From: Thiohalobacter thiocyanaticus
GTDB lineage: Bacteria > Pseudomonadota > Gammaproteobacteria > Thiohalobacterales > Thiohalobacteraceae
Length of the DNA: 64,000 nt
Reading direction: 5' to 3'
NCBI RefSeq assembly: GCF_002356355.1
Contig: NZ_AP018052.1
Span: 930,001 to 994,000, forward strand
The notes beneath the pieces were generated by a model, which made no database searches, was not told where the DNA came from, and worked only from the letters and a program-made list of their open reading frames with translations. Both the position numbers and the translations under genes were made by a program. Below are positions 1-64,000 of the stretch, in pieces (within the stretch, counting starts at the first letter, position 1; every line of letters starts with the position of its first letter).

Positions 1-495
1 GGCATTCTCGTCCATCATCCGCACCACCAGGGCCTGGTCCAGGCTGCCCCAGTTCACGCCGATGCGCACCGGCTTGTCGTATCTGCAGGCCAGTTCGATG
101 ATGGTGGCGAACTGTTCATCCTTCCGGCTGCCGCGGCCGACATTGCCGGGATTGATGCGGTACTTGGCCAGCGCCTCGGCACAGCCGGGGTACTTCGTCA
201 GCAGCTTGTGGCCGTTGAAGTGGAAATCGCCGATCAGGGGCGTGGCCAGGCCCTGGGCATCCAGGCGTTCGCGGATCGCCGGGACGGCTGCGGCGGCGGC
301 TTCGGAATTGACCGTGATGCGCACCAGTTCCGAGCCGGCGCGCGCCAGTTCGGCCACCTGGGCCGCCGTGGCTGCGATGTCGGCCGTGTCGGTGTTGGTC
401 ATGGACTGGACCGCCACCGGGGCCGGACCGCCCACGGTCACGGGACCGATGCGGACAGGGACACTGGGACGACGCTGGATCGGAGATGCATTCAC
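1..495 (-). CDS. ispG: 4-hydroxy-3-methylbut-2-enyl diphosphate synthase, 3' part outside window
   Basis: The 165 N-terminal residues of IspG/GcpE, the [4Fe-4S] enzyme that makes HMBPP in the MEP isoprenoid pathway. Visible family signatures are [13 protein letters not shown] near residue 27, the [11 protein letters not shown] stretch, YRINPGNVG and [11 protein letters not shown]. The reading frame runs off the left edge, so the cluster-ligating C-terminal cysteines are not in view. The only plausible start is GTG at 495: upstream in this frame there is no ATG, GTG or TTG before a stop at 537-535. No strong Shine-Dalgarno sequence precedes it. The last MEP enzyme, ispH, lies at 19.7 kb. Confidence 0.93.
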
Positions 496-713
496 GGCAG
501 ATACCGGGCGGGCTGGAGGTTCACGAGCGGAACATTATGACAGGATTTGCGGTCGGAAGAGAGACCCATCCCCCCCTGGCCGGGTAAACTTCCCGGTTCT
601 TACACCGCCCACCCGCCCGGCAGCGCCAGATCCTGACCGGGATCAATTGCGGGCAGGACCGGCGGGTATAGGCTTTTCATTCGGAGACAGAATCTCCCGG
701 AGCAGGAATTGCG

Positions 714-1154
714 ATGCGTTTGACCACTTTCAGCGACTACACCCTGCGGGTATTGATCTACCTCGCCGTGCAGGAGCACTCCGTAACCACCATCGCCGGG
801 ATTGCCGAGGCTTACGGCATTTCCAAGAACCACCTGATGAAGGTGGTCCATCAGCTGGCCGGCGACGGTTATGTGGAGACCACCCGCGGCAAGGGCGGCG
901 GGGTCCGGCTCAAGCAGGCCCCCGAGGCGATCTCCATCGGTGCCGTGCTGCGCCGCACCGAGGCCGATTCGGTCCTGGTGGAGTGCTTTCGTCCGCAGGG
1001 CTCTGAGTGCCGCATCGAGACGGCCTGCATGCTGCGCGGGATATTTCACCAGGCCGAAGAGGCCTTCTACGGCGTGCTGGACGACATCACCCTGGCGCAG
1101 GTGGTGGAGAACCGGGCCCGGCTGCAGGCGCTGCTGCCCGGTACGGCGGATTGA
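714..1154 (+). CDS. nsrR: Rrf2-family transcriptional regulator, NsrR type
   Basis: A 146-residue Rrf2-family winged-helix regulator. The N-terminus (MRLTTFSDYTLRVLIYLAV) and the wing motif RGKGGGVRL are typical of the family. Three cysteines at 91, 99 and 105, in VECFRPQGSEC...ACML, match the cluster-ligand spacing of NsrR, the nitric-oxide-sensing [Fe-S] repressor. IscR-type proteins have a different spacing. A GGAG-like ribosome site lies about 10 bases before the ATG at 714. The gene faces a DsrC-like gene (1254-1898) whose upstream region carries an NsrR-like dyad, so the neighbour is a probable target. NO sensing is inferred from family and cysteine pattern. Confidence 0.85.
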   Translation: MRLTTFSDYTLRVLIYLAVQEHSVTTIAGIAEAYGISKNHLMKVVHQLAGDGYVETTRGKGGGVRLKQAPEAISIGAVLRRTEADSVLVECFRPQGSECRIETACMLRGIFHQAEEAFYGVLDDITLAQVVENRARLQALLPGTAD

Positions 1155-1162
1155 TGCCCTGG

Positions 1163-1256
1163 CAGGTTGTTGAAAAACTTCCCGGCAGCATCATGTCATT
1201 CCCCTCTCCCACCGCGCGGGGGAGAGGGGAATAAAGGGTTTTTCAACGGTCTGCTA
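1163..1256. repeat. Palindromic element between convergent nsrR and the DsrC-like gene
   Basis: An outer inverted repeat GTTGAAAAAC/GTTTTTCAAC, with imperfect flanks, encloses an inner GC-rich hairpin (CCCTCTCCC ... GGGAGAGGG, about 1202-1228). It separates two convergent genes and may act as a bidirectional terminator, although no clean U-run follows the inner stem. The 3' end of the DsrC-like gene (stop at 1254) overlaps its edge. Confidence 0.6.
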
Positions 1257-1898
1257 GTGTTCGCCCTTCACGCGTAGCAGCCCGGCCAGCCGGTTGCCCT
1301 GTTTCTGCGGACCGCCGCGCGGAAACAGGTCGTGCAGGTAGCGGTTGCTGCCCCTGTCCTTCCCCCAGCGCCGGCGGAACTCCTTGATGATCTCACGCAC
1401 GTTGGCCTGCAGGTGGTGCTGCTCGTAGAAGTCGCGCAGATAGCGGACGATCTCCCAGTGCTCCGGGGTCAGTTCCAGCCCTTCATGAGCGGCCTCGGCG
1501 CGCACGAAGCCTTCCGACCAGTCGTCCAGGTTGACCAGGTAGCCTTCGCTGTCGGTGACGATCTCCTGACCGTCCACCTCGAGGGTGCGGGTCTTCATGT
1601 TGGGGTAGGCGGTGCTGCCGCCCTTGGTGCCGCCCGGCGCGCCGCGGGTGTGGACGCTGTCGCCGTCGGTGGGTGACCAGATGCTGATGTCCACCCGGCC
1701 CTCGAGGTGACCGTGATAGCGCACCGCCCCCATGACACTGATCTTGCCGCTGGCCGGGGGGATGTCGAACACCGCCACGCCCTCGCGGTCGGTGCTGGTG
1801 GTCAGCGGATGCTCGGGATCCGTATCCAGATAGAGGATCACCGGGGTGCGTTTCAGCGGCTGGTTGCGAATCCGCATGGAGGCATGGACTTCGAGCAT
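1254..1898 (-). CDS. Cysteine-less DsrC/TusE-like protein with an N-terminal beta-rich domain
   Basis: A 214-residue protein in two parts. Residues about 106-214 are a DsrC/TusE/DsvC domain: VDGQEIVTDSEGYLVNLDDW, TPEHWEIVRYLRDFY and the tail LFPRGGPQKQGNRLAGL. In TusE and DsrC the tail carries one or two redox cysteines (QGC...C). Here the position is Asn202 and the whole protein contains no cysteine, so persulfide transfer is not possible by the known mechanism. Residues 1-100 are an added segment rich in predicted beta-strand, reminiscent of a transthyretin/CNA-B-like sandwich, then a Gly-rich linker. Start ATG 1898 has AGGAG 7-8 bases upstream. An NsrR-like dyad lies at 1926-1948. Role unknown; a regulatory or scaffold function is inference. 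Confidence 0.8.
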   Translation of the reverse strand: MLEVHASMRIRNQPLKRTPVILYLDTDPEHPLTTSTDREGVAVFDIPPASGKISVMGAVRYHGHLEGRVDISIWSPTDGDSVHTRGAPGGTKGGSTAYPNMKTRTLEVDGQEIVTDSEGYLVNLDDWSEGFVRAEAAHEGLELTPEHWEIVRYLRDFYEQHHLQANVREIIKEFRRRWGKDRGSNRYLHDLFPRGGPQKQGNRLAGLLRVKGEH

Positions 1899-1925
1899 GG
1901 GTCATCACTCCTGATTCGATAATAT

Positions 1926-1948
1926 TAGATGTATTTAATATACATCTC
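1926..1948 (-). promoter_or_regulatory. NsrR-like operator upstream of the DsrC-like gene
   Basis: An 11-1-11 dyad centred on 1937. The left half TAGATGTATTT matches 9 of 11 positions of the E. coli NsrR half site AAGATGCATTT as I remember it, and the right half (read inverted) 8 of 11. The inner 8-bp arms AGATGTAT/ATACATCT are perfectly complementary around TTAAT. On the minus strand it overlaps a possible -10 (TATATT, 1942-1937), 28 bases before the start codon, as expected for repression. The nsrR-like gene lies within 1 kb. Confidence 0.7.
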
Positions 1949-2027
1949 GCTGATTATCATAGCGACCCTGTCTATGGGATTTTTTATGGGAAATTTTCGA
2001 TATTAAATAACGGCAATTCTGATGGAT

Positions 2028-2882
2028 TCAGTCGCCGCTGCCGATTTCCACCGGGCGGTTGGGGTCGCGGATCCATTCACTCCAGGAACCGGGGTACAGG
2101 CGGGCGCCGCCCAGGCCGGCGTGTTCCAGTGCGACCAGGGTCTGGCAGGCGGTCACGCCGGAGCCGCACATCACCACGCAGTCCTGCGGGGGGTGATCGC
2201 CCAGGAGGCGGGTATACATCTTGCGCAGCGCTTCCGGGGGCAGATAGCAGCCGGAGACGTCCAGGTTCTTGCCGAAGGGCAGGTTGGCCGCGCCCGGGAT
2301 ATGGCCCGCGACCGGGTCGATGGGTTCCTCGTCGCCGCTGAAGCGGGCCTCGCCGCGCACGTCGATCAGGCAGAGTTCACCGTCATCCAGGTCCTCGAAG
2401 ATTTCGGCGGCATCCGCCGTCATGGTCGCATCCGGTTGGCCCTCAAACGGCACCGGAGGCGAGGGCTGCGGCAGGTCCTGACTGAGCGGACGCTCCTCGG
2501 CCAGCCATTTCTCCAGGCCGCCGTCGAGTACGGCCGCCCGCTCATGACCGAGCCAGCGCAGCAACCACCACAGGCGGCCGGCATAGGCGTTGGTGCGATA
2601 GTCGTAGCACACCACCCGGGTCTGCGGTCCGATGCCCCAGTCAGAGAAGGTGGCGCGCAGCACGGCCGGGTCAGGCAGGGGATGGCGGCCGCCGCTCTCA
2701 GAGACCGGGCCGGACATATCCTGTTCCAGATGGGCATAGACGGCGCCGGGGATATGGCCTTCGCGGTAGGCTTCCAGGCCGGCATCGGGTTGGGCGAGGT
2801 CGAAGCGGCAGTCGATGACCCGCCAGTCGGGGGCGTCGAGATGCTCGGCGAGTTCCGCAGTGGATACGATCGGGCTGGTCAT
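2028..2882 (-). CDS. sseA: Mercaptopyruvate/thiosulfate sulfurtransferase (tandem rhodanese)
   Basis: A 284-residue protein of two rhodanese domains, about residues 5-130 and 155-280. The second domain carries the active-site loop CGSGVTA with catalytic Cys239. This CG[S/T]GVT form is typical of 3-mercaptopyruvate sulfurtransferases rather than thiosulfate rhodaneses (CRKGVT type). It moves sulfur from mercaptopyruvate or thiosulfate to an acceptor such as cyanide or thiols, in the cytoplasm since no signal peptide is seen. The frame stays open far upstream, but family alignment starts at the ATG at 2882 (MTSPIVSTAELAEHL). The cyanide link is notable given the cyanate locus at 44 kb. Confidence 0.9.
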   Translation of the reverse strand: MTSPIVSTAELAEHLDAPDWRVIDCRFDLAQPDAGLEAYREGHIPGAVYAHLEQDMSGPVSESGGRHPLPDPAVLRATFSDWGIGPQTRVVCYDYRTNAYAGRLWWLLRWLGHERAAVLDGGLEKWLAEERPLSQDLPQPSPPVPFEGQPDATMTADAAEIFEDLDDGELCLIDVRGEARFSGDEEPIDPVAGHIPGAANLPFGKNLDVSGCYLPPEALRKMYTRLLGDHPPQDCVVMCGSGVTACQTLVALEHAGLGGARLYPGSWSEWIRDPNRPVEIGSGD

Positions 2883-3047
2883 TCTGCTCCCGACTGGGTT
2901 GCAAAATTCATAATTAACATCGAAGTGCGCGGGTATCAAGGGAAAATGGGGGCTGGCAGGAGAGCGGGCGCGGTTGTCGCTGGTACGGTGGGCACATACA
3001 ATCCCGGACTGACAGGGCAGGATTACACGAAGCGGATGGCAGCAACT

Positions 3048-3353
3048 ATGGCGAAACACAAGATCTATCCCGGCATCAACAACGATCACTGGGGCGGCAT
3101 GACGGATATCGGCAAGATCATCCGCGATGCCTGGGTGTTCGGTCTGCTGTCCGAGGACGAGACCTGCGACGGCTGGGATTACGGCCGGATCGAGATGCTC
3201 TACGATCAGGTCTACAAGGCCTGGGAGTCCCATGGCCACCTGGCCAGCCAGCTGCCGCCCGATCTGCGCGAGCGCCACGCGCGCATCCACGGCGAGGCCA
3301 TTCGCAAGGCACGTGAACTCGGCTGGGATCCTTCGCTGGAGAACGAAAGCTGA
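3048..3353 (+). CDS. Conserved hypothetical protein, about 101 residues
   Basis: A small acidic soluble protein starting MAKHKIYPGINNDHWGGMTD. No cysteine-pair motif, signal peptide or membrane segment is visible and I cannot assign a function. It is rich in Trp, Tyr and Asp and looks fully helical in its second half. An in-frame ATG at 3036 would add four residues (MAAT). Neither start has a strong Shine-Dalgarno sequence; 3048 is chosen because the conserved-looking sequence begins there. It is divergent from the sulfurtransferase and 42 bases upstream of lemA, so it may be co-transcribed with lemA. Confidence 0.75.
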   Translation: MAKHKIYPGINNDHWGGMTDIGKIIRDAWVFGLLSEDETCDGWDYGRIEMLYDQVYKAWESHGHLASQLPPDLRERHARIHGEAIRKARELGWDPSLENES

Positions 3354-3395
3354 AGTCTCCGGCTGCCGGAAATAAAGAACAAGAAGGAAACGCGT

Positions 3396-3980
3396 ATGGG
3401 TCTCGGTGATGTGCTCCTGATCGTGCTGCTGGTGGCGGCGATCCTGCTGATCGTCTACGGCATCGTCATCTATAACCATCTGGTCGCGCTCAAGCACAAT
3501 GTCGCCAAGGCCTGGTCCAACATCGACGTGCTGCTCAAGCAGCGCCACGACGAGCTGCCCAAGCTGGTTGAGGTGTGCAAGCAGTACATGGGTTATGAGC
3601 AGGAGACCCTGGAGAAGGTGATGCAGGCGCGCGCCCGGGTGGCCGCCGCCCGCGAGGGCGGGGACGTGCCCGCGCTGGGCCAGGCCGAGACCCAGCTGCG
3701 CCTGGGGCTGGGCAACCTGTTCGCCCTGGCCGAGGCCTATCCCGATCTCAAGGCCAACACCAACTTTCAGCACCTGGCCGACCGGGTCACGGCGCTGGAG
3801 AACAGCATCGCCGACCGGCGCGAGTACTACAACGAAAGCGTCAACCTCAACAACGTGCGCATCGAGCAGTTCCCCGACGTGATCGTCGCCCGCAAATTCG
3901 GCTTCGGTCCCTTCGACCTGCTGGAGTTCGCCGAGGAGGAAAAGGCGGACGTGGATCTGAAGGGCCTGTTCGCGGGGTGA
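3396..3980 (+). CDS. lemA: LemA family membrane protein
   Basis: A 194-residue LemA protein: an N-terminal membrane segment (about residues 5-26), then a long helical bundle with family motifs VKAWSNID-like (VAKAWSNIDVLLKQRHDELPKLVE), an ARA repeat, AYPDLKANTNF and YYNESVNLNN near the end. LemA proteins have a short outside tail and a helical core; their precise role is not established. AAGGAAA precedes the ATG. The next gene encodes a GIDE-domain protein, a frequent lemA partner, which supports a common membrane-associated role. A palindromic repeat now sits between the two genes. Confidence 0.92.
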   Translation: MGLGDVLLIVLLVAAILLIVYGIVIYNHLVALKHNVAKAWSNIDVLLKQRHDELPKLVEVCKQYMGYEQETLEKVMQARARVAAAREGGDVPALGQAETQLRLGLGNLFALAEAYPDLKANTNFQHLADRVTALENSIADRREYYNESVNLNNVRIEQFPDVIVARKFGFGPFDLLEFAEEEKADVDLKGLFAG

Positions 3981-4000
3981 TTCCGTGATCGTGGCATTCC

Positions 4001-4144
4001 AGCCGCGGATGAGCACGGATAATACAACGTCATTGCGAGCGTAGCGTGGCAATCTCATGAAGCAGAAGCAGGCGTCAGGGGATTGCCACGGCGCTACGCG
4101 CCTCGCAATGACGAGGTAGCCCTTATCCGTGCTCATCCGCGGCT
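4001..4144. repeat. Nested palindrome: 22-bp outer inverted repeat around a CGTCATTGCGAG element
   Basis: The outer arms 4001-4022 and 4123-4144 are a perfect 22-bp inverted repeat (AGCCGCGGATGAGCACGGAT plus AA). Inside lies an element of the CGTCATTGCGAG...CTCGCAATGACG family (4028-4113), itself an inverted repeat. The simplest reading is insertion of one small palindrome into the middle of another. It separates lemA from the GIDE gene. Confidence 0.85.
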
Positions 4145-4180
4145 GTAGACCGCCCAGCCTGATCCCCGCCGGAGACCCCC

Positions 4181-5119
4181 ATGCTCACCGACTTCGCCGC
4201 CGACATCCAGCGCATGTCCACCGGTGGCTTCGTGGTGGTGAGCGTCATCGTCGGCATTGTCGTGCTGGTCGCCTTCCAGGCCATCTGGCGCAACTGGTCG
4301 CGGGCGCGGCTGATCGAGGACACCCCCACGGCACGCATCCGCTCCGCCCCGCAGGGCTATGTGGAACTGGAGGGCGAGGCCCGGCTGCTGCCCGGCCCGC
4401 CCATCGTCGCGCCGCTCACCGGCCGCCGGTGTGTCTGGTACCGCTACCGCATCGAGCACGAGGAACATACCTACGACAGCAAGGGCCATTCGCGCAGCCA
4501 CTGGCGGACGGTCGATTCCGGCACCAGCGAAGGCCTGTTCGAACTCGATGATACGACCGGGCGCTGCGTGATCGATCCCGACGGCGCCGAGGTGCATCCC
4601 GACGACAAGGACGTCTGGCGCGGCCACAGCCGCTGGCCGTCGGCCGGGCCGCCGCGGCGTCGGGGCGGCCTGCGCTTCACGGCCGGCGACTACCGCTATA
4701 CCGAGGAGCGCCTGCTGCCGGGGCCGCTGTACGCCGTCGGCTGGTTCGAATCCATCCGCAGCGCCGACGGCGATCTCAGGGAGGCCACCGCCGCCCTGCT
4801 GCGCCACTGGAAGCAGGACCAGGCGGAGTTGCTGGCGCGCTTCGACGCCGATGGCGATGGCCATATCGACGCCGGCGAGTGGGAGCGGGCACGGGAGGCC
4901 GCGCAGCAGCAGACCCTCCGTGAGCGTGCCCACAAGGCCAGCGAGCCGGCGGTCAATCTGCTGCGCCGGCCGGCATCATCGGCACAGGCCTTCATTCTGT
5001 CCGCCCATCCCCAGGACCACCTCAGCCGTCGCTACCGCCGCCGGGCGCTGGGCGGGCTCGTGGCGACCCTTCTCGGCGTGATCGTGCTCGCCTTTCTGCT
5101 CATCGCCCGCGCTGCCTGA
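4181..5119 (+). CDS. GIDE-domain membrane protein with an EF-hand loop
   Basis: A 312-residue protein with membrane segments at about 15-36 and 288-309 enclosing a GIDE (E3 ubiquitin ligase-like, MULAN-type) domain, about residues 60-270. The core RRCVWYRYRIEHEE with a flexible Ser/His-rich loop and ERLLPGPLYAVGWFE are typical. Bacterial members lack a RING finger, so ligase activity is not implied. Residues 222-233 form a canonical EF-hand loop (D-A-D-G-D-G-H-I-D-A-G-E), so calcium binding is likely. The gene follows lemA in the same direction, with which such genes often pair. Confidence 0.88.
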   Translation: MLTDFAADIQRMSTGGFVVVSVIVGIVVLVAFQAIWRNWSRARLIEDTPTARIRSAPQGYVELEGEARLLPGPPIVAPLTGRRCVWYRYRIEHEEHTYDSKGHSRSHWRTVDSGTSEGLFELDDTTGRCVIDPDGAEVHPDDKDVWRGHSRWPSAGPPRRRGGLRFTAGDYRYTEERLLPGPLYAVGWFESIRSADGDLREATAALLRHWKQDQAELLARFDADGDGHIDAGEWERAREAAQQQTLRERAHKASEPAVNLLRRPASSAQAFILSAHPQDHLSRRYRRRALGGLVATLLGVIVLAFLLIARAA

Positions 5120-5134
5120 TTCCTCTTCCATCGC

Positions 5135-5190
5135 TTGCATGTTCTCATTTTGTTCTCTATGCTGTCCGCAGCTGAGAACAGAGCGAGAAC
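5135..5190 (+). promoter_or_regulatory. lexA promoter with two GTTC-N7-GTTC type LexA boxes
   Basis: A sigma-70 promoter TTGCAT (5135-5140), 17-bp spacer, TATGCT (5158-5163). The spacer is exactly GTTCTCATTTTGTTCTC, containing GTTC-N7-GTTC (5141-5155). A second, inverted copy GAAC-N7-GAAC lies at 5176-5190, ending four bases before the ATG at 5195. This is the direct-repeat operator known from alphaproteobacterial LexA, not the CTGT-N8-ACAG box usual in gammaproteobacteria. The layout implies tight autoregulation of the lexA-polymerase pair. Confidence 0.75.
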
Positions 5191-5194
5191 GCCC

Positions 5195-5793
5195 ATGCTG
5201 ACCCCCAGGAACACAGGACCCTGCAGTTCATCCGCCGCCACCTGGCCGAGCACGGCTACGCCCCCAGCCTGGAGGAGATCGGCGCGGCCATCGGGGTGCG
5301 CTCGCGCGGCAGCGTGCACCGCTACGTCAGCCGGCTGCAGGACAAGGGCTATCTGCGCCGGGCACCGCACGGGGCGCGGGCGCTGGAGGTGCTGGATGGG
5401 CCCGGCGATCCGGCCGGCAGCCTGCCGCTGCTGGGGCGGATCGCCGCCGGTCGGCCGATCGAGGCCATCCCGGGGCAGGACACCCTCAACCTGGCCGACT
5501 TCCTGCTGGGGCCGGACCGCTATGCGTTGCAGGTGGTGGGCGACTCCATGATCGAGGCCGGCATCCTGGACGGCGACACCGTGGTGGTGCGCCAGCAGGA
5601 CCGGGCCGAGGACGGCGACATCGTGGTGGCGCTGATCGACGGCCAGGAGGCCACCCTCAAGCGGCTCAAACGCTGCGGCGACGGCATGATCGAACTGATC
5701 CCGGCCAACCCCGCACTGGCGGCCATGGTCTACTCGGCCGAGCGCGTGACCATTCAGGGCGTGGTGGTCGGCCAGCTGCGCAGTTACCGCTGA
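5195..5793 (+). CDS. lexA: LexA-type SOS repressor, apparent -1 frameshift near the start
   Basis: A full LexA: winged-helix DNA-binding part (RTLQFIRRHLAEHGY, SLEEIGAAIGV), Ala-Gly cleavage site in RIAAGRPIEA, and the self-cleavage dyad Ser (GDSM, codon 5545-5547) and Lys (TLKRLK, codon 5659-5661). The expected start ATG 5195 (MLTP) is out of frame with the rest. Adding one C to the run of five at 5202-5206 restores MLTPQEHRTLQFIRR. No ATG, GTG or TTG occurs in the main frame until GTG 5296, which would remove much of the DNA-binding domain. So this is either a sequencing/assembly error in a homopolymer or a real inactivating indel. It probably forms an operon with the polymerase 25 bases downstream. 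Confidence 0.8.
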
Positions 5794-5818
5794 CCGATCT
5801 CCCGACCCCGTCAGTATC

Positions 5819-7144
5819 ATGTTGGAGGAGCGCCCGCTGCGTCCGCCGCCCGCCTGGGCCTGGCCGCGGGCCATCATCCTGGTCGACATGGATGCCTTCT
5901 TCGCGGCCATCGAGCAGCGTGACAACCCGGCCTGGCGGAAACGGCCGCTGGGCATCACCAACGGTGCCCAGGGCACCTGTCTCATCACCTGCTCCTACGA
6001 GGCGCGCGCCTTCGGCGTGCACACGGGGATGCGCCTGCCCGAGGCACGCCTGCGCTGTCCGGGCCTGATCCAGGTCCCGGCGCGACCGGAGCGCTACGCC
6101 GCCGTCTCCACCGCCATTATGGCGGCCCTGCGCACCATCACGCCGGATATCGAAATCTTTTCGGTCGACGAGGCCTTCCTGGATATCACCCGCTGCCAGC
6201 GCCTGCTGGGCCATCCCGAGGGCGTCGCCCGGCGGGTGCGGGAACTGGTGTATGAGACTGCCGGCGTGACCTGCTCGGTAGGCCTGTCCGGCGACAAGAC
6301 CACGGCCAAGTATGCCGCCAAGCTGAACAAACCTGACGGTCTGACCGTGATCCCGCCCTGGGAGGCGCGCGAGCGGCTGCGCGCGGTGCCGGTGACCGAA
6401 CTGTGCGGCATCAACCAGGGTATCGGCCGGTTCCTGGCCGAGCATGGGGTGCACCGCTGCGGCGACATGGCGCGCCTGCCCATCAGTGTGCTGGCGCGGC
6501 GCTTCGGCAATCCGGGTCGGCGCATCTGGTACATGTGCCAGGGCGCGGACCCGGAGCCGGTGCTGACCCGCGAGGCGCCGCCGAAGACCATCGGCCACGG
6601 CAAGGTGATGCCGCCGGCCACCCGTTCGCGCGAGGTCATCCTCACCTTTCTGCTGCACATGAGCCAGAAGGTGGGCGCGCGGCTGCGCCGCCACGGCATG
6701 CAGGCGCAGACCTTCTTCGTCGGCCTGCGCGCCGATCCCGGCTGGCTCGGCGACAAGCGCCGGCTGGTGCGGCCCACCGACGACAGCCGCGTGATCGCCG
6801 CCCTGGCCCGGGCGATATTTCTGGACTGCTGGCGGGGCGAGGGCGTGCATCAGGTGCAGGTGACGGCGCTGGACCCGGCCCCGGCCGATTACCAGCTGTC
6901 GCTGTTCGAACCGACGCCGGCGCGCGGAGAAGTGAACCGGGTGATGGACGCGGTCAACAGCCGCTACGGCGAATTCGCCCTGGCCCCGGCGCGGCTGTTG
7001 CGGCGCTCGCAGATGCCCAACGTGATCTCCCCGGCCTGGCGGCCCTACGGGCATCGGGAGACGATCGGATCGGGATCGGGGTTGGGTGGCGATAACGCAG
7101 AGGGCGCGGAGGCACAGAGGCGCAAAGAAATCGAGAATGGTTAA
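5819..7144 (+). CDS. Y-family DNA polymerase (DinB/UmuC-like)
   Basis: A 441-residue translesion polymerase. The catalytic carboxylates are present in ILVDMDAFFAAIE (palm) and FSVDEAFLDI, with the family motif CSVGLSGDKTTAKYAAK and a helix-hairpin-helix thumb (LCGINQGIGRFLAEHG). The C-terminal third is the little-finger domain, with FEPTPARGEV close to a clamp-binding-like QLSLFE at the end. Intact acidic residues distinguish it from ImuB, which is catalytically dead. It directly follows lexA and probably shares its SOS operator. Start ATG 5819 is uncertain: the first about 18 residues are Pro/Arg-rich, and the domain starts at IILVDMD. The last residues run into repeat-like sequence. Confidence 0.88.
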   Translation: MLEERPLRPPPAWAWPRAIILVDMDAFFAAIEQRDNPAWRKRPLGITNGAQGTCLITCSYEARAFGVHTGMRLPEARLRCPGLIQVPARPERYAAVSTAIMAALRTITPDIEIFSVDEAFLDITRCQRLLGHPEGVARRVRELVYETAGVTCSVGLSGDKTTAKYAAKLNKPDGLTVIPPWEARERLRAVPVTELCGINQGIGRFLAEHGVHRCGDMARLPISVLARRFGNPGRRIWYMCQGADPEPVLTREAPPKTIGHGKVMPPATRSREVILTFLLHMSQKVGARLRRHGMQAQTFFVGLRADPGWLGDKRRLVRPTDDSRVIAALARAIFLDCWRGEGVHQVQVTALDPAPADYQLSLFEPTPARGEVNRVMDAVNSRYGEFALAPARLLRRSQMPNVISPAWRPYGHRETIGSGSGLGGDNAEGAEAQRRKEIENG

Positions 7145-7173
7145 AGAGGGGGGGAGGGTACTTACTTCAGCCT

Positions 7174-7251
7174 CGTCATTCCCGCGAAGGCGGGAATCCA
7201 GTGCCTGACAGAGCAACCAAGCCGTGGATCCCCGCCTTCGCGGGGATGACG
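7174..7251. repeat. GTCATTCCCGC family palindrome
   Basis: CGTCATTCCCGCGAAGGCGG at the left and its complement ending CGGGGATGACG at the right, with the second arm slightly diverged. Nine members of this family are seen in the window, all but one in gaps. Confidence 0.85.
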
Positions 7252-7287
7252 GATAGACTGGAATTCTGCTTATTGTTGATCGGATGT

Positions 7288-7365
7288 GGATTGGGTCAAG
7301 TGCGTAGCACCGTAACCCAACATGCCGCGGGCCGTCGGGTTACGCTGCGCTAACCCGACCTGCAT
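7288..7365. repeat. GTCGGGTTACGCTGCGCTAACCCGAC family element
   Basis: Two linked hairpin-like blocks: GTGCGTAGCACCGTAACCCA and GTCGGGTTACGCTGCGCTAA, followed by CCCGACCTGCAT. Related copies are at 15641, 19555, 34835, 38451, 44009 and 44144. The rest of the gap 7145-7472 holds only this, the preceding palindrome, and about 100 bases without recognisable features. Confidence 0.8.
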
Positions 7366-7472
7366 GCTGAACGGATTCAGAGGATATCCAGAAAAGCTCT
7401 GCGCCATCGTACCCAAGAGGGCATAAACGCCTCTGCGTTGAATTCGGCACTGTAAAGCGGAGAAGAGAGAAA

Positions 7473-7549
7473 TGGTCGGGGTGACAGGATTCGAACCTAC
7501 GACCCCCGCCTCCCGAAGACGGTGCTCTACCAGGCTGAGCTACACCCCG
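7473..7549 (-). tRNA. tRNA-Pro (anticodon CGG)
   Basis: A 77-base cloverleaf read on the minus strand. Acceptor CGGGGTG pairs with the 3' end, D arm is GCTCAGCCTGGTAGAGC, anticodon loop TTCGGGA gives CGG (codon CCG), and the T loop is GGTTCGAATCC. CCA is encoded (complement of 7473-7475). It lies 9 bases beyond the end of ispB with no separate promoter visible, so it may be processed from the ispB transcript. Confidence 0.96.
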
Positions 7550-7558
7550 AAGAAAGGA

Positions 7559-8527
7559 TCAATGCGTGCGGCTGACGGCAAACTCGGCCAGCGCATAGAG
7601 GGCGTCTTTGTACTGCGACGTCGGGAGTCCCTCCAGCGCCTGGGTGGCCTTGTCGGCGGCCTCGCGCGCGGATTGCGCAGTGTACGCGATGGCCCCGGTG
7701 GATTCAATGGCCGCCTGCACCGCGTCGATGTGGTCGCGCCCGCCCTGTTCGATGGCCTGTCGGATCAGTTCGACCTGTGCCGGTGTGCCTTCGCGCATGG
7801 CATGGATCAGCGGCAGGGTGGGCTTGCCCTCGGCGAGATCGTCACCGATGTTCTTGCCGGTCTCGGTGCTGTCGGCGCTGTAGTCGAGCACGTCGTCGAT
7901 GAGTTGGAAGGCCGTGCCCAGGTGCATGCCGTAGTCGGCCATGGCGGTCTCGATCTGCGGCGGCTGCTCACCCAGTAAGGCGCCGACCCGGGCGGCGGCC
8001 TCGAACAGCTTGGCGGTCTTGGAGCGGATCACCTCCAGGTAGCGGGCCTCGGTGGTGTCCGGGTCGTGGCAGTTGAGCAGTTGCATCACCTCGCCCTCGG
8101 CGATGGTGTTGGTGGTCTGCGCCATGATCTCCATGATGCGCATGCTGCCGATCTCGACCATCATCTGAAACGAGCGCGAGTAGAGAAAATCGCCGACCAG
8201 CACCGCTGCCTCGTTGCCCCAGATGGCATTGGCGGTATCGCGGCCGCGGCGCAGGTCGGAGGCATCGACCACGTCGTCGTGCAGCAGGGTGGCGGTGTGG
8301 ATGAACTCGATGATCGCGGCCAGCGGTACATGGTGGGGGCCGGCATAGCCGCAGGCACGCGCGGCCAGCAGTACCAGCAGCGGGCGCAGGCGCTTGCCGC
8401 CGCTGTTGATGATGTAGAGTCCCAGCTGGTTGATCAGCAGCACATCGGAGCGCAGCCGCTCCTGGACGACCCGGTCGACCTCGGCCATGTCCCGCGCCGA
8501 GAGTTGGCGGATCTGCTCCAGGTCCAT
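7559..8527 (-). CDS. ispB: Octaprenyl (polyprenyl) diphosphate synthase
   Basis: A trans-isoprenyl diphosphate synthase of 322 residues making the ubiquinone side chain. Both aspartate-rich motifs are clear: LLHDDVVD (first, DDxxD) and LIDDVLDY (second), along with GGKRLRP. The start is set at ATG 8527, because MDLEQIRQLSARDMAEVD aligns residue by residue with the N-terminus of E. coli IspB. In-frame ATGs at 8560 and 8614 would extend it by 11 or 29 residues, and none of the three has a strong ribosome site. It is divergent from rplU, the usual arrangement in gammaproteobacteria. Confidence 0.94.
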   Translation of the reverse strand: MDLEQIRQLSARDMAEVDRVVQERLRSDVLLINQLGLYIINSGGKRLRPLLVLLAARACGYAGPHHVPLAAIIEFIHTATLLHDDVVDASDLRRGRDTANAIWGNEAAVLVGDFLYSRSFQMMVEIGSMRIMEIMAQTTNTIAEGEVMQLLNCHDPDTTEARYLEVIRSKTAKLFEAAARVGALLGEQPPQIETAMADYGMHLGTAFQLIDDVLDYSADSTETGKNIGDDLAEGKPTLPLIHAMREGTPAQVELIRQAIEQGGRDHIDAVQAAIESTGAIAYTAQSAREAADKATQALEGLPTSQYKDALYALAEFAVSRTH

Positions 8528-8665
8528 GAATTGACTGGTTTTTACGAGAGGATCACGCATGCTCTGCTCGATTCCGGCGGCCGCAGTGGTGGCGCAGGGT
8601 GGAAATTGCGTCATTATCCGTTGATTTGCCTGCCCAAGTCCACCGCCGCAAAGCGGGCGGAGTGA

Positions 8666-8694
8666 TTGACCCGGCCTGACGCAGCCGATAGAAT
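8666..8694 (+). promoter_or_regulatory. Sigma-70 promoter for rplU-rpmA
   Basis: TTGACC (8666-8671), 17-bp spacer, TAGAAT (8689-8694). It is followed by a GC-rich start region and a leader of about 60 bases before rplU. Confidence 0.75.
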
Positions 8695-8763
8695 TGCGCG
8701 TCTTTCCTGCGGGGTCCGTCGGTGCGGCGCTGCGGGTGGACGAATTTTCGGAGAATCATGGCT

Positions 8764-9075
8764 ATGTACGCAGTAATCCAGACCGGCGGCAAGCAGTACC
8801 GGGTCGCTCCCGGCGACAAGCTCCGCATCGAGAAGCTCAAGGCCGCCGAAGGCGAGTCGGTCGAATTTGACAAGGTCCTGATGGTCGGCAATGGCGACGA
8901 CGTCAAGATCGGCGCTCCCTACGTGGCCGGTGGCAAGGTTACCGCGACCGTGAAGAGCCAGGGCCGCGGCAAGAAGGTGGAGATCATCAAATTCCGCCGT
9001 CGCAAGCATCACATGAAGCGTCAGGGCCATCGTCAGGCCTACACCGAGGTCGAGATCACCGACGTGTCGGCCTGA
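8764..9075 (+). CDS. rplU: 50S ribosomal protein L21
   Basis: A 103-residue L21, the same length as E. coli. It begins [14 protein letters not shown] and contains the basic RNA-binding stretch [23 protein letters not shown] 8764 is preferred over the in-frame ATG 8758 because family members start MYAV and the GGAG at 8750 is then 10 bases away. First gene of the rplU-rpmA(-obg) operon, behind a clear sigma-70 promoter. Confidence 0.97.
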
Positions 9076-9112
9076 GCCGGGACGCCAACACGCTATATAG
9101 AGGTTCAGTACA

Positions 9113-9373
9113 ATGGCACACAAGAAAGCGGGTGGTAGTACACGCAACGGTCGCGATTCCCAGTCCAAGCGTCTGGGCGTGAAGCGCTTCGGCGGCCAGG
9201 CCGTCTCGGCCGGCAGCATCCTGGTGCGGCAGCGCGGCACCCATTTCCATGCCGGCACCAATGTCGGCTGCGGCAAGGACCACACCCTGTATGCCAAGGC
9301 CGACGGCACGGTGCAGTTCGTGGTCCGCGGCGCGCAGGGCCGCAAGTTCGTGGAGGTCGTGCCGGCCGAATAA
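9113..9373 (+). CDS. rpmA: 50S ribosomal protein L27
   Basis: An 86-residue L27 starting [20 protein letters not shown], whose N-terminal tail reaches the peptidyl-transferase centre in the ribosome. There is no N-terminal extension of the cleaved Firmicute type. Motifs [17 protein letters not shown] and [15 protein letters not shown] are standard. A GAGG site precedes the ATG, and a strong intrinsic terminator follows at 9402. Confidence 0.97.
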
Positions 9374-9401
9374 CCGCCCCGGCACCAGCCTGCTGCAGAG
9401 A

Positions 9402-9434
9402 AAGCCCCGGCAGTGCGTTCGGGGCTTTTTATTT
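9402..9434 (+). terminator. Rho-independent terminator after rpmA
   Basis: 8-bp stem AAGCCCCG/CGGGGCTT with a 10-base loop, followed by TTTATTTT. Confidence 0.9.
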
Positions 9435-9493
9435 TCAGGATACAGGGGCCGAACCCGATTATCTCGTTTACGACGAAATCAATAACCTCCCCC

Positions 9494-9564
9494 CGTCATT
9501 CCGGCGCAGGCCGGAATCCAGTCGCCACCGCGGTCCCTGGATCCCGGCCTGCGCCGGGATGACG
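9494..9564. repeat. GTCATTCCGGC family palindrome
   Basis: CGTCATTCCGGCGCAGGCCG ... CCTGCGCCGGGATGACG arms around a short centre; it fills most of the gap between rpmA and obg. Confidence 0.85.
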
Positions 9565-9616
9565 GGAATCGAGACTTTAAGTACGTGCCATTGATCCCTG
9601 AACCCCGAGCCCTTAA

Positions 9617-10681
<1,065 letters not shown>

Positions 10682-10690
10682 TTTTTAATG

Positions 10691-10898
10691 GCCACGGAAT
10701 ACACGGAAAGCACGGAAAATATAATGGTAGGAACTATCGAGGCTCTTGCCGACTTCATGCTCGTCATCCCGGCGAAGGCCGGGATCCAGTGACCACAGCG
10801 GTATCTGGATTCCGGCCTTCGCCGGAATGACGATTAATGGGGGCAACCGCATATATCAATGATTGGATAATGTCCGTGCTTTCCGTGTATTCCGTGGC
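10691..10898. repeat. Nested repeat: GCCACGGAATACACGG arms around a GTCATCCCGGC palindrome
   Basis: Outer arms GCCACGGAATACACGGAAAG (from 10691) and CTTTCCGTGTATTCCGTGGC (to 10898) are a perfect 20-bp inverted repeat. Inside, 10762-10832 is a complete member of the GTCATCCCGGC family. It fills the obg-proB gap, and no promoter for proB is obvious beyond it. Confidence 0.88.
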
Positions 10899-10928
10899 GA
10901 TTGTTTTTGATAGATAGGATCTGCACTG

Positions 10929-12050
10929 GTGACGAGTCGTAGCGAACTGGGCAAAAGCCGGCGCTGGGTGATCAAGATCGGCAGCGCCCTGCTGACCGAC
11001 GAGGGGCGGGGGCTCGCCCACGGCGCCATCGGCGCCTGGGTGGAGCAGATGGCGCGGCTGCGCGCCGCCGGGCATGAAATCCTGCTGGTGTCTTCCGGCG
11101 CGGTGGCCGAGGGTATGCACCGGCTGCACTGGGTCACCCGCCCGCACGCCCTGCATGAGTTGCAGGCCGCCGCGGCCGTCGGCCAGATGGGGCTGGTCCA
11201 GGCCTATGAATCCCGCTTCTCCGAGCACGGCTACCACACCGCCCAGATCCTGCTCACTCACGACGATCTCTCCGATCGGGTGCGCTACCTGAACGCGCGC
11301 AGCACCCTGCGTACCCTGCTGCGCATGGGCGTGATCCCGGTGGTCAATGAGAACGATACCGTTGCCACCGACGAGATCCGTTTCGGCGACAACGACACCC
11401 TGGCCGCGCTGGTGGCCAATCTGGTCGAGGCCGAACTGCTGGTCATCCTCACCGACCAGCAGGGGCTGTACGAGAGCGATCCGCGCCGCAATCCCGATGC
11501 CCGACTGGTGCCGGAGGCCGAGGCGGCCGATCCGGCGCTGGAACTGATGGCCGGCGGCAGCGGCAGCCTGGGCCGCGGCGGGATGCTGACCAAGGTACGG
11601 GCCGCGGCGCGCGCGGCCCGTTCCGGTGCCAGCACTCTGATCGTCTCCGGCCGCGAACCGGATGTGCTGGGTAAGGTGGCGGCCGGTGAGTCACTGGGTA
11701 CGCTGCTGCGGGCAGTGAAGGCGCCGCTGGCCGCGCGCAAGCAGTGGCTGGCCGGGCAACTCACGGTCCGGGGGCGGCTGGTGCTGGATGCCGGCGCGGT
11801 AAGCGTGCTGCGCAACTCAGGCCGCAGTCTGCTGCCGGTGGGGGTGACCGGTGTGGAAGGGGAATTCGAGCGTGGCGAACTGGTCAGCTGTCTGGATCAG
11901 GACGGCAGCGAGGTGGCCCGCGGCCTGGTCAATTACAATGCCGGCGAGGCTGCCCGGATCATCGGCCAGCCCAGCGACCGGATCGAGTCCCTGCTGGGTT
12001 ACGTGGACGAGCCGGAACTGATCCACCGCGACAATCTGGTGCTGGTCTGA
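10929..12050 (+). CDS. proB: Glutamate 5-kinase
   Basis: A 373-residue ProB catalysing the ATP-dependent first step of proline synthesis. The amino-acid kinase domain spans about 12-260 ([54 protein letters not shown]). A C-terminal PUA domain of about 80 residues follows ([31 protein letters not shown]). Start GTG 10929 has an AGGA-type site about 9 bases upstream. Its position after obg is common in gammaproteobacteria. Confidence 0.96.
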
Positions 12051-12063
12051 GGAAACGGGACTG

Positions 12064-12145
12064 TAGGATGGGTGGAGCGCAGCGTAACCCATCGCAGATG
12101 GACCCAGTGATGGGTTACGGCGCGAAGCGCCTTCACCCATCCTAC
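12064..12145. repeat. TAGGATGGGTGGAGCGCAGCG family element
   Basis: TAGGATGGGTGGAGCGCAGC ... GTAACCCATCG on the left and GATGGGTTACG ... TTCACCCATCCTAC on the right, an imperfect inverted repeat. Related copies are at 32910 and 61776. Confidence 0.85.
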
Positions 12146-12170
12146 GGGCAGGCGCAGGGAACCCCAACGC

Positions 12171-12201
12171 AAAAGGCCGGTCAGTGACCGGCCTTTTCTT
12201 T
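12171..12201. terminator. Bidirectional terminator between proB and rpsT
   Basis: A 13-bp palindrome AAAAGGCCGGTCA/TGACCGGCCTTTT with U-runs on both strands, serving the convergent proB and rpsT transcripts. Confidence 0.92.
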
Positions 12202-12227
12202 TGCGCAATCCGCTGCAGCTGAAGGTT

Positions 12228-12497
12228 TCAGCCGGCGCTGAGGCTGCGGATCTGGGCGTTCAGACGGCTTTTATGGCGGGCGGCCTTGTTCTTGTGGATC
12301 AGGCCCTTGCGTGCCATGTTGTCGATCACCGGTACCGCACTCTGGTAAGCGGCACGGGCGGCCTCGGGGTCACCGCTGCCGATGGCCTTGATGACGCCCT
12401 TGATGTTGGTGCGCAGCCGCGAGCGCATGCTGGCGTTGTGCCGGCGGCGCTTTTCAGACTGGCGTGCACGCTTCTTCGCTTGTGCGGTATTGGCCAA
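12228..12497 (-). CDS. rpsT: 30S ribosomal protein S20
   Basis: An 89-residue S20 starting [21 protein letters not shown] (initiator read as Met). The start is TTG at 12497: AAGGAG lies 7 bases upstream and alignment begins exactly there. A UUG start is also used by E. coli rpsT, where it takes part in autogenous control. The Lys/Arg-rich helices and the [19 protein letters not shown] end are diagnostic. It has its own near-consensus promoter and shares a terminator with proB. Confidence 0.96.
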
Positions 12498-12540
12498 CGT
12501 AAAACTCCTTGGATTCGTGCGAGTTGCAGAAAGACGGCGT

Positions 12541-12569
12541 AATATGCGCAAACTCCGGCCATTTGTCAA
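12541..12569 (-). promoter_or_regulatory. Sigma-70 promoter of rpsT
   Basis: On the minus strand a perfect TTGACA (12569-12564), 17-bp spacer and CATATT (12546-12541), about 45 bases before the TTG start. Confidence 0.75.
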
Positions 12570-12647
12570 TGGCGGGCCGGGGCGGTATCGTCCGGAAATC
12601 GCCTCGGGGTAAATAAAAACAGATGCTTAAGAAATCTGCGATGTATT

Positions 12648-12716
12648 CGTCATGCCCGCGAGGGCGGGCATCCAAGCCTCTGAAACACCTGGATTCCCGC
12701 CGTCGCGGGTATGACG
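12648..12716. repeat. GTCATGCCCGC family palindrome
   Basis: Diverged member of the GTCATTCCCGC family: CGTCATGCCCGCGAGGGCGG ... CCCGCCGTCGCGGGTATGACG. It lies in the rpsT-murJ divergent gap. Confidence 0.8.
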
Positions 12717-12765
12717 GAAGGTGTGATAACCAGGGTTTCCTCAACGTCATGCTAATGGGGGCTTC

Positions 12766-14340
12766 GTGAGTCGCGGACTGATGCGCAACACCGCCGTGGT
12801 GGGTCTGATGACCTTCCTTTCAAGGGTGCTGGGGCTGGTGCGCGACATGGTCTTTGCCCGTGCCATCGGCGTCGGCCTGGGCATGGATGCCTTCCTGGTG
12901 GCCTTCAAGATCCCCAATTTCCTGCGCCGCCTGTTCGGCGAGGGTGCCTTCTCGCTCGCCTTCGTGCCGGTGCTGTCCGACTACAAGGCCAACCGCGAGC
13001 ACGCCGAGGTGCAGGGGCTGGTGGACCGGGTGTTCGGCACCCTGGCCGGCATCCTGCTGCTGCTGAGCATCGTCGGTTCGCTGGCCAGCCCGCTGCTGGT
13101 CATGGTCTTCGCACCGGGCTTCATCGACGAGCCGGAGAAATTCGCGCTGACCGGCGACATGCTGCGGGTGACCTTCCCCTACATCCTGTTCATCTCGCTG
13201 GTGGCCTTCGGCGGCGGCATTCTCAATACCTACAGCCGCTTCGCCCTGCCGGCCTTTGCGCCGGTGCTGCTGAACCTGGTGTTCATCCTGGCGGCGCTGT
13301 TCGGGGACGCCTGGTTCGAGGTGCATGTCATGGCACTGGCCTGGGCCGTGTTCGCCGGTGGGGTGATCCAGCTGCTGCTGATCCTGCCGGGGCTGGCCCG
13401 GCTGCGGCTGCTGCCGCGACCGCGCTGGGGCTGGCGCGACAGTGGCGTGCGCCGCATCCTCAAACTGATGGCGCCGGCGGTGCTGGGTTCCTCGGTGGCC
13501 CAGATCAACCTGTTGTTCGACACCCTGATCGCCTCCTTCCTGATCACCGGCAGCGTGAGCTGGCTGTACTACGCCGACCGCATGGTGGAGTTTCCCCTGG
13601 GCGTGTTCGGCGTGGCGCTGGGCACGGTGATCCTGCCCAGTCTGTCGAAGAGCCATGCAGCCCGTTCACCGCAGGAGTTCGCCGCCACCCTGGACCGGGC
13701 CCTGCGCTGGGTGCTGCTGCTGGGAATGCCCGCGGCCATCGGCCTGATTCTGCTGGCTCAGCCGATCCTGATCACCCTGTTCCAGTACAATGCCTTCACC
13801 CCGCACGATGCCTTCATGGCCAGCTTGAGCCTGATGGCCTACGCCGTCGGGTTGCCGGCCTTCATCCTGGTCAAGGTGCTGGCGCCGGCCTTCTATTCCC
13901 GCGAGGATTCACGTACCCCGGTGCGCATCGGCATCATCGCCATGCTCAGCAATATGGTGCTAAACGTACTGCTGGTGGTGCCTATGGTCCTGCTGGACAT
14001 CACCGGCCCGCATGCCGGCCTGGCCCTGGCCACGGCCCTGACCGGCTGGCAGAACGCCGCCATGCTCTACCGCCGCCTGCGCCGCGAGGGGGTCTATGCC
14101 CCGCTTGCGGGTTGGGGCCGGGTGCTGCTGCGGATTGTCGTTGCCGGTACCGCCATGGCGCTGCTGCTGATCTGGGCCGTGCCCGCAGTGGCAACCTGGG
14201 TGGAGTGGGGCGGCTGGGAGCGGATCGGCCAACTCGCGCTCTGGATCGTCCTGGCCATGGGGCTGTACTTCCTGCTGCTCCAGCTCATGGGCCAGCGCCT
14301 GCAGCTGCTGTGGCGGCGGCCGGATGCCGGGGACGTATGA
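12766..14340 (+). CDS. murJ: Lipid II flippase MurJ
   Basis: A 524-residue polytopic membrane protein of the MviN/MurJ family, which moves lipid II across the inner membrane for peptidoglycan synthesis. About 14 membrane segments can be drawn. Signature sequences include MTFLSRVLGLVRDMVFAR, KIPNFLRRLFGEGAFSLAFVPVL, YYADRMVEFPLGVFGVALGTVILP and the conserved PAFYSREDSRTPVRI. Start GTG 12766. It is divergent from rpsT and upstream of ribF-ileS-lspA, the classic gammaproteobacterial order. Confidence 0.97.
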   Translation: MSRGLMRNTAVVGLMTFLSRVLGLVRDMVFARAIGVGLGMDAFLVAFKIPNFLRRLFGEGAFSLAFVPVLSDYKANREHAEVQGLVDRVFGTLAGILLLLSIVGSLASPLLVMVFAPGFIDEPEKFALTGDMLRVTFPYILFISLVAFGGGILNTYSRFALPAFAPVLLNLVFILAALFGDAWFEVHVMALAWAVFAGGVIQLLLILPGLARLRLLPRPRWGWRDSGVRRILKLMAPAVLGSSVAQINLLFDTLIASFLITGSVSWLYYADRMVEFPLGVFGVALGTVILPSLSKSHAARSPQEFAATLDRALRWVLLLGMPAAIGLILLAQPILITLFQYNAFTPHDAFMASLSLMAYAVGLPAFILVKVLAPAFYSREDSRTPVRIGIIAMLSNMVLNVLLVVPMVLLDITGPHAGLALATALTGWQNAAMLYRRLRREGVYAPLAGWGRVLLRIVVAGTAMALLLIWAVPAVATWVEWGGWERIGQLALWIVLAMGLYFLLLQLMGQRLQLLWRRPDAGDV

Positions 14341-14388
14341 TCCCGGGGGCAGGTTCTTTATAATGGATGGCTTATGGTTATGAAGAGC

Positions 14389-14516
14389 AAGAGCGCCACG
14401 GAATACACGGAACACACGGAAATTAAAACAATGGTCAAAGATCCCGGCCGGGCGCGTAGCGCCATGGCCGGCAAAATATCGATGTCCGTGCTTTCCGTGT
14501 ATTCCGTGGCGCTCTT
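14389..14516. repeat. CACGGAATACACGG inverted repeat between murJ and ribF
   Basis: Arms AAGAGCGCCACGGAATACAC (from 14389) and GTGTATTCCGTGGCGCTCTT (to 14516) around about 85 bases that hold a GGCCGGGCGCGTAGCGCC-type hairpin. Closely related to the element at 58035-58158, including the AAGAGCGC ends. Confidence 0.85.
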
Positions 14517-14534
14517 GATCCAGGGTAATGAACC

Positions 14535-15464
14535 ATGCGGTTGATCCGGGGCTTGCACAATCTGACGCGGATGGAATCCGGCTGCGCGGCCACCATCGGC
14601 AACTTCGACGGCGTGCACCTGGGCCATCAGGCCGTGCTGGGGCAGCTGGCTGAGCGCGCGGCCGGGTTGGGGCTGCCGACCGTGGTGGTGACCTTCGAGC
14701 CGCAGCCGCAGGAATATTTTGCCCCGGAGGCTGCACCGCCGCGCCTGACCCGGTTGCGCGAGAAGCTGGCTGCACTGCAGCGCTATTCGGTGGATCAGGT
14801 CATGTGCCTGCGCTTCAATCCGGCGCTGGCTGCGCTCACGGCCGAACAGTTCGTGCAGCAGATCCTGATCGACGGCCTGAATGTGAAATACCTGGTGGTC
14901 GGTGACGACTTCCGCTTCGGCCGGGGTCGGGAAGGCGATTTCACCTATCTGCAGCAGGCGGGTGAGCGGCACGGCTTCCAGGTTGCGCACATGCACACCT
15001 TCGAGATCGATGGCGCCCGGGTGAGCAGCACCCGTATCCGCCAGGCGCTGGAGGTGGGCGAGATGCAGCAGGCCGAGCGCCTGCTCGGGCGGCCCTACCG
15101 CATGCTGGGCCGGGTGGCGCATGGCGACAAGCGCGGCCGCACCATCGGCTTTCCGACCGCCAATGTGTTCCTGCACCGGCATCGCACACCGGTGCAGGGC
15201 GTGTTTGCCGTAGAGGTGTTCGGCCTCGATCCCGAGCCGGTGCAGGGCGTGGCCAATGTCGGCACGCGCCCGACCGTGGACGGGACCCGCAGCCTGCTGG
15301 AGATCAATCTGTTCGATTTCGATCAGCAGATCTACGGCAGATACGTGGGCGTGGATTTCCTGCACAAGCTGCGCCCGGAATACAGATTCGAATCCTTCGA
15401 CGCGTTGAAGGAACAGATCGCCCGGGATGTGGTCGAGGCGAAGGATTTCTTCGCGCGGCGGTGA
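14535..15464 (+). CDS. ribF: Bifunctional riboflavin kinase/FAD synthetase
   Basis: A 309-residue RibF. The N-terminal FMN adenylyltransferase domain (about 15-180) has ATIGNFDGVHLGHQ (HxGH nucleotidyl-transfer motif), VGDDFRFGRGREGD and ISSTRIR-like VSSTRIRQAL. The C-terminal riboflavin kinase domain (about 185-309) has GDKRGRTIGFPTANV and GVANVGTRPTVDGTRSLLEINLFDF. It makes FMN and FAD in the cytoplasm. ATG 14535 closely follows a palindromic repeat. Confidence 0.97.
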   Translation: MRLIRGLHNLTRMESGCAATIGNFDGVHLGHQAVLGQLAERAAGLGLPTVVVTFEPQPQEYFAPEAAPPRLTRLREKLAALQRYSVDQVMCLRFNPALAALTAEQFVQQILIDGLNVKYLVVGDDFRFGRGREGDFTYLQQAGERHGFQVAHMHTFEIDGARVSSTRIRQALEVGEMQQAERLLGRPYRMLGRVAHGDKRGRTIGFPTANVFLHRHRTPVQGVFAVEVFGLDPEPVQGVANVGTRPTVDGTRSLLEINLFDFDQQIYGRYVGVDFLHKLRPEYRFESFDALKEQIARDVVEAKDFFARR

Positions 15465-15504
15465 TTGAAAAGCGATGGTCAGGGAAAGCACGGGAAAAAA
15501 GTAA

Positions 15505-15712
15505 TAGCCACGGAAAACACGGAAAGCACGGAAAGAAATAATTTCCGTCATTCCGGCGAAGGCCGGAATCCAGAAACCACCGTGGTCAATAGATTCCGGC
15601 CTTCGCCGGAATGACGGAAGTGACACAGGAGCGGCTCCACGTCGGGTTACGCCCTTCGGGCTAACCCGACCTACATTATTGTTTTGCAGTTTTCCGTGTT
15701 TTCCGTGGCTAT
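15505..15712. repeat. Triple nested repeat between ribF and ileS
   Basis: Outer arms TAGCCACGGAAAACACGGAA (from 15505) and TTTTCCGTGTTTTCCGTGGC (to about 15712). Inside lie a complete GTCATTCCGGC palindrome (15546-15616) and then a GTCGGGTTACGCCC...CTAACCCGAC element (15641-15674). So three repeat families occupy one gap of 280 bases. Confidence 0.88.
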
Positions 15713-15744
15713 TTTCACCACAGCAATGAGATAAAGGGACCAAC

Positions 15745-18594
<2,850 letters not shown>

Positions 18595-18598
18595 CGCC

Positions 18599-19075
18599 AT
18601 GCTGCGCTGGGGCGGACTGATCGCGCTGGTCGTGGTGGCGCTGGACCAGGCCAGCAAGGTCTGGGCGGAGCAGGCACTGGCCTACGGCCGGCCGGTGGAG
18701 GTGTTCGGCTGGTTCAATCTGACCCTGGTCTACAACCGCGGCGCGGCCTTCAGCTTTCTCAGCCAGGCCGGCGGCTGGCAGCGCGGCTTCTTCATCCTGG
18801 TGGGACTGATCGCGGTGGCGATCCTGATCAGCTGGCTGCGCAAGCTCCAGCCGCAGGAGCGCTGGCAGGGACTGGGCCTGGCGCTGATCCTGGGAGGCGC
18901 GGTGGGCAACCTGATCGACCGGGCCCGTCACGGCTATGTGGTGGACTTCATCGACTGGCACTACGCCGGCTGGCACTGGCCGACCTTCAATCTGGCCGAT
19001 TCGGCCATAACCGCGGGCGTTGTGCTGTTGTTGCTGACCCTGATCCGCGGCAGTATGAGTGGGGAGAAGGCATGA
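18599..19075 (+). CDS. lspA: Lipoprotein signal peptidase
   Basis: A 158-residue inner-membrane aspartyl protease that cleaves prolipoproteins after lipidation. Four membrane segments are visible. The catalytic aspartates are in GGAVGNLIDRARHGYVVDFI and FNLADSAIT; VALDQASK and NRGAAFSFL are other conserved blocks. The ATG lies 5 bases beyond ileS and the stop overlaps the slpA start (ATGA), which implies translational coupling. Confidence 0.97.
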   Translation: MLRWGGLIALVVVALDQASKVWAEQALAYGRPVEVFGWFNLTLVYNRGAAFSFLSQAGGWQRGFFILVGLIAVAILISWLRKLQPQERWQGLGLALILGGAVGNLIDRARHGYVVDFIDWHYAGWHWPTFNLADSAITAGVVLLLLTLIRGSMSGEKA

Positions 19076-19524
19076 GCTTTGAGCCGGAAATCCAGTACGG
19101 TTATCGCGTCACCCTGCATGTGCGCATCCGCACCGCCGACGAGCGGGTGGTGGAGGACACCTTCGACGACGATCCGCTGGAACTGGTGATGGGCGACGGC
19201 ACCCTGCACCCCAACCTGGAACTGGGCCTGTACGGGATGAAGGCCGGCCAGGAACAGACCCTGACCCTGACCAGTCAGCAGGCCTTCGGGGAGCGCGATC
19301 CGGCCAATGTGCACTGGCTGGACCGGGCCGATTTCCCGGCCGACATCGAGCCGGAGCCGGGGCTGATCATCGGTTTCGCCACGCCGGACGGCGAGGAGAT
19401 CCCCGGGGCGGTGCTGGAGGTCGAGGCCGGGCGGGTCAAGGTGGATTTCAATCACCCATTGGCCGGCAAGCCGATCCATTTCGATGCGAAGATTCTGAAG
19501 GTGGAATTGCCGGCGGATGCATGA
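19072..19524 (+). CDS. slpA: FKBP-type peptidyl-prolyl isomerase SlpA
   Basis: A 150-residue SlyD-like FKBP. FEDTFDDDPLELVMGDGTLHPNLELGLYGMKAGQEQTL-type blocks form the FKBP core, with an IF (insert-in-flap) domain between (FGERDPANVHWLDRADFP, PGLIIGFATPDGEEIPG). It ends VKVDFNHPLAGKPIHFDAKIL. There is no His-rich metal-binding tail, unlike SlyD, so SlpA/FkpB is the better name. It overlaps lspA by four bases. Confidence 0.94.
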   Translation: MSFEPEIQYGYRVTLHVRIRTADERVVEDTFDDDPLELVMGDGTLHPNLELGLYGMKAGQEQTLTLTSQQAFGERDPANVHWLDRADFPADIEPEPGLIIGFATPDGEEIPGAVLEVEAGRVKVDFNHPLAGKPIHFDAKILKVELPADA

Positions 19525-19554
19525 ATGGAAATGGCCACGGAAGCATGTAGCATG

Positions 19555-19583
19555 TTGGTCGGGTCAGCGTAGTGTAACCCGAC
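19555..19583. repeat. Partial GTCGGGTCAGCG...GTAACCCGAC element
   Basis: A single hairpin block of the GTCGGGTTACG family with several changes, immediately before a CATTGCGAG family palindrome. Confidence 0.6.
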
Positions 19584-19599
19584 AATCCGCTGATTGATC

Positions 19600-19691
19600 C
19601 GTCATTGCGAGGAGCGAAGCGACGTGGCAATCTCCAACCAATTGATTCTGCTTTACGGGATTGCCACGTCGCTTCGCTCCTCGCAATGACG
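19600..19691. repeat. CGTCATTGCGAG family palindrome
   Basis: CGTCATTGCGAGGAGCGAAG ... and CTTCGCTCCTCGCAATGACG arms around a centre of about 40 bases, located between slpA and ispH. A close relative is at 48298-48383. Confidence 0.88.
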
Positions 19692-19713
19692 GTTCCAACA
19701 GAGGTAATCTGAC

Positions 19714-20649
19714 ATGCAAGTCCTGCTCGCCAACCCCAGAGGCTTCTGCGCCGGCGTCGACCGCGCCATCGAGATCGTTGACCGCGCGCTGGAACTGTTC
19801 GGCGCGCCCATCTATGTGCGTCACGAAGTGGTGCACAACCGTTACGTGGTCGAGGACCTGCGTGCGCGTGGCGCCGTGTTCGTGGAGGAACTGGACGAGG
19901 TGCCTGACGGTGCCACGGTCATCTTCAGCGCCCATGGCGTGTCCCAGGCCGTGCGCCAGGAGGCCGGACGCCGCGGTCTGCGGGTGTTCGATGCCACCTG
20001 TCCGCTGGTGACCAAGGTGCACCTGGAGGTCGCGCGCCACGCCAAGGCCGGCGATGACTGCGTGCTGATCGGCCATGCCGGCCACCCGGAAGTGGAAGGC
20101 ACCCTGGGCCAGTACGACCGCAGCCAGGGCGGCGAGATGTATCTGGTCGAGGATGTACGGCAGGCCGAGGCACTGGCGCCGAGGCATCCGGACAAACTGG
20201 CCTACGTCACCCAGACCACCCTGTCGGTGGACGATACCCGCCGTATCGTCGAGGTACTCCAGCGGCGTTTCCCTGCCATCCAGGGGCCGCGCAAGGACGA
20301 TATCTGCTACGCCACCCAGAACCGTCAGGACGCGGTGCGCGAACTGGCCCGGCAGAGCGATCTCATCCTGGTGGTGGGGTCGAAGAACAGTTCCAACTCC
20401 AACCGTCTGCGGGAATTGGCCGAGCACTGCGGCGTGCCGGCCTGGCTGATCGACGAGCCCGCCCAGATCGAGCCGGCCTGGCTCGAGGGAAAGGCAACCA
20501 TCGGCGTCACCGCCGGGGCCTCGGCCCCCGAGATCCTGGTCCGGCGGGTGACCGATTACCTGGCCGAACTGGGTTATGCCAGCCCCCGGGAGGCCGAGGG
20601 CATCGAGGAAGAGGTGGTGTTTTCGCTGCCGCGGGCCCTGCAGTCCTAG
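19714..20649 (+). CDS. ispH: 4-hydroxy-3-methylbut-2-enyl diphosphate reductase
   Basis: A 311-residue IspH/LytB, the last MEP-pathway enzyme, which reduces HMBPP to IPP and DMAPP through a [4Fe-4S] cluster. The three ligand cysteines are Cys12 (NPRGFCAGV), Cys96 ([11 protein letters not shown]) and Cys198 ([11 protein letters not shown]). The catalytic Glu region [12 protein letters not shown] and the SSNSNRL substrate loop are intact. It lies downstream of slpA as in many gammaproteobacteria, but a palindromic repeat now separates them. Confidence 0.98.
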
Positions 20650-20674
20650 ACTGACCGGGCCGCCGGAGCCTGCC

Positions 20675-21091
20675 TTACCAGCAGTCCTGCCAGGTGACGC
20701 CGGCGTCGGCATTGTCAATGCCCTTGGCGCCGGTATTGTCGTAGGTCAGATCGCCGCACTTGTCATTCGCCTGGTCGCCCTGGCCGACGGCGGTGAGATC
20801 GAAGGTTGCGGCGGCGGAGACAACGGTGACTTCGTAGTGGTCTTCAGCCGACATGATCGTGTCGCCGTTTGCAATCGGGCAGGTGGCATCATTGTAGCTG
20901 CCGTACAGGGTGTAACAGCGTTCCAGCCGCTGTGCGATGTCCATCAACTCTGCCTGACCCTCCGCCCGCTTGGTCTTGCGTACCTGTTCCTGATAGGCGG
21001 GGTAGGCGATGGCGGCCAGAATCCCGACGATGGCCACGACGATCATCAGTTCGATCAGCGTGAATCCGCTTGCGCGTGTATTTGTCTGCAT
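20675..21091 (-). CDS. pilE: Type IV pilin, PilE-like
   Basis: A 138-residue prepilin. Leader MQTNTRASG is cut before [25 protein letters not shown] by the PilD peptidase; Glu5 of the mature protein is present. A C-terminal Cys pair (CGDLTYDN... TWQDCW) would close the D-loop. ATG 21091 has AGGACAGG upstream, and an in-frame ATG at 21142 is too far out to give a normal leader. It ends the fimT-pilV-pilW-pilX-pilY1-pilY2-pilE run, so it is a minor pilin by context. Confidence 0.93.
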
Positions 21092-21138
21092 TGTGCCTGT
21101 CCTGAGCCGGCCTGACGAAAATACAGAGGGCAGTGTTT

Positions 21139-21477
21139 TCACCGTTCACCCTCAATGATGCATATCTGATCGATGACCTGTTGGTCCGGGTTGGCAGCCG
21201 GTGTGTCGCTGACGCTGAAACTGACGCGTTGGCCCCGCTGCAACTGTGGGGCTTCATCGCTGCCTGCAGTCCTCGCCCCGATCCTGCAGGGCCTGACCTG
21301 ATCGCCCATCCGGTAGTCGCGGCCGTCGATCCGTATCGTGGTCGCCAGGGGGCCGACGAATTCCACGACACCGGCCGCCTCCAGGCGCCTGGGGTTGTCT
21401 AAGGGCTGGGCCAGTGTCGGTGCAATTGAACTGCACATGAGGACAAGGCCGAGCGCGATTCTGTTTGCGGGTCGCAT
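21139..21477 (-). CDS. Small exported protein in the PilY2 position
   Basis: A 112-residue protein with a signal peptide ([24 protein letters not shown]). The rest is a small beta-rich domain ([27 protein letters not shown]) with two cysteines (RPCRIG, QICIIEG). AGGAG precedes ATG 21477. It sits between pilY1 and pilE exactly where Pseudomonas carries pilY2, a small protein of similar size, so PilY2 is the likely counterpart. I infer this from position and size rather than from clear sequence motifs. Confidence 0.75.
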
Positions 21478-21514
21478 GCTGTTCTCCTGAGTATCGGGTA
21501 CGGTAGAGTACGGC

Positions 21515-24500
21515 TCACTTGAGTTGGCGCCAGGACTGTCGGCCCCGGACGACAGAGCCCTTCTCAGTGATGACGTCGAAACTGCCGCTTGATCCACTGG
21601 TGTATTTGTATTCCTTCTCGCCCGCGGAAATGATGGCCGGCGTGTCGATCATGTCGTCGAAGCGTGTGCCGCTCACGGGCACCTTGCTGCCGTCGGCCAG
21701 AGTGACATAGTCCTTGTCATCGACCTTGCCGTCGCCATTCATGTCGAATACCGAGTAGGCCAGACGGGCCCCGGACAGGGCGTTCATCTCCATCAGCCAG
21801 CTCGAGCCGCCGTAATCGCACACATCGGCGGAGGGGATGACGGTCGGGAAGATGATCCGGCCGTGCCGCAGCAGCGGGGCGCTGATGACGCGTTCCCCTT
21901 CGGCGCCGCTTACGGGTGACTCCAGGTCAAGATACCAGCCGTCATGGCTGTTCCAGTCCGCCGTGTTGTTGGAGATGGCGCGGACGTCACTGACGAGTCC
22001 CGCAGTTGTGGCGTCGATTTCCGCCAGGATGGTCTGTTCCAGCAGATCCCCGCGGTCGACCTGGTCGTTGTCGTTGTCCCAGATACCGTAGAAGGTCTGG
22101 ACCTGCGGGTTGAGGCCGACGACATTGTCACCGATCTCGATGTATTTGCCGGTTCCGAAATACACCATGCGGCCGCTGTCAGGGTGGTTGCCGACGGCGG
22201 GGCGGATGGTGATCGGTTGGGTGTTTCCGCTGCCATCGACTGCGACGAACAGGGGCTTGGGTGTATTGCCCTGCTTGAATGCGATCTCCCACTGGTTGGA
22301 GTTCGACCCGGTGAGATCGAATTTCCACAGGTTGCCGTGCAGGTCCCCGGCATACACGTAATCGGTGGTGCGGTTGCCGTCGACGTCGACCGGCACCGGG
22401 GTGGCCAGCCCATTGGGCGAAGCCGAGGACCCGACCTCCGTGTCGATTGCCTTGATCAGGTTGCCGGTCTCGAGGTCGACGAGGAACAGCATCGCCTTGT
22501 GGTTGTCGCTGTTGTAGCCGTTGCCGAACAACGCGGCCCAGCTGTCGTCATTCAGCCGTACGATGGTGGGCTGGCCGATGGTGTAGCCCAGGTCGGCATG
22601 GGTGTACTCCCACAGCACGTCGCCGGCGTCGAAGGTGCCGGGATAGGTGACATCAAGTGCGAAAATGCCGCGGCCCCCGGCGCCGGCCGAGCCGAGCAGC
22701 ACGGTACGCCATACGCCGTTGATGTAGGCGTCGCCGGCCCGCGCCGAGCCGTCGACGTAATATTTGTGGGCATAATCCGGCGAGGTCAGGTCGCTGAGTT
22801 CGGGGAACAGGAAGCTCGGTACGTAGGTGAATACTTCCGCGCCGCTGTCGGCATTCAGGGCATGCAGCATGCCGTCATTAGCCCCGAAGTACAGCATCCC
22901 CTGCCGGTTCTTGTAGGCGGTGTTGTCGCGGAACGTCGTGTAGTCGGTGCCCTCGGGGTCGGACAGCAGGGCGTAGCCGTAATCGGGCGTGCCCACGAAC
23001 AGGGGGTCGGAGTTGATGATGTCACCCAGCACGCTGCTGCGGTTGCGGAAGTTGCCGCCGTTTTTCAGTTCCTGCGACTGGTCACCGCGCAGGTAGGCCA
23101 GGCGGTCCTGCCCCAGGCCGTCGTCCACGCCCAGGATGTTGGTGTCCAGGTCCGTCTGCTGGCTGCTGCTGAGATTGCCCCACTCGAACGTTACCCCGTT
23201 CGAGGAGGTGCTGTTCAGGGTGAAGATGCTGCGGCTGGCTGCGGCCGGGATATTGTCGGTGGCCTTCCAGGCCTGATTGCCGACACTTCCGTCAGACTCG
23301 ATTTCGTATGCATACAGCTCGCCGGTCCAGTCGCTGCTGTCGAACCGGGCCTGGTAGATATTGGTGTCGGTATCGAGGCGGGTGGAGTTGCTGGTGATCG
23401 CCGAGGCGGAACTGGAGCGGCCCACAATGGAATTGAGCGACGCGGTGAGGGCATCGGCGAAGGTGTCGGGGTCGGCGGCACTGAAGAAATCGCCACGACT
23501 GTTCAGGGCGGCGTGCCACAGGTCGTCGATGTTGGCCCCGCTACCGGAGGTCGAGGGCTGCGGCCAGCTGGTGGTGCCGGCCTCCAGGCCCGCCAGATCC
23601 GTACTCGGATCCAGGGTGCCGTTGACGCCCAGGCCAACGGTGAAGTTCACCAGATGCTGCCAGAAGGCGGGGTCGGCGGTATTGGTCGGCACCTTGTTGG
23701 CCAGGCCGGGCCGCAGGTCGCGGTTCCAGTAGTACATGGCGACGTCAGCGAGCGTATTGGAGTGACTGTCGCTGTAGGGATGCTCGGGAGTGTACTGGTA
23801 GCTTGCGCCACCGGGGCCGGTGATGGACGGGCCGGTGCTGTTGTCCACGTTGGCGCGCGCAGCAGATGTCCTGGCCGAGCCTGCCGCCCAGTAGCCGTCC
23901 GTCATCAGGATATTGTAGCTCTGGCGGCAGGTCAGCTGGGGCGTGGAGTCATTGGTGCCTGGCGCTTCGCCCCAGGGGCCGGAATTGTCGCTGCGCATGA
24001 AGTACTGCCCCACGTCATCCAGGGCCCGCCGCAGCGGGGTGCCGGCGGTCGGGATGTCATGGCCGTAGAGGTTGTCGAAGAAATCGGCCCGGTCGCTGCC
24101 GTTGAACGGGCGTACGCCCTTGATGATGGTGCCGGGGCTGGAGACGCCGTCGACGGTCTTCGAGCCCTGGTTGATGGTGGCGAAGCCGACCCGCATGGCT
24201 TCCGACTGCTGAGAGAAGGCCCGCCCGACGCCGGCGCGCGCGGCGAGAATGCGTGAACGGTAGTAGGTGTACCAGTTGGCGAAGTTCTGGATCTCCTCGG
24301 CATAGGTACAGGTGGGCGCGGCGGCACAATCAGTCCGCTCGCTACTGCCGGTGTAGGTGGAACCGGAGCGGATTTCGACCTTGGTGTAATTGCTGGTGTT
24401 CCAGATATTGCCTGTTCCGTCATACTTGTAGTACACGGCTGGCCAGAATGACCGAGTCGACGTGCTGTAGGAACAACTCCAGCGCGAGGTGCAGCTGTCC

Positions 24501-24979
24501 CAGCCGGCATATGCTGAATTCGTACTGGTCAGATCACGGCATCCCGCACCGGTGTTCTCGGGATTGTGAGGTGCGCAGCTTGGTGTCGCATCAGGATACA
24601 GGCTGCCGTCGGCTTCCGCCCAGGGCTTGTACGTGATCTCCGGGTTGTAATAAATAGCGTTGACATCATGGGAGCGTGCCACGGCGGTGTAGCCGTAGCT
24701 GTCATCGAAGCTGACAACCCAATTGGAATAGTCGGAGCTTCCGTATATACCGCTGGCGCGCGGATAGAGATAATAAGAATAAATCAAATCGTCGGGCATC
24801 AACTCCCATTGCATCGATCCCGAATCATCCAGCGTGAACATGATGTTCGGGTCGGCATTGGTGGTCAGGAACAACGGCGCGTCGGAGAGATCGAGTGCAC
24901 CCCAGGCCGGAGCGGACAGGCCAAGCCAGGCAATTGCCATTGCGGCAACCGGTTGATGGTGACGACGATGAGTTTTCAT
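21515..24979 (-). CDS. pilY1: Type IV pilus tip adhesin/assembly protein PilY1
   Basis: A 1154-residue exported protein with signal peptide MKTHRRHHQPVAAMAIAWLG.... A von Willebrand A domain follows, with the MIDAS motif DDSGS at residues 51-55. The C-terminal half is the PilY1 beta-propeller (Neisseria PilC-like) family: GMLYFGANDGMLHALNADSG, TYVPSFLFPEL, GRGIFALDVTYPG, YVYAGDLHGNLWKFDL and YFGTGKYIE. A calcium-type loop D-M-N-G-D-G-K-V-D-D-K-D lies near the C-terminus, matching the regulatory Ca site known from P. aeruginosa PilY1. GAGGA precedes ATG 24979. It is expected at the pilus tip or outer membrane, acting in adhesion, twitching and surface sensing. Confidence 0.95.
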   Translation of the reverse strand: MKTHRRHHQPVAAMAIAWLGLSAPAWGALDLSDAPLFLTTNADPNIMFTLDDSGSMQWELMPDDLIYSYYLYPRASGIYGSSDYSNWVVSFDDSYGYTAVARSHDVNAIYYNPEITYKPWAEADGSLYPDATPSCAPHNPENTGAGCRDLTSTNSAYAGWDSCTSRWSCSYSTSTRSFWPAVYYKYDGTGNIWNTSNYTKVEIRSGSTYTGSSERTDCAAAPTCTYAEEIQNFANWYTYYRSRILAARAGVGRAFSQQSEAMRVGFATINQGSKTVDGVSSPGTIIKGVRPFNGSDRADFFDNLYGHDIPTAGTPLRRALDDVGQYFMRSDNSGPWGEAPGTNDSTPQLTCRQSYNILMTDGYWAAGSARTSAARANVDNSTGPSITGPGGASYQYTPEHPYSDSHSNTLADVAMYYWNRDLRPGLANKVPTNTADPAFWQHLVNFTVGLGVNGTLDPSTDLAGLEAGTTSWPQPSTSGSGANIDDLWHAALNSRGDFFSAADPDTFADALTASLNSIVGRSSSASAITSNSTRLDTDTNIYQARFDSSDWTGELYAYEIESDGSVGNQAWKATDNIPAAASRSIFTLNSTSSNGVTFEWGNLSSSQQTDLDTNILGVDDGLGQDRLAYLRGDQSQELKNGGNFRNRSSVLGDIINSDPLFVGTPDYGYALLSDPEGTDYTTFRDNTAYKNRQGMLYFGANDGMLHALNADSGAEVFTYVPSFLFPELSDLTSPDYAHKYYVDGSARAGDAYINGVWRTVLLGSAGAGGRGIFALDVTYPGTFDAGDVLWEYTHADLGYTIGQPTIVRLNDDSWAALFGNGYNSDNHKAMLFLVDLETGNLIKAIDTEVGSSASPNGLATPVPVDVDGNRTTDYVYAGDLHGNLWKFDLTGSNSNQWEIAFKQGNTPKPLFVAVDGSGNTQPITIRPAVGNHPDSGRMVYFGTGKYIEIGDNVVGLNPQVQTFYGIWDNDNDQVDRGDLLEQTILAEIDATTAGLVSDVRAISNNTADWNSHDGWYLDLESPVSGAEGERVISAPLLRHGRIIFPTVIPSADVCDYGGSSWLMEMNALSGARLAYSVFDMNGDGKVDDKDYVTLADGSKVPVSGTRFDDMIDTPAIISAGEKEYKYTSGSSGSFDVITEKGSVVRGRQSWRQLK

Positions 24980-25012
24980 AGGTCTGTCCTCGGTCTTCTG
25001 CTGACTGGCGAC

Positions 25013-25549
25013 TCAGCGCTTGTAGGTTGTCTGCAGCATGATCTGGGTGTCGCTGCTGGAGCCGCTGGCCCGGGAGGTGACCCGGTACATGCTCACCTCG
25101 GGCAGCGGTTCGTCGGCGGCCAGGCTGCCGCCGGCCTGCTTGACCGGCATCAGTTCCTCGAGGACATACTCGGGCGGGGTGGGAACGCCGTCCAGGCTGT
25201 CCGGGTAGGTGATCCAGACGGTACCGGGGGCCTCCCATACCTGCGGGTTGCCGATGGCGATGTCCTCGGCCTTGTAATAGCCGTCGGTGGTGCCGTCGAA
25301 GTCCGGCAGGGAAGCCGCCTCGAGCGCCACCTCGCCCTCGCGCAGGGCGGCCTCCGCGGCCTGGAAGGCGAGGTTGATGTCCCGGGTGTTGCCCGCCATG
25401 CGCTGTTCCATGATGGTGTTCTGCATGGCGGTGACGCCGATCAGCGTCATCACCAGCAGCATGATGAGGCTGACCGCGAGGATCGCCCCCTGCTGGCGGC
25501 GGCCGATGGCGGGTGTCATGCGGTGATGTCCGGTCTTGCGTGTATCCAT
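25013..25549 (-). CDS. pilX: Minor pilin PilX
   Basis: A 178-residue PilX. The N-terminus QQGAILAVSLIMLLVMTLIGVTAMQNTIMEQRMAGN is the PilX/PilW-type class III signal and hydrophobic helix, followed by NLAFQAAEAALREGE, the PilX family signature. The C-terminal globular part is short. It lies between pilW and pilY1 in the minor-pilin operon; these proteins prime pilus assembly and carry PilY1. Confidence 0.92.
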   Translation of the reverse strand: MDTRKTGHHRMTPAIGRRQQGAILAVSLIMLLVMTLIGVTAMQNTIMEQRMAGNTRDINLAFQAAEAALREGEVALEAASLPDFDGTTDGYYKAEDIAIGNPQVWEAPGTVWITYPDSLDGVPTPPEYVLEELMPVKQAGGSLAADEPLPEVSMYRVTSRASGSSSDTQIMLQTTYKR

Positions 25550-25574
25550 GGTGTTGTCCTCGCCAACTCCGCGT

Positions 25575-26684
25575 TCAGCTGGTCCTGTTTCTCAGCGCAA
25601 TGGTCTTGGTCAGTACCCGCCGCAGATAGCGGTCGCTGGCCGCAGGCGTGACGGTCGTGTTGTTGAACAGCACCGGCTGGGCGCCGTCGGTCACGTTGGG
25701 GCTGTCGCTGCGCAGCATGAGATAGAGCCGGACACTGACCACCCGCTCCCAGTCGACCACGGCGTTGGCCGTGCGGTAGACGTCGGCCACCCCGTCGATT
25801 TCGCCGATGGTGTCCTCGCCGTATTCCACCTGCATGTCCTCCACGCCCTCGATCAGTTCCAGAGTCGTGGCGGCGGTGCCCTCGGTGCGGTACAGGGAGG
25901 GGATGCCGTCGGCGTTGTTGGCGATGTAGTAGGCGTAGGTCACGATCTTGATGATCTCCGAGCCGGGGCCGAACTGCTCCTCCTCCGGTGCGCTGGCGCC
26001 TCCCCAGGAAGCGATGGCATTGCCGGGTGAGCCGGAAGAGACATGCGTGAGATTAAGTTCGTTGCCGGTGGCAGTGATCGTGGGAGTGATTTGAAAAATA
26101 CGCGACTTCTGGCAATCGGACACCATGACAATATCATTGACACACAGGCCGCTGAGCATATCCGATCCGCCGCTGCATGCGCCGCTCTGGGTGGATTTGT
26201 GTTCGACGAACACTTGCCCACCGTTGTTGTTCTGCGATACGCGGACACCGGCGTCGCTGCTGCGTCGCACAATGACCACGTCGCTGCCGGAGACCGGGGT
26301 GATGCCGGCGGCGGAAAGGTAGGTCGGGGCGCTACTGACGTCGTTGAAGCCCTCGATGCCGACAGTGAAGTTGTAGGCGAGCTGGTTCGAACTGTTCAGG
26401 GTGTTGGTGACACGATCGCTGGGCGTCGTTTCGTCGTTTGGGCGGGAGGCGCAGCCGGTATAGCCGGCCATGCGGATGTCGCGGGCCATGAACTCCGCGG
26501 CGAAGCGGCCGTTTTCCTGCAGCCGCGCCGATTCGGTCTGCATGTGATAGGTCGACTTGCTGCTGATGAAGATCTGCATGACCCCGGCGGCCAGGATCAG
26601 GCTCACGGTCAGCGCGACCATGATCTCGATCATGGTGATGCCGGCTTCACGGCCCGGTATGGAGGTGTGTCTGGCGTGCATCAT
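25575..26684 (-). CDS. pilW: Minor pilin PilW
   Basis: A 369-residue PilW. Prepilin site EAG|ITMIEIMVALTVSLILAAGVMQIFISSK, then the family block RLQENGRFAAEFMARDIRMAGYTGC and a late RLYLMLRSDSP-type strand. The start is ATG 26684 (a second ATG follows at once); it overlaps the pilV stop (ATGATG), so translation is coupled. An in-frame ATG at 26831 lies inside pilV and is rejected. Confidence 0.93.
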   Translation of the reverse strand: MMHARHTSIPGREAGITMIEIMVALTVSLILAAGVMQIFISSKSTYHMQTESARLQENGRFAAEFMARDIRMAGYTGCASRPNDETTPSDRVTNTLNSSNQLAYNFTVGIEGFNDVSSAPTYLSAAGITPVSGSDVVIVRRSSDAGVRVSQNNNGGQVFVEHKSTQSGACSGGSDMLSGLCVNDIVMVSDCQKSRIFQITPTITATGNELNLTHVSSGSPGNAIASWGGASAPEEEQFGPGSEIIKIVTYAYYIANNADGIPSLYRTEGTAATTLELIEGVEDMQVEYGEDTIGEIDGVADVYRTANAVVDWERVVSVRLYLMLRSDSPNVTDGAQPVLFNNTTVTPAASDRYLRRVLTKTIALRNRTS

Positions 26685-27130
26685 ATTTCGCTCTGAAACT
26701 GAAGTTGCTGGGTTGCCGAGCCATCCTCGGTGCGGGTGTCGTCCCACTGGACGATGACAGTGGCCATGTCGCCGTTGACGTTGACCGAACCGGTGCCGGA
26801 GGGCAGGTAGGCGGCCAGCTGGGCCCGCCACTGGGCCAGATCGGTCTCGGCGATGGTGCTTCCGCTCGGCGCGCTGGCATTGAGGGCCAGGTCGTAATCG
26901 TTGTTCTGGGCCGCGTCGCGGTTGGCGCGCATGCGGTCCAGGATGTCGTAGGCCAGGATGGTGGCCTGCGACTGGATGTGGGCGCTGTGGTTGTTCTTCA
27001 TGCCTGTCGCCTGCAGCGCGGCCAGGCCCAGCAGGCCGATGGACAGGACCAGCACCGCGATCAGCACCTCGAGCAGCGTGAAGCCGCGGGCCATGCGATG
27101 CGTCGTGTTGTGGATGCGTGCCTTGTTCAT
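26681..27130 (-). CDS. pilV: Minor pilin PilV
   Basis: A 149-residue PilV. Prepilin site ARG|FTLLEVLIAVLVLSIGLLGLAALQATGMKNN, followed by the family pattern AYDILDRMRANRDAA. The stop overlaps the pilW start and the upstream fimT ends 5 bases before it. Member of the first minor-pilin set. Confidence 0.93.
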   Translation of the reverse strand: MNKARIHNTTHRMARGFTLLEVLIAVLVLSIGLLGLAALQATGMKNNHSAHIQSQATILAYDILDRMRANRDAAQNNDYDLALNASAPSGSTIAETDLAQWRAQLAAYLPSGTGSVNVNGDMATVIVQWDDTRTEDGSATQQLQFQSEI

Positions 27131-27134
27131 GGGT

Positions 27135-27647
27135 TCAACAACTCATCTCTGTGACATCGATGCGGCCGGCGGCATTGATCTCGATCTCGCGGGCCTGGTT
27201 GCCCGAGCAGCCCACGATCTTGTGGGTCAGCTTAGTGCTGACATTGGTGATGCCCGTGCTCTGATAGCGCACGTAATCGGCGCCCCAGTCGTCGTTGGCC
27301 ACCCCCTTGAGGGCGCCCCAGACCCGTACCACGGTATTCTCGCTGGGCGAGCCGCTGGTGTTGTCGTCGGTGACCACGATCCAGCCGGTGCGCCAGTCGT
27401 TGCTGCCGGAGCAGGTCGCCTGGTCGGCGCTGGCGCAGACGGTCACCGCCGTGGCGCGCTTGATCGCCTCGCTGCGGGCCAGGTTCAGGGCCGTGACCAG
27501 TTCGTTGACCTGGGTGGCGACGCGGTTGGTGCGAATGGTCTCGGTGAAGCTGGGTACGCCCAGCGTCAGGATGATGGCCGCCAGTGCCAGGGTGATCATC
27601 AGTTCGATCAGGGTGAATCCGTGTGCGCTTTTCATGGGTCCAGTCAT
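27135..27647 (-). CDS. fimT: Minor pseudopilin FimT/FimU (GspH-like)
   Basis: A 170-residue GspH/FimT-domain prepilin. The site is [37 protein letters not shown], then ALNLARSEAIKRATAVTVC, the FimT signature. There is a cysteine pair in the middle (VCASADQATC) and another at the end. The start may be ATG 27647 or the in-frame ATG four codons later (MKSAHG); neither has a strong ribosome site. It is the first gene of the first minor-pilin operon. Confidence 0.92.
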   Translation of the reverse strand: MTGPMKSAHGFTLIELMITLALAAIILTLGVPSFTETIRTNRVATQVNELVTALNLARSEAIKRATAVTVCASADQATCSGSNDWRTGWIVVTDDNTSGSPSENTVVRVWGALKGVANDDWGADYVRYQSTGITNVSTKLTHKIVGCSGNQAREIEINAAGRIDVTEMSC

Positions 27648-27785
27648 ACCTGTCCGGCGTGCAAGTGTCAGTATTCTGGCGACGAGTGGCCGCCAATGGC
27701 CGATGAGCGGTCGGATTCAGGGTCGAATCCGGGCTGCTGCGGGCAGTGAAGGGTAGCGGCAGGGAAAAGCAGGAAGTTTAAGGAT

Positions 27786-28202
27786 TTACTTCAGACGCCA
27801 GCCGCTGCGGGCGGGCTCGTGGCCGGCGATCAGGGTCTGGATGGCCTCCCGGCGGGGGCCGGTGGCGGTCGGCCAGTGGACCCGGAGCGTCAGCCGTTTC
27901 CAGTCGCCGTTGGGCGCGGGGGTGAGTTGCCAGTCGAGGTGATAGGTGGTGAGGGTCCCGGGATGCTGGCGGCTGCCGCGGGCCGGAAGTGCCTGATATT
28001 GCTGCAGGGTGGCGAAATGGCGCAGGCGGGCGGCCTGTTCGCGCAGCAGGTTGACCGCCTCGGCCCGGTTCTTGACCTCGCGGTTGCCGCTCAGGGCGAA
28101 GGCCTGGAACTTCGCCGCCCCGGCCAGGCCGATGCCCAGGATGACCAGGGTGATCAGGGCCTCCATCAGGCTGATTCCGGACTGTTTTTTCCGTGTCCGC
28201 AT
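27786..28202 (-). CDS. Second PilV-like minor pilin
   Basis: A 138-residue prepilin: QSG|ISLMEALITLVILGIGLAGAAKFQAFAL, a PilV-type hydrophobic helix, followed by NRAEAVNLLREQAARLRHFA and a Trp-rich short globular part. It is the last gene of a second minor-pilin set on the same strand (fimT2, pilW2, pilX2, pilV2), whose gene order differs from the first set. The start ATG 28202 lies 2 bases before the end of the preceding gene. Confidence 0.85.
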   Translation of the reverse strand: MRTRKKQSGISLMEALITLVILGIGLAGAAKFQAFALSGNREVKNRAEAVNLLREQAARLRHFATLQQYQALPARGSRQHPGTLTTYHLDWQLTPAPNGDWKRLTLRVHWPTATGPRREAIQTLIAGHEPARSGWRLK

Positions 28203-28204
28203 GG

Positions 28205-29275
28205 TCAGAAGTCGCGCCAGCTGCCCGGGATGCGGGCAACCTCGTAGATGGGCAGCCGGAGTTCGGAGGGGTGGCCGCTGGCCTGCTCGATGTGCGCTAG
28301 TCGGGTGAAGCCGGACAGGCGCTTGAGATCACCGTTGACGGCCAGGCTGCCGTAGATGCGCAGGCTGTCCCAGGCCGGCGCGGCGCCGCAGTCGGCGTCG
28401 ATGTACACGAAGCCGTGGATGCGCACGCCGGTCTGGAATGCGGGACAGCCGAGACCGGCGGGAAAGACCAGGACCACGGGTTGGTCCGGTGTGCCGAGAC
28501 TGCGGTGCCAGCGACCGTGGCGCAGGTCGCCGGGCCGGGCCCACCAGTAGCGGCGCCGGGCCTCCGGCAGCCGGTTGCGGTGATCGTCGGCCAGCTGCCG
28601 GAACCGGGCGCGGCTGACCGACAGCAGGGCCGGCCACAGGTCGGGCTGGCCTGTGGCCAGGGCGGCGAGGGTGCCGCGGTGCAGATCCAGGCCGGTCGTG
28701 TGCAGGCAGGCGAGGGAGGATGCGGTCCAGGCGGCGGTGCTGGCATTGTGCCGGTCGGCATTGCGGGGATAGAGATCGGCCGGCCCGTGAGGCTGGGACA
28801 GGCAGCCGGCCAGGATCAGCGGCGGGGCCTGTTCGGCGGTTTCGGTGAGGACCGTGTAGGGCCGCACGGCCTGCTGCACGATGCCGGTGATGTCCGGGGC
28901 CAGGGTGGCCTGGGTGTCGACGTGGATGCGCAGGTATTTCGGCCGCAGCGGGTGGCGTTCGTAGCGGATGTTGAGCCCGAAGCGGTCGCCGCTGGCGGTG
29001 CGCACGGGCGGCGGCGTGGCGGCCGGCACGGCGACTTCCCGATCGGGGGCGACTGTCAGCCAGCTGAGGGGATTGCGCCGCAGTTCGGTAATGGCGAATT
29101 CCAGCCCGGCCTCGGCGGCGAACCGGACCCGGGTGAAATCGGCCTGCTTGTTCGCCAGACGCTGTTCCGTATGGGTGGTGCGGGCAATGGTCAGGCTCAG
29201 GGCGGACACCCCGGCAATCAGCATCAGCACGGTGGTCAGGGTGGCGAGGCCGGTCTGGGTGCGTCGTATCCGCAT
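28205..29275 (-). CDS. PilX-like pilus assembly protein, second set
   Basis: A 356-residue protein. The hydrophobic N-terminus TGLATLTTVLMLIAGVSALSLTIART lacks a strong type IV consensus but matches PilX N-terminal domains. It is followed by RVRFAAEAGLEFAITELRRN, the PilX-type AAEAGLE signature. It is twice the length of the first pilX, with a large C-terminal domain (two or three cysteines, SLAVNGDLKRL near the end) that I do not recognise. Encoded 4 bases after pilW2. Confidence 0.82.
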   Translation of the reverse strand: MRIRRTQTGLATLTTVLMLIAGVSALSLTIARTTHTEQRLANKQADFTRVRFAAEAGLEFAITELRRNPLSWLTVAPDREVAVPAATPPPVRTASGDRFGLNIRYERHPLRPKYLRIHVDTQATLAPDITGIVQQAVRPYTVLTETAEQAPPLILAGCLSQPHGPADLYPRNADRHNASTAAWTASSLACLHTTGLDLHRGTLAALATGQPDLWPALLSVSRARFRQLADDHRNRLPEARRRYWWARPGDLRHGRWHRSLGTPDQPVVLVFPAGLGCPAFQTGVRIHGFVYIDADCGAAPAWDSLRIYGSLAVNGDLKRLSGFTRLAHIEQASGHPSELRLPIYEVARIPGSWRDF

Positions 29276-29279
29276 GCTT

Positions 29280-30044
29280 TCACCACTGCCGCAGCAGCCG
29301 GTCGTTGGCCAGCCGCACGCGGGTTTGCAGGGTGACGCTGACGTCCGGGTCGCTGCGGCTTTCTGCCGCCAGCCGGATGTCGAGGCGGCGCAGCAGTTGT
29401 GCCGGCTCGCCGCGCCGGCAGGCCTGTCCCAGCCGCTGCAGGTTCAGGCAATCGCGGTGCAGCCGGAATTCCAGCCGGGTGACCCGGGTGTCGCTGCCGG
29501 TCAGGTTCTGCCAGCGTCCGGCATCGCAGCCGTGGTGGCGCCCGCCCTGGCGCTGCTGCAGCCGGCCGCGGCTGAGGCGGAAGCCGAACAGTTCCATGTT
29601 CGCCCGGTTGGTATGCGGTCCGACGGCAGTGAGCGAGCCGATCCCGACCTCGCGGTCGGCATTCAGGTCATAGCTGTAGAGCAGGCAGGAGGCGGACGGT
29701 TCGCCGGGATGCCGGCCGGTCCGGAGGTTGTGCGGCGTCCGCATGAAGGGATTGTCGGCGGGCGCATCCAGCCCCGGGGTGCCGGCCCAGTAGCCGCTGC
29801 GTCGGGCGTCCACGGCCATGTGGCCGAGCAGTTCCCTCGCCTCGTAGTTGAGCCGGGTGAGCCGCAGGCTGGCGGCGGTGGCCAGGGCGTTGCCCTGATA
29901 CAGCCGCAGGGCGCCGGCCAGTACGATCAGGCCCAGGGTGCTGCCGATCAGCAGTTCGGTCAGGGTGAAGCCGCGCTGGTTCAGCCCGCATTTCTCACCG
30001 CCGTTCGTCGCAGTAGAAGGACGGTGAAAAATGCGGGCTAGCAT
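29280..30044 (-). CDS. PilW-like minor pilin, second set
   Basis: A 254-residue prepilin with the site NQRG|FTLTELLIGSTLGLIVLAGALRLYQGN and the PilW block NYEARELLGHMAVDARRSGYWAG. It starts at ATG 30044 with the stop of the upstream gene overlapping (ATGCTAG), hence coupled. The leader of about 27 residues (MLARIFHRPSTATNGGEKCG...) is long for the family. Compared with the first PilW it is 115 residues shorter. Confidence 0.86.
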   Translation of the reverse strand: MLARIFHRPSTATNGGEKCGLNQRGFTLTELLIGSTLGLIVLAGALRLYQGNALATAASLRLTRLNYEARELLGHMAVDARRSGYWAGTPGLDAPADNPFMRTPHNLRTGRHPGEPSASCLLYSYDLNADREVGIGSLTAVGPHTNRANMELFGFRLSRGRLQQRQGGRHHGCDAGRWQNLTGSDTRVTRLEFRLHRDCLNLQRLGQACRRGEPAQLLRRLDIRLAAESRSDPDVSVTLQTRVRLANDRLLRQW

Positions 30045-30595
30045 GGCGCGACCCCCCATGCCCCCTGCGCCCCGGGACGGCAGAGGCGGATGCGTCCGAG
30101 CGGGCTGACACGCACCTGCAGCTGCTGCCCGTAACGGTTTTCCAGTTCCAGCCGGCCGGCGCTGGCCAGCCCGCGCAGCGGGTCGAAGCGCAATGATGCC
30201 CCCAGGGTGAAGGCGGCACGCTTCAATGTTATGCCGGGCCAGGGGCCGGCGTCGCGGCGCACGAGTCGCTGCACGTTGCGGCGGGTGAACAGGCAGGCCT
30301 CGGGGTGGCTGGCGTCCGTCTGTCTGCAGTCGCAGTCGGGTTGGCGCGACAGGCCATAGCACCAGCTGCCGCCGGCGCGGAAGTGCAGGTATACCGGCTG
30401 GTTGCCGCCCCGGGTGATCGCCTCCTGGCGGGCCTGCTGCAGGTCGGCGGCCAGTGCCCGCGCGACGCTGTGCAGGCGCTGACGTTCCAGCCACTGGCCC
30501 AGGGCGGGCGCGGCCTGGGTGATCAGCAGCACCAGCAGGGCGAGCGCGAGCAATACCTCGATCAGGGTGACACCCCGTTGGTCGTGATCGTCCAT
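30038..30595 (-). CDS. FimT/GspH-like pseudopilin, second set
   Basis: A 185-residue prepilin: QRG|VTLIEVLLALALLVLLITQAAPALGQWLERQRLH, then ALAADLQQARQEAITRGG, the GspH/FimT signature. Several cysteines (WCYGLSRQPDCDC, EACLF) suggest disulfides. ATG 30595 has GGAG about 8 bases upstream; an in-frame ATG at 30694 gives an implausible leader. First gene of the second minor-pilin operon, divergent from the pilE-like gene at 30704. Confidence 0.87.
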   Translation of the reverse strand: MDDHDQRGVTLIEVLLALALLVLLITQAAPALGQWLERQRLHSVARALAADLQQARQEAITRGGNQPVYLHFRAGGSWCYGLSRQPDCDCRQTDASHPEACLFTRRNVQRLVRRDAGPWPGITLKRAAFTLGASLRFDPLRGLASAGRLELENRYGQQLQVRVSPLGRIRLCRPGAQGAWGVAPC

Positions 30596-30703
30596 GATCC
30601 TGTCTCCAAGGTGTGCGGGTGTTAGTATAGGGGGATGGCGGGCGCGTGCCTGCCAGCCGCTGACAACGGATTCTGTCAGCGAGGGATTACGCAAGGAGGC
30701 GAT

Positions 30704-31258
30704 ATGAACGTGATACGCAGACGGGGCCTGCCCCGGATGAGGCTGGTCCCGAGGACGTCATTCCCGCGCAGGCCGGAATCCAGCAGGCCGCCGATGCCAA
30801 AGGTACTGGATCTCCGCCTGCGCGGGGATGACGGGTTGGTGAAACCCGGCCCGGGCAGGCGGCATTCGGGCCTGACCCTGTTGGAACTCATGGTCGTGCT
30901 GGTGATCGTGGCGCTGCTGACAACCCTGGCCTGGCCGGGCTTCGTCGAGCACTTCCAGCGGGTGCGGCGGCAGGATGCGATCACCACCCTGCTGCGCATC
31001 CAGCTGCAGCAGGAACAGTGGCGGGCCCAGGACACCGACTATGCGACCCTGGCCGAGTTGGGCTGGGGAACGGCGCAGTCTCTGGCGGGGCATTACCGGC
31101 TGGAGTTGCACGCCCGCGGTCCGGCCGGCTACCGGGCGATCGCGCGGCCGCGGCGCAATGGGGCCCAGGCCGGAGATCCCTGCGGGGCCTTCGCGCTGGA
31201 TCAGGACGGGCCGGTGCTGGGCTCGGGGTTCGCCGGCGCCCGCTGTTGGCGAGGTTGA
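30704..31258 (+). CDS. Second PilE-like pilin with a repeat-derived leader
   Basis: A 184-residue prepilin with AAGGAGG 6 bases before ATG 30704. The pilin part starts at residue 57 (RRHSG|LTLLELMVVLVIVALLTTLAWPGF), so the leader is 56 residues instead of 6-25. Leader residues 18-43 are encoded by a complete 78-bp GTCATTCCCGC palindrome (30756-30833), which is 26 codons and keeps the frame. The mature protein has a C-terminal Cys pair (DPCGAFALD, ARCWRG). PilD removes the leader, so the insertion may be tolerated. The stop overlaps the thiO start (TGATG). Confidence 0.8.
   Translation: MNVIRRRGLPRMRLVPRTSFPRRPESSRPPMPKVLDLRLRGDDGLVKPGPGRRHSGLTLLELMVVLVIVALLTTLAWPGFVEHFQRVRRQDAITTLLRIQLQQEQWRAQDTDYATLAELGWGTAQSLAGHYRLELHARGPAGYRAIARPRRNGAQAGDPCGAFALDQDGPVLGSGFAGARCWRG
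30756..30833. repeat. GTCATTCCCGC palindrome inside a prepilin leader
   Basis: CGTCATTCCCGCGCAGGCCG ... GCCTGCGCGGGGATGACGG arms, 78 bp. It is the only member of the family in this window that lies within a coding sequence. Confidence 0.85.
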
Positions 31259-32373
31259 TGAATACACAGACACACACATCAGAGCCGGTCACCATCATCG
31301 GCGGGGGCATCATCGGTATGTTCACCGCCTATGTGCTGCGGCGGGCCGGCTGCGAGGTCAGCCTGCTGGAGCGCGGCGATGTGGGCCAGGAATCCTCCTG
31401 GGCCGGCGGCGGCATCCTGTCGCCGCTCTACCCCTGGCGCTATCCCGACCCGGTGAATGCCCTGGCCTGCTGGAGCCAGGACCACTACCCGGACTGGATC
31501 GGCGATATCCGGGAACTGAGCGGGATCGACCCGGAACTGGAACCCAGCGGCATGCTGGTCCTGGATCCGGACCAGCAGCCGGAGGCGCAGGATTGGGCGG
31601 CACGGTTCCGGCGCGAGGTCTGCGCGCTGGACCCGGCCGGGGTGCATGCCCTGGAGCCGGCCCTGGCCGCCGATACCGGCGCGGGCCTGTGGCTGCCGTT
31701 CGTCTCCCAGGTGCGCAATCCGCGGCTGGTCAAGGCGCTGCGCGGCGCGCTCTCCGCCCTGGAAGTGCCGGTGCGTGAACACTGCGAGGTCACCGCCTGT
31801 GTGTGCGACGAGAGCGGCGGGCGGGTCACGGCGGTGGCCACGACCGGGGGCGAGATCCCGGTGCAGGTCCTGGTGGTCGCCGGCGGAGCCTGGACCGGTC
31901 GGCTGCTGGCCGCGACCGGCTGGAGCCTGCCGATCGAGCCGGTGCGCGGCCAGATGCTGCTGCTGCGGGCCGAACCGGGGCAGTTGCGGCACATGGTGCT
32001 CGCCTCCGGCCACTACCTGATCCCCCGTCGCGACGGCCGCATCCTGGCCGGCAGTACCCTGGAGTACACGGGGTTCGACAAGACCACCACCCCCGAGGCC
32101 GAGGATGAGTTGCTGCGGTTTGCCACCGCGCTGGTGCCGGACCTGGCCCGGGCGCCGGTGGAACACCACTGGGCCGGGCTGCGGCCGGGCTCGCCGCACG
32201 GTATTCCGGCCATCGGCCGCCATCCGGTGCTGCGCAACCTCTATATAAACACCGGGCATTTCCGCAACGGGGTGGTCATGGGGCCGGCCTCGGCCCGACT
32301 GCTCGGGGATCTGCTGCTCGGAGGCGAGCCGATTCTGCCGCCGGTCGACTATGACCCTGAAAAAATTGGGTAA
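31258..32373 (+). CDS. thiO: FAD-dependent glycine/D-amino-acid oxidase, ThiO-like
   Basis: A 371-residue DAO-family flavoprotein. Rossmann FAD site VTIIGGGIIGMFTAYVLRRAG with acidic end LLERG, then ESSWAGGGILSPLYPWRY, a ThiO-type flavin-contact motif. The late blocks VRGQMLLLR, GSTLEYTGFDK, WAGLRPGSPHGIPAIG and GHFRNGVVMGPAS are typical of ThiO, which makes dehydroglycine for the thiazole of thiamine. No other thi gene is in the window, so a related oxidase activity is possible. The ATG overlaps the upstream pilin stop. Confidence 0.85.
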   Translation: MNTQTHTSEPVTIIGGGIIGMFTAYVLRRAGCEVSLLERGDVGQESSWAGGGILSPLYPWRYPDPVNALACWSQDHYPDWIGDIRELSGIDPELEPSGMLVLDPDQQPEAQDWAARFRREVCALDPAGVHALEPALAADTGAGLWLPFVSQVRNPRLVKALRGALSALEVPVREHCEVTACVCDESGGRVTAVATTGGEIPVQVLVVAGGAWTGRLLAATGWSLPIEPVRGQMLLLRAEPGQLRHMVLASGHYLIPRRDGRILAGSTLEYTGFDKTTTPEAEDELLRFATALVPDLARAPVEHHWAGLRPGSPHGIPAIGRHPVLRNLYINTGHFRNGVVMGPASARLLGDLLLGGEPILPPVDYDPEKIG

Positions 32374-32434
32374 ATCGGGTCCGGCCAGGCTATGTTTCAG
32401 GGGCTGGATATAGACTTGTTCTAAAAGTTGGCGT

Positions 32435-32440
32435 TATAAT
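32435..32440 (+). promoter_or_regulatory. -10 box TATAAT close to the Fur-family start
   Basis: A perfect TATAAT ends 8 bases before the ATG at 32449. TAGACT lies 18 bases upstream as a weak -35. No Shine-Dalgarno sequence is present, so transcription starting about 7 bases downstream would give a leaderless or nearly leaderless message. Confidence 0.5.
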
Positions 32441-32448
32441 CCGTAGTC

Positions 32449-32877
32449 ATGGAAACAACCGTCCACAAGCCGCTGGATGCCAGGCAGGTCATGGGCCTGC
32501 TGACGCAGCATGATATCCAGCCCACCCAGCAGCGGGTGCAGATCGCGCGCGTCCTGTTCGCACGGGACCAGCACCTGTCGGCCGATGATGTGCTGCGGAT
32601 GGTCAACCAGGATACCGCCCGCGTCTCCAAGGCCACCGTCTACAACACCCTCGGCCTGTTCGCGAGCAAGGGGCTGGTACGGGAGGTCATCGTCGATCCC
32701 AGCCGGGTTTTCTACGATCCCAACACCGAACCTCACTACCACTTCTACAATGTCGATACCGGCAGCCTGACCGACATCGATCCCCGTGAATGCAGCCTGA
32801 CGCGCCTGCCGGCCCCGCCCCCGGGGACGGTCACCGACGGCGTCGATATCATCATCCGGGTCCGCAACGGCGACTGA
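32449..32877 (+). CDS. Fur-family transcriptional regulator without the structural zinc cysteines
   Basis: A 142-residue Fur superfamily protein: winged helix with PTQQRVQIARVLFARDQHLSADDVL and KATVYNTLGLFASKGLV, then a dimerisation part with EPHYHFYNVDTGSLTDID. Fur, Zur and many PerR proteins have CxxC pairs here; none is present (the one Cys is in RECSLT). This resembles Irr/PerR-like branches that sense heme or peroxide, but I cannot place it firmly. No obvious operator or target is next to it. It lies between thiO and an Fn3 protein. Confidence 0.82.
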   Translation: METTVHKPLDARQVMGLLTQHDIQPTQQRVQIARVLFARDQHLSADDVLRMVNQDTARVSKATVYNTLGLFASKGLVREVIVDPSRVFYDPNTEPHYHFYNVDTGSLTDIDPRECSLTRLPAPPPGTVTDGVDIIIRVRNGD

Positions 32878-32909
32878 GCCGCTCTTCTATTACCTTGTTT
32901 CATCCGGGT

Positions 32910-32989
32910 CGGATGGGGGAAGGCGCATGCCGTAACCTATCATTGCGCCAACCGCTGCGATGGGTTGCGCTTTGCTTCACCCATCCTAC
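32910..32989. repeat. Diverged GGATGGG...CCCATCCTAC element
   Basis: Degenerate member of the TAGGATGGGTGGAGCGCAGCG family: GGATGGGGGAAGGCGCATGC ... GATGGGTTGCGCTTTGCTTC, then ACCCATCCTAC. Confidence 0.65.
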
Positions 32990-33094
32990 GTTCTATCCGG
33001 TAACTCATTGATGTTGTTTTGCGAATAAATAGTTTTGTGCAATAATATCGACTGTTCGGAGCCGCGCACAGACAAGCTGCGGAGCCAGAATCAG

Positions 33095-33556
33095 ATGCCT
33101 TTATCCAGACTGAACAAAATCCGCGACCCCCGCGCCCTGCGGTCGCTGGGACTGACGGGCCTGCTGTTGCTGTTCGCTGTCCTGCCGGTTCGGGCGGCTC
33201 CGCCCGTGCTCGAAACCAGCCAGTCTCTGGCCACGGCCGGCGACTTCCGGCTCAGCTGGCAGGGCGGCGCAGAAGGGGCGGTCTACGAACTCCAGCAGTC
33301 CGCGGCGCAGGGGTTCACCGAGACCCGCACCCGCTACCGGGGACCCGACACGGCCACCCAGCTGAGCGGTCTGCCCGACGGTGACTATAGTTACCGGGTC
33401 CGGGTGGTCGAGCCCGGTCCCTCGGCCTGGAGCGAGGCGGTGACGGTCGAGGTACGCCATCACCCGTTGTCCCGCGCCCTGGGTTTCTTCGCCGTCGGGC
33501 TGGTGGTGTTCGTGGCCACTGTCATCCTGATCACGCGCGGCGCGCGCGACGACTGA
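33095..33556 (+). CDS. Fibronectin type III-like exported membrane protein
   Basis: A 153-residue protein. Signal segment about residues 18-34 (LGLTGLLLLFAVLPVRA), a single Fn3-like beta-sandwich (GDFRLSWQGGAEGAVYELQQS, ...LSGLPDGDYSYRVRVVEPGPSAWSE), and a C-terminal membrane helix (ALGFFAVGLVVFVATVILITRG) followed by a short basic tail. It is probably anchored in the inner membrane with the Fn3 domain outside. ATG 33095 is chosen because GGAG lies 10 bases upstream. Function unknown; it directly precedes the amidohydrolase cluster in the same direction and could be its first gene. Confidence 0.75.
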   Translation: MPLSRLNKIRDPRALRSLGLTGLLLLFAVLPVRAAPPVLETSQSLATAGDFRLSWQGGAEGAVYELQQSAAQGFTETRTRYRGPDTATQLSGLPDGDYSYRVRVVEPGPSAWSEAVTVEVRHHPLSRALGFFAVGLVVFVATVILITRGARDD

Positions 33557-33575
33557 GCCGGACAAGGATCCGTTT

Positions 33576-34820
33576 ATGTCAGCACCCTTTGAAATCGATT
33601 TCCCCCGCCTGCAGGCCGACATCGAGGCCCTGTCCCAGATCGGCCGGCGCGAGGACATGGGCCTGTACCGCATGGCCTTCAGCGACGGCGACATGGCCGG
33701 CCGCGAGTGGCTGGCCGGGCGCATCGAGGCGGCCGGTCTGGAACTGTTCGTCGACGGCGCGGCCAATGTTCACGCCCGCCTGGGCTGGGACGGCAAACGC
33801 CCGAGCGTGATGATGGGCTCGCATGCCGACACCGTGCCCGGTGCCGGGCACCTGGATGGCGTCCTGGGCGTGCTGGTCGCACTGGAATGCGTGCGCTGCT
33901 TCAAGGATCACGACATCCCCCTGCGCTTTCCCCTGGAAGCGGTCTCCTTCACCGACGAGGAGGGCCGCTTCGGCGGCATGTTCGGCTCCCAGGCCCTGTG
34001 CGGTTTCCTCACCCCGGAGAAGATCCATCAGGCCCGCGACCTCGACAACACCAGCATTGTCGAGGCCATGCAGGCCCGCGGCATGAACGCCATGGATGCC
34101 CTGCGCGCCGCGCGCCGGCCGGAGACCCTGCATGCCTTTGTGGAACTGCACATCGAGCAGGGTCCGGTGCTGGACCGCCACGGCGTCGGCATCGGCGTGG
34201 TCGACGGCATCGCCGGGCTGTTCAAGTGGGACGTGCGCCTGATCGGCGCCGCTAACCACGCCGGCACCACGCCCATGACCATGCGCCGCGATGCCTTCCA
34301 GGGCCTGGCCGAGTTCGCCATGGAGATCAACCGCATCCTGGAGGAGCACGGCAGTCCGGCCAGTGTCGCCACCATCGGCCGGGCCCAGTTGTTCCCCGGC
34401 GCGGCCAATGTGGTGCCGGGCACGGTGGAGTTTTCGCTCGAGGTGCGCGATACCGATCCCCAGGTGCTGTCGCAGCTCAATGATGCCTGCCGTCGCACCC
34501 TGTCCACCATCGCCCGCCGCCGCGATCTGATGTTCGAGTTCGAGGTGCTGAGCGAACTGGAGCCGGTGCACTGCGACAAGGGCCTGATCGAGACCATCGC
34601 CGAGACCGCCGATCAACTGGGCATGGAGACATTGCGCATGCCCAGCGGTGCGGCGCACGATACCCAGATGCTGGCCAGACTGACCCGCGCCGGTATGATC
34701 TTCGTCCCCAGCAAGGAAGGGCGCAGTCACTCCCCGGCCGAATGGACCGACTGGGAGGATATCCAGCGCGGCGCCAATCTGGCGCTGCAGGTGCTGCACC
34801 GGCTGGCGGCCGAATCATGA
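33576..34820 (+). CDS. M20-family N-carbamoyl-amino-acid/allantoate-type amidohydrolase
   Basis: A 414-residue binuclear-zinc hydrolase. The ligand pattern of the allantoate amidohydrolase/N-carbamoylase branch is intact: His83 (GSHADTVPGAG), Asp94 (HLDG), Glu128-129 (FTDEEGRFGGMFGSQAL), His192 (ELHIEQGP) and His385 (SHSPAEWT). The dimerisation block WDVRLIGAANHAGTTPM is also typical. These enzymes remove a carbamoyl group (giving CO2 and NH3) from N-carbamoyl amino acids, ureidopropionate or allantoate. Exact substrate not decidable. It heads a run of nitrogen-metabolism genes, of which the next is an isochorismatase-type hydrolase after a palindromic repeat. Confidence 0.88.
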   Translation: MSAPFEIDFPRLQADIEALSQIGRREDMGLYRMAFSDGDMAGREWLAGRIEAAGLELFVDGAANVHARLGWDGKRPSVMMGSHADTVPGAGHLDGVLGVLVALECVRCFKDHDIPLRFPLEAVSFTDEEGRFGGMFGSQALCGFLTPEKIHQARDLDNTSIVEAMQARGMNAMDALRAARRPETLHAFVELHIEQGPVLDRHGVGIGVVDGIAGLFKWDVRLIGAANHAGTTPMTMRRDAFQGLAEFAMEINRILEEHGSPASVATIGRAQLFPGAANVVPGTVEFSLEVRDTDPQVLSQLNDACRRTLSTIARRRDLMFEFEVLSELEPVHCDKGLIETIAETADQLGMETLRMPSGAAHDTQMLARLTRAGMIFVPSKEGRSHSPAEWTDWEDIQRGANLALQVLHRLAAES

Positions 34821-34834
34821 GGACTGCCTGACAC

Positions 34835-34913
34835 GTAGGTCGGGTTGGCGTAGCGTAACCCGACAGCTGTGGCATGTTGGGTTACGGTGCTGCGCACCTG
34901 ACCCAACCTGCAT
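34835..34913. repeat. GTAGGTCGGGTTGGCG...GTAACCCGAC double element
   Basis: Two hairpin blocks, TAGGTCGGGTTGGCGTAGCG and TGTTGGGTTACGGTGCTGCG, ending ACCTGACCCAACCTGCAT. It is nearly identical to 38451-38530 and interrupts the amidohydrolase cluster. Confidence 0.85.
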
Positions 34914-34951
34914 CTGCCTGCCGGCCGCCGAACAACTGCCGAAGAAGCGAA

Positions 34952-35704
34952 ATGGCTATGGAAGACAACAAACGGGAAGCACAACAGATCGAACAGTTCA
35001 CCGATGTCGATCCGCTGCGGGAGACCTACCGCGAATCCATCACCGATGTTCCGGCGCTGCAGAAATCCCTCGAGCGGCACAACACCGCGCTGCTGTGCAT
35101 CGATCTGCAGTACCTGGATGCCGCCCGCGGCCATGGCGTGTTCGCCGACGCCGAACGCTCCGGCGTGCCGATCGCCGCGCAGGAGTACTATTTCGACCGC
35201 CTGGAACACGTGGTGCTGCCCAACGTGCGCCGGCTGCAGGATGCCTTCCGCGACAACCGTCTCGAAGTGATCCATACCCGCATCCAGTCGCTGACCCAGA
35301 ACGGCCGTGACCGCGGTCCGGGCCACAAGCGTCTGGGGCTGCATGCCGCGCCGGGTTCCAAGGAGGCCGAGTTCATCGAACTGGTGGCCCCCTGCGGTGA
35401 CGAGATCGTGATCAACAAGACCGCCAGCGGCGTGTTCAACTCCACCAACATCGAATATATCCTGCGCAACCTGGGCATCACCGGCCTGGTGGTGGTGGGT
35501 GTGTACAGCAACGAGTGCGTCTCCACCGCCATCCGTGACGCCTGCGATCTCGGCTTCTACGTCACCCTGGTGGAGGATGCCTGCGCCACCGTCACGCCGG
35601 AACTGCAGCAGGCCACCATCACCACCATGAAGGACCGCTATGCCCGGGTCATGACCACCCATGAGATCATTGACGAAATCAGGGAAGTGGTGACCGATGA
35701 ATAG
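34952..35704 (+). CDS. Isochorismatase-family cysteine hydrolase
   Basis: A 250-residue hydrolase of the isochorismatase/nicotinamidase/N-carbamoylsarcosine amidase superfamily. The triad is Asp51 (LLCIDLQYLD), Lys156 (INKTASGVF) and Cys189 (VYSNECVSTAIRDA). The N-terminal extension of about 45 residues is longer than usual. Members split amide bonds, including N-carbamoyl groups, which fits the neighbouring M20 amidohydrolase. ATG 34952 begins MAMEDNK; the stop overlaps the symporter start by 8 bases. Confidence 0.88.
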   Translation: MAMEDNKREAQQIEQFTDVDPLRETYRESITDVPALQKSLERHNTALLCIDLQYLDAARGHGVFADAERSGVPIAAQEYYFDRLEHVVLPNVRRLQDAFRDNRLEVIHTRIQSLTQNGRDRGPGHKRLGLHAAPGSKEAEFIELVAPCGDEIVINKTASGVFNSTNIEYILRNLGITGLVVVGVYSNECVSTAIRDACDLGFYVTLVEDACATVTPELQQATITTMKDRYARVMTTHEIIDEIREVVTDE

Positions 35705-37145
35705 CGTCAACAGCGCCATTCTGGATCCGACCATCGGCTGGACCATCCTGGCCATCTTCAGCGTGATCTGGGTGTTTCTCGGCTGGTTCTGGGGCCGCAA
35801 GGCGCAGGAACTGGACGAGTACGTGCTGGCCGGGCGCAAGGTCGGCATTGCGCTGGGCACCGCCACCGCCATGGCCACCTGGGTGACCAGCAACACTACC
35901 ATGACCGCGCCCGAACTGGCCTACCGCATGGGCGTATGGGGCATGCTGGGCTACTCGCTGGGCTCGGTCGGGCTGCTGCTGTTCGCGCCCCTGGCGCGGC
36001 GCATCCGCCGGCTGATGCCGTTCGGCTACACCAGCGGCGACTTCGTGCGGCTGCGCTACGGGCGCACCGCCTGGTATGTGTTCCTGGTGATCTCGCTGGT
36101 CTACGGCCTGGGCTGGCTGGTCAGCATGGGTATGGCCGGCGGCAAGCTGATCAACGCCCTGACCGGCATCGAGTATATCTACGGCATGTCGGTGATCCTG
36201 GTGATCTGCGTCGGCTACACCCTGCTGGGCGGTTTCCGCGCCGTCATCGGCACCGATTTCATCCAGGCCATCCTGATCCTGACCGGGCTGGTCGTCATCG
36301 CCTATCTCGCCATCGACAAGATCGGCTTCGACCAGATCCATGAAAGCGTGACCCGCGAGCGGCCGGAACTGCTCAATCTGCTGATGCCGGCGGCGATCAT
36401 GTTCCTGTTCAACAACCTGCTGTTCGGCGTGGGCGAGATCTTCCACTCCAATGTCTGGTGGAGCCGGGCCTTCGCCTTTCGCGAGGACGTCGGCTTCAAG
36501 GCCTATTTCACCGCCGGCATCTTCTGGGCGCCCATCCCGATCGTTGCCGGCTTCATTGCCCTGGCCGCGCCCGCCATGGACGTGAACGTGCCGGCCGCCG
36601 ACATGGTCGGCCCGCTGGTCTCCAGCGAGATCCTGGGCGTGACCGGCGCCGTGCTGGTGCTGATCATGGTGTTCTCGGCCCTGTCCTCCAGCCTGGACTC
36701 GCTGCTGGCGGCGACCAGCATCCTGCTGGTGGAGGACATCTACCGCCGTCACCTGCGGCCGAAGGCCGCGCCGGGTGAACTGCGCAGCGCCACCCGCTGG
36801 ACCATCCTGGGCCTGGGGATCCTCACCTGGATCGTCAGTGCCCTGCAGCTCGGTACCCTGGCGCAGGTGCTGCACTTCACCGGCGCCTTCGTGGCCAGCA
36901 CCATCTGGCCCATCGCCGCCGGCCTGTTCTGGAAACGCACCAACACCGTCGGTGCAGTGCTGGGCATGGCCCTGGGCAGTATTGCCGGTATCATTGCCTA
37001 TCACATGATCGGTTTCTACGTGGCCGCCCTGACCGGTGCGGCCGTGTCCATGGCGCTGGTGCTGGTCAGTACCTGGCTCTGGCCGCAGGACTACGACTGG
37101 GATAGGCTGTGCGAGGCCCACCCCGGCGAGGAGCAGACTGCATGA
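35697..37145 (+). CDS. Sodium:solute symporter (SSS family)
   Basis: A 482-residue inner-membrane transporter with about 13 membrane helices. SSS features include WGRKAQELDEYVLAGRKVG, ATWVTSNTTM near the first helix, YTLLGGFRAVIGTDFIQAI (the R-x-x-x-x-TD-x-x-Q signature) and SALSSSLDSLLAATSILLVEDIYRRHL. It uses a sodium gradient to import an organic solute, presumably the substrate of the adjoining hydrolases. It overlaps the upstream hydrolase by 8 bases and the downstream 40-residue gene by 4, which implies coupled translation. Confidence 0.9.
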   Translation: MNSVNSAILDPTIGWTILAIFSVIWVFLGWFWGRKAQELDEYVLAGRKVGIALGTATAMATWVTSNTTMTAPELAYRMGVWGMLGYSLGSVGLLLFAPLARRIRRLMPFGYTSGDFVRLRYGRTAWYVFLVISLVYGLGWLVSMGMAGGKLINALTGIEYIYGMSVILVICVGYTLLGGFRAVIGTDFIQAILILTGLVVIAYLAIDKIGFDQIHESVTRERPELLNLLMPAAIMFLFNNLLFGVGEIFHSNVWWSRAFAFREDVGFKAYFTAGIFWAPIPIVAGFIALAAPAMDVNVPAADMVGPLVSSEILGVTGAVLVLIMVFSALSSSLDSLLAATSILLVEDIYRRHLRPKAAPGELRSATRWTILGLGILTWIVSALQLGTLAQVLHFTGAFVASTIWPIAAGLFWKRTNTVGAVLGMALGSIAGIIAYHMIGFYVAALTGAAVSMALVLVSTWLWPQDYDWDRLCEAHPGEEQTA

Positions 37146-37264
37146 TGGCAAGCCAGGATTTTTTATCCATACTGGTCAGCATCGCCCTGGTGATCACCGC
37201 CATCGCGCCGGTGGCGCTGCTGGTTATGCTGATTCGCGACTGGAAGCGAGGTAATCTCTGGTGA
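37142..37264 (+). CDS. 40-residue single-span membrane protein coupled to the symporter
   Basis: Begins ATGATG at 37142 (MMASQDFLSILVSIALVITA...) and ends RDWKRGNLW, with one hydrophobic helix of about 22 residues and a basic C-terminal tail, so N-out/C-in is expected. Its start overlaps the symporter stop (ATGA) and its stop overlaps the GTG start of the next gene (GTGA). Such tight coupling on both sides argues that it is translated. By analogy with small subunits of other sodium symporters (MetS-like, DUF4212-like) it may be an accessory subunit; this is inference. Confidence 0.72.
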   Translation: MMASQDFLSILVSIALVITAIAPVALLVMLIRDWKRGNLW

Positions 37265-38334
37265 ACGAGTACGAAGCGCTGCTGCGCGAGCCGGTTCAAC
37301 CCAAGGACGGCACCCGCGGCAACGAGCGTCCCCTGGCCCTGGTCGAACATGTGCAGGAAGACCCCGAGCCGCTGGTGGATCTGGCCAACCGGCATGTGGT
37401 CTCCGCCCGTCAGTTCGACCGCCGCACCGTGGCCCAGCTGTGTCGCATGGCCGCCATGTACGAAACCACGCCGCACCTGATGCAGCCGCCGCTGGCCGGC
37501 AAGATCCTGATCAGCGCCTTCTACGAGCCCAGCACCCGCACCCGGCTGTCGTTCGAATCGGCCTGGCATCGCCTGGGCGGCGATATCATGTCCATCACCG
37601 ATCCGGCCAGTACCGGCATCGCCAAGGGCGAGTCGCTGGCCGACGTGGCCGAGATGTTCAACAACTACGGCGACCTGGTGGTACTGCGCGACAGCAGCGA
37701 TACCGCTGTCTACGAGATGCTGGAATCCCTGCGCATCCCCATCATCAATGCCGGCAACGGCATCGACGAGCATCCCACCCAGGCCCTGGCCGATGTTTAT
37801 GCGATTTTCAAATGGCGCCCGGAGTTGCTGGATGCGCAGGTCGCCGAGGCCGACAGGATCCGCATCGGCATCATCGGCGTGCCTGCCCGCATGCGCACCG
37901 TGCGCAGCCTGCTGCTGTTCCTGTCGCTGTTTCCGCAGGCCATCAGCGAGATCGTGATCATCTGCGATACCGAGGATGCCTTCGACGATGGTCAGAAGGC
38001 GGAGTTGGAGCAGGCCGGCCTGAGCCTGCGGGTGGCGCGGCGGCTCAACGACGAACTGCCCGGGCTGGACGTGGTGTACATCAACTCCATCGCCTGGGTC
38101 GGCGATACCTTCGAGCGCCTGGGCGAGGAACTGGCGCTCACCGCCAACTCGCCGCTCAAGCCCGGGTCGATCATCCTGCATCCGCTGGCGCGCGGCGAGG
38201 AACTGTCCACCGACCTGGACGCCACACCGCACAACTGGTACTTCGCCCAGGCCCGCGGCGCGGTCTATATCCGCATGGCACTGTTGACCACCATCACCCA
38301 GCGCATCTACCAGGTGATGGACCTGTCGACATAA
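37261..38334 (+). CDS. Aspartate/ornithine carbamoyltransferase-like protein
   Basis: A 357-residue transcarbamoylase fold. The carbamoyl-phosphate site is intact: STRTR (91-95), the mobile-loop lysine Lys122 in STGIAKGESLADV, HPTQ (171-174) and HPLAR (307-311). The second-substrate region of ATCase (the RVQKER block with two aspartate-binding residues) is not there; the same region reads VVYINSIAWVGDTFERLGEE. There is an N-terminal extension of about 40 residues. So it probably carbamoylates, or decarbamoylates, something other than aspartate. GTG start overlaps the stop of the small membrane protein. It is not the housekeeping pyrB by context. Confidence 0.82.
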   Translation: MNEYEALLREPVQPKDGTRGNERPLALVEHVQEDPEPLVDLANRHVVSARQFDRRTVAQLCRMAAMYETTPHLMQPPLAGKILISAFYEPSTRTRLSFESAWHRLGGDIMSITDPASTGIAKGESLADVAEMFNNYGDLVVLRDSSDTAVYEMLESLRIPIINAGNGIDEHPTQALADVYAIFKWRPELLDAQVAEADRIRIGIIGVPARMRTVRSLLLFLSLFPQAISEIVIICDTEDAFDDGQKAELEQAGLSLRVARRLNDELPGLDVVYINSIAWVGDTFERLGEELALTANSPLKPGSIILHPLARGEELSTDLDATPHNWYFAQARGAVYIRMALLTTITQRIYQVMDLST

Positions 38335-38347
38335 TGCCTCAGTATTC

Positions 38348-38440
38348 CGTCATCCCGGTGCAGGCCGGGATCCAGAAACCGCCGCTGCTTATGGATTCAG
38401 GCTGGAGCCTGTCCTGGCGCAGGCCAGGGCCGGAATGACG
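38348..38440. repeat. GTCATCCCGGTGC family palindrome
   Basis: Diverged member: CGTCATCCCGGTGCAGGCCG ... CTGGCGCAGGCC ... GGAATGACG, 93 bp. Confidence 0.8.
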
Positions 38441-38450
38441 AGTGAAGCAC

Positions 38451-38530
38451 GCAGGTCGGGTTAGCGCAGCGTAACCCGACAACCCGCGGCATGTTGGGTT
38501 ACGGTGCTGCGCACCTGATCCAGCCTGCAT
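38451..38530. repeat. GGTCGGGTTAGCGCAGCG double element
   Basis: Near copy of 34835-34913 (blocks GGTCGGGTTAGCGCAGCG and ATGTTGGGTTACGGTGCTGC, ending in ATCCAGCCTGCAT). With the palindrome at 38348 it fills the gap before the AsnB-type gene. Confidence 0.82.
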
Positions 38531-38579
38531 CCGATTTTATGCAAAATTAGGTTAACTCTTTAAAGAAGGTCTCAAGACT

Positions 38580-40604
38580 ATGTGTGGAATCGCCGGCTAC
38601 ATGCACGCCGATCCGGATAAGCAGATCGACCCCGACCAGTTGGTGGCCATGGCCGCCATCCAGTATCACCGCGGCCCCGACGGCTTCGGCTATCACGTCA
38701 TGCAGGACCGCGGCGTGGGCTTCAGCCATGCGCGCCTGACCATCATCGACCTGGACGAAAACCGCGGCAAACAGCCCTTCGTCTCCGAGGACGGCAACCT
38801 GATGCTGGCCATGAACGGCGAGCTCTACGACTACAAGCGCATCCGCGCCGATCTCACCTCGCGCGGCGCGCGCTTCCGCACCAAGAGCGACTCCGAGATG
38901 GTGCTGCACCTGTATCCGCAGAAGGGCCTGGAGGATATGCTGCCTTACCTGCGCGGCGAGTTCGGCATCTCGCTGTATGACAGGGAGCGCGACCGCCTGA
39001 TCCTGATCCGCGACCGCTTCGGGGTAAAGCCGCTGTACTGGACCGAGCAGAACGGCCAGTTCGTGTTCGGCTCGGAGCTCAAGGTCCTGTTCGCCCATCC
39101 CGATGTGCAGCGCCGCTTCAATGCCAAAGGCGTATACCATCAGCTGATGCAGACGGTGGTGCCCGGCAGCACCGCCTTCGACAACATCCACCAGGTCAAG
39201 CCCGGGCACGCGGTGATCGTCGAGCGCGCCCACGGCAAGTTCAAGATCCGCGACTTCAAGTACTGGGACATGGACTTCCCCACCATGGAGGAACGCGGCG
39301 CCCAGCTCGAGGACGACTACGACGAGGATGAATATATCGAAGGCGTGCGCCGGGAACTGCTGGAGGCCGTGCAGCTGCGCCTGGAGGCGGACGTGCCCGT
39401 GGCCTGTTATCTGTCCGGCGGCATCGACTCCTGCGCCATCCTGGGCATGTCCGCCGCCACCCAGCAGTCGCCGGTCAAGGCCTTCACCATCGGCTTCGAC
39501 GACGCCGACTACGACGAGTCCGCCATCGCCCGCGAAATGGCCGAGTCGGTCGGCGCCGACCAGGACATCATGATGCTCAACGCCGGCCACCTCTACGACA
39601 ACTTCGAGGAGACCCTGTGGCACGCCGAGCGCACCATCTACAACACCCTGGGCGTGGCCAAGCTGCTGATGAGCCGGCACGTGAACCAGGCCGGTTACAA
39701 GGTGGTGGTCACCGGCGAGGGCTCGGACGAGCTGTTCAGCGGCTACCCGGCCTTCCGTATGGACCTGTTCCGCCACGGCCTGGACACCCTGCCCGAGGCC
39801 GAGCGCGCCGTCATGCAGCAGATGCTGGCCGAATCCAATAAGCTGTTCTCCGGCGCCATGCTGGCCGAGGACGAGTACGACGATCCGGCGCTGGACAAGC
39901 TGGTCGGCTTCACCCCCAGCTGCCTGCAGCCCTGGCTGTCGGCGTCGGAGCATGTCGCGCCCTTGCTGCACCCGAAACTGCGCAAGGAGGTGGAAGGCTA
40001 TCGGCCCGGCACGGCCATCGCCGAGGCGCTGGACGGCGACATGCTGGAAGGCCGCCACCCGCTGGACAAGGCCCAGTACGTCTGGATCAAGACCATGCTC
40101 GAAGGCCAGATCCTGACCTGGGGCGGTGACCGCGTGGACATGGCCAACTCCATGGAGGCGCGCCCGCCCTTCCTGGATCATCACCTGGCCGAGTACGCCG
40201 CCCGGCTGCCCGTGACCATGCGCATCCGCGGCCGCACCGAGAAGTACGTCCTGCGCGAGGCCATGCGCGGCCTGCTGCCTAAGGTCCTGTACGAACGCGA
40301 GAAGTTCGCCTTCATGGCGCCGCCCGCGCATACCGACCCGAAGAAATGGGCGGCCATGAAGGCCCTGGCCGACCGCTACCTCTCCGACGAGGCCATCGAG
40401 CAGGCCGGCATCCTGGATCCGGCCGGCGTGCGCGCCCTGTTCGAGAAGCACGAGGACCCCGAGACCAGCGCCTCCACCCAGGTGCAGCTCGACGCCGTCA
40501 TCAACCACATGATCGGCGTCCAGGTCCTGCACAAGCACTTCGTGCAGACCGATGTCCCCGCCCAGGCCCGTGCCAAAGCGAAGGAACTCGGCTGGGCGGC
40601 CTGA
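38580..40604 (+). CDS. AsnB-type glutamine-dependent amidotransferase
   Basis: A 674-residue protein of the asparagine synthetase B family. N-terminal class II glutaminase with Cys2 nucleophile (MCGIAGYMHADP), RGPDGFGY and AMNGELYDY. The C-terminal ATP-pyrophosphatase domain has CYLSGGIDSCAIL, FTIGFDDADYDES, VTGEGSDELFSGY and EARPPFLDHHLAEYA. It activates a carboxylate with ATP and transfers ammonia from glutamine. It is longer than E. coli AsnB (554) and has an acidic insert (ERGAQLEDDYDEDEY). Given the context, the acceptor may not be aspartate. Two palindromic repeats separate it from the carbamoyltransferase gene. Confidence 0.88.
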   Translation: MCGIAGYMHADPDKQIDPDQLVAMAAIQYHRGPDGFGYHVMQDRGVGFSHARLTIIDLDENRGKQPFVSEDGNLMLAMNGELYDYKRIRADLTSRGARFRTKSDSEMVLHLYPQKGLEDMLPYLRGEFGISLYDRERDRLILIRDRFGVKPLYWTEQNGQFVFGSELKVLFAHPDVQRRFNAKGVYHQLMQTVVPGSTAFDNIHQVKPGHAVIVERAHGKFKIRDFKYWDMDFPTMEERGAQLEDDYDEDEYIEGVRRELLEAVQLRLEADVPVACYLSGGIDSCAILGMSAATQQSPVKAFTIGFDDADYDESAIAREMAESVGADQDIMMLNAGHLYDNFEETLWHAERTIYNTLGVAKLLMSRHVNQAGYKVVVTGEGSDELFSGYPAFRMDLFRHGLDTLPEAERAVMQQMLAESNKLFSGAMLAEDEYDDPALDKLVGFTPSCLQPWLSASEHVAPLLHPKLRKEVEGYRPGTAIAEALDGDMLEGRHPLDKAQYVWIKTMLEGQILTWGGDRVDMANSMEARPPFLDHHLAEYAARLPVTMRIRGRTEKYVLREAMRGLLPKVLYEREKFAFMAPPAHTDPKKWAAMKALADRYLSDEAIEQAGILDPAGVRALFEKHEDPETSASTQVQLDAVINHMIGVQVLHKHFVQTDVPAQARAKAKELGWAA

Positions 40605-40611
40605 AAGGTCC

Positions 40612-40640
40612 CGTCATTGCGAGCGCAGCGTGGCAATCTC
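40612..40640. repeat. Half of a CGTCATTGCGAG element
   Basis: CGTCATTGCGAGCGCAGCGT GGCAATCTC with no matching right arm; a decayed or single-ended copy. The remaining gap to 40768 holds no recognisable feature. Confidence 0.65.
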
Positions 40641-40768
40641 CATGGCTCAACTGCTGGCGTCAGGAGACCCGTCGTGAGCCTCGAGAAGGCCAGGGTGAGG
40701 GGGAGCCAGGAGAGGCCGCCAAGCTCAACGGCGACCTGTGACCGAGCCTAAACCCCTGAAAACCAAAA

Positions 40769-40797
40769 TGGACCCCGCGCGCGGCATCTTTTATACT
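40769..40797 (+). promoter_or_regulatory. Sigma-70 promoter of tRNA-Thr
   Basis: TGGACC (40769-40774), 17-bp spacer, TATACT (40792-40797), followed by a GC-rich discriminator (GCCGCCGCC) as in stringently controlled stable-RNA promoters. The tRNA begins 11 bases after the -10. Confidence 0.75.
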
Positions 40798-40807
40798 TGC
40801 CGCCGCC

Positions 40808-40881
<74 letters not shown>

Positions 40882-40883
<2 letters not shown>

Positions 40884-40924
40884 GACACAAAAAGGCCACC
40901 TTTACGGTGGCCTTTTTGTGTCTG
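40882..40924 (+). terminator. Terminator after tRNA-Thr
   Basis: A 19-bp perfect stem (CAGACACAAAAAGGCCACC and its complement) with loop TTTAC. The T-run lies within the 3' arm (GGCCTTTTTGTG); the outer base pairs begin at the CCA of the tRNA. Confidence 0.92.
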
Positions 40925-40983
40925 TCATCGCCGCCCGGCATGCCCATCAGTCGTCGAACGGCGGTTGACCGGCGGGCGGCCTT

Positions 40984-41316
40984 TCAGCTTTTGTCATCCA
41001 CGGCTGCTCCGGCGGCTTCCGTTTTTGTGGCGGCGACAGCGGCGTCGCGTGCGGCAGTGTCGGCGAACATGGGGCTGGTGCCGATGATCTGGCCGTTGGC
41101 CGCCTTCAGGTTGAAGTAGGCCCGCCCGTCGGACGCGGTCTTGGCGTCGTAGTGGCTGTCATTGCCGGCGTTCTTGCGTACGGATTCGATGCCGTTGGTG
41201 CATCCGGATTTGGCATTGTATCCCTCGCTGCGCAGCAGGGTTTTGCCGTCATTGTTCAGCAGTTTGAAGTGATATTCGCCCTTTTCATTTTTCGAGATTT
41301 CGAACCTGACCGACAT
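40984..41316 (-). CDS. YegP/DUF1508 family protein
   Basis: A 110-residue protein with the paired DUF1508 repeats: FEISKNEKGEYHFKLLNNDGKTLLRSEGY... GIESVRKN and DGRAYFNLKAANGQIIGTSPMF. The second half of a usual YegP repeat is replaced by an Ala-rich tail (AATKTEAAGAAVDDKS). Function is not established; it is a small soluble protein often linked with stress. AAGGAGG lies 7 bases before ATG 41316. No operon partner is evident. Confidence 0.9.
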   Translation of the reverse strand: MSVRFEISKNEKGEYHFKLLNNDGKTLLRSEGYNAKSGCTNGIESVRKNAGNDSHYDAKTASDGRAYFNLKAANGQIIGTSPMFADTAARDAAVAATKTEAAGAAVDDKS

Positions 41317-41483
41317 GGTTTCGCCTCCTTAGCGATGAGTCAACAAGGGGGCGCGTGGACGGACACCCCATTAGAAGGTTAGACCAGCCATTGCCTATTG
41401 CCAGTGGTCTGGTGTCCGGTCTGTTTGATGGAGATCAGGGAAAGAGGAGTTTTTCAGGCAGGTCCTGCGACGGCAATTCAGGC

Positions 41484-42032
41484 TTATTCGCTGCTACTGC
41501 TGGCATCACGCTGGCGGTCGGCTGGCGCAGTCGGAGCCCGTTCCAGCCTGGCCAGGCGTTCCTCGAAGGCGCGCTCATGCTCTTCCTCGAAGGCGGCCAG
41601 TTGCCGGTAGATTTCGGCCTGCGCGGGATCCCGGGTATGCGCCAGGAGTTCGGTGTAGAAATCGCGGGTGAAGCGCTCTATGTCGAGGGCCGCGGTCAGC
41701 AGATTGTAGGCGGCCCAGGTCTCTGCGATCAGGAAGTGTTCGCCGAAAGCGGCGAAGCCGGGGATGTATTTCCGCAGTTCGGTCGGGGGTTCCCGTTCCG
41801 GGATCGGTGCGTTCTCGCCGAAGCTGTCGCGATACAGCGCGGCCAGCTGACGTTCATGTTCCTGTTCCTCCTCGACCAGGGCGGACAGGAATTCCGCTAC
41901 GGCAGGGTCATAGGCGCGGAAGCGGTAGGCCCACTCCTGAAAGTGGGCGGCATTGTGCCGCTCGATGGCGATGCCCAGGGCGAGCGCTTCCTGGGCCGGC
42001 GACAGGGCGGATTCCTGATTTTTACGAGACAT
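41484..42032 (-). CDS. Rubrerythrin/ferritin-like diiron protein
   Basis: A 182-residue four-helix-bundle protein. Iron-ligand type motifs recur: IERHNAAHF, EEEQEHERQ, ETWAAYNLLTAALDIERF and FEEEHERAFEER. There is no C-terminal rubredoxin domain. Such proteins act in peroxide or nitrosative stress. ATG 42032 (MSRKNQES) has no Shine-Dalgarno sequence. Upstream is an FNR/DNR-type box placed so that transcription would begin almost at the ATG, suggesting a leaderless message. The C-terminus ends in a Ser-rich tail. Confidence 0.82.
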   Translation of the reverse strand: MSRKNQESALSPAQEALALGIAIERHNAAHFQEWAYRFRAYDPAVAEFLSALVEEEQEHERQLAALYRDSFGENAPIPEREPPTELRKYIPGFAAFGEHFLIAETWAAYNLLTAALDIERFTRDFYTELLAHTRDPAQAEIYRQLAAFEEEHERAFEERLARLERAPTAPADRQRDASSSSE

Positions 42033-42067
42033 GGGTCTGTAATGTAAACCGCCGGTCGCGGCGTGCA

Positions 42068-42081
42068 TTGACCCTGATCAA
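42068..42081 (-). promoter_or_regulatory. FNR/DNR-type box upstream of the rubrerythrin-like gene
   Basis: TTGAC-CCTG-ATCAA (TTGATCAGGGTCAA on the minus strand), one mismatch from TTGAT-N4-ATCAA. TACATT lies at 42046-42041 as a -10. If transcription starts near 42034, the box is centred near -41, the usual activating position. Confidence 0.7.
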
Positions 42082-42099
42082 TCCGGAAGCAAGCCCGTC

Positions 42100-43986
<1,887 letters not shown>

Positions 43987-44008
43987 GATCTTCTGTTTCC
44001 AGTTGCGT

Positions 44009-44086
44009 GGATCGGATCAGCCCGGAGGGGCCTGATCCGACATTGGTTCAATGTCTGTCGGGTTACGCTCCGCTAACCCGACCTAC
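44009..44086. repeat. GGATCAGCCCGGAGG...GTCGGGTTACG double element
   Basis: Block GGATCGGATCAGCCCGGAGG with GGCCTGATCCGA, then GTCGGGTTACGCTCCGCTAA CCCGACCTAC. A second copy with the same order lies at 44144-44221. Confidence 0.8.
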
Positions 44087-44104
44087 GGGGCTTTCTCTTG
44101 CCAC

Positions 44105-44134
44105 CGTCATTCCCGCGCAGGCGGGAATCCAGTG
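44105..44134. repeat. Half of a GTCATTCCCGC element
   Basis: CGTCATTCCCGCGCAGGCGG GAATCC with no matching right arm, between two GTCGGGTTACG elements. Confidence 0.7.
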
Positions 44135-44143
44135 GCAGCTGCG

Positions 44144-44221
44144 CAGGTCGGATCAGCCCGCAGGGCGTAATCCGATATGGGTTTGGTGTTTGTCGGGTTA
44201 CGCTGCGCTAACCCGACCTAC
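44144..44221. repeat. Second GGATCAGCCCGC...GTCGGGTTACG double element
   Basis: Block GGTCGGATCAGCCCGCAGGG with CGTAATCCGA, then GTCGGGTTACGCTGCGCTAA CCCGACCTAC. With 44009-44134 it fills the first 220 bases of the cynF-cynA gap; the rest holds regulatory sites. Confidence 0.8.
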
Positions 44222-44257
44222 GGCCTTTCTGTTTCCATTCCAAGATCGGTGCCAGAA

Positions 44258-44313
44258 CTACGAAGCCTCGTGGCATCTGCTGCGAAACTTCGTATCGCTA
44301 CGAAATATCGCGG
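44258..44313 (+). promoter_or_regulatory. Three tandem activator sites upstream of cynA
   Basis: Three copies of CTRCGA-N4-TCGYRK: CTACGA-AGCC-TCGTGG (44258), CTGCGA-AACT-TCGTAT (44280) and CTACGA-AATA-TCGCGG (44298). Spacings of 22 and 18 bases are about two helical turns. They lie 70-125 bases upstream of the -24 element, the usual place for an enhancer-binding protein, most likely the adjacent CynF-like regulator. Confidence 0.7.
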
Positions 44314-44381
44314 CAGTCACATTATTGATGTCAATCCGGAAGTTATTTCTATTTCAGCGTCTTATTGATTTCTGAATGAGT

Positions 44382-44397
44382 TGGCACGCCCCCTGCT
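44382..44397 (+). promoter_or_regulatory. Sigma-54 promoter of the cyn operon
   Basis: TGGCACG-CCCC-CTGCT, with GG (44383-44384) and GC (44395-44396) exactly 10 bases apart. 15 bases match TGGCACG-N4-TTGCW apart from one. It leaves a leader of about 120 bases before cynA. Confidence 0.85.
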
Positions 44398-44531
44398 CTG
44401 TGTTGTGTCAAGCAGGTTCGTGTGCGCCGCAGATTCGGGGAATTTCCCATCACGCGGTGACATGAACGCACCATCGGCGTGCAACGGTTTCGATAGCGGC
44501 ACCAACAAGTGACAGACAGGAGACTGGACCC

Positions 44532-45983
44532 ATGACTTACAAGAGCCTGAACGATCCCTTCAATCCCGATCTCAGCCTCAGGCACGAAGCCGGCTGTACC
44601 TGCAGCCGCTGCACAGCCGATCGCGATACGCGGGAAGAGGGACAGCTGCCGCTGGCAGCGGGCGCGGCCGCTGCAGGTACGGCGCCGGAATCGCTGATAC
44701 AGACCGAGACGCTGGCCTCGGAAGAGGCGGTGATGGACCGCGCCATCGAAAGCGCGGTAGTGCGTTCGGTGTTCGGTCACAGCGAGATCAGCCGGCGTTC
44801 CTTCCTGGGGCTGCTGGGCTCGGGCACGGCAGCGGCACTGCTCGGTTCGGTGTTCCCCATGGAGGCGGCCAAGGCGGCGATCAAGGAGACCATGAGTACA
44901 GGCAAGCTGGAAAAGACCAAGCTCGATGTCGGCTTCGTGCCCATCACCTGCGCCACGCCCATCATCATGGCGCATCCGATGGGTTTCTATGAGCGCTACG
45001 GCCTGGATGTCAGCGTGATCAAGACTGCCGGCTGGGCGGTGGCGCGCGACAAGTCCCTGTCCATGGAATACGACGCTGCCCACATGCTCACCCCCATGCC
45101 GCTGGCCATGAGCATGGGCGCCGGCTCCACCGCCAAGCCCTTCATCATGCCGGCGGTGGAGAACATCAACGGCCAGGCCATCGTGTTGCACAACGACCAC
45201 AAGGACAAGCGCGATCCCAGGCAGTGGAAGGGCTTCAAATTCGGCGTGCCGTTCGAGTACTCCATGCACAATTTCCTGCTGCGCTACTACGTCGCCGAGC
45301 ACGGTTTGGACCCGGACACCGACATCCAGATCCGGGTGGTGCCGCCCCCGGAGATGGTGGCCAACCTGCGTGCCGGCAACCTGGACGGTTACCTCTCGCC
45401 CGATCCCTTCAATCAGCGCGCGGTGTGGGAGAAGGTCGGCTTCATTCACACCCTGACCAAGGATATCTGGGAAGGACATCCCTGCTGCGCCTTCGCCTGC
45501 TCGCAGGAGTTCGCCGAAACCCACCCCAATACCTACGGCGCGCTGCTGCGCTCGATCATCGACGCCACCCACTACTCGGCCAAGCCGGAGAACCGCAAGG
45601 AGATCGCCGAGGCCATCGCGCCCAAGAACTACCTCAACCAGCCGGTGCCGGTGATCGAGCAGGTGCTGACGGGACGTTTCGCCGACGGCCTGGGCAATGT
45701 GCAGAACGTGCCGGATCGCATCGACTTCGATCCCTTCCCCTGGCATTCCATGGGCGTATGGATCCTGACCCAGATGAAGCGCTGGGGCTACATCAAGGGT
45801 GATGTGAACTACCAGCAGATCGCCGAGGAGGTGTATGTCGCCGGCGAGACGGCCAAGGTGATGAAGGAGCTCGGCTACGAGCCGCCGGCGAAGACCTATG
45901 AGAACTACACCATCATGGGCAAGGAGTTCGATTACACCAGGCCCGAAGAGTACATCAACAGCTTTGCCATCCGGAGGAGCTGA
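44532..45983 (+). CDS. cynA: Cyanate/nitrate-type ABC transporter substrate-binding protein
   Basis: A 483-residue NrtA/CynA-like binding protein. Ligand-domain motifs: VGFVPITCATPIIMAHPMGFYERYGLDV, HMLTPMPLAMSMGAG, FKFGVPFEYSMHNFLLRYY, VPPPEMVANLRAGNLDGYLSPDPFNQRAV. The Tat motif SRRSFLGLL lies at residues 87-94, preceded by 86 residues that include CTCSRC (22-27) and an Ala-rich part. A Tat signal this far inside is unusual. RBS ACAGGAG is 7-11 bases before ATG 44532. The stop overlaps cynB by one base. Cyanate is inferred from linked cynS; nitrate cannot be excluded by this protein alone. Confidence 0.9.
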   Translation: MTYKSLNDPFNPDLSLRHEAGCTCSRCTADRDTREEGQLPLAAGAAAAGTAPESLIQTETLASEEAVMDRAIESAVVRSVFGHSEISRRSFLGLLGSGTAAALLGSVFPMEAAKAAIKETMSTGKLEKTKLDVGFVPITCATPIIMAHPMGFYERYGLDVSVIKTAGWAVARDKSLSMEYDAAHMLTPMPLAMSMGAGSTAKPFIMPAVENINGQAIVLHNDHKDKRDPRQWKGFKFGVPFEYSMHNFLLRYYVAEHGLDPDTDIQIRVVPPPEMVANLRAGNLDGYLSPDPFNQRAVWEKVGFIHTLTKDIWEGHPCCAFACSQEFAETHPNTYGALLRSIIDATHYSAKPENRKEIAEAIAPKNYLNQPVPVIEQVLTGRFADGLGNVQNVPDRIDFDPFPWHSMGVWILTQMKRWGYIKGDVNYQQIAEEVYVAGETAKVMKELGYEPPAKTYENYTIMGKEFDYTRPEEYINSFAIRRS

Positions 45984-46813
45984 TGATCCATTCGCTGAAG
46001 TTCCGTGCCGCCATCGTCTCCGTGGTGCTGCTGGCCCTGTTCCTGGGGATCTGGGAGGGCCTCAATGCCCCGCCCGGCGACACCCAGCCGCTGACCGAAT
46101 ATGAGAAGCTGATGGGCGGCGCCTCGCAGGAGGCGCGCGTCCCCCAGCCCTCGGCCGTGTTCAGTCTGGCCATGGAGGAACTGGGCAATCCCTTCTACGA
46201 CGCCGGGCCCAATGACAAGGGCATCGGCATCCAGCTCGGGTATTCGCTGTACCGGGTGCTCACGGGGTTCTTCATGGCCGCGCTGGTGGCGCTGCCCATC
46301 GGCTTTCTGGTGGGGATGTCCCCACTGATGCAGAAGGCGCTGAATCCCTTCATCCAGGTGCTCAAGCCCATCTCGCCGCTGGCGTGGATGCCGCTGGCCC
46401 TGTTCATCATCAAGGACTCCGAGGCCTCGGCGATCTTCGTCATCTTCATCTGTTCCATCTGGCCGATGCTGATCAACACCGCCTTCGGAGTGGCCAATGT
46501 GCGCCAGGACTGGGTCAACGTGGCCCGCACCCACGAACTGGGGCACTTGAAAACCGCCTTCCAGGTCATCCTGCCGGCCGCAGCGCCCACCATCCTGACC
46601 GGCATGCGCATCTCCATCGGCATCGCCTGGCTGGTGATCGTGGCCGCCGAGATGCTCGTCGGCGGCACCGGCATCGGCTACTACGTGTGGAACGAGTGGA
46701 ACAATCTCGACCTGACCAGCGTGATCTTCTCCATCCTGATGATCGGCATCGTCGGCATGCTGCTGGATGCAGCACTGGCCAGCGTCAATCGTCTGGTCGA
46801 ATACCAGGAATAG
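45983..46813 (+). CDS. cynB: Cyanate/nitrate-type ABC transporter permease
   Basis: A 276-residue permease of the NrtB/SsuC/TauC class with about 6-7 membrane helices. The EAA-loop region reads ARTHELGHLKTAFQVILPAAAPTILTGMRISIGIAW and ends IGYYVWNEWNNLDLTSVIFSILMIGIVG. A short periplasmic loop after the first helix (EYEKLMGGASQEARVPQPSAVF) is typical of NrtB. It overlaps cynA by one base and precedes cynD by 10 bases. Confidence 0.92.
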   Translation: MIHSLKFRAAIVSVVLLALFLGIWEGLNAPPGDTQPLTEYEKLMGGASQEARVPQPSAVFSLAMEELGNPFYDAGPNDKGIGIQLGYSLYRVLTGFFMAALVALPIGFLVGMSPLMQKALNPFIQVLKPISPLAWMPLALFIIKDSEASAIFVIFICSIWPMLINTAFGVANVRQDWVNVARTHELGHLKTAFQVILPAAAPTILTGMRISIGIAWLVIVAAEMLVGGTGIGYYVWNEWNNLDLTSVIFSILMIGIVGMLLDAALASVNRLVEYQE

Positions 46814-46823
46814 GAGCACAGAC

Positions 46824-47747
46824 ATGAGCAGTCACTTCGTGGAAGTCCAGGGCCTTGCCAAGCGCTATCCCGCGCCGGGCAGGGGTGAATCCCTGACCGT
46901 GTTCGAGGATGCCAACTTCGGCATCGACAAGGGCGAGTTCGTCTGCATCATCGGCCATTCCGGCTGCGGCAAGTCCACCATCCTCAATATTCTCGCCGGA
47001 CTGGACGAGGCCAGCGACGGCGTGGTGGTGATGAACGGCAGGGAGGTGGCCGGCCCCAGCCTGGAGCGCGGGGTGGTGTTCCAGAACTACAGCCTGCTGC
47101 CCTGGCGCAGCGCACTGAGCAACATCACCTTCGCCGTGCGTGCACGCTGGCCGCGCTGGAGCCGGGAGAAGGTGAACGCCCACAGCCTGCGGTTCCTGGA
47201 GCTGGTCGGGCTCAAGGGGGTGGAGCACCGCAAGCCTTCACAGCTCTCCGGCGGTATGCGCCAGCGGGTGAGTATTGCCCGCGCCTTCGCCACCCAGCCG
47301 CAGCTGCTGCTGATGGACGAGCCCTTCGGCGCCCTGGACGCGCTGACCCGCGGCATGATCCAGGAGGAACTGGTCCGGATCTGGAACGAGACCCAGCAGA
47401 CCGTGTTCATGATCACCCATGATGTCGACGAGGCCATCCTGCTCGCCGACCGCATCCTGCTCATGACCAACGGCCCGCAGGCCCGGGTGGCCGAGTCGGT
47501 GCAGGTCTCCATCGATCGGCCGCGCAACCGCACCGACATCATCCACCACCCTGATTACTACAAGATCCGCAACCACCTGGTGGATTTCCTGGTGAACCGC
47601 TCGAAGGAGCTCTCGGGTTCGGCGGCCGGCGCCGAGGCGCAGGTTGGCAGGTACCCGCGCATTGTCGATCCGACGCGCGAGCCGGTGTCTGCGGCGGCTG
47701 ATCAGGATATCTATCGACAGGCCGCCATGCAGCGGTGCCATGCATGA
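46824..47747 (+). CDS. cynD: Cyanate/nitrate-type ABC transporter ATP-binding protein
   Basis: A 307-residue NrtD/CynD ATPase. Walker A GHSGCGKS (44-51), Q-loop VVFQNYSLLPWRSA, signature LSGGMRQR (141-148), Walker B LLLMDEP with DEP at 165-167, and H-loop MITHDVDEA. The C-terminal about 60 residues after the nucleotide-binding domain are short, and no NrtC-like solute domain is fused. The start is ATG 46824 (MSSHFVEVQGLAKRY); an in-frame ATG at 46767 lies inside cynB. It powers CynB with CynA. Confidence 0.93.
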   Translation: MSSHFVEVQGLAKRYPAPGRGESLTVFEDANFGIDKGEFVCIIGHSGCGKSTILNILAGLDEASDGVVVMNGREVAGPSLERGVVFQNYSLLPWRSALSNITFAVRARWPRWSREKVNAHSLRFLELVGLKGVEHRKPSQLSGGMRQRVSIARAFATQPQLLLMDEPFGALDALTRGMIQEELVRIWNETQQTVFMITHDVDEAILLADRILLMTNGPQARVAESVQVSIDRPRNRTDIIHHPDYYKIRNHLVDFLVNRSKELSGSAAGAEAQVGRYPRIVDPTREPVSAAADQDIYRQAAMQRCHA

Positions 47748-47797
47748 TGAACCGGTTGTAGCGACAAACACTGATAACTGAGCAACAGGAGTACGCA

Positions 47798-48238
47798 ATG
47801 AACAAGCTGGAAATGACCGAGGCCATCATGACGGCCAAAAGCAAATCAGGCATGGGCTGGGAGGATCTGGCCGGGAAGGTCGGGCTGGCGCCGGTGTTTC
47901 TGACCTCCGCCTGCCTGGGCATGAACAGCCTCAAGGCGGAGGCGGCCGACAAGCTGATCGATGTCCTGGGACTGCCGGGGGTGGTGTCCACCGCCCTCCA
48001 GCAGTATCCGCACAAGCGCTGGGATCAGGCCGTTCCCACCGATCCGGTGATCTATCGCTGGTACGAGATCGTCGGTGTCTACGGCGAGACCATCAAGGAA
48101 CTGATCCATGAGAAATTCGGCGACGGCATCATGAGCGCGATCGATTTCTCCATGGATATCGACAAGGAGGAAAACCCGGCCGGTGACCGGGTGCGGGTCA
48201 CCATGAGCGGCAAGTTTCTGCCCTACAAGAGCTGGTGA
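47798..48238 (+). CDS. cynS: Cyanate hydratase (cyanase)
   Basis: A 146-residue CynS, slightly shorter than the E. coli enzyme (156). It converts cyanate and bicarbonate to CO2 and carbamate, which gives NH3. The catalytic trio is intact: Arg87 and Glu90 (YRWYEIVGVYG) and Ser113 (GDGIMSAIDF); the C-terminus GKFLPYKSW matches the family. ACAGGAG lies 7 bases before the ATG. It is the last gene of cynA-cynB-cynD-cynS, 50 bases after cynD. The product ammonia can feed assimilation, and bicarbonate consumption fits the carbonic-anhydrase-like gene at 49.9 kb. Confidence 0.97.
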   Translation: MNKLEMTEAIMTAKSKSGMGWEDLAGKVGLAPVFLTSACLGMNSLKAEAADKLIDVLGLPGVVSTALQQYPHKRWDQAVPTDPVIYRWYEIVGVYGETIKELIHEKFGDGIMSAIDFSMDIDKEENPAGDRVRVTMSGKFLPYKSW

Positions 48239-48297
48239 GCCGGTTCTGTAGTGGGCTGACGATTTCTAAACAGGAAACCCGATCAATTCGATTACCC

Positions 48298-48383
48298 CGT
48301 CATTGCGAGCGTAGCGTGGCAATCTCATACAGCAGAATTAATCGGTTAGAGATTGCCACGTCGCTTCGCTCCTCGCAATGACG
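48298..48383. repeat. CGTCATTGCGAG family palindrome after cynS
   Basis: CGTCATTGCGAGCGTAGCGT ... and ACGTCGCTTCGCTCCTCGCA ATGACG arms. No other terminator is visible between cynS and the porin. Confidence 0.85.
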
Positions 48384-48425
48384 GATTAATCAGATATTCA
48401 TAAGGACAAACGGAGCACAACAAGC

Positions 48426-49646
48426 ATGCAGACATCCATTTCCGGCAATTCCGGGTCCGGGTTCATTGTCGCCTCACTGGTCACGGCCGCCTGTGCAGCA
48501 GGTCCGGCGACGGCTGAAACCTTTACCGAAGCGCTCGCGGGCGGCAAGGTCAAGGCCGATCTGCGCCTGCGCTATGAGTCGGTCGATCAGGACAATGCCC
48601 TGGACTCGGCCGACGGCCTGACCCTGCGCACGCGCCTGGGCTACAACACCGGCGGCTACAAGGGTTTCGACGCCTACGTCGAGATGGAGAACAGCTCGGC
48701 GCTGATCGAGGACTTCAACAGCGGGCCCGGCGGCAACGGCAAGGCGGGGTATTCGGTGATCGGCGACCCGGACGGCACCGAGGTCAACCAGGCATATCTC
48801 GGCTACAGCGGCCTGCTGCCGGAGACAACCGCGAAGTTCGGTCGCCAGCGCATCATCCTGGACAATGCGCGCTTCGTCGGCAATGTCGGTTGGCGTCAGC
48901 GGGAACAGACCTACGACGCACTGCGCCTGACCAGTCAGGCCCTGCCGGGACTGACCTTCAATTACGCCTATATCGATAACGTGCAGAATATCTTCGGCGC
49001 CGATGTGGACATGAACAACCACATCGTCAATCTTGGCTACACCGGCTTCGAGTCGGTGACACTGGGTGCCTACGGCTATTTCCTCGCCTACAACGGTGGT
49101 GCCGCGGCGCGGGCGGCCTCGAGCCAGACGCTGGGTGCCTATGTCGATGGCGGTTATGATCTGGACGGCTTCAGGCTGCTCTACCGTGCCGAGTATGCCG
49201 AACAGTCCGACTACGAAGACGGCAGCAGCAACATCGATGCCGAGTACATGCATTTCATCCTCGGTGCGACGGTCGGCGGCATCACCGGCAAGATCGGCCA
49301 TGAGGTGCTGGGCGGGGACAGCTTCAGCGGCTTCGAGACCCCGCTGGCAACCAAGCACGCCTTCAACGGCTGGGCCGATGTATTCCTCAACACGCCGGCG
49401 GCGGGACTGGAGGACACCTATATCCAGGTCGGCGGCAAGCTCATGGGGACGAAACTGCTGGCGGTCTACCACGACTACCAGGCCGAGCAGGGCGGTGGCG
49501 GCGATTACGGCACCGAGTTGAACCTGCTGGCGGCGAAATCCTTCGGCAAGCACTACAGCGCCGGCATCAAGTACGCCGACTATGATGCCGACGGCTTCGG
49601 AGTGGACACCGAGAAGTTCTGGGTCTGGGGGCAGGTCAGTTTCTAG
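48426..49646 (+). CDS. Outer-membrane porin-like beta-barrel protein
   Basis: A 406-residue exported protein: signal peptide (SGFIVASLVTAACAAGPATAE) and a repeating amphipathic strand pattern throughout (KADLRLRYESVDQ, LTLRTRLGYNTGGYKGFDAYVEMEN, ... TAKFGRQRIILDNARFVGNVGWRQREQTYDALR). It ends in VWGQVSF with the C-terminal Phe used by the Bam machinery. It resembles alginate-export/OprD-like porins of sulfur oxidisers. By position it may admit cyanate or another anion to the periplasm for CynA; this is inference. Confidence 0.85.
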   Translation: MQTSISGNSGSGFIVASLVTAACAAGPATAETFTEALAGGKVKADLRLRYESVDQDNALDSADGLTLRTRLGYNTGGYKGFDAYVEMENSSALIEDFNSGPGGNGKAGYSVIGDPDGTEVNQAYLGYSGLLPETTAKFGRQRIILDNARFVGNVGWRQREQTYDALRLTSQALPGLTFNYAYIDNVQNIFGADVDMNNHIVNLGYTGFESVTLGAYGYFLAYNGGAAARAASSQTLGAYVDGGYDLDGFRLLYRAEYAEQSDYEDGSSNIDAEYMHFILGATVGGITGKIGHEVLGGDSFSGFETPLATKHAFNGWADVFLNTPAAGLEDTYIQVGGKLMGTKLLAVYHDYQAEQGGGGDYGTELNLLAAKSFGKHYSAGIKYADYDADGFGVDTEKFWVWGQVSF

Positions 49647-49655
49647 ACCACGCAG

Positions 49656-49686
49656 CTGAGCAGGGGGTGGCTTCCCCCTGCCTCAG
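49656..49686 (+). terminator. Strong hairpin after the porin gene
   Basis: CTGAGCAGGGGG ... CCCCCTGCCTCAG, a 12-bp stem with one bulged base and loop TGGCTT. No U-run follows, so it is a likely 3' end-stabilising hairpin or weak terminator. Confidence 0.6.
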
Positions 49687-49835
49687 TGCGAAGTATTGCT
49701 TCGCGCCGGGAAGTTTTCCTTCTGTCGTCTCAACTCCTTGATCCTCCTCATTATCCTGCCTCTGCAGCTGTCCGCTGGCTTCGCTGTGCCCCTTCTGTGT
49801 TGATGTAACGAGTTGATTTTTAACTCGACTGTCGG

Positions 49836-49851
49836 TGGCACGCATGATGCG
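49836..49851 (+). promoter_or_regulatory. Sigma-54 promoter of the carbonic-anhydrase-like gene
   Basis: TGGCACG-CATG-ATGCG: GG (49837-49838) and GC (49849-49850) are 10 bases apart. An inverted repeat CGAGTT-N7-AACTCG lies at 49809-49827 and GCGAAG-N5-CTTCGC at 49688-49704; either could serve an activator. Confidence 0.75.
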
Positions 49852-49917
49852 TACTCCGTGCCGGGCGTGGCCGGATCTTCCGCCGCGTTTCAGCCCAACA
49901 ACACTAAGGAGTGCGAG

Positions 49918-50571
49918 ATGGCTACATTGAAGGACGAACTGACCCAACGTACCGAACAGTTTGATCACTGGGCCACGCGCCGGCGCTATGGGCCCGATGG
50001 CCCGAACAACCGGCGTCTGTGGGTGCTTGCCTGCATGGACGAGCGCCTGCCCGTGGATGAAGCGCTGGGGATACGGGTCGACACCCCGGTCGGCGGCGGT
50101 GATGCGCACTGCTTTCGCAATGCCGGAGGCATCGTGACCGAGGATGCGATCCGCTCGGCGATGCTGACCTGCAATTTCTTCGGAACCCGGGAGATCGTCA
50201 TCGTCCAGCATACCCAGTGTGGAATGCTGTCCGCCAACGCCAAGGACCTGGAGGCGGCCCTGCGTGACAAGGGTGTGGACCCGGACAACCTGACGCTTGA
50301 TCCCACTCTGCCCGAACTCAAGCTCGACAAGGGCGGATTCGCCAAATGGATCGGCATGATGGACGATGTCGATGTGACCTGCATGAAGACGGTGGAGACG
50401 TTCAGGAATCACCCCCTGATCCCGAAGGATGTCACGGTCAGCGGTTGGGTCTGGGAGGTGGAGACCCGGCGTCTGCGCGCACCCACCCAGGAGGCCGAGG
50501 CCCGCGCCCGCACCGATGTCACCTCCGGTCAGTTCGGTGTCAAGGACAAGCAGCCGGGACGCTGGAGTTGA
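49918..50571 (+). CDS. Beta-class carbonic anhydrase/carbonyl sulfide hydrolase-like protein
   Basis: A 217-residue beta-CA fold protein. Zinc ligands Cys39 (ACMDER, with the Asp41-Arg43 dyad), His98 and Cys101 (VQHTQCGM); GDAHCFRNAGGIVTEDAIRS is the conserved core. The short helical N-terminus and the overall pattern resemble clade D beta-CAs, the group that also contains the COS hydrolase of Thiobacillus. It may supply bicarbonate for cyanase or hydrolyse COS from thiocyanate. AAGGAG lies 7 bases before ATG 49918, behind its own sigma-54 promoter. Confidence 0.83.
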   Translation: MATLKDELTQRTEQFDHWATRRRYGPDGPNNRRLWVLACMDERLPVDEALGIRVDTPVGGGDAHCFRNAGGIVTEDAIRSAMLTCNFFGTREIVIVQHTQCGMLSANAKDLEAALRDKGVDPDNLTLDPTLPELKLDKGGFAKWIGMMDDVDVTCMKTVETFRNHPLIPKDVTVSGWVWEVETRRLRAPTQEAEARARTDVTSGQFGVKDKQPGRWS

Positions 50572-50603
50572 TCCGGTATCACCACCGATGAGGAAGATGG
50601 ATC

Positions 50604-50825
50604 ATGCCCCTTTACGACTATTGTTGTGACCGCTGCGGGTTGCAGTTCGAATGCCGCCATTCCCTGGCTGCGCCGCCGCCGCCGTGTCCGCACTGCGCCG
50701 GAACCGTGCATCGGATCCTGGTGTCCGCCCCTGCGGTGCATGGGCGCATGGCGCAGGGGCGGGAGCAGGCCGCCCGTTCGCTCGAGTCCCCGCGCCATGG
50801 CCCCGGCTGTCCCTGCTGTCATTGA
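50604..50825 (+). CDS. FmdB-type zinc ribbon protein
   Basis: A 73-residue protein starting [16 protein letters not shown] with two cysteine pairs (CDRC, CPHC), the FmdB/CxxC-CxxC zinc ribbon that often accompanies amide- or nitrile-degrading genes. The C-terminal tail has extra Cys (GPGCPCCH). Encoded 32 bases after the carbonic-anhydrase-like gene with a GGAAGA site, so co-transcribed. Function unknown; a regulatory role is traditional for FmdB. Confidence 0.8.
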
Positions 50826-50923
50826 ATCAACCGCTGCAGTCCGGGGATGCGGCTGCGTCCCCGGCGCCGGGCGATCCGGTGAACTATAGTTGCAGGGACA
50901 CGGATCGACCGCGGGAGGCGGGT

Positions 50924-52516
50924 ATGTCAGGCAATTCCACCAAGCCACTGAATCCGGTGTCGTTTCTACAGGCCTTCATCACCCAGAGCCTGAAGGTCGG
51001 GGCGCGGGGCTGTGCCGATCCGGATGCCGGCATGAATCACTACATCGAACAGGTCGGGCTGGCCGCGAGTCATTGCCTGGAGGAGAGCGCGCGCACCACG
51101 CTCGGCTACCAGCAGGCAATTGGGCCGGAGCAATATGCCGATGTGATCATCAACCTCAAGAATCAGATCGGCGGGAATTTCTCGCGCGCCTCATCCGAAC
51201 CGGGCGTGGTGCGCGTCGTGAACACGCGCTGTCCCTTCGGCGAGAGCGTGCGTTCCGCGCCGGAGTTGTGCCGTATGACGGCCAGTGTCTTTGGCGGGAT
51301 CGCCGCACGCAATTTTGGTTATGCCAAGGTGGAGCTGCGCAAACGCATCGCCACCAATCATGACTGCTGCGATGTCTGTGTCTACATCGATCCGGAGGTC
51401 GCGCAAGACAAGCCGGGTGAGGAGTACCGCTGCGAGGGCCGGACCATTGTCTCGCGCTCGAACACGGCGCAGGTGCGATCCCGGATCGAGGCCAGGCTGC
51501 GCGAGACCTGGTGTCCCGAACCGAGTGCGAGTCGGGACGAGCAACCGCGCCTGCCGCCGTCGATCGTGGCTGAATCAGCGGCCATGCGGGCTGCGCTTGA
51601 GGCCGTCGAGATCGTTGCCCCCACCTGTGCGACAGTGCTGGTGACGGGGGAGACGGGGGTGGGCAAAGAGGTGATAGCGCGCGCCATCCATGCCATGAGT
51701 CCGCGCTCCGTCCGTGAACTGTTGGCGGTGAACTGCGGCGCCATTCCTGAGAACCTGGTCGAAAGCACCCTGTTCGGGCACGAGAAGGGCGCGTTCACCG
51801 ATGCCTACAATGTGCACCATGGCTGTTTCGAGCGTGCCGATGGCGGAACCCTGTTTCTGGACGAGATCGACTGCCTGCCCATTCCCGCGCAGGCGCGATT
51901 GCTGCGCGTGCTTCAGGACGGACGCTTCGAACGCGTCGGCGGCCGGCATACGCTGCATGCCGATGTGCGCATCATTGCGGCGTCCAACCAGGATCTGGAT
52001 CGTGCCGTGCAGCTGGGGAACTTCCGGCGCGACCTGTATCATCGCCTGAACGTGGTGCCGATCCGTCTGCCGCCGCTGCGTGAACGCATCGATGACATCC
52101 CGCCGCTGGTGCAGCATTTCCTGGGCCGCTTGTCGGAAAAGCACGCCATGCCGACGAAGACGCTCAATGACAACGCCTGGGCCGCCATCATGCAGTACGA
52201 CTGGCCGGGCAACCTGCGTGAATTGGAGAACGGACTGGAACGTGCCTTCCTGTTCTCGCGCGGCCCGGTCATCGAGCGGGTGGAAGTGGCGGGTTCCGGA
52301 GCGGATTATACGTTTCGGGGTGCCATGGACAGTCTGAAGAAGGTGCGTCAGCGGGCGGTGCAGCAGGCCGAGTCCGAGTTCATCGTCGATGCGCTGAAAC
52401 GCTACAACGGCAATGTGACGGCTGTGGCACGGGCGATGGATGTGACGCCGCGCGCTGTTCACATGAGACTCAGGGAACTGGGCATCAGCGCCGCAAAATT
52501 CCGTATGCCCGGCTGA
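50924..52516 (+). CDS. Sigma-54 activator-like protein with a GAFTDA loop and methanogen-output-like sensor
   Basis: A 530-residue regulator. The N-terminal part (about 1-190) carries [41 protein letters not shown] and a cysteine group ([12 protein letters not shown]), resembling the methanogen output domain family. The AAA+ domain (about 215-450) has Walker A GETGVGKE (242-249) and LFLDEIDC. The loop that contacts sigma-54 reads GAFTDA (289-294) instead of GAFTGA. A Fis-type HTH ends it ([24 protein letters not shown]). GGGAGGCGG precedes ATG 50924. It lies downstream of the carbonic-anhydrase-like gene, whose sigma-54 promoter is a probable target. Confidence 0.85.
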
Positions 52517-52622
52517 TTCCGGTCTCCTCCCGCCTCTGGTTTCATCCTGAAATCAACGTTCCCTGCGGTTGAACCTGTCGGGAAGTCGCCGGTCTATGGT
52601 GCATGATGCGCAAGGATGGTAA

Positions 52623-52655
52623 CGTCATTGCGTCGTGATCCGGTCATTGCGAGCC
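52623..52655. repeat. Decayed CGTCATTGCG copies
   Basis: Two partial starts, CGTCATTGCG and GGTCATTGCGAG, 20 bases apart and without right arms. Otherwise the gap 52517-52746 shows nothing recognisable. Confidence 0.5.
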
Positions 52656-52746
52656 CTGGAATCCTGATCATCATGATTTTCATACGTTCGGCGCTGCAGC
52701 GCGCCCTGTTTGGTTGTCTTTTTCCCGTCGCCCGAAACCTGAATCC

Positions 52747-53927
52747 ATGTCCCTGAAACGCCGTATATTCCCGCTTCTGCTGCTGCTGGCGGCGGCCTGG
52801 CTGGCCGTGATGATCACCCAACGCTTGCTGCCGGGTGATGAGCCTGCCGAGGCCCGGCGCGACGGGCGGGGACCGGTGCCGGTCGAGGTGGCCCCGATCG
52901 AGCAGGGCCCGATCGCCCTGCGCCGGACCTTCACCGGGAGTCTGGATGCCAATGCCGAGTTCGTCGTGGCATCCAAGATCGAGGGCCGGATCGAGGATAT
53001 CGGGGTGAGGCTCGCCGACAGCGTCACCCGCGGCCAGGTGGTGGCGCGGCTGGAGGCGGCCGAGTACCTGCAGGAGGTGGCCCAGGCCGAGGCCGATCTG
53101 GCGGTGGCGCAGGCCAACCTGACCGAGGCACGCAGCCAGCTCGCGCTGGCCGAGCGTGAGTTGAAGCGGCTGGAGCAGCTGCGTCAGCGCGGCATCGGTT
53201 CGGAATCGGAACTGGACGTGGCCCGCGCCGGGCAGCAGGCCCGTCAGGCGCAGGTGGAGGTCAGCCGGGCACAGATCACCCGGGCCGAGGCGGCGCTGGA
53301 GATGGCGCGTATCCGCCTGGGCTACACCCGGGTCACGGCCGACTGGAGCGGCGGCAGCGACACGCGTCAGGTCGCGGAACGTTTCCTGGACGAGGGCGAG
53401 ACGGTGGCCGCCAACGCACCGCTGCTGCGCATCGTGGAACTGGATCCACTGATTGCGGTGTTCCATGTGCCCGAGCGTGACTATGCCCGGTTGCAATCCG
53501 GCCAGCGGGCCGAACTGTACACCGACGCCTGGCCCGGCGAGGCCTTCGGCGGCGAGATCGCGCGCATCGCCCCGGTGTTCCGGGCCAATGCCCGTCAGGC
53601 GCGGGTGGAACTGCGTATCGACAACCCCGGCCAGCGGCTCAAGCCGGGCATGTTCGCGCGTATCGACCTGGTGCTGGAACGGGTCGGGGAGACAGTCATC
53701 GTGCCGGAGGCCGCGCTGGTCCGGCGTGACGGCGGGGATGGGGTGTTCCGGGTCACGCCCGACGGGCAGGCGGTGGCCTGGGTCCCGGTGCAGCCGGGCA
53801 TCCGCGAAGCCGGCCGGGTCCAGGTCGAGGGTCTGGTTCCGAATGGAAGCGTCGTGGTGCTGGGCCAGCAGCTGCTCAAGGACGGTGCCTCCATCCGCGT
53901 CGCCGACGACAGCGGGGTATCCGCAAA

Positions 53928-53931
<4 letters not shown>
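52747..53931 (+). CDS. RND efflux periplasmic adaptor (membrane fusion protein)
   Basis: A 394-residue HlyD/AcrA-type adaptor. N-terminal membrane anchor ([19 protein letters not shown]), lipoyl halves around [30 protein letters not shown], a coiled-coil hairpin ([35 protein letters not shown]...), then beta-barrel and membrane-proximal domains ([30 protein letters not shown]). No lipobox Cys is present, so it is anchored by its helix. ATG 52747 is chosen; an upstream in-frame TTG at 52714 is possible. The stop overlaps the pump start by four bases (GTGA). Confidence 0.9.
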
Positions 53932-57017
<3,086 letters not shown>

Positions 57018-57200
57018 GTCGCCCTGAAGCTGTTGGCTGGCTTTACGATTGATGTATTCTCCGTTCGTGTTTTTTATCTTTATGAATTCAAAGCATAAAT
57101 TGAGTTATTGCCGGCATGCGGCAGTGACTGTCATGTCGGTTTGTCTGACATGGTTTTGTAGGTTGATATCTAACTGGTTGTTTTTGTTAGGCCAAAGAAT

Positions 57201-57216
57201 TGGTCCAAGTCTTGCT
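57201..57216 (+). promoter_or_regulatory. Sigma-54-like promoter of the PEP-CTERM gene
   Basis: TGGTCCA-AGTC-TTGCT: GG (57202-57203) and GC (57214-57215) 10 bases apart, -12 element TTGCT perfect, -24 weaker. It lies 60 bases before the ATG in a notably AT-rich stretch (57040-57250) without other features. Confidence 0.65.
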
Positions 57217-57276
57217 CCCATTTCGGTCAATAATCAGACCAAGGGAATGCATTCCCAGACCGGAGGAGTCCCGATC

Positions 57277-58023
57277 ATGCGCAATACCCCTCGAATTGCG
57301 GCCCTGGCTGTCATGTTGGCCGCTTTCAATGCCCCCCTCGCCCACGCCGCCTATTGCGACAGCACCTACAGCAGTACCGGACTGACGGTGCTGGAAGGCG
57401 CTACGGTGTGTTTCCTCTACGATGCGAATCAGGTCGATCCGCTGTACGGGACCCTTTCCGCGTCCGGTGACAGCATCTTCGCCACGCCGGTCAACTTCGA
57501 TGCCTATGCCAGCGACGGCAGCAACACCCAGGTCACTGGCACGGGTACCGTCCAGGTCGTCGCCAAGAGCGGCTACGTGCTCGACGGCATCAATCTGGGC
57601 GAGACAGGCATCTATTGGATGGAAGGCAGCGGCAGCAGCGTCGACGTGGACGCCACCCTGAGGGTATTCGCCTGGGATGATCCAGTGCCCATGTTCGGGA
57701 CCGAGGAGCTCTCCAGTCTGACACTGTCCGGTCCCCTTGATGACCGTACCGGCAACGACGATACCTGGGCGGCCTCCACGAGCGTTGATCTTACCGGCGC
57801 CCGCTGGGATGGCTTCGATCACGTGGGGCTCAGTCTGACGAACATCCTGACCGCCGACACACTGACCGCCGGTGAAAAGGCCTTCATCAACAAACTGGCG
57901 ACGGGTGCAGGCGTCGATATCTCGGTCGATACCAGCGCGGTCGTTCCGCTGCCCGCCGCCGTCTGGCTGTTCGGCTCCGGCCTGCTCGGGCTGGCAGCAT
58001 TCGCCCGCCGCCGCACCGGCTGA
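57277..58023 (+). CDS. PEP-CTERM (VPLPA-type) exported protein
   Basis: A 248-residue secreted protein. Signal peptide MRNTPRIAALAVMLAAFNAPLAHA, then a Ser/Thr/Asp-rich beta-type body with no recognised domain. At the C-terminus is the sorting signal VVPLPAAVWLFGSGLLGLAAFARRR, i.e. VPLPA motif, hydrophobic helix and Arg cluster. In the VPxxP/PEP-CTERM system the tail is cut by an exosortase, which is not in the window. GGAGGAG is 8 bases before ATG 57277. A sigma-54-like promoter precedes it, in line with the PrsK/PrsR-controlled PEP-CTERM genes known elsewhere. Confidence 0.88.
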   Translation: MRNTPRIAALAVMLAAFNAPLAHAAYCDSTYSSTGLTVLEGATVCFLYDANQVDPLYGTLSASGDSIFATPVNFDAYASDGSNTQVTGTGTVQVVAKSGYVLDGINLGETGIYWMEGSGSSVDVDATLRVFAWDDPVPMFGTEELSSLTLSGPLDDRTGNDDTWAASTSVDLTGARWDGFDHVGLSLTNILTADTLTAGEKAFINKLATGAGVDISVDTSAVVPLPAAVWLFGSGLLGLAAFARRRTG

Positions 58024-58034
58024 TTTCCCAGATC

Positions 58035-58158
58035 AAGAGCGCCACGGACTACACGGAAAACACGGACAAGAGTAAATGCTGTTCACGTTGCCGGGCGCAC
58101 AGCGCCCTGGCAACGCAGCAGGATTTTCCGTGCTTTCCGTGTAGTCCGTGGCGCTCTT
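58035..58158. repeat. CACGGACTACACGG inverted repeat
   Basis: Arms AAGAGCGCCACGGACTACAC and GTGTAGTCCGTGGCGCTCTT (perfect 20 bp) around about 85 bases with a GGGCGCACAGCGCCC hairpin. It matches 14389-14516 in ends, size and inner hairpin. It sits between convergent genes. Confidence 0.88.
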
Positions 58159-58168
58159 TTCTTTTTTC

Positions 58169-59344
58169 TCACATCCGGTAACGCACATCCTTCCAGCTGC
58201 AGGCCCGGTCACGCCCCTGGCTCTTGCTGCAGTACAGCGCCTGGTCGGCCTGACGCAGCAGGGTTTCCAGCAGATCGCTCTGGTCCGGGGATTCCCGGCC
58301 GCCGAGACAACTCAGGCCGATGGAGGTGGTCACCCGCAGGGCGCCCCGGTCGGTGTTGAATTCCAGGTTGCGCAATGAATGGAGGGTGCGCTCGGCCAGG
58401 CGGACGGCGCCGTCCAGGTCGGTATCGGGAAGTGCCAGCACGAACTCCTCGCCGCCGAAGCGGGCGATGACGTCGCCCTCGCGGGTCTGGCCCTTGAGCA
58501 GGGCAGCGGTGACCTGCAGCACCTTGTCGCCCATGGCGTGGCCGAAGCTGTCGTTGATCTGCTTGAAGCGGTCCAGGTCCACCATCATCAGGCTGAACTC
58601 GCGCCGGTGGCGCACGGCATTGGCCAGCGCGGCCTGGGCCTCGGGAAAGAAGAAACGCCGGTTGTGGATGCCGGTCAGTTCGTCGACCACGGACAACTGC
58701 TGGTAGCGCCGCTTGAGTTCCTCGGCCTCGGTCAGTGCCGTACGCAACTCCTGCGTGCGCCGGGTGACCTCGGTCTCCATCTGGTGGGTGTAGCGCCAGT
58801 TGGCGATCAGTTGGCCGAGGAAGTTGGAGAACACCTCCAGCAGCCGCTCGTGGTGCTCGCTGAAGAAGTCCTGCTGGCCGTGAGAGACATTGAGCACACC
58901 GATCACCCGTCCCTCGACCGTGACCGGTATGCAGATCAGGGAGCCGGTGCGCTGCTCGGGGTCGGGATGGACGAATCGGCTTTCCTCCCGGCAGTTGCGG
59001 CAGTGCTGCAGGTTGCCGGTTTCCGCCGCCATGCCGATGATGCCTTCGCCGAGACGGAATCGATGCGGGGTCGGGTGTGCCGTGCCGGTGGGCAGCACCG
59101 TCTCCCGCCAGTCCAGACCGGTCCGGCAGCTGAGGCTGTCGCCATCCAGCAGGAACAGGGAGCAGCGTTCGAAGTCGTTGTTCTCCAGCAGGATGCGCAT
59201 GGCGGTGCGCAGCAGGCTGGCCTCGTCCCCGCTGTCCTGCCGGCCCAGGTCGGACAGGGCGCGCAGGGCCGACAGATCCCCCACCAGCTTGATGCAGCGC
59301 TGGTTGAGTTCGGTGAAGGCGTCGCTGAGGGGAGTGGGATCCAT
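58169..59344 (-). CDS. GAF-GGDEF diguanylate cyclase
   Basis: A 391-residue c-di-GMP synthase. N-terminal GAF domain (about 25-190) with a cysteine group (QHCRNCREES) and SLICIPVTVEGRVIGVLNVSHG. A short coiled linker leads to the GGDEF domain (about 225-385) with DELTGIHNRRFF, VDLDRFKQINDSFGHAMGD and active-site GGEEF. The inhibitory RxxD site (REGD) precedes it by five residues, so product inhibition is expected. It starts 17 bases after the HDOD gene on the same strand, so the two are probably one signalling operon. Confidence 0.93.
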   Translation of the reverse strand: MDPTPLSDAFTELNQRCIKLVGDLSALRALSDLGRQDSGDEASLLRTAMRILLENNDFERCSLFLLDGDSLSCRTGLDWRETVLPTGTAHPTPHRFRLGEGIIGMAAETGNLQHCRNCREESRFVHPDPEQRTGSLICIPVTVEGRVIGVLNVSHGQQDFFSEHHERLLEVFSNFLGQLIANWRYTHQMETEVTRRTQELRTALTEAEELKRRYQQLSVVDELTGIHNRRFFFPEAQAALANAVRHRREFSLMMVDLDRFKQINDSFGHAMGDKVLQVTAALLKGQTREGDVIARFGGEEFVLALPDTDLDGAVRLAERTLHSLRNLEFNTDRGALRVTTSIGLSCLGGRESPDQSDLLETLLRQADQALYCSKSQGRDRACSWKDVRYRM

Positions 59345-59361
59345 AAGTATCGTGCGGGTCC

Positions 59362-60249
59362 TTAGGCAGGCGGCTCCTGGGTGCCGATCGATTCGGCCAG
59401 GGCCCGGTACTGGGCATCGTTGTGTCTGGCCTTGTGCATTATATCATCCAGCATCTCCTGGGTGAGGGCGGAAGGATGATCGCCGAAATCATCGAGTTGC
59501 AGTTGCGCCTGGTCGGGGTCGTCATACAACGCCTCGGCCGCACGGGAACAGATGGCCACGGTCTGCACCGCCAACTCGTAGCGGCCGGCCAGGTTGGGTT
59601 CGTGGCGGTACTGAATGGTATGGGTCACGCAGCGCGGCAGTTTCCAGCGTTTGCCGATGAGGGTGCCGGCCTGCATCTCGGTCATGGCCAGCACCTGGGA
59701 CTCCAGTGTCAGCAGACTTTCCCCGGGGTTGGCCTGCTTCTGGCGGAACACGTCCGCCATGCGGCTGGGAAAGGCATGCACCAGGACCAGCTGCCCCAGG
59801 TTGTGCACCAGCCCGGCCAGGAACAGGCATTCGCGCAGATCGGTCTCCAGTTCCAGGTGCGGGCCGAGGGCATTGGCCAGGTTGGCGCTGACGAAGGCCC
59901 GGTACCAGTAGCGGCTGATTTCGAATTCCGGGCAGGCGCTGACGTCGAAGGGCTTGCTGAGTGCGATGCCGATGGCCAGGCCGCGCACGATGTTCAGTCC
60001 CAGCACCCGGGTGATGGCGTCCTCGACCTGGTGTATCTCGCGCTGGCGGGCGAAATAGGCCGAGTTGGCAATGCCGACGATGCGGGCGGCCAGGCCGGGA
60101 TCCTGCTCGATCAGCCCGGTCAGGCGCCGGATATCGACATCCTCGCTGGTGACTTCCCTGAGCAGCTGGTAGGCCACTGCGGGGAGCGGCGGGAGATGCA
60201 GGATTTCCTGCAGTCGGCTATGGTGGGGGTCACTGGGTGGTCTTTCCAT
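59362..60249 (-). CDS. HDOD domain protein
   Basis: A 295-residue HDOD protein: LPPLPAVAYQLLREVTSEDVDIRRLTGLIEQDPGLAARIVGIANSAYF (full N-terminal signature), ITRVLGLNIVRGLAIGIAL, and a later FLAGLVHNLGQLVL, which has the HD position as HN. No GGDEF or EAL part is fused. HDOD proteins are non-enzymatic adaptors in signalling, motility and c-di-GMP circuits. ATG 60249; no strong ribosome site. Its downstream partner is a GGDEF cyclase. Confidence 0.9.
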   Translation of the reverse strand: MERPPSDPHHSRLQEILHLPPLPAVAYQLLREVTSEDVDIRRLTGLIEQDPGLAARIVGIANSAYFARQREIHQVEDAITRVLGLNIVRGLAIGIALSKPFDVSACPEFEISRYWYRAFVSANLANALGPHLELETDLRECLFLAGLVHNLGQLVLVHAFPSRMADVFRQKQANPGESLLTLESQVLAMTEMQAGTLIGKRWKLPRCVTHTIQYRHEPNLAGRYELAVQTVAICSRAAEALYDDPDQAQLQLDDFGDHPSALTQEMLDDIMHKARHNDAQYRALAESIGTQEPPA

Positions 60250-60392
60250 GACAGGCTCTGAGCAGTATTGGTAACTCTATGATTGTGTTTGGATAAGCAT
60301 CGGTCGCTGGGCGAGAAACTTGAATCGCCTGTGGAATCAGCGGCCGGCAGTAAAATTAGTTAACTATAATACGCTGATATAGGAGAGAAGGC

Positions 60393-61778
60393 ATGCAGGT
60401 GCAGTGCTTCGGTGCGGCCGGGGAGGTCACGGGATCCTGCCTGCTGCTGGAGACGGGCCGCCACCGGCTGCTGCTGGACTGCGGTCTGTTCCAGGGCAGC
60501 CGCGAGGAGGAGGAACGCAACCGCGAGGAGTTCCCGTTCCCGCTCGATTCCATCGATGCCGTCATCCTCAGTCATGCCCATCTGGACCACTCCGGCCGCA
60601 TTCCGCTGTTGATCAAGGCCGGCTATACCGGGCCGGTCTACGCCCACGCCGCCACCCGCGACCTGTGCCGGATCATGCTCAAGGATTCGGGCTACCTCAA
60701 CGAAAAGGATGCCCAGTGGGAGAATCGCAAGCGCCAGCGCAAGGGGCTGAAGCCGGTCGAACCCATCTACACCCTGGAAGAGGCCAAGGCGTCGATGCGG
60801 GCGTTTCGTACACTGCGCTACGACCAGCGCCGGCGCATTCTGCCGGGCGTGCATCTGCGGCTGCGCGATGCCGGCCACATCCTGGGATCGGCCATCGTGG
60901 AACTGGAACTGGAGGCGAACGGGACGCGCAGGCGGCTGGTCTATACGGGCGATCTGGGGCATCGCGGCGCTCCCATACTGCGTGACCCGGCCCGGGTGGA
61001 GACGGCCGATCAGATCATCATGGAATCCACCTACGGAGATCGCAGTCACCGCTCCTGGGAGGCCACCTGGACGGAGATGGCCGAAGTGCTCGACAGCGCC
61101 GCGAACAGCGGCGGCAACGTCATGGTGCCGGCCTTCGCCGTAGGCCGTACCCAGGAACTGCTCTATGCCATGCAGATGAATTACCACGACTGGGGCATGG
61201 ACCGCTGGCAGATCTTTCTCGACAGCCCGATGGCCATCGAGGCCACCCGGGTCTATTCCCGGCACGTGGACCTGTACGACGCCGAGGCCCGCACCGGCCA
61301 CGCCCGCCACGACGGACTGTTCGATCTGCCCAACCTGCGCATGACGCGTACGGCCAACCAGTCCATGGCCATCAACAGGATACGCTCCGGCGCGATCATC
61401 ATCGCCGGCAGCGGCATGTGCACGGGCGGGCGCATCAAGCACCACTTCAAGCACAACCTCTGGCGCAGCGACAGCCATGTGCTCATCGTGGGCTTCCAGG
61501 CCAGCGGCACCCTCGGACGGCGACTGGTCGACGGCGCGACCCATGTGCGGCTGTGGGGCGAGACCATCCGGGTCGGGGCGCAGATCCACACCATCGGCGG
61601 CCTGTCGGCCCACGCCGATCAGGCCGGACTGCTGGAATGGTATGAGGGGATTGCCGGCCGGCCGCCGGTGATTCTGGTGCATGGCGAGGATGACCCGCGG
61701 GAATGCCTGGCCGGGGCGCTGCGCGAGCGCGGGGCGAAGGTGCGGCTGCCGCAGCGGGGCGAGACACTGGGACTGTAG
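60393..61778 (+). CDS. Beta-CASP metallo-beta-lactamase-fold RNA nuclease
   Basis: A 461-residue MBL/beta-CASP protein of the RNase J/CPSF-73-like (YSH1/Rnj-related) group. Motifs: GAAGEVTGSCLLLE, HxHxDH as SHAHLDHSGRIPLL, DAGHILGSAIVELE, YTGDLGH, MESTYGDR, then beta-CASP blocks VMVPAFAVGRTQELLY, GSGMCTGGRIKHH and SAHADQAGLLEW. It is probably a cytoplasmic RNase. AGGAGAGAAGG precedes the ATG and TATAAT lies at 60365. The stop TAG (61776-61778) is the first three bases of a TAGGATGGG repeat. Confidence 0.9.
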   Translation: MQVQCFGAAGEVTGSCLLLETGRHRLLLDCGLFQGSREEEERNREEFPFPLDSIDAVILSHAHLDHSGRIPLLIKAGYTGPVYAHAATRDLCRIMLKDSGYLNEKDAQWENRKRQRKGLKPVEPIYTLEEAKASMRAFRTLRYDQRRRILPGVHLRLRDAGHILGSAIVELELEANGTRRRLVYTGDLGHRGAPILRDPARVETADQIIMESTYGDRSHRSWEATWTEMAEVLDSAANSGGNVMVPAFAVGRTQELLYAMQMNYHDWGMDRWQIFLDSPMAIEATRVYSRHVDLYDAEARTGHARHDGLFDLPNLRMTRTANQSMAINRIRSGAIIIAGSGMCTGGRIKHHFKHNLWRSDSHVLIVGFQASGTLGRRLVDGATHVRLWGETIRVGAQIHTIGGLSAHADQAGLLEWYEGIAGRPPVILVHGEDDPRECLAGALRERGAKVRLPQRGETLGL

Positions 61779-61855
61779 GATGGGTGGAGCGCAGCGCAAC
61801 CCATCGCGACGCGGCCAGTGATGGGTTGCGTCGCAGGCGCCTCCACCCATCCTAC
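61776..61855. repeat. TAGGATGGGTGGAGCGCAGCG family element
   Basis: TAGGATGGGTGGAGCGCAGC ... CCATCGCGA and GATGGGTTGCG ... CTCCACCCATCCTAC arms. It begins exactly at the stop codon of the nuclease gene and ends 10 bases before nadC, so it may double as the terminator for both convergent genes. Confidence 0.85.
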
Positions 61856-61865
61856 GGGCTTTGAA

Positions 61866-62702
61866 TCAATCGAACCGCATGGACAGATCCACCGCCTGTA
61901 CGTCCTTGGTGAGATTGCCGATCGAGATCCGGTCCACGCCGGTCTCGGCAATGGCGCGTACCGTCTCCAGGTTCACTCCGCCCGAGGCCTCCAGTTGCAC
62001 CCGCCCCAGGTTCAACTCCACCGCCGCGCGCAGTCTGGCCAGGTCGAAGTTGTCCAGCAGCACGATATCGGCGCCGGCGGTGATGGCCGCTTCCAACTGA
62101 TCCAGATTCTCCACCTCGATCTCGACGGGCAGGCTGTGGTGCAGGCGCCGCGCCTGGGCGATCGCCGCGGCAATCGAGCCGGCCGCGGCGATGTGGTTCT
62201 CCTTGATCAGGATGCCGTCGTACAGCCCCAGCCGGTGGTTGTGGCAGCCGCCGCAGCGCACGGCGTATTTCTGGGCGTGACGCAGGCCCGGCAGGGTCTT
62301 GCGGGTGTCCAGCAGGCGCACCGGCAGGCCGGTCGCCGTATCGGCGTAGCGCCGGGCCAGGGTGGCGGTGCCGCTCAGGGTCTGCAGCAGATTGAGCGCG
62401 GCGCGCTCGCCGGTGAGCAGGCCGCGTGCCGGGCCCTGCAGCCGGCACAGGGGCTGGTCCGGCTCGACCCGGTCGCCGTCGGCGGCCAGCCAGTCGATGC
62501 GGATACGGTCATCGACGGCGGCGAACACGGCATTGACCCAGTCCCGGCCGCACAGCACCGCCGGCTCGCGGCTGATGATGCGGGCCCTGGCCTCAGCGGT
62601 TTCCGGAATCAGCGCAGCGGTGAGATCGCCGCCGCCGACGTCTTCCTCCAATACCCGCCGCACCAGGGCGTGGACCTGTTGGTCGAGGGCTTCCAGGCGC
62701 AT
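61866..62702 (-). CDS. nadC: Nicotinate-nucleotide pyrophosphorylase (carboxylating)
   Basis: A 278-residue quinolinate phosphoribosyltransferase of de novo NAD synthesis. Motifs: [94 protein letters not shown] and [29 protein letters not shown] 62702 is chosen since GGAGG lies 11 bases upstream; an in-frame ATG at 62789 is too far out. Monocistronic as far as visible. Confidence 0.96.
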
Positions 62703-62783
62703 GTGGTTTCGTTGCCTCCGGTAGTTTGTGGAAGTGAGGAGTGAGGAGAATAGCCGGATGGCGGCGGACATTCCCACCTTCGC

Positions 62784-62854
62784 CGTCATCCCCGCGCAGG
62801 CGGGGATCCATCACCCGCTGCGGTCCCTGGATCCCGGCCTGCGCCGGGATGACG
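62784..62854. repeat. GTCATCCCCGC family palindrome
   Basis: CGTCATCCCCGCGCAGGCGG ... GGCCTGCGCCGGGATGACG. It lies between nadC and the symporter gene; the rest of the gap 62703-62940 shows no gene or terminator. Confidence 0.85.
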
Positions 62855-62940
62855 GAGGATGCAGGCCGGGGTAAACGCAGTATTTCCGGCCCCGGGCTGG
62901 CGGCCCTTGTACCGCCTGTGCTTTTGTTCCTCCTTACTCC

Positions 62941-64000
<1,060 letters not shown>

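What the first reader, a model, noticed from the sequence alone, without database searches (positions are those of the whole stretch)
33576..40604. Putative ureido/carbamoyl nitrogen pathway
M20 carbamoylase-type hydrolase, isochorismatase-type hydrolase, sodium symporter, tiny membrane protein, ATCase-like protein and an AsnB-type amidotransferase lie in one direction, with four of them overlapping. The enzymes share carbamoyl or amide chemistry, but the set matches no pathway I can name (not pyrimidine synthesis, not standard allantoin, hydantoin or creatinine use).
Basis: partly seen in the sequence, partly recalled or inferred. Interest (0 to 1): 0.75.

Follow-up and report, generated by a model that had tools for sequence, protein, structure and literature searches.

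The report
Gene cluster for a salt-protectant solute
These seven linked genes most likely let salt-loving bacteria make, take up and recycle N-alpha-carbamoyl-glutamine amide, a salt-protecting molecule reported in 1991 from one purple bacterium and, as far as I could find, never linked to genes.

Summary
The cluster should be extended upstream by one gene, a small FN3-like membrane protein. In a 370-genome sample of the class, the carbamoyltransferase (22 genomes), AsnB-like enzyme (23) and symporter (23) occur in the same genomes. The 23rd is a draft whose carbamoyltransferase would fall in an assembly gap. They also co-occur where they are unlinked.

The carbamoyltransferase is not the cell's PyrB. 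It keeps the whole carbamoyl-phosphate site but lost the aspartate side-chain site (Arg229 and Gln231; 0 of 33 homologues). [quoted passage not shown] FN3 protein, symporter and a 40-aa membrane peptide import or recapture it. The isochorismatase-like amidase and M20 carbamoylase take it apart again.

Key links: the CGA-producing strain itself (Ectothiorhodospira marismortui, now mobilis, DSM 4180) carries all of these genes. The named isolates carrying it are marine, halophilic or soda-lake bacteria. In several genomes the cluster borders a MarR regulator 47-55% identical to the one beside ectoine genes. No enzyme assay or solute measurement exists, so the exact product is inferred. An osmolyte pathway fits better than nitrogen scavenging.

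The parts
33019..33046 (+). promoter-like site (TTGCGA-16-AATAAT with extended TG) upstream of the FN3-like gene; probable start of the transcription unit
   Evidence: consensus scan only
33095..33556 (+). FN3-like secreted/membrane protein: signal peptide, one domain, C-terminal membrane helix; probable accessory part of the symporter
   Evidence: No Pfam hit. Conserved upstream in most loci and stays with the SSF gene even where SSF is unlinked from the enzymes, L138-L140; ATG at 33095 inside the ORF from 33035. The FN3 label and topology are read from the sequence.
33576..34820 (+). M20-type N-carbamoyl-amino-acid hydrolase; proposed N-carbamoyl-glutamine hydrolase (recycling step 2)
   Evidence: TIGR01879 378 bits (cut-off 204), NF006771 532 bits (399), ErtE model 385 bits (below 520); PDB 3n5f N-carbamoyl-L-amino acid hydrolase best, catalytic motifs conserved
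34952..35704 (+). isochorismatase-like cysteine amidohydrolase; proposed CGA 1-amidase (recycling step 1)
   Evidence: PF00857 117 bits; no equivalog cut-off met (BiuH 71 of 370); 70-79% orthologues in 22 of 370 genomes, next best 43%
35697..37145 (+). sodium:solute symporter (SSF); proposed CGA uptake/recapture
   Evidence: PF00474; 57-77% orthologues in exactly the 22 CTase genomes plus draft G309, unlinked in 3 of them
37142..37264 (+). 40-aa single-membrane-helix protein ending in RDWKRGNLW; proposed small symporter subunit
   Evidence: equivalent ORF directly after SSF in most of 72 loci (70 returned a candidate, one of which, L092, is not a convincing match), usually with an ATGA overlap, also at the three unlinked SSF loci
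37261..38334 (+). carbamoyltransferase of the ATCase fold; proposed glutamine N-alpha-carbamoyltransferase (synthesis step 1)
   Evidence: PF02729/PF00185; ATCase equivalog cut-offs not met; carbamoyl-phosphate residues 33/33, Arg229 and Gln231 0/33; ATCase fold
38580..40604 (+). AsnB-type glutamine-dependent amidotransferase; proposed N-carbamoyl-glutamine 1-amidotransferase (synthesis step 2)
   Evidence: TIGR01536 420 bits; Cys2 and SGGIDS present; 65-80% orthologues in all 22 CTase genomes, next best 37%
34871..34914 (.). 44-nt intergenic repeat copy 1 (M20/isochorismatase gap)
38488..38531 (.). 44-nt intergenic repeat copy 2 (CTase/AsnB gap), 95% identical

Best explanation
[quoted passage not shown] Synthesis: the ATCase-fold enzyme moves the carbamoyl group of carbamoyl phosphate onto the alpha-amino group of glutamine (step 1). 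The AsnB-type enzyme then amidates the alpha-carboxyl using ATP and a second glutamine (step 2), giving an uncharged solute. Transport: the Na+ symporter with its FN3-like partner and 40-aa helix takes up or recaptures CGA. Recycling on salt down-shift: the isochorismatase-like amidase restores the alpha-carboxyl, then the M20 carbamoylase releases glutamine, NH3 and CO2. Shown here: the gene set, its strict co-occurrence, its presence in the CGA-producing strain, and the altered acceptor pocket. Inferred: the substrates, the order of steps, the direction of transport, and the osmotic role in this organism.
For: (1) CGA is the N-carbamoyl, C-1-amidated form of glutamine, described from E. marismortui, also known as E. 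mobilis (PMC1224877); in 2013 it was still listed as found in one organism only (PMC3857566). The cluster predicts one enzyme for each modification and one hydrolase to undo each. (2) That very strain, DSM 4180 (L025; Imhoff 2020 lists E. marismortui DSM 4180T), carries MarR-M20-isochorismatase-CTase-AsnB, plus the symporter with its FN3-like and 40-aa partners at another locus. (3) Over 370 genomes of the class: CTase in 22, AsnB orthologue in those 22 plus G309, SSF in the same 23. AsnB lies directly downstream of CTase in 21 of 22; in the other, the two lie on different contigs, CTase near a contig end. Naive chance about 1.5e-34, not corrected for kinship. (4) Co-occurrence without linkage: SSF unlinked in 3 genomes, AsnB unlinked in Thiorhodospira sibirica. 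(5) CTase keeps S52/T53/R54/T55/K84/R105/H134/Q137/R167 in 33/33 but Arg229 is A/S/T and Gln231 is A/V/S/L, never R or Q. This fits an amino acid with free alpha-carboxyl and an uncharged side chain. (6) A MarR gene borders the cluster in several loci (L059, L062, L063, L078), 47-55% identical to the MarR next to ectA; the NAGGN osmolyte operon of P. aeruginosa is also controlled by an adjacent MarR repressor (PMC8070244). (7) Leptospiraceae-type loci have a PII protein in front. (8) All named isolates with the CTase are marine, halophilic or soda-lake (habitats from my knowledge). T. versutus raises glnA, glnK and amt strongly at 3 M Na+ while its betaine genes do not respond (PMC9062515).
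Against: No enzyme assay and no CGA measurement outside DSM 4180. Thioalkalivibrio, which has the cluster, is reported to hold glycine betaine and sucrose, with no CGA mentioned (PMC5328954). In E. marismortui CGA is called a minor solute and Raman did not see it (PMC3857566). The Thiohalobacter genome paper lists trehalose, sucrose and betaine only (PMC6504805). The residue argument shows that the acceptor is unlikely to be aspartate; it does not prove glutamine. The Kangiella/Aliikangiella lineage has a distant M20 (44-46%) and no isochorismatase homologue in the cluster, so recycling there must differ.
Confidence: 0.75

Rival explanations
1. Same logic, different molecule: the pair makes another neutral N-carbamoyl amino-acid amide (for example from asparagine or a small dipeptide), or in the Idiomarina and Leptospiraceae groups a relative of CGA.
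For: The CTase pocket argues against aspartate but does not name glutamine; identity between groups falls to about 61-65%; Idiomarina lacks both hydrolases.
Against: CGA is the one such solute known, in a strain that has all the genes; glutamine is the usual amide donor and main nitrogen pool; the closest named M20 equivalog is N-carbamyl-L-glutamate hydrolase ErtE, although below its cut-off.
Confidence: 0.13
2. Nitrogen-scavenging: the symporter imports ureido compounds, the hydrolases release amino acid and ammonia, and CTase runs backwards to yield carbamoyl phosphate and ATP.
For: M20 and isochorismatase families are usually catabolic; reverse carbamoyltransferases are known (own knowledge); PII stands next to some clusters.
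Against: AsnB-type enzymes spend ATP and glutamine to make amides; the invariant pair is CTase and AsnB, and the hydrolases are the dispensable part; no hydantoinase or allantoinase is in the cluster; the hosts are largely autotrophic sulfur oxidisers and saline.
Confidence: 0.08
3. A specialised metabolite or cell-surface modification system that uses an AsnB-type amidotransferase, unrelated to osmotic balance.
For: The AsnB-like enzyme scores well against the XrtA/exopolysaccharide amidotransferase model (397 bits) though below its cut-off.
Against: No glycosyltransferase, polyketide, peptide-synthetase or exosortase gene noticed among the conserved neighbours; strict pairing with a carbamoyltransferase and a symporter.
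Confidence: 0.04

Closest known systems
NAGGN (N-acetylglutaminylglutamine amide) system, asnO-ngg / PA3459-PA3461
   Same: AsnB-type amidotransferase masks the alpha-carboxyl of a glutamine-derived uncharged osmolyte; an adjacent MarR regulator (PA3458); glutamine-based.
   Different: N-masking by a carbamoyltransferase instead of a GNAT acetyltransferase; monomeric glutamine instead of a dipeptide; dedicated SSF transporter and two hydrolases; AsnB scores 293 bits against a TIGR03104 cut-off of 570.
Aspartate carbamoyltransferase (PyrB)
   Same: Fold (TM-score about 0.73 by query length, up to 0.9 by target length), carbamoyl-phosphate site, about 30% identity.
   Different: Arg229 and Gln231 replaced, Pro268 is Ala in 33/33; below both ATCase cut-offs; the genome has its own PyrB.
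N-carbamyl-L-glutamate amidohydrolase ErtE / L-N-carbamoylase / allantoate amidohydrolase (M20)
   Same: Family-level model TIGR01879 passed; metal-ligand and carboxylate-binding motifs kept.
   Different: ErtE and AllC cut-offs not met; sits with amide-forming enzymes rather than with ergothioneine or allantoin genes.
Ectoine gene cluster with EctR/CosR-type MarR regulator
   Same: In several genomes the neighbouring MarR is 47-55% identical to the one beside ectA.
   Different: No ectABC in the cluster; the window's genome lacks ectA (best 22.5 bits).

Membership tests
Aspartate carbamoyltransferase (pyrimidine synthesis) | score above equivalog cut-off (TIGR00670 237, NF002032 263) | tested here: not met
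   177.5 and 178.3 bits; DSM 4180 homologue 183 and Idiomarina 201 against 237
Aspartate carbamoyltransferase (pyrimidine synthesis) | carbamoyl-phosphate site (Ser52, Thr53, Arg54, Thr55, Lys84, Arg105, His134, Gln137) | tested here: met
   33/33 sequences
Aspartate carbamoyltransferase (pyrimidine synthesis) | aspartate-binding Arg229 and Gln231 | tested here: not met
   0/33 have R or Q there; the genome's own PyrB has both
Aspartate carbamoyltransferase (pyrimidine synthesis) | the cell's only PyrB | tested here: not met
   separate PyrB (L002) and ArgF (L001)
NAGGN synthesis system | amidotransferase above TIGR03104 cut-off | tested here: not met
   292.6 bits against 570
NAGGN synthesis system | linked GNAT acetyltransferase/dipeptide synthase (Ngg) | tested here: not met
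   no such gene in the window cluster, and none noticed among conserved neighbours of 80 loci
Asparagine synthase (glutamine-hydrolysing) superfamily | TIGR01536 cut-off, Cys2 nucleophile, SGGxDS loop | tested here: met
   420 bits against 267; MCGIAG and SGGIDS in the translation
XrtA/PEP-CTERM amidotransferase | TIGR03108 cut-off | tested here: not met
   396.8 against 816.9
Hydantoinase/carbamoylase M20 family | TIGR01879 cut-off | tested here: met
   378 against 204
ErtE N-carbamyl-L-glutamate amidohydrolase | NF058540 cut-off | tested here: not met
   385 against 520
Biuret / ureidoacrylate amidohydrolases | equivalog cut-offs of BiuH and RutB | tested here: not met
   70 of 370 and 57 of 378
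CGA biosynthesis (proposed) | genes present in the known producer strain DSM 4180 | tested here: met
   L025 and L138
CGA biosynthesis (proposed) | enzymes convert glutamine plus carbamoyl phosphate to CGA | not testable with these tools
   needs enzyme assay
CGA biosynthesis (proposed) | salt-induced expression | not tested
   RNA-seq data PRJNA812740 (T. versutus, 0.4 and 3.0 M Na+) exist but were not available here (PMC9062515)

The most novel reading that the evidence does not exclude
This is the first genetic basis for CGA: a new carbamoyltransferase specificity (glutamine N-alpha-carbamoyltransferase), a new AsnB-family amidotransferase, and a three-part Na+ symporter (FN3 protein, SSF, 40-aa helix). 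An osmolyte thought to exist in one strain would then be spread over at least 14 gammaproteobacterial families and Leptospiraceae-like spirochaetes.
Probability: 0.7. Interest if true: 0.82.

Novelty: new variant of a known kind. Interest (0 to 1): 0.75.

Why it matters
CGA has been an orphan metabolite since 1991, and I found no genes proposed for it in the open literature searched. If the assignment holds, the CTase/AsnB pair becomes a genome marker for it, and a solute listed for one organism becomes a common one among halophilic sulfur oxidisers, purple bacteria, Idiomarinaceae, Kangiellaceae and some spirochaetes. By the family models, these enzymes would be annotated as aspartate carbamoyltransferase, allantoate amidohydrolase and asparagine synthase, which hides the pathway. 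The model is testable by expressing two genes.

Tried and rejected
Allantoin, hydantoin and creatinine pathways: no partner enzymes in the cluster, curated equivalog cut-offs not met. Pyrimidine synthesis: separate PyrB, lost aspartate site. NAGGN system: cut-off not met and no GNAT partner. XrtA/exopolysaccharide amidotransferase: cut-off not met. The MarR neighbours match no NCBIfam equivalog, so their tie to EctR rests on comparison with ectA-linked MarR genes; the Thioalkalivibrio/Ectothiorhodospira MarR is only 30-39% like those. The window itself has no MarR beside the cluster. A PfkB-type kinase near some clusters looks like ordinary neighbourhood and was not pursued. Isochorismatase start at 34874: rejected, inside a repeat. 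A literature search for salt-induced CTase/AsnB genes gave nothing.
Full report
WHAT IS THERE. The set is M20 carbamoylase (33576-34820), isochorismatase-like hydrolase (34952-35704; the ORF start at 34874 lies in a 44-nt intergenic repeat), SSF symporter (35697-37145), a 40-aa single-helix protein (37142-37264), an ATCase-like carbamoyltransferase, here CTase (37261-38334), and an AsnB-type amidotransferase (38580-40604). A seventh gene belongs to it: an FN3-like secreted/membrane protein at 33095-33556, with a promoter-like site just before it. The genome is one contig of 3,233,441 bases. Thiohalobacter thiocyanaticus Hrh1 (L014, the same 3,056,480-base contig as G002, called 'same genus') has the same cluster at 94-99% identity for the enzyme and symporter genes.

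NOT HOUSEKEEPING. The genome has its own PyrB and ArgF and four other full-length Asn_synthase proteins. The CTase misses both ATCase equivalog cut-offs. In 33 homologues every carbamoyl-phosphate residue and Arg167 are kept, while Arg229 (A/S/T) and Gln231 (A/V/S/L) are lost everywhere and Pro268 is always Ala (E. coli sequence checked against the PDB). In ATCase, Arg229 binds the side-chain carboxylate and Arg167 the alpha-carboxylate (own knowledge). The acceptor is therefore likely an amino acid with free alpha-carboxyl and uncharged side chain. The AlphaFold model (pLDDT 80, pTM 0.83) has the ATCase fold; the 80s loop is poorly modelled.

A STRICT GENE SET. In one sample of 370 genomes of the class: CTase in 22 (61-100% identity, 14 families, 19 genera). 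AsnB orthologue (65-80%) in those 22 plus a contig-end fragment in G309; the next AsnB is 37%. SSF in the same 23. Isochorismatase in 22 of the 23, next best 43%. M20 in 22 of 22 tested, one of them at 46%. G309 is a draft with SSF and AsnB at contig ends and isochorismatase beside SSF, so its CTase may lie in an assembly gap (inference). AsnB follows CTase directly in 21 of 22; in G199 they are on different contigs, CTase 661 bases from its contig end and AsnB incomplete. A naive chance figure is about 1.5e-34, ignoring kinship. Linkage does not explain it all: SSF is unlinked in three genomes, and in Thiorhodospira sibirica CTase (L030) and a 76% AsnB orthologue (L137) lie apart.

THREE MODULES. 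Across 80 named loci the parts separate in a telling way. CTase and AsnB form the core. M20 and isochorismatase usually come or go together: absent in the Idiomarina group, present in most others, with Kangiella/Aliikangiella keeping only a distant M20. The FN3-like protein, SSF and the 40-aa protein travel together, also when SSF is far from the enzymes (L138-L140). Ectothiorhodospira: MarR-M20-isochorismatase-CTase-AsnB with the transport trio elsewhere. Leptospiraceae-type MAGs: PII-FN3-SSF-CTase-M20-isochorismatase-AsnB. This is the pattern of synthesis, recycling and transport.

WHICH MOLECULE. [quoted passage not shown] A 2020 genome survey of osmolyte genes in phototrophs names it without genes (PMC7824335). 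E. marismortui DSM 4180 is now filed as E. mobilis DSM 4180. That strain has the cluster (L025) and the unlinked symporter trio (L138). Two biosynthetic enzymes match the two modifications, and two hydrolases match their reversal. Order (inferred): carbamoylation first, since CTase keeps the alpha-carboxylate-binding Arg167; in recycling the amide is removed first, since the M20 enzyme keeps the carboxylate-binding motif of L-carbamoylases (the role of that motif is from my knowledge).

OSMOTIC ROLE. The named isolates are Thiohalobacter, Ectothiorhodospira, Thioalkalivibrio, Thiorhodospira, Thiohalophilus, Kangiella, Aliikangiella, Idiomarina and relatives, all marine, halophilic or haloalkaliphilic (habitats from my knowledge). 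MarR genes beside the cluster in L059, L062, L063 and L078 are 47-55% identical to MarR genes next to ectA. The NAGGN osmolyte operon is likewise repressed by an adjacent MarR protein (PMC8070244). T. versutus at 3 M Na+ raises glnA, glnK, amt and nitrate assimilation while its betaine genes do not move (PMC9062515). This fits a nitrogen-rich extra solute but does not show one.

LIMITS. No assay, no expression data, and CGA has not been reported from Thioalkalivibrio or Thiohalobacter in the papers read. Only open-access full text was searched, so an assignment in a subscription paper could have been missed. The 80 loci are the best 80 of 210 found, so the distribution outside Gammaproteobacteria is under-sampled.

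Noticed in passing
window 34871-34914 and 38488-38531: Two 95% identical 44-nt copies of an intergenic repeat sit in the two non-overlapping gaps of the cluster; other repeat-like stretches occur near 38345-38440 and 40613-40650.
   Followed up: partly
window 40808-40883: tRNA-Thr(CGT) lies directly downstream of the AsnB gene; tRNA genes are common landing sites for transferred DNA.
   Followed up: no
L137 (Thiorhodospira sibirica) 8939-10948 and L030: CTase and AsnB orthologues are both kept but at separate loci, with none of the other cluster genes near either.
   Followed up: yes
L052, L053, L065, L066, L068, L070, L074, L082: PII nitrogen-regulator genes, some quite divergent, stand directly before the cluster in Leptospiraceae/spirochaete-type MAGs.
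   Followed up: partly
L138-L140 and window 33095-37264: A conserved three-part symporter: FN3-like membrane protein, SSF, and a 40-aa helix ending (R)DWxxxxLW; the window's FN3-like and 40-aa proteins have no Pfam model.
   Followed up: partly
window 28205-31258: Type IV pilus minor-pilin-like genes (N-terminal prepilin-like segments) just upstream, on both strands.
   Followed up: no
window 32449-32877: Fur-family regulator just upstream of the cluster; link to it unknown.
   Followed up: no
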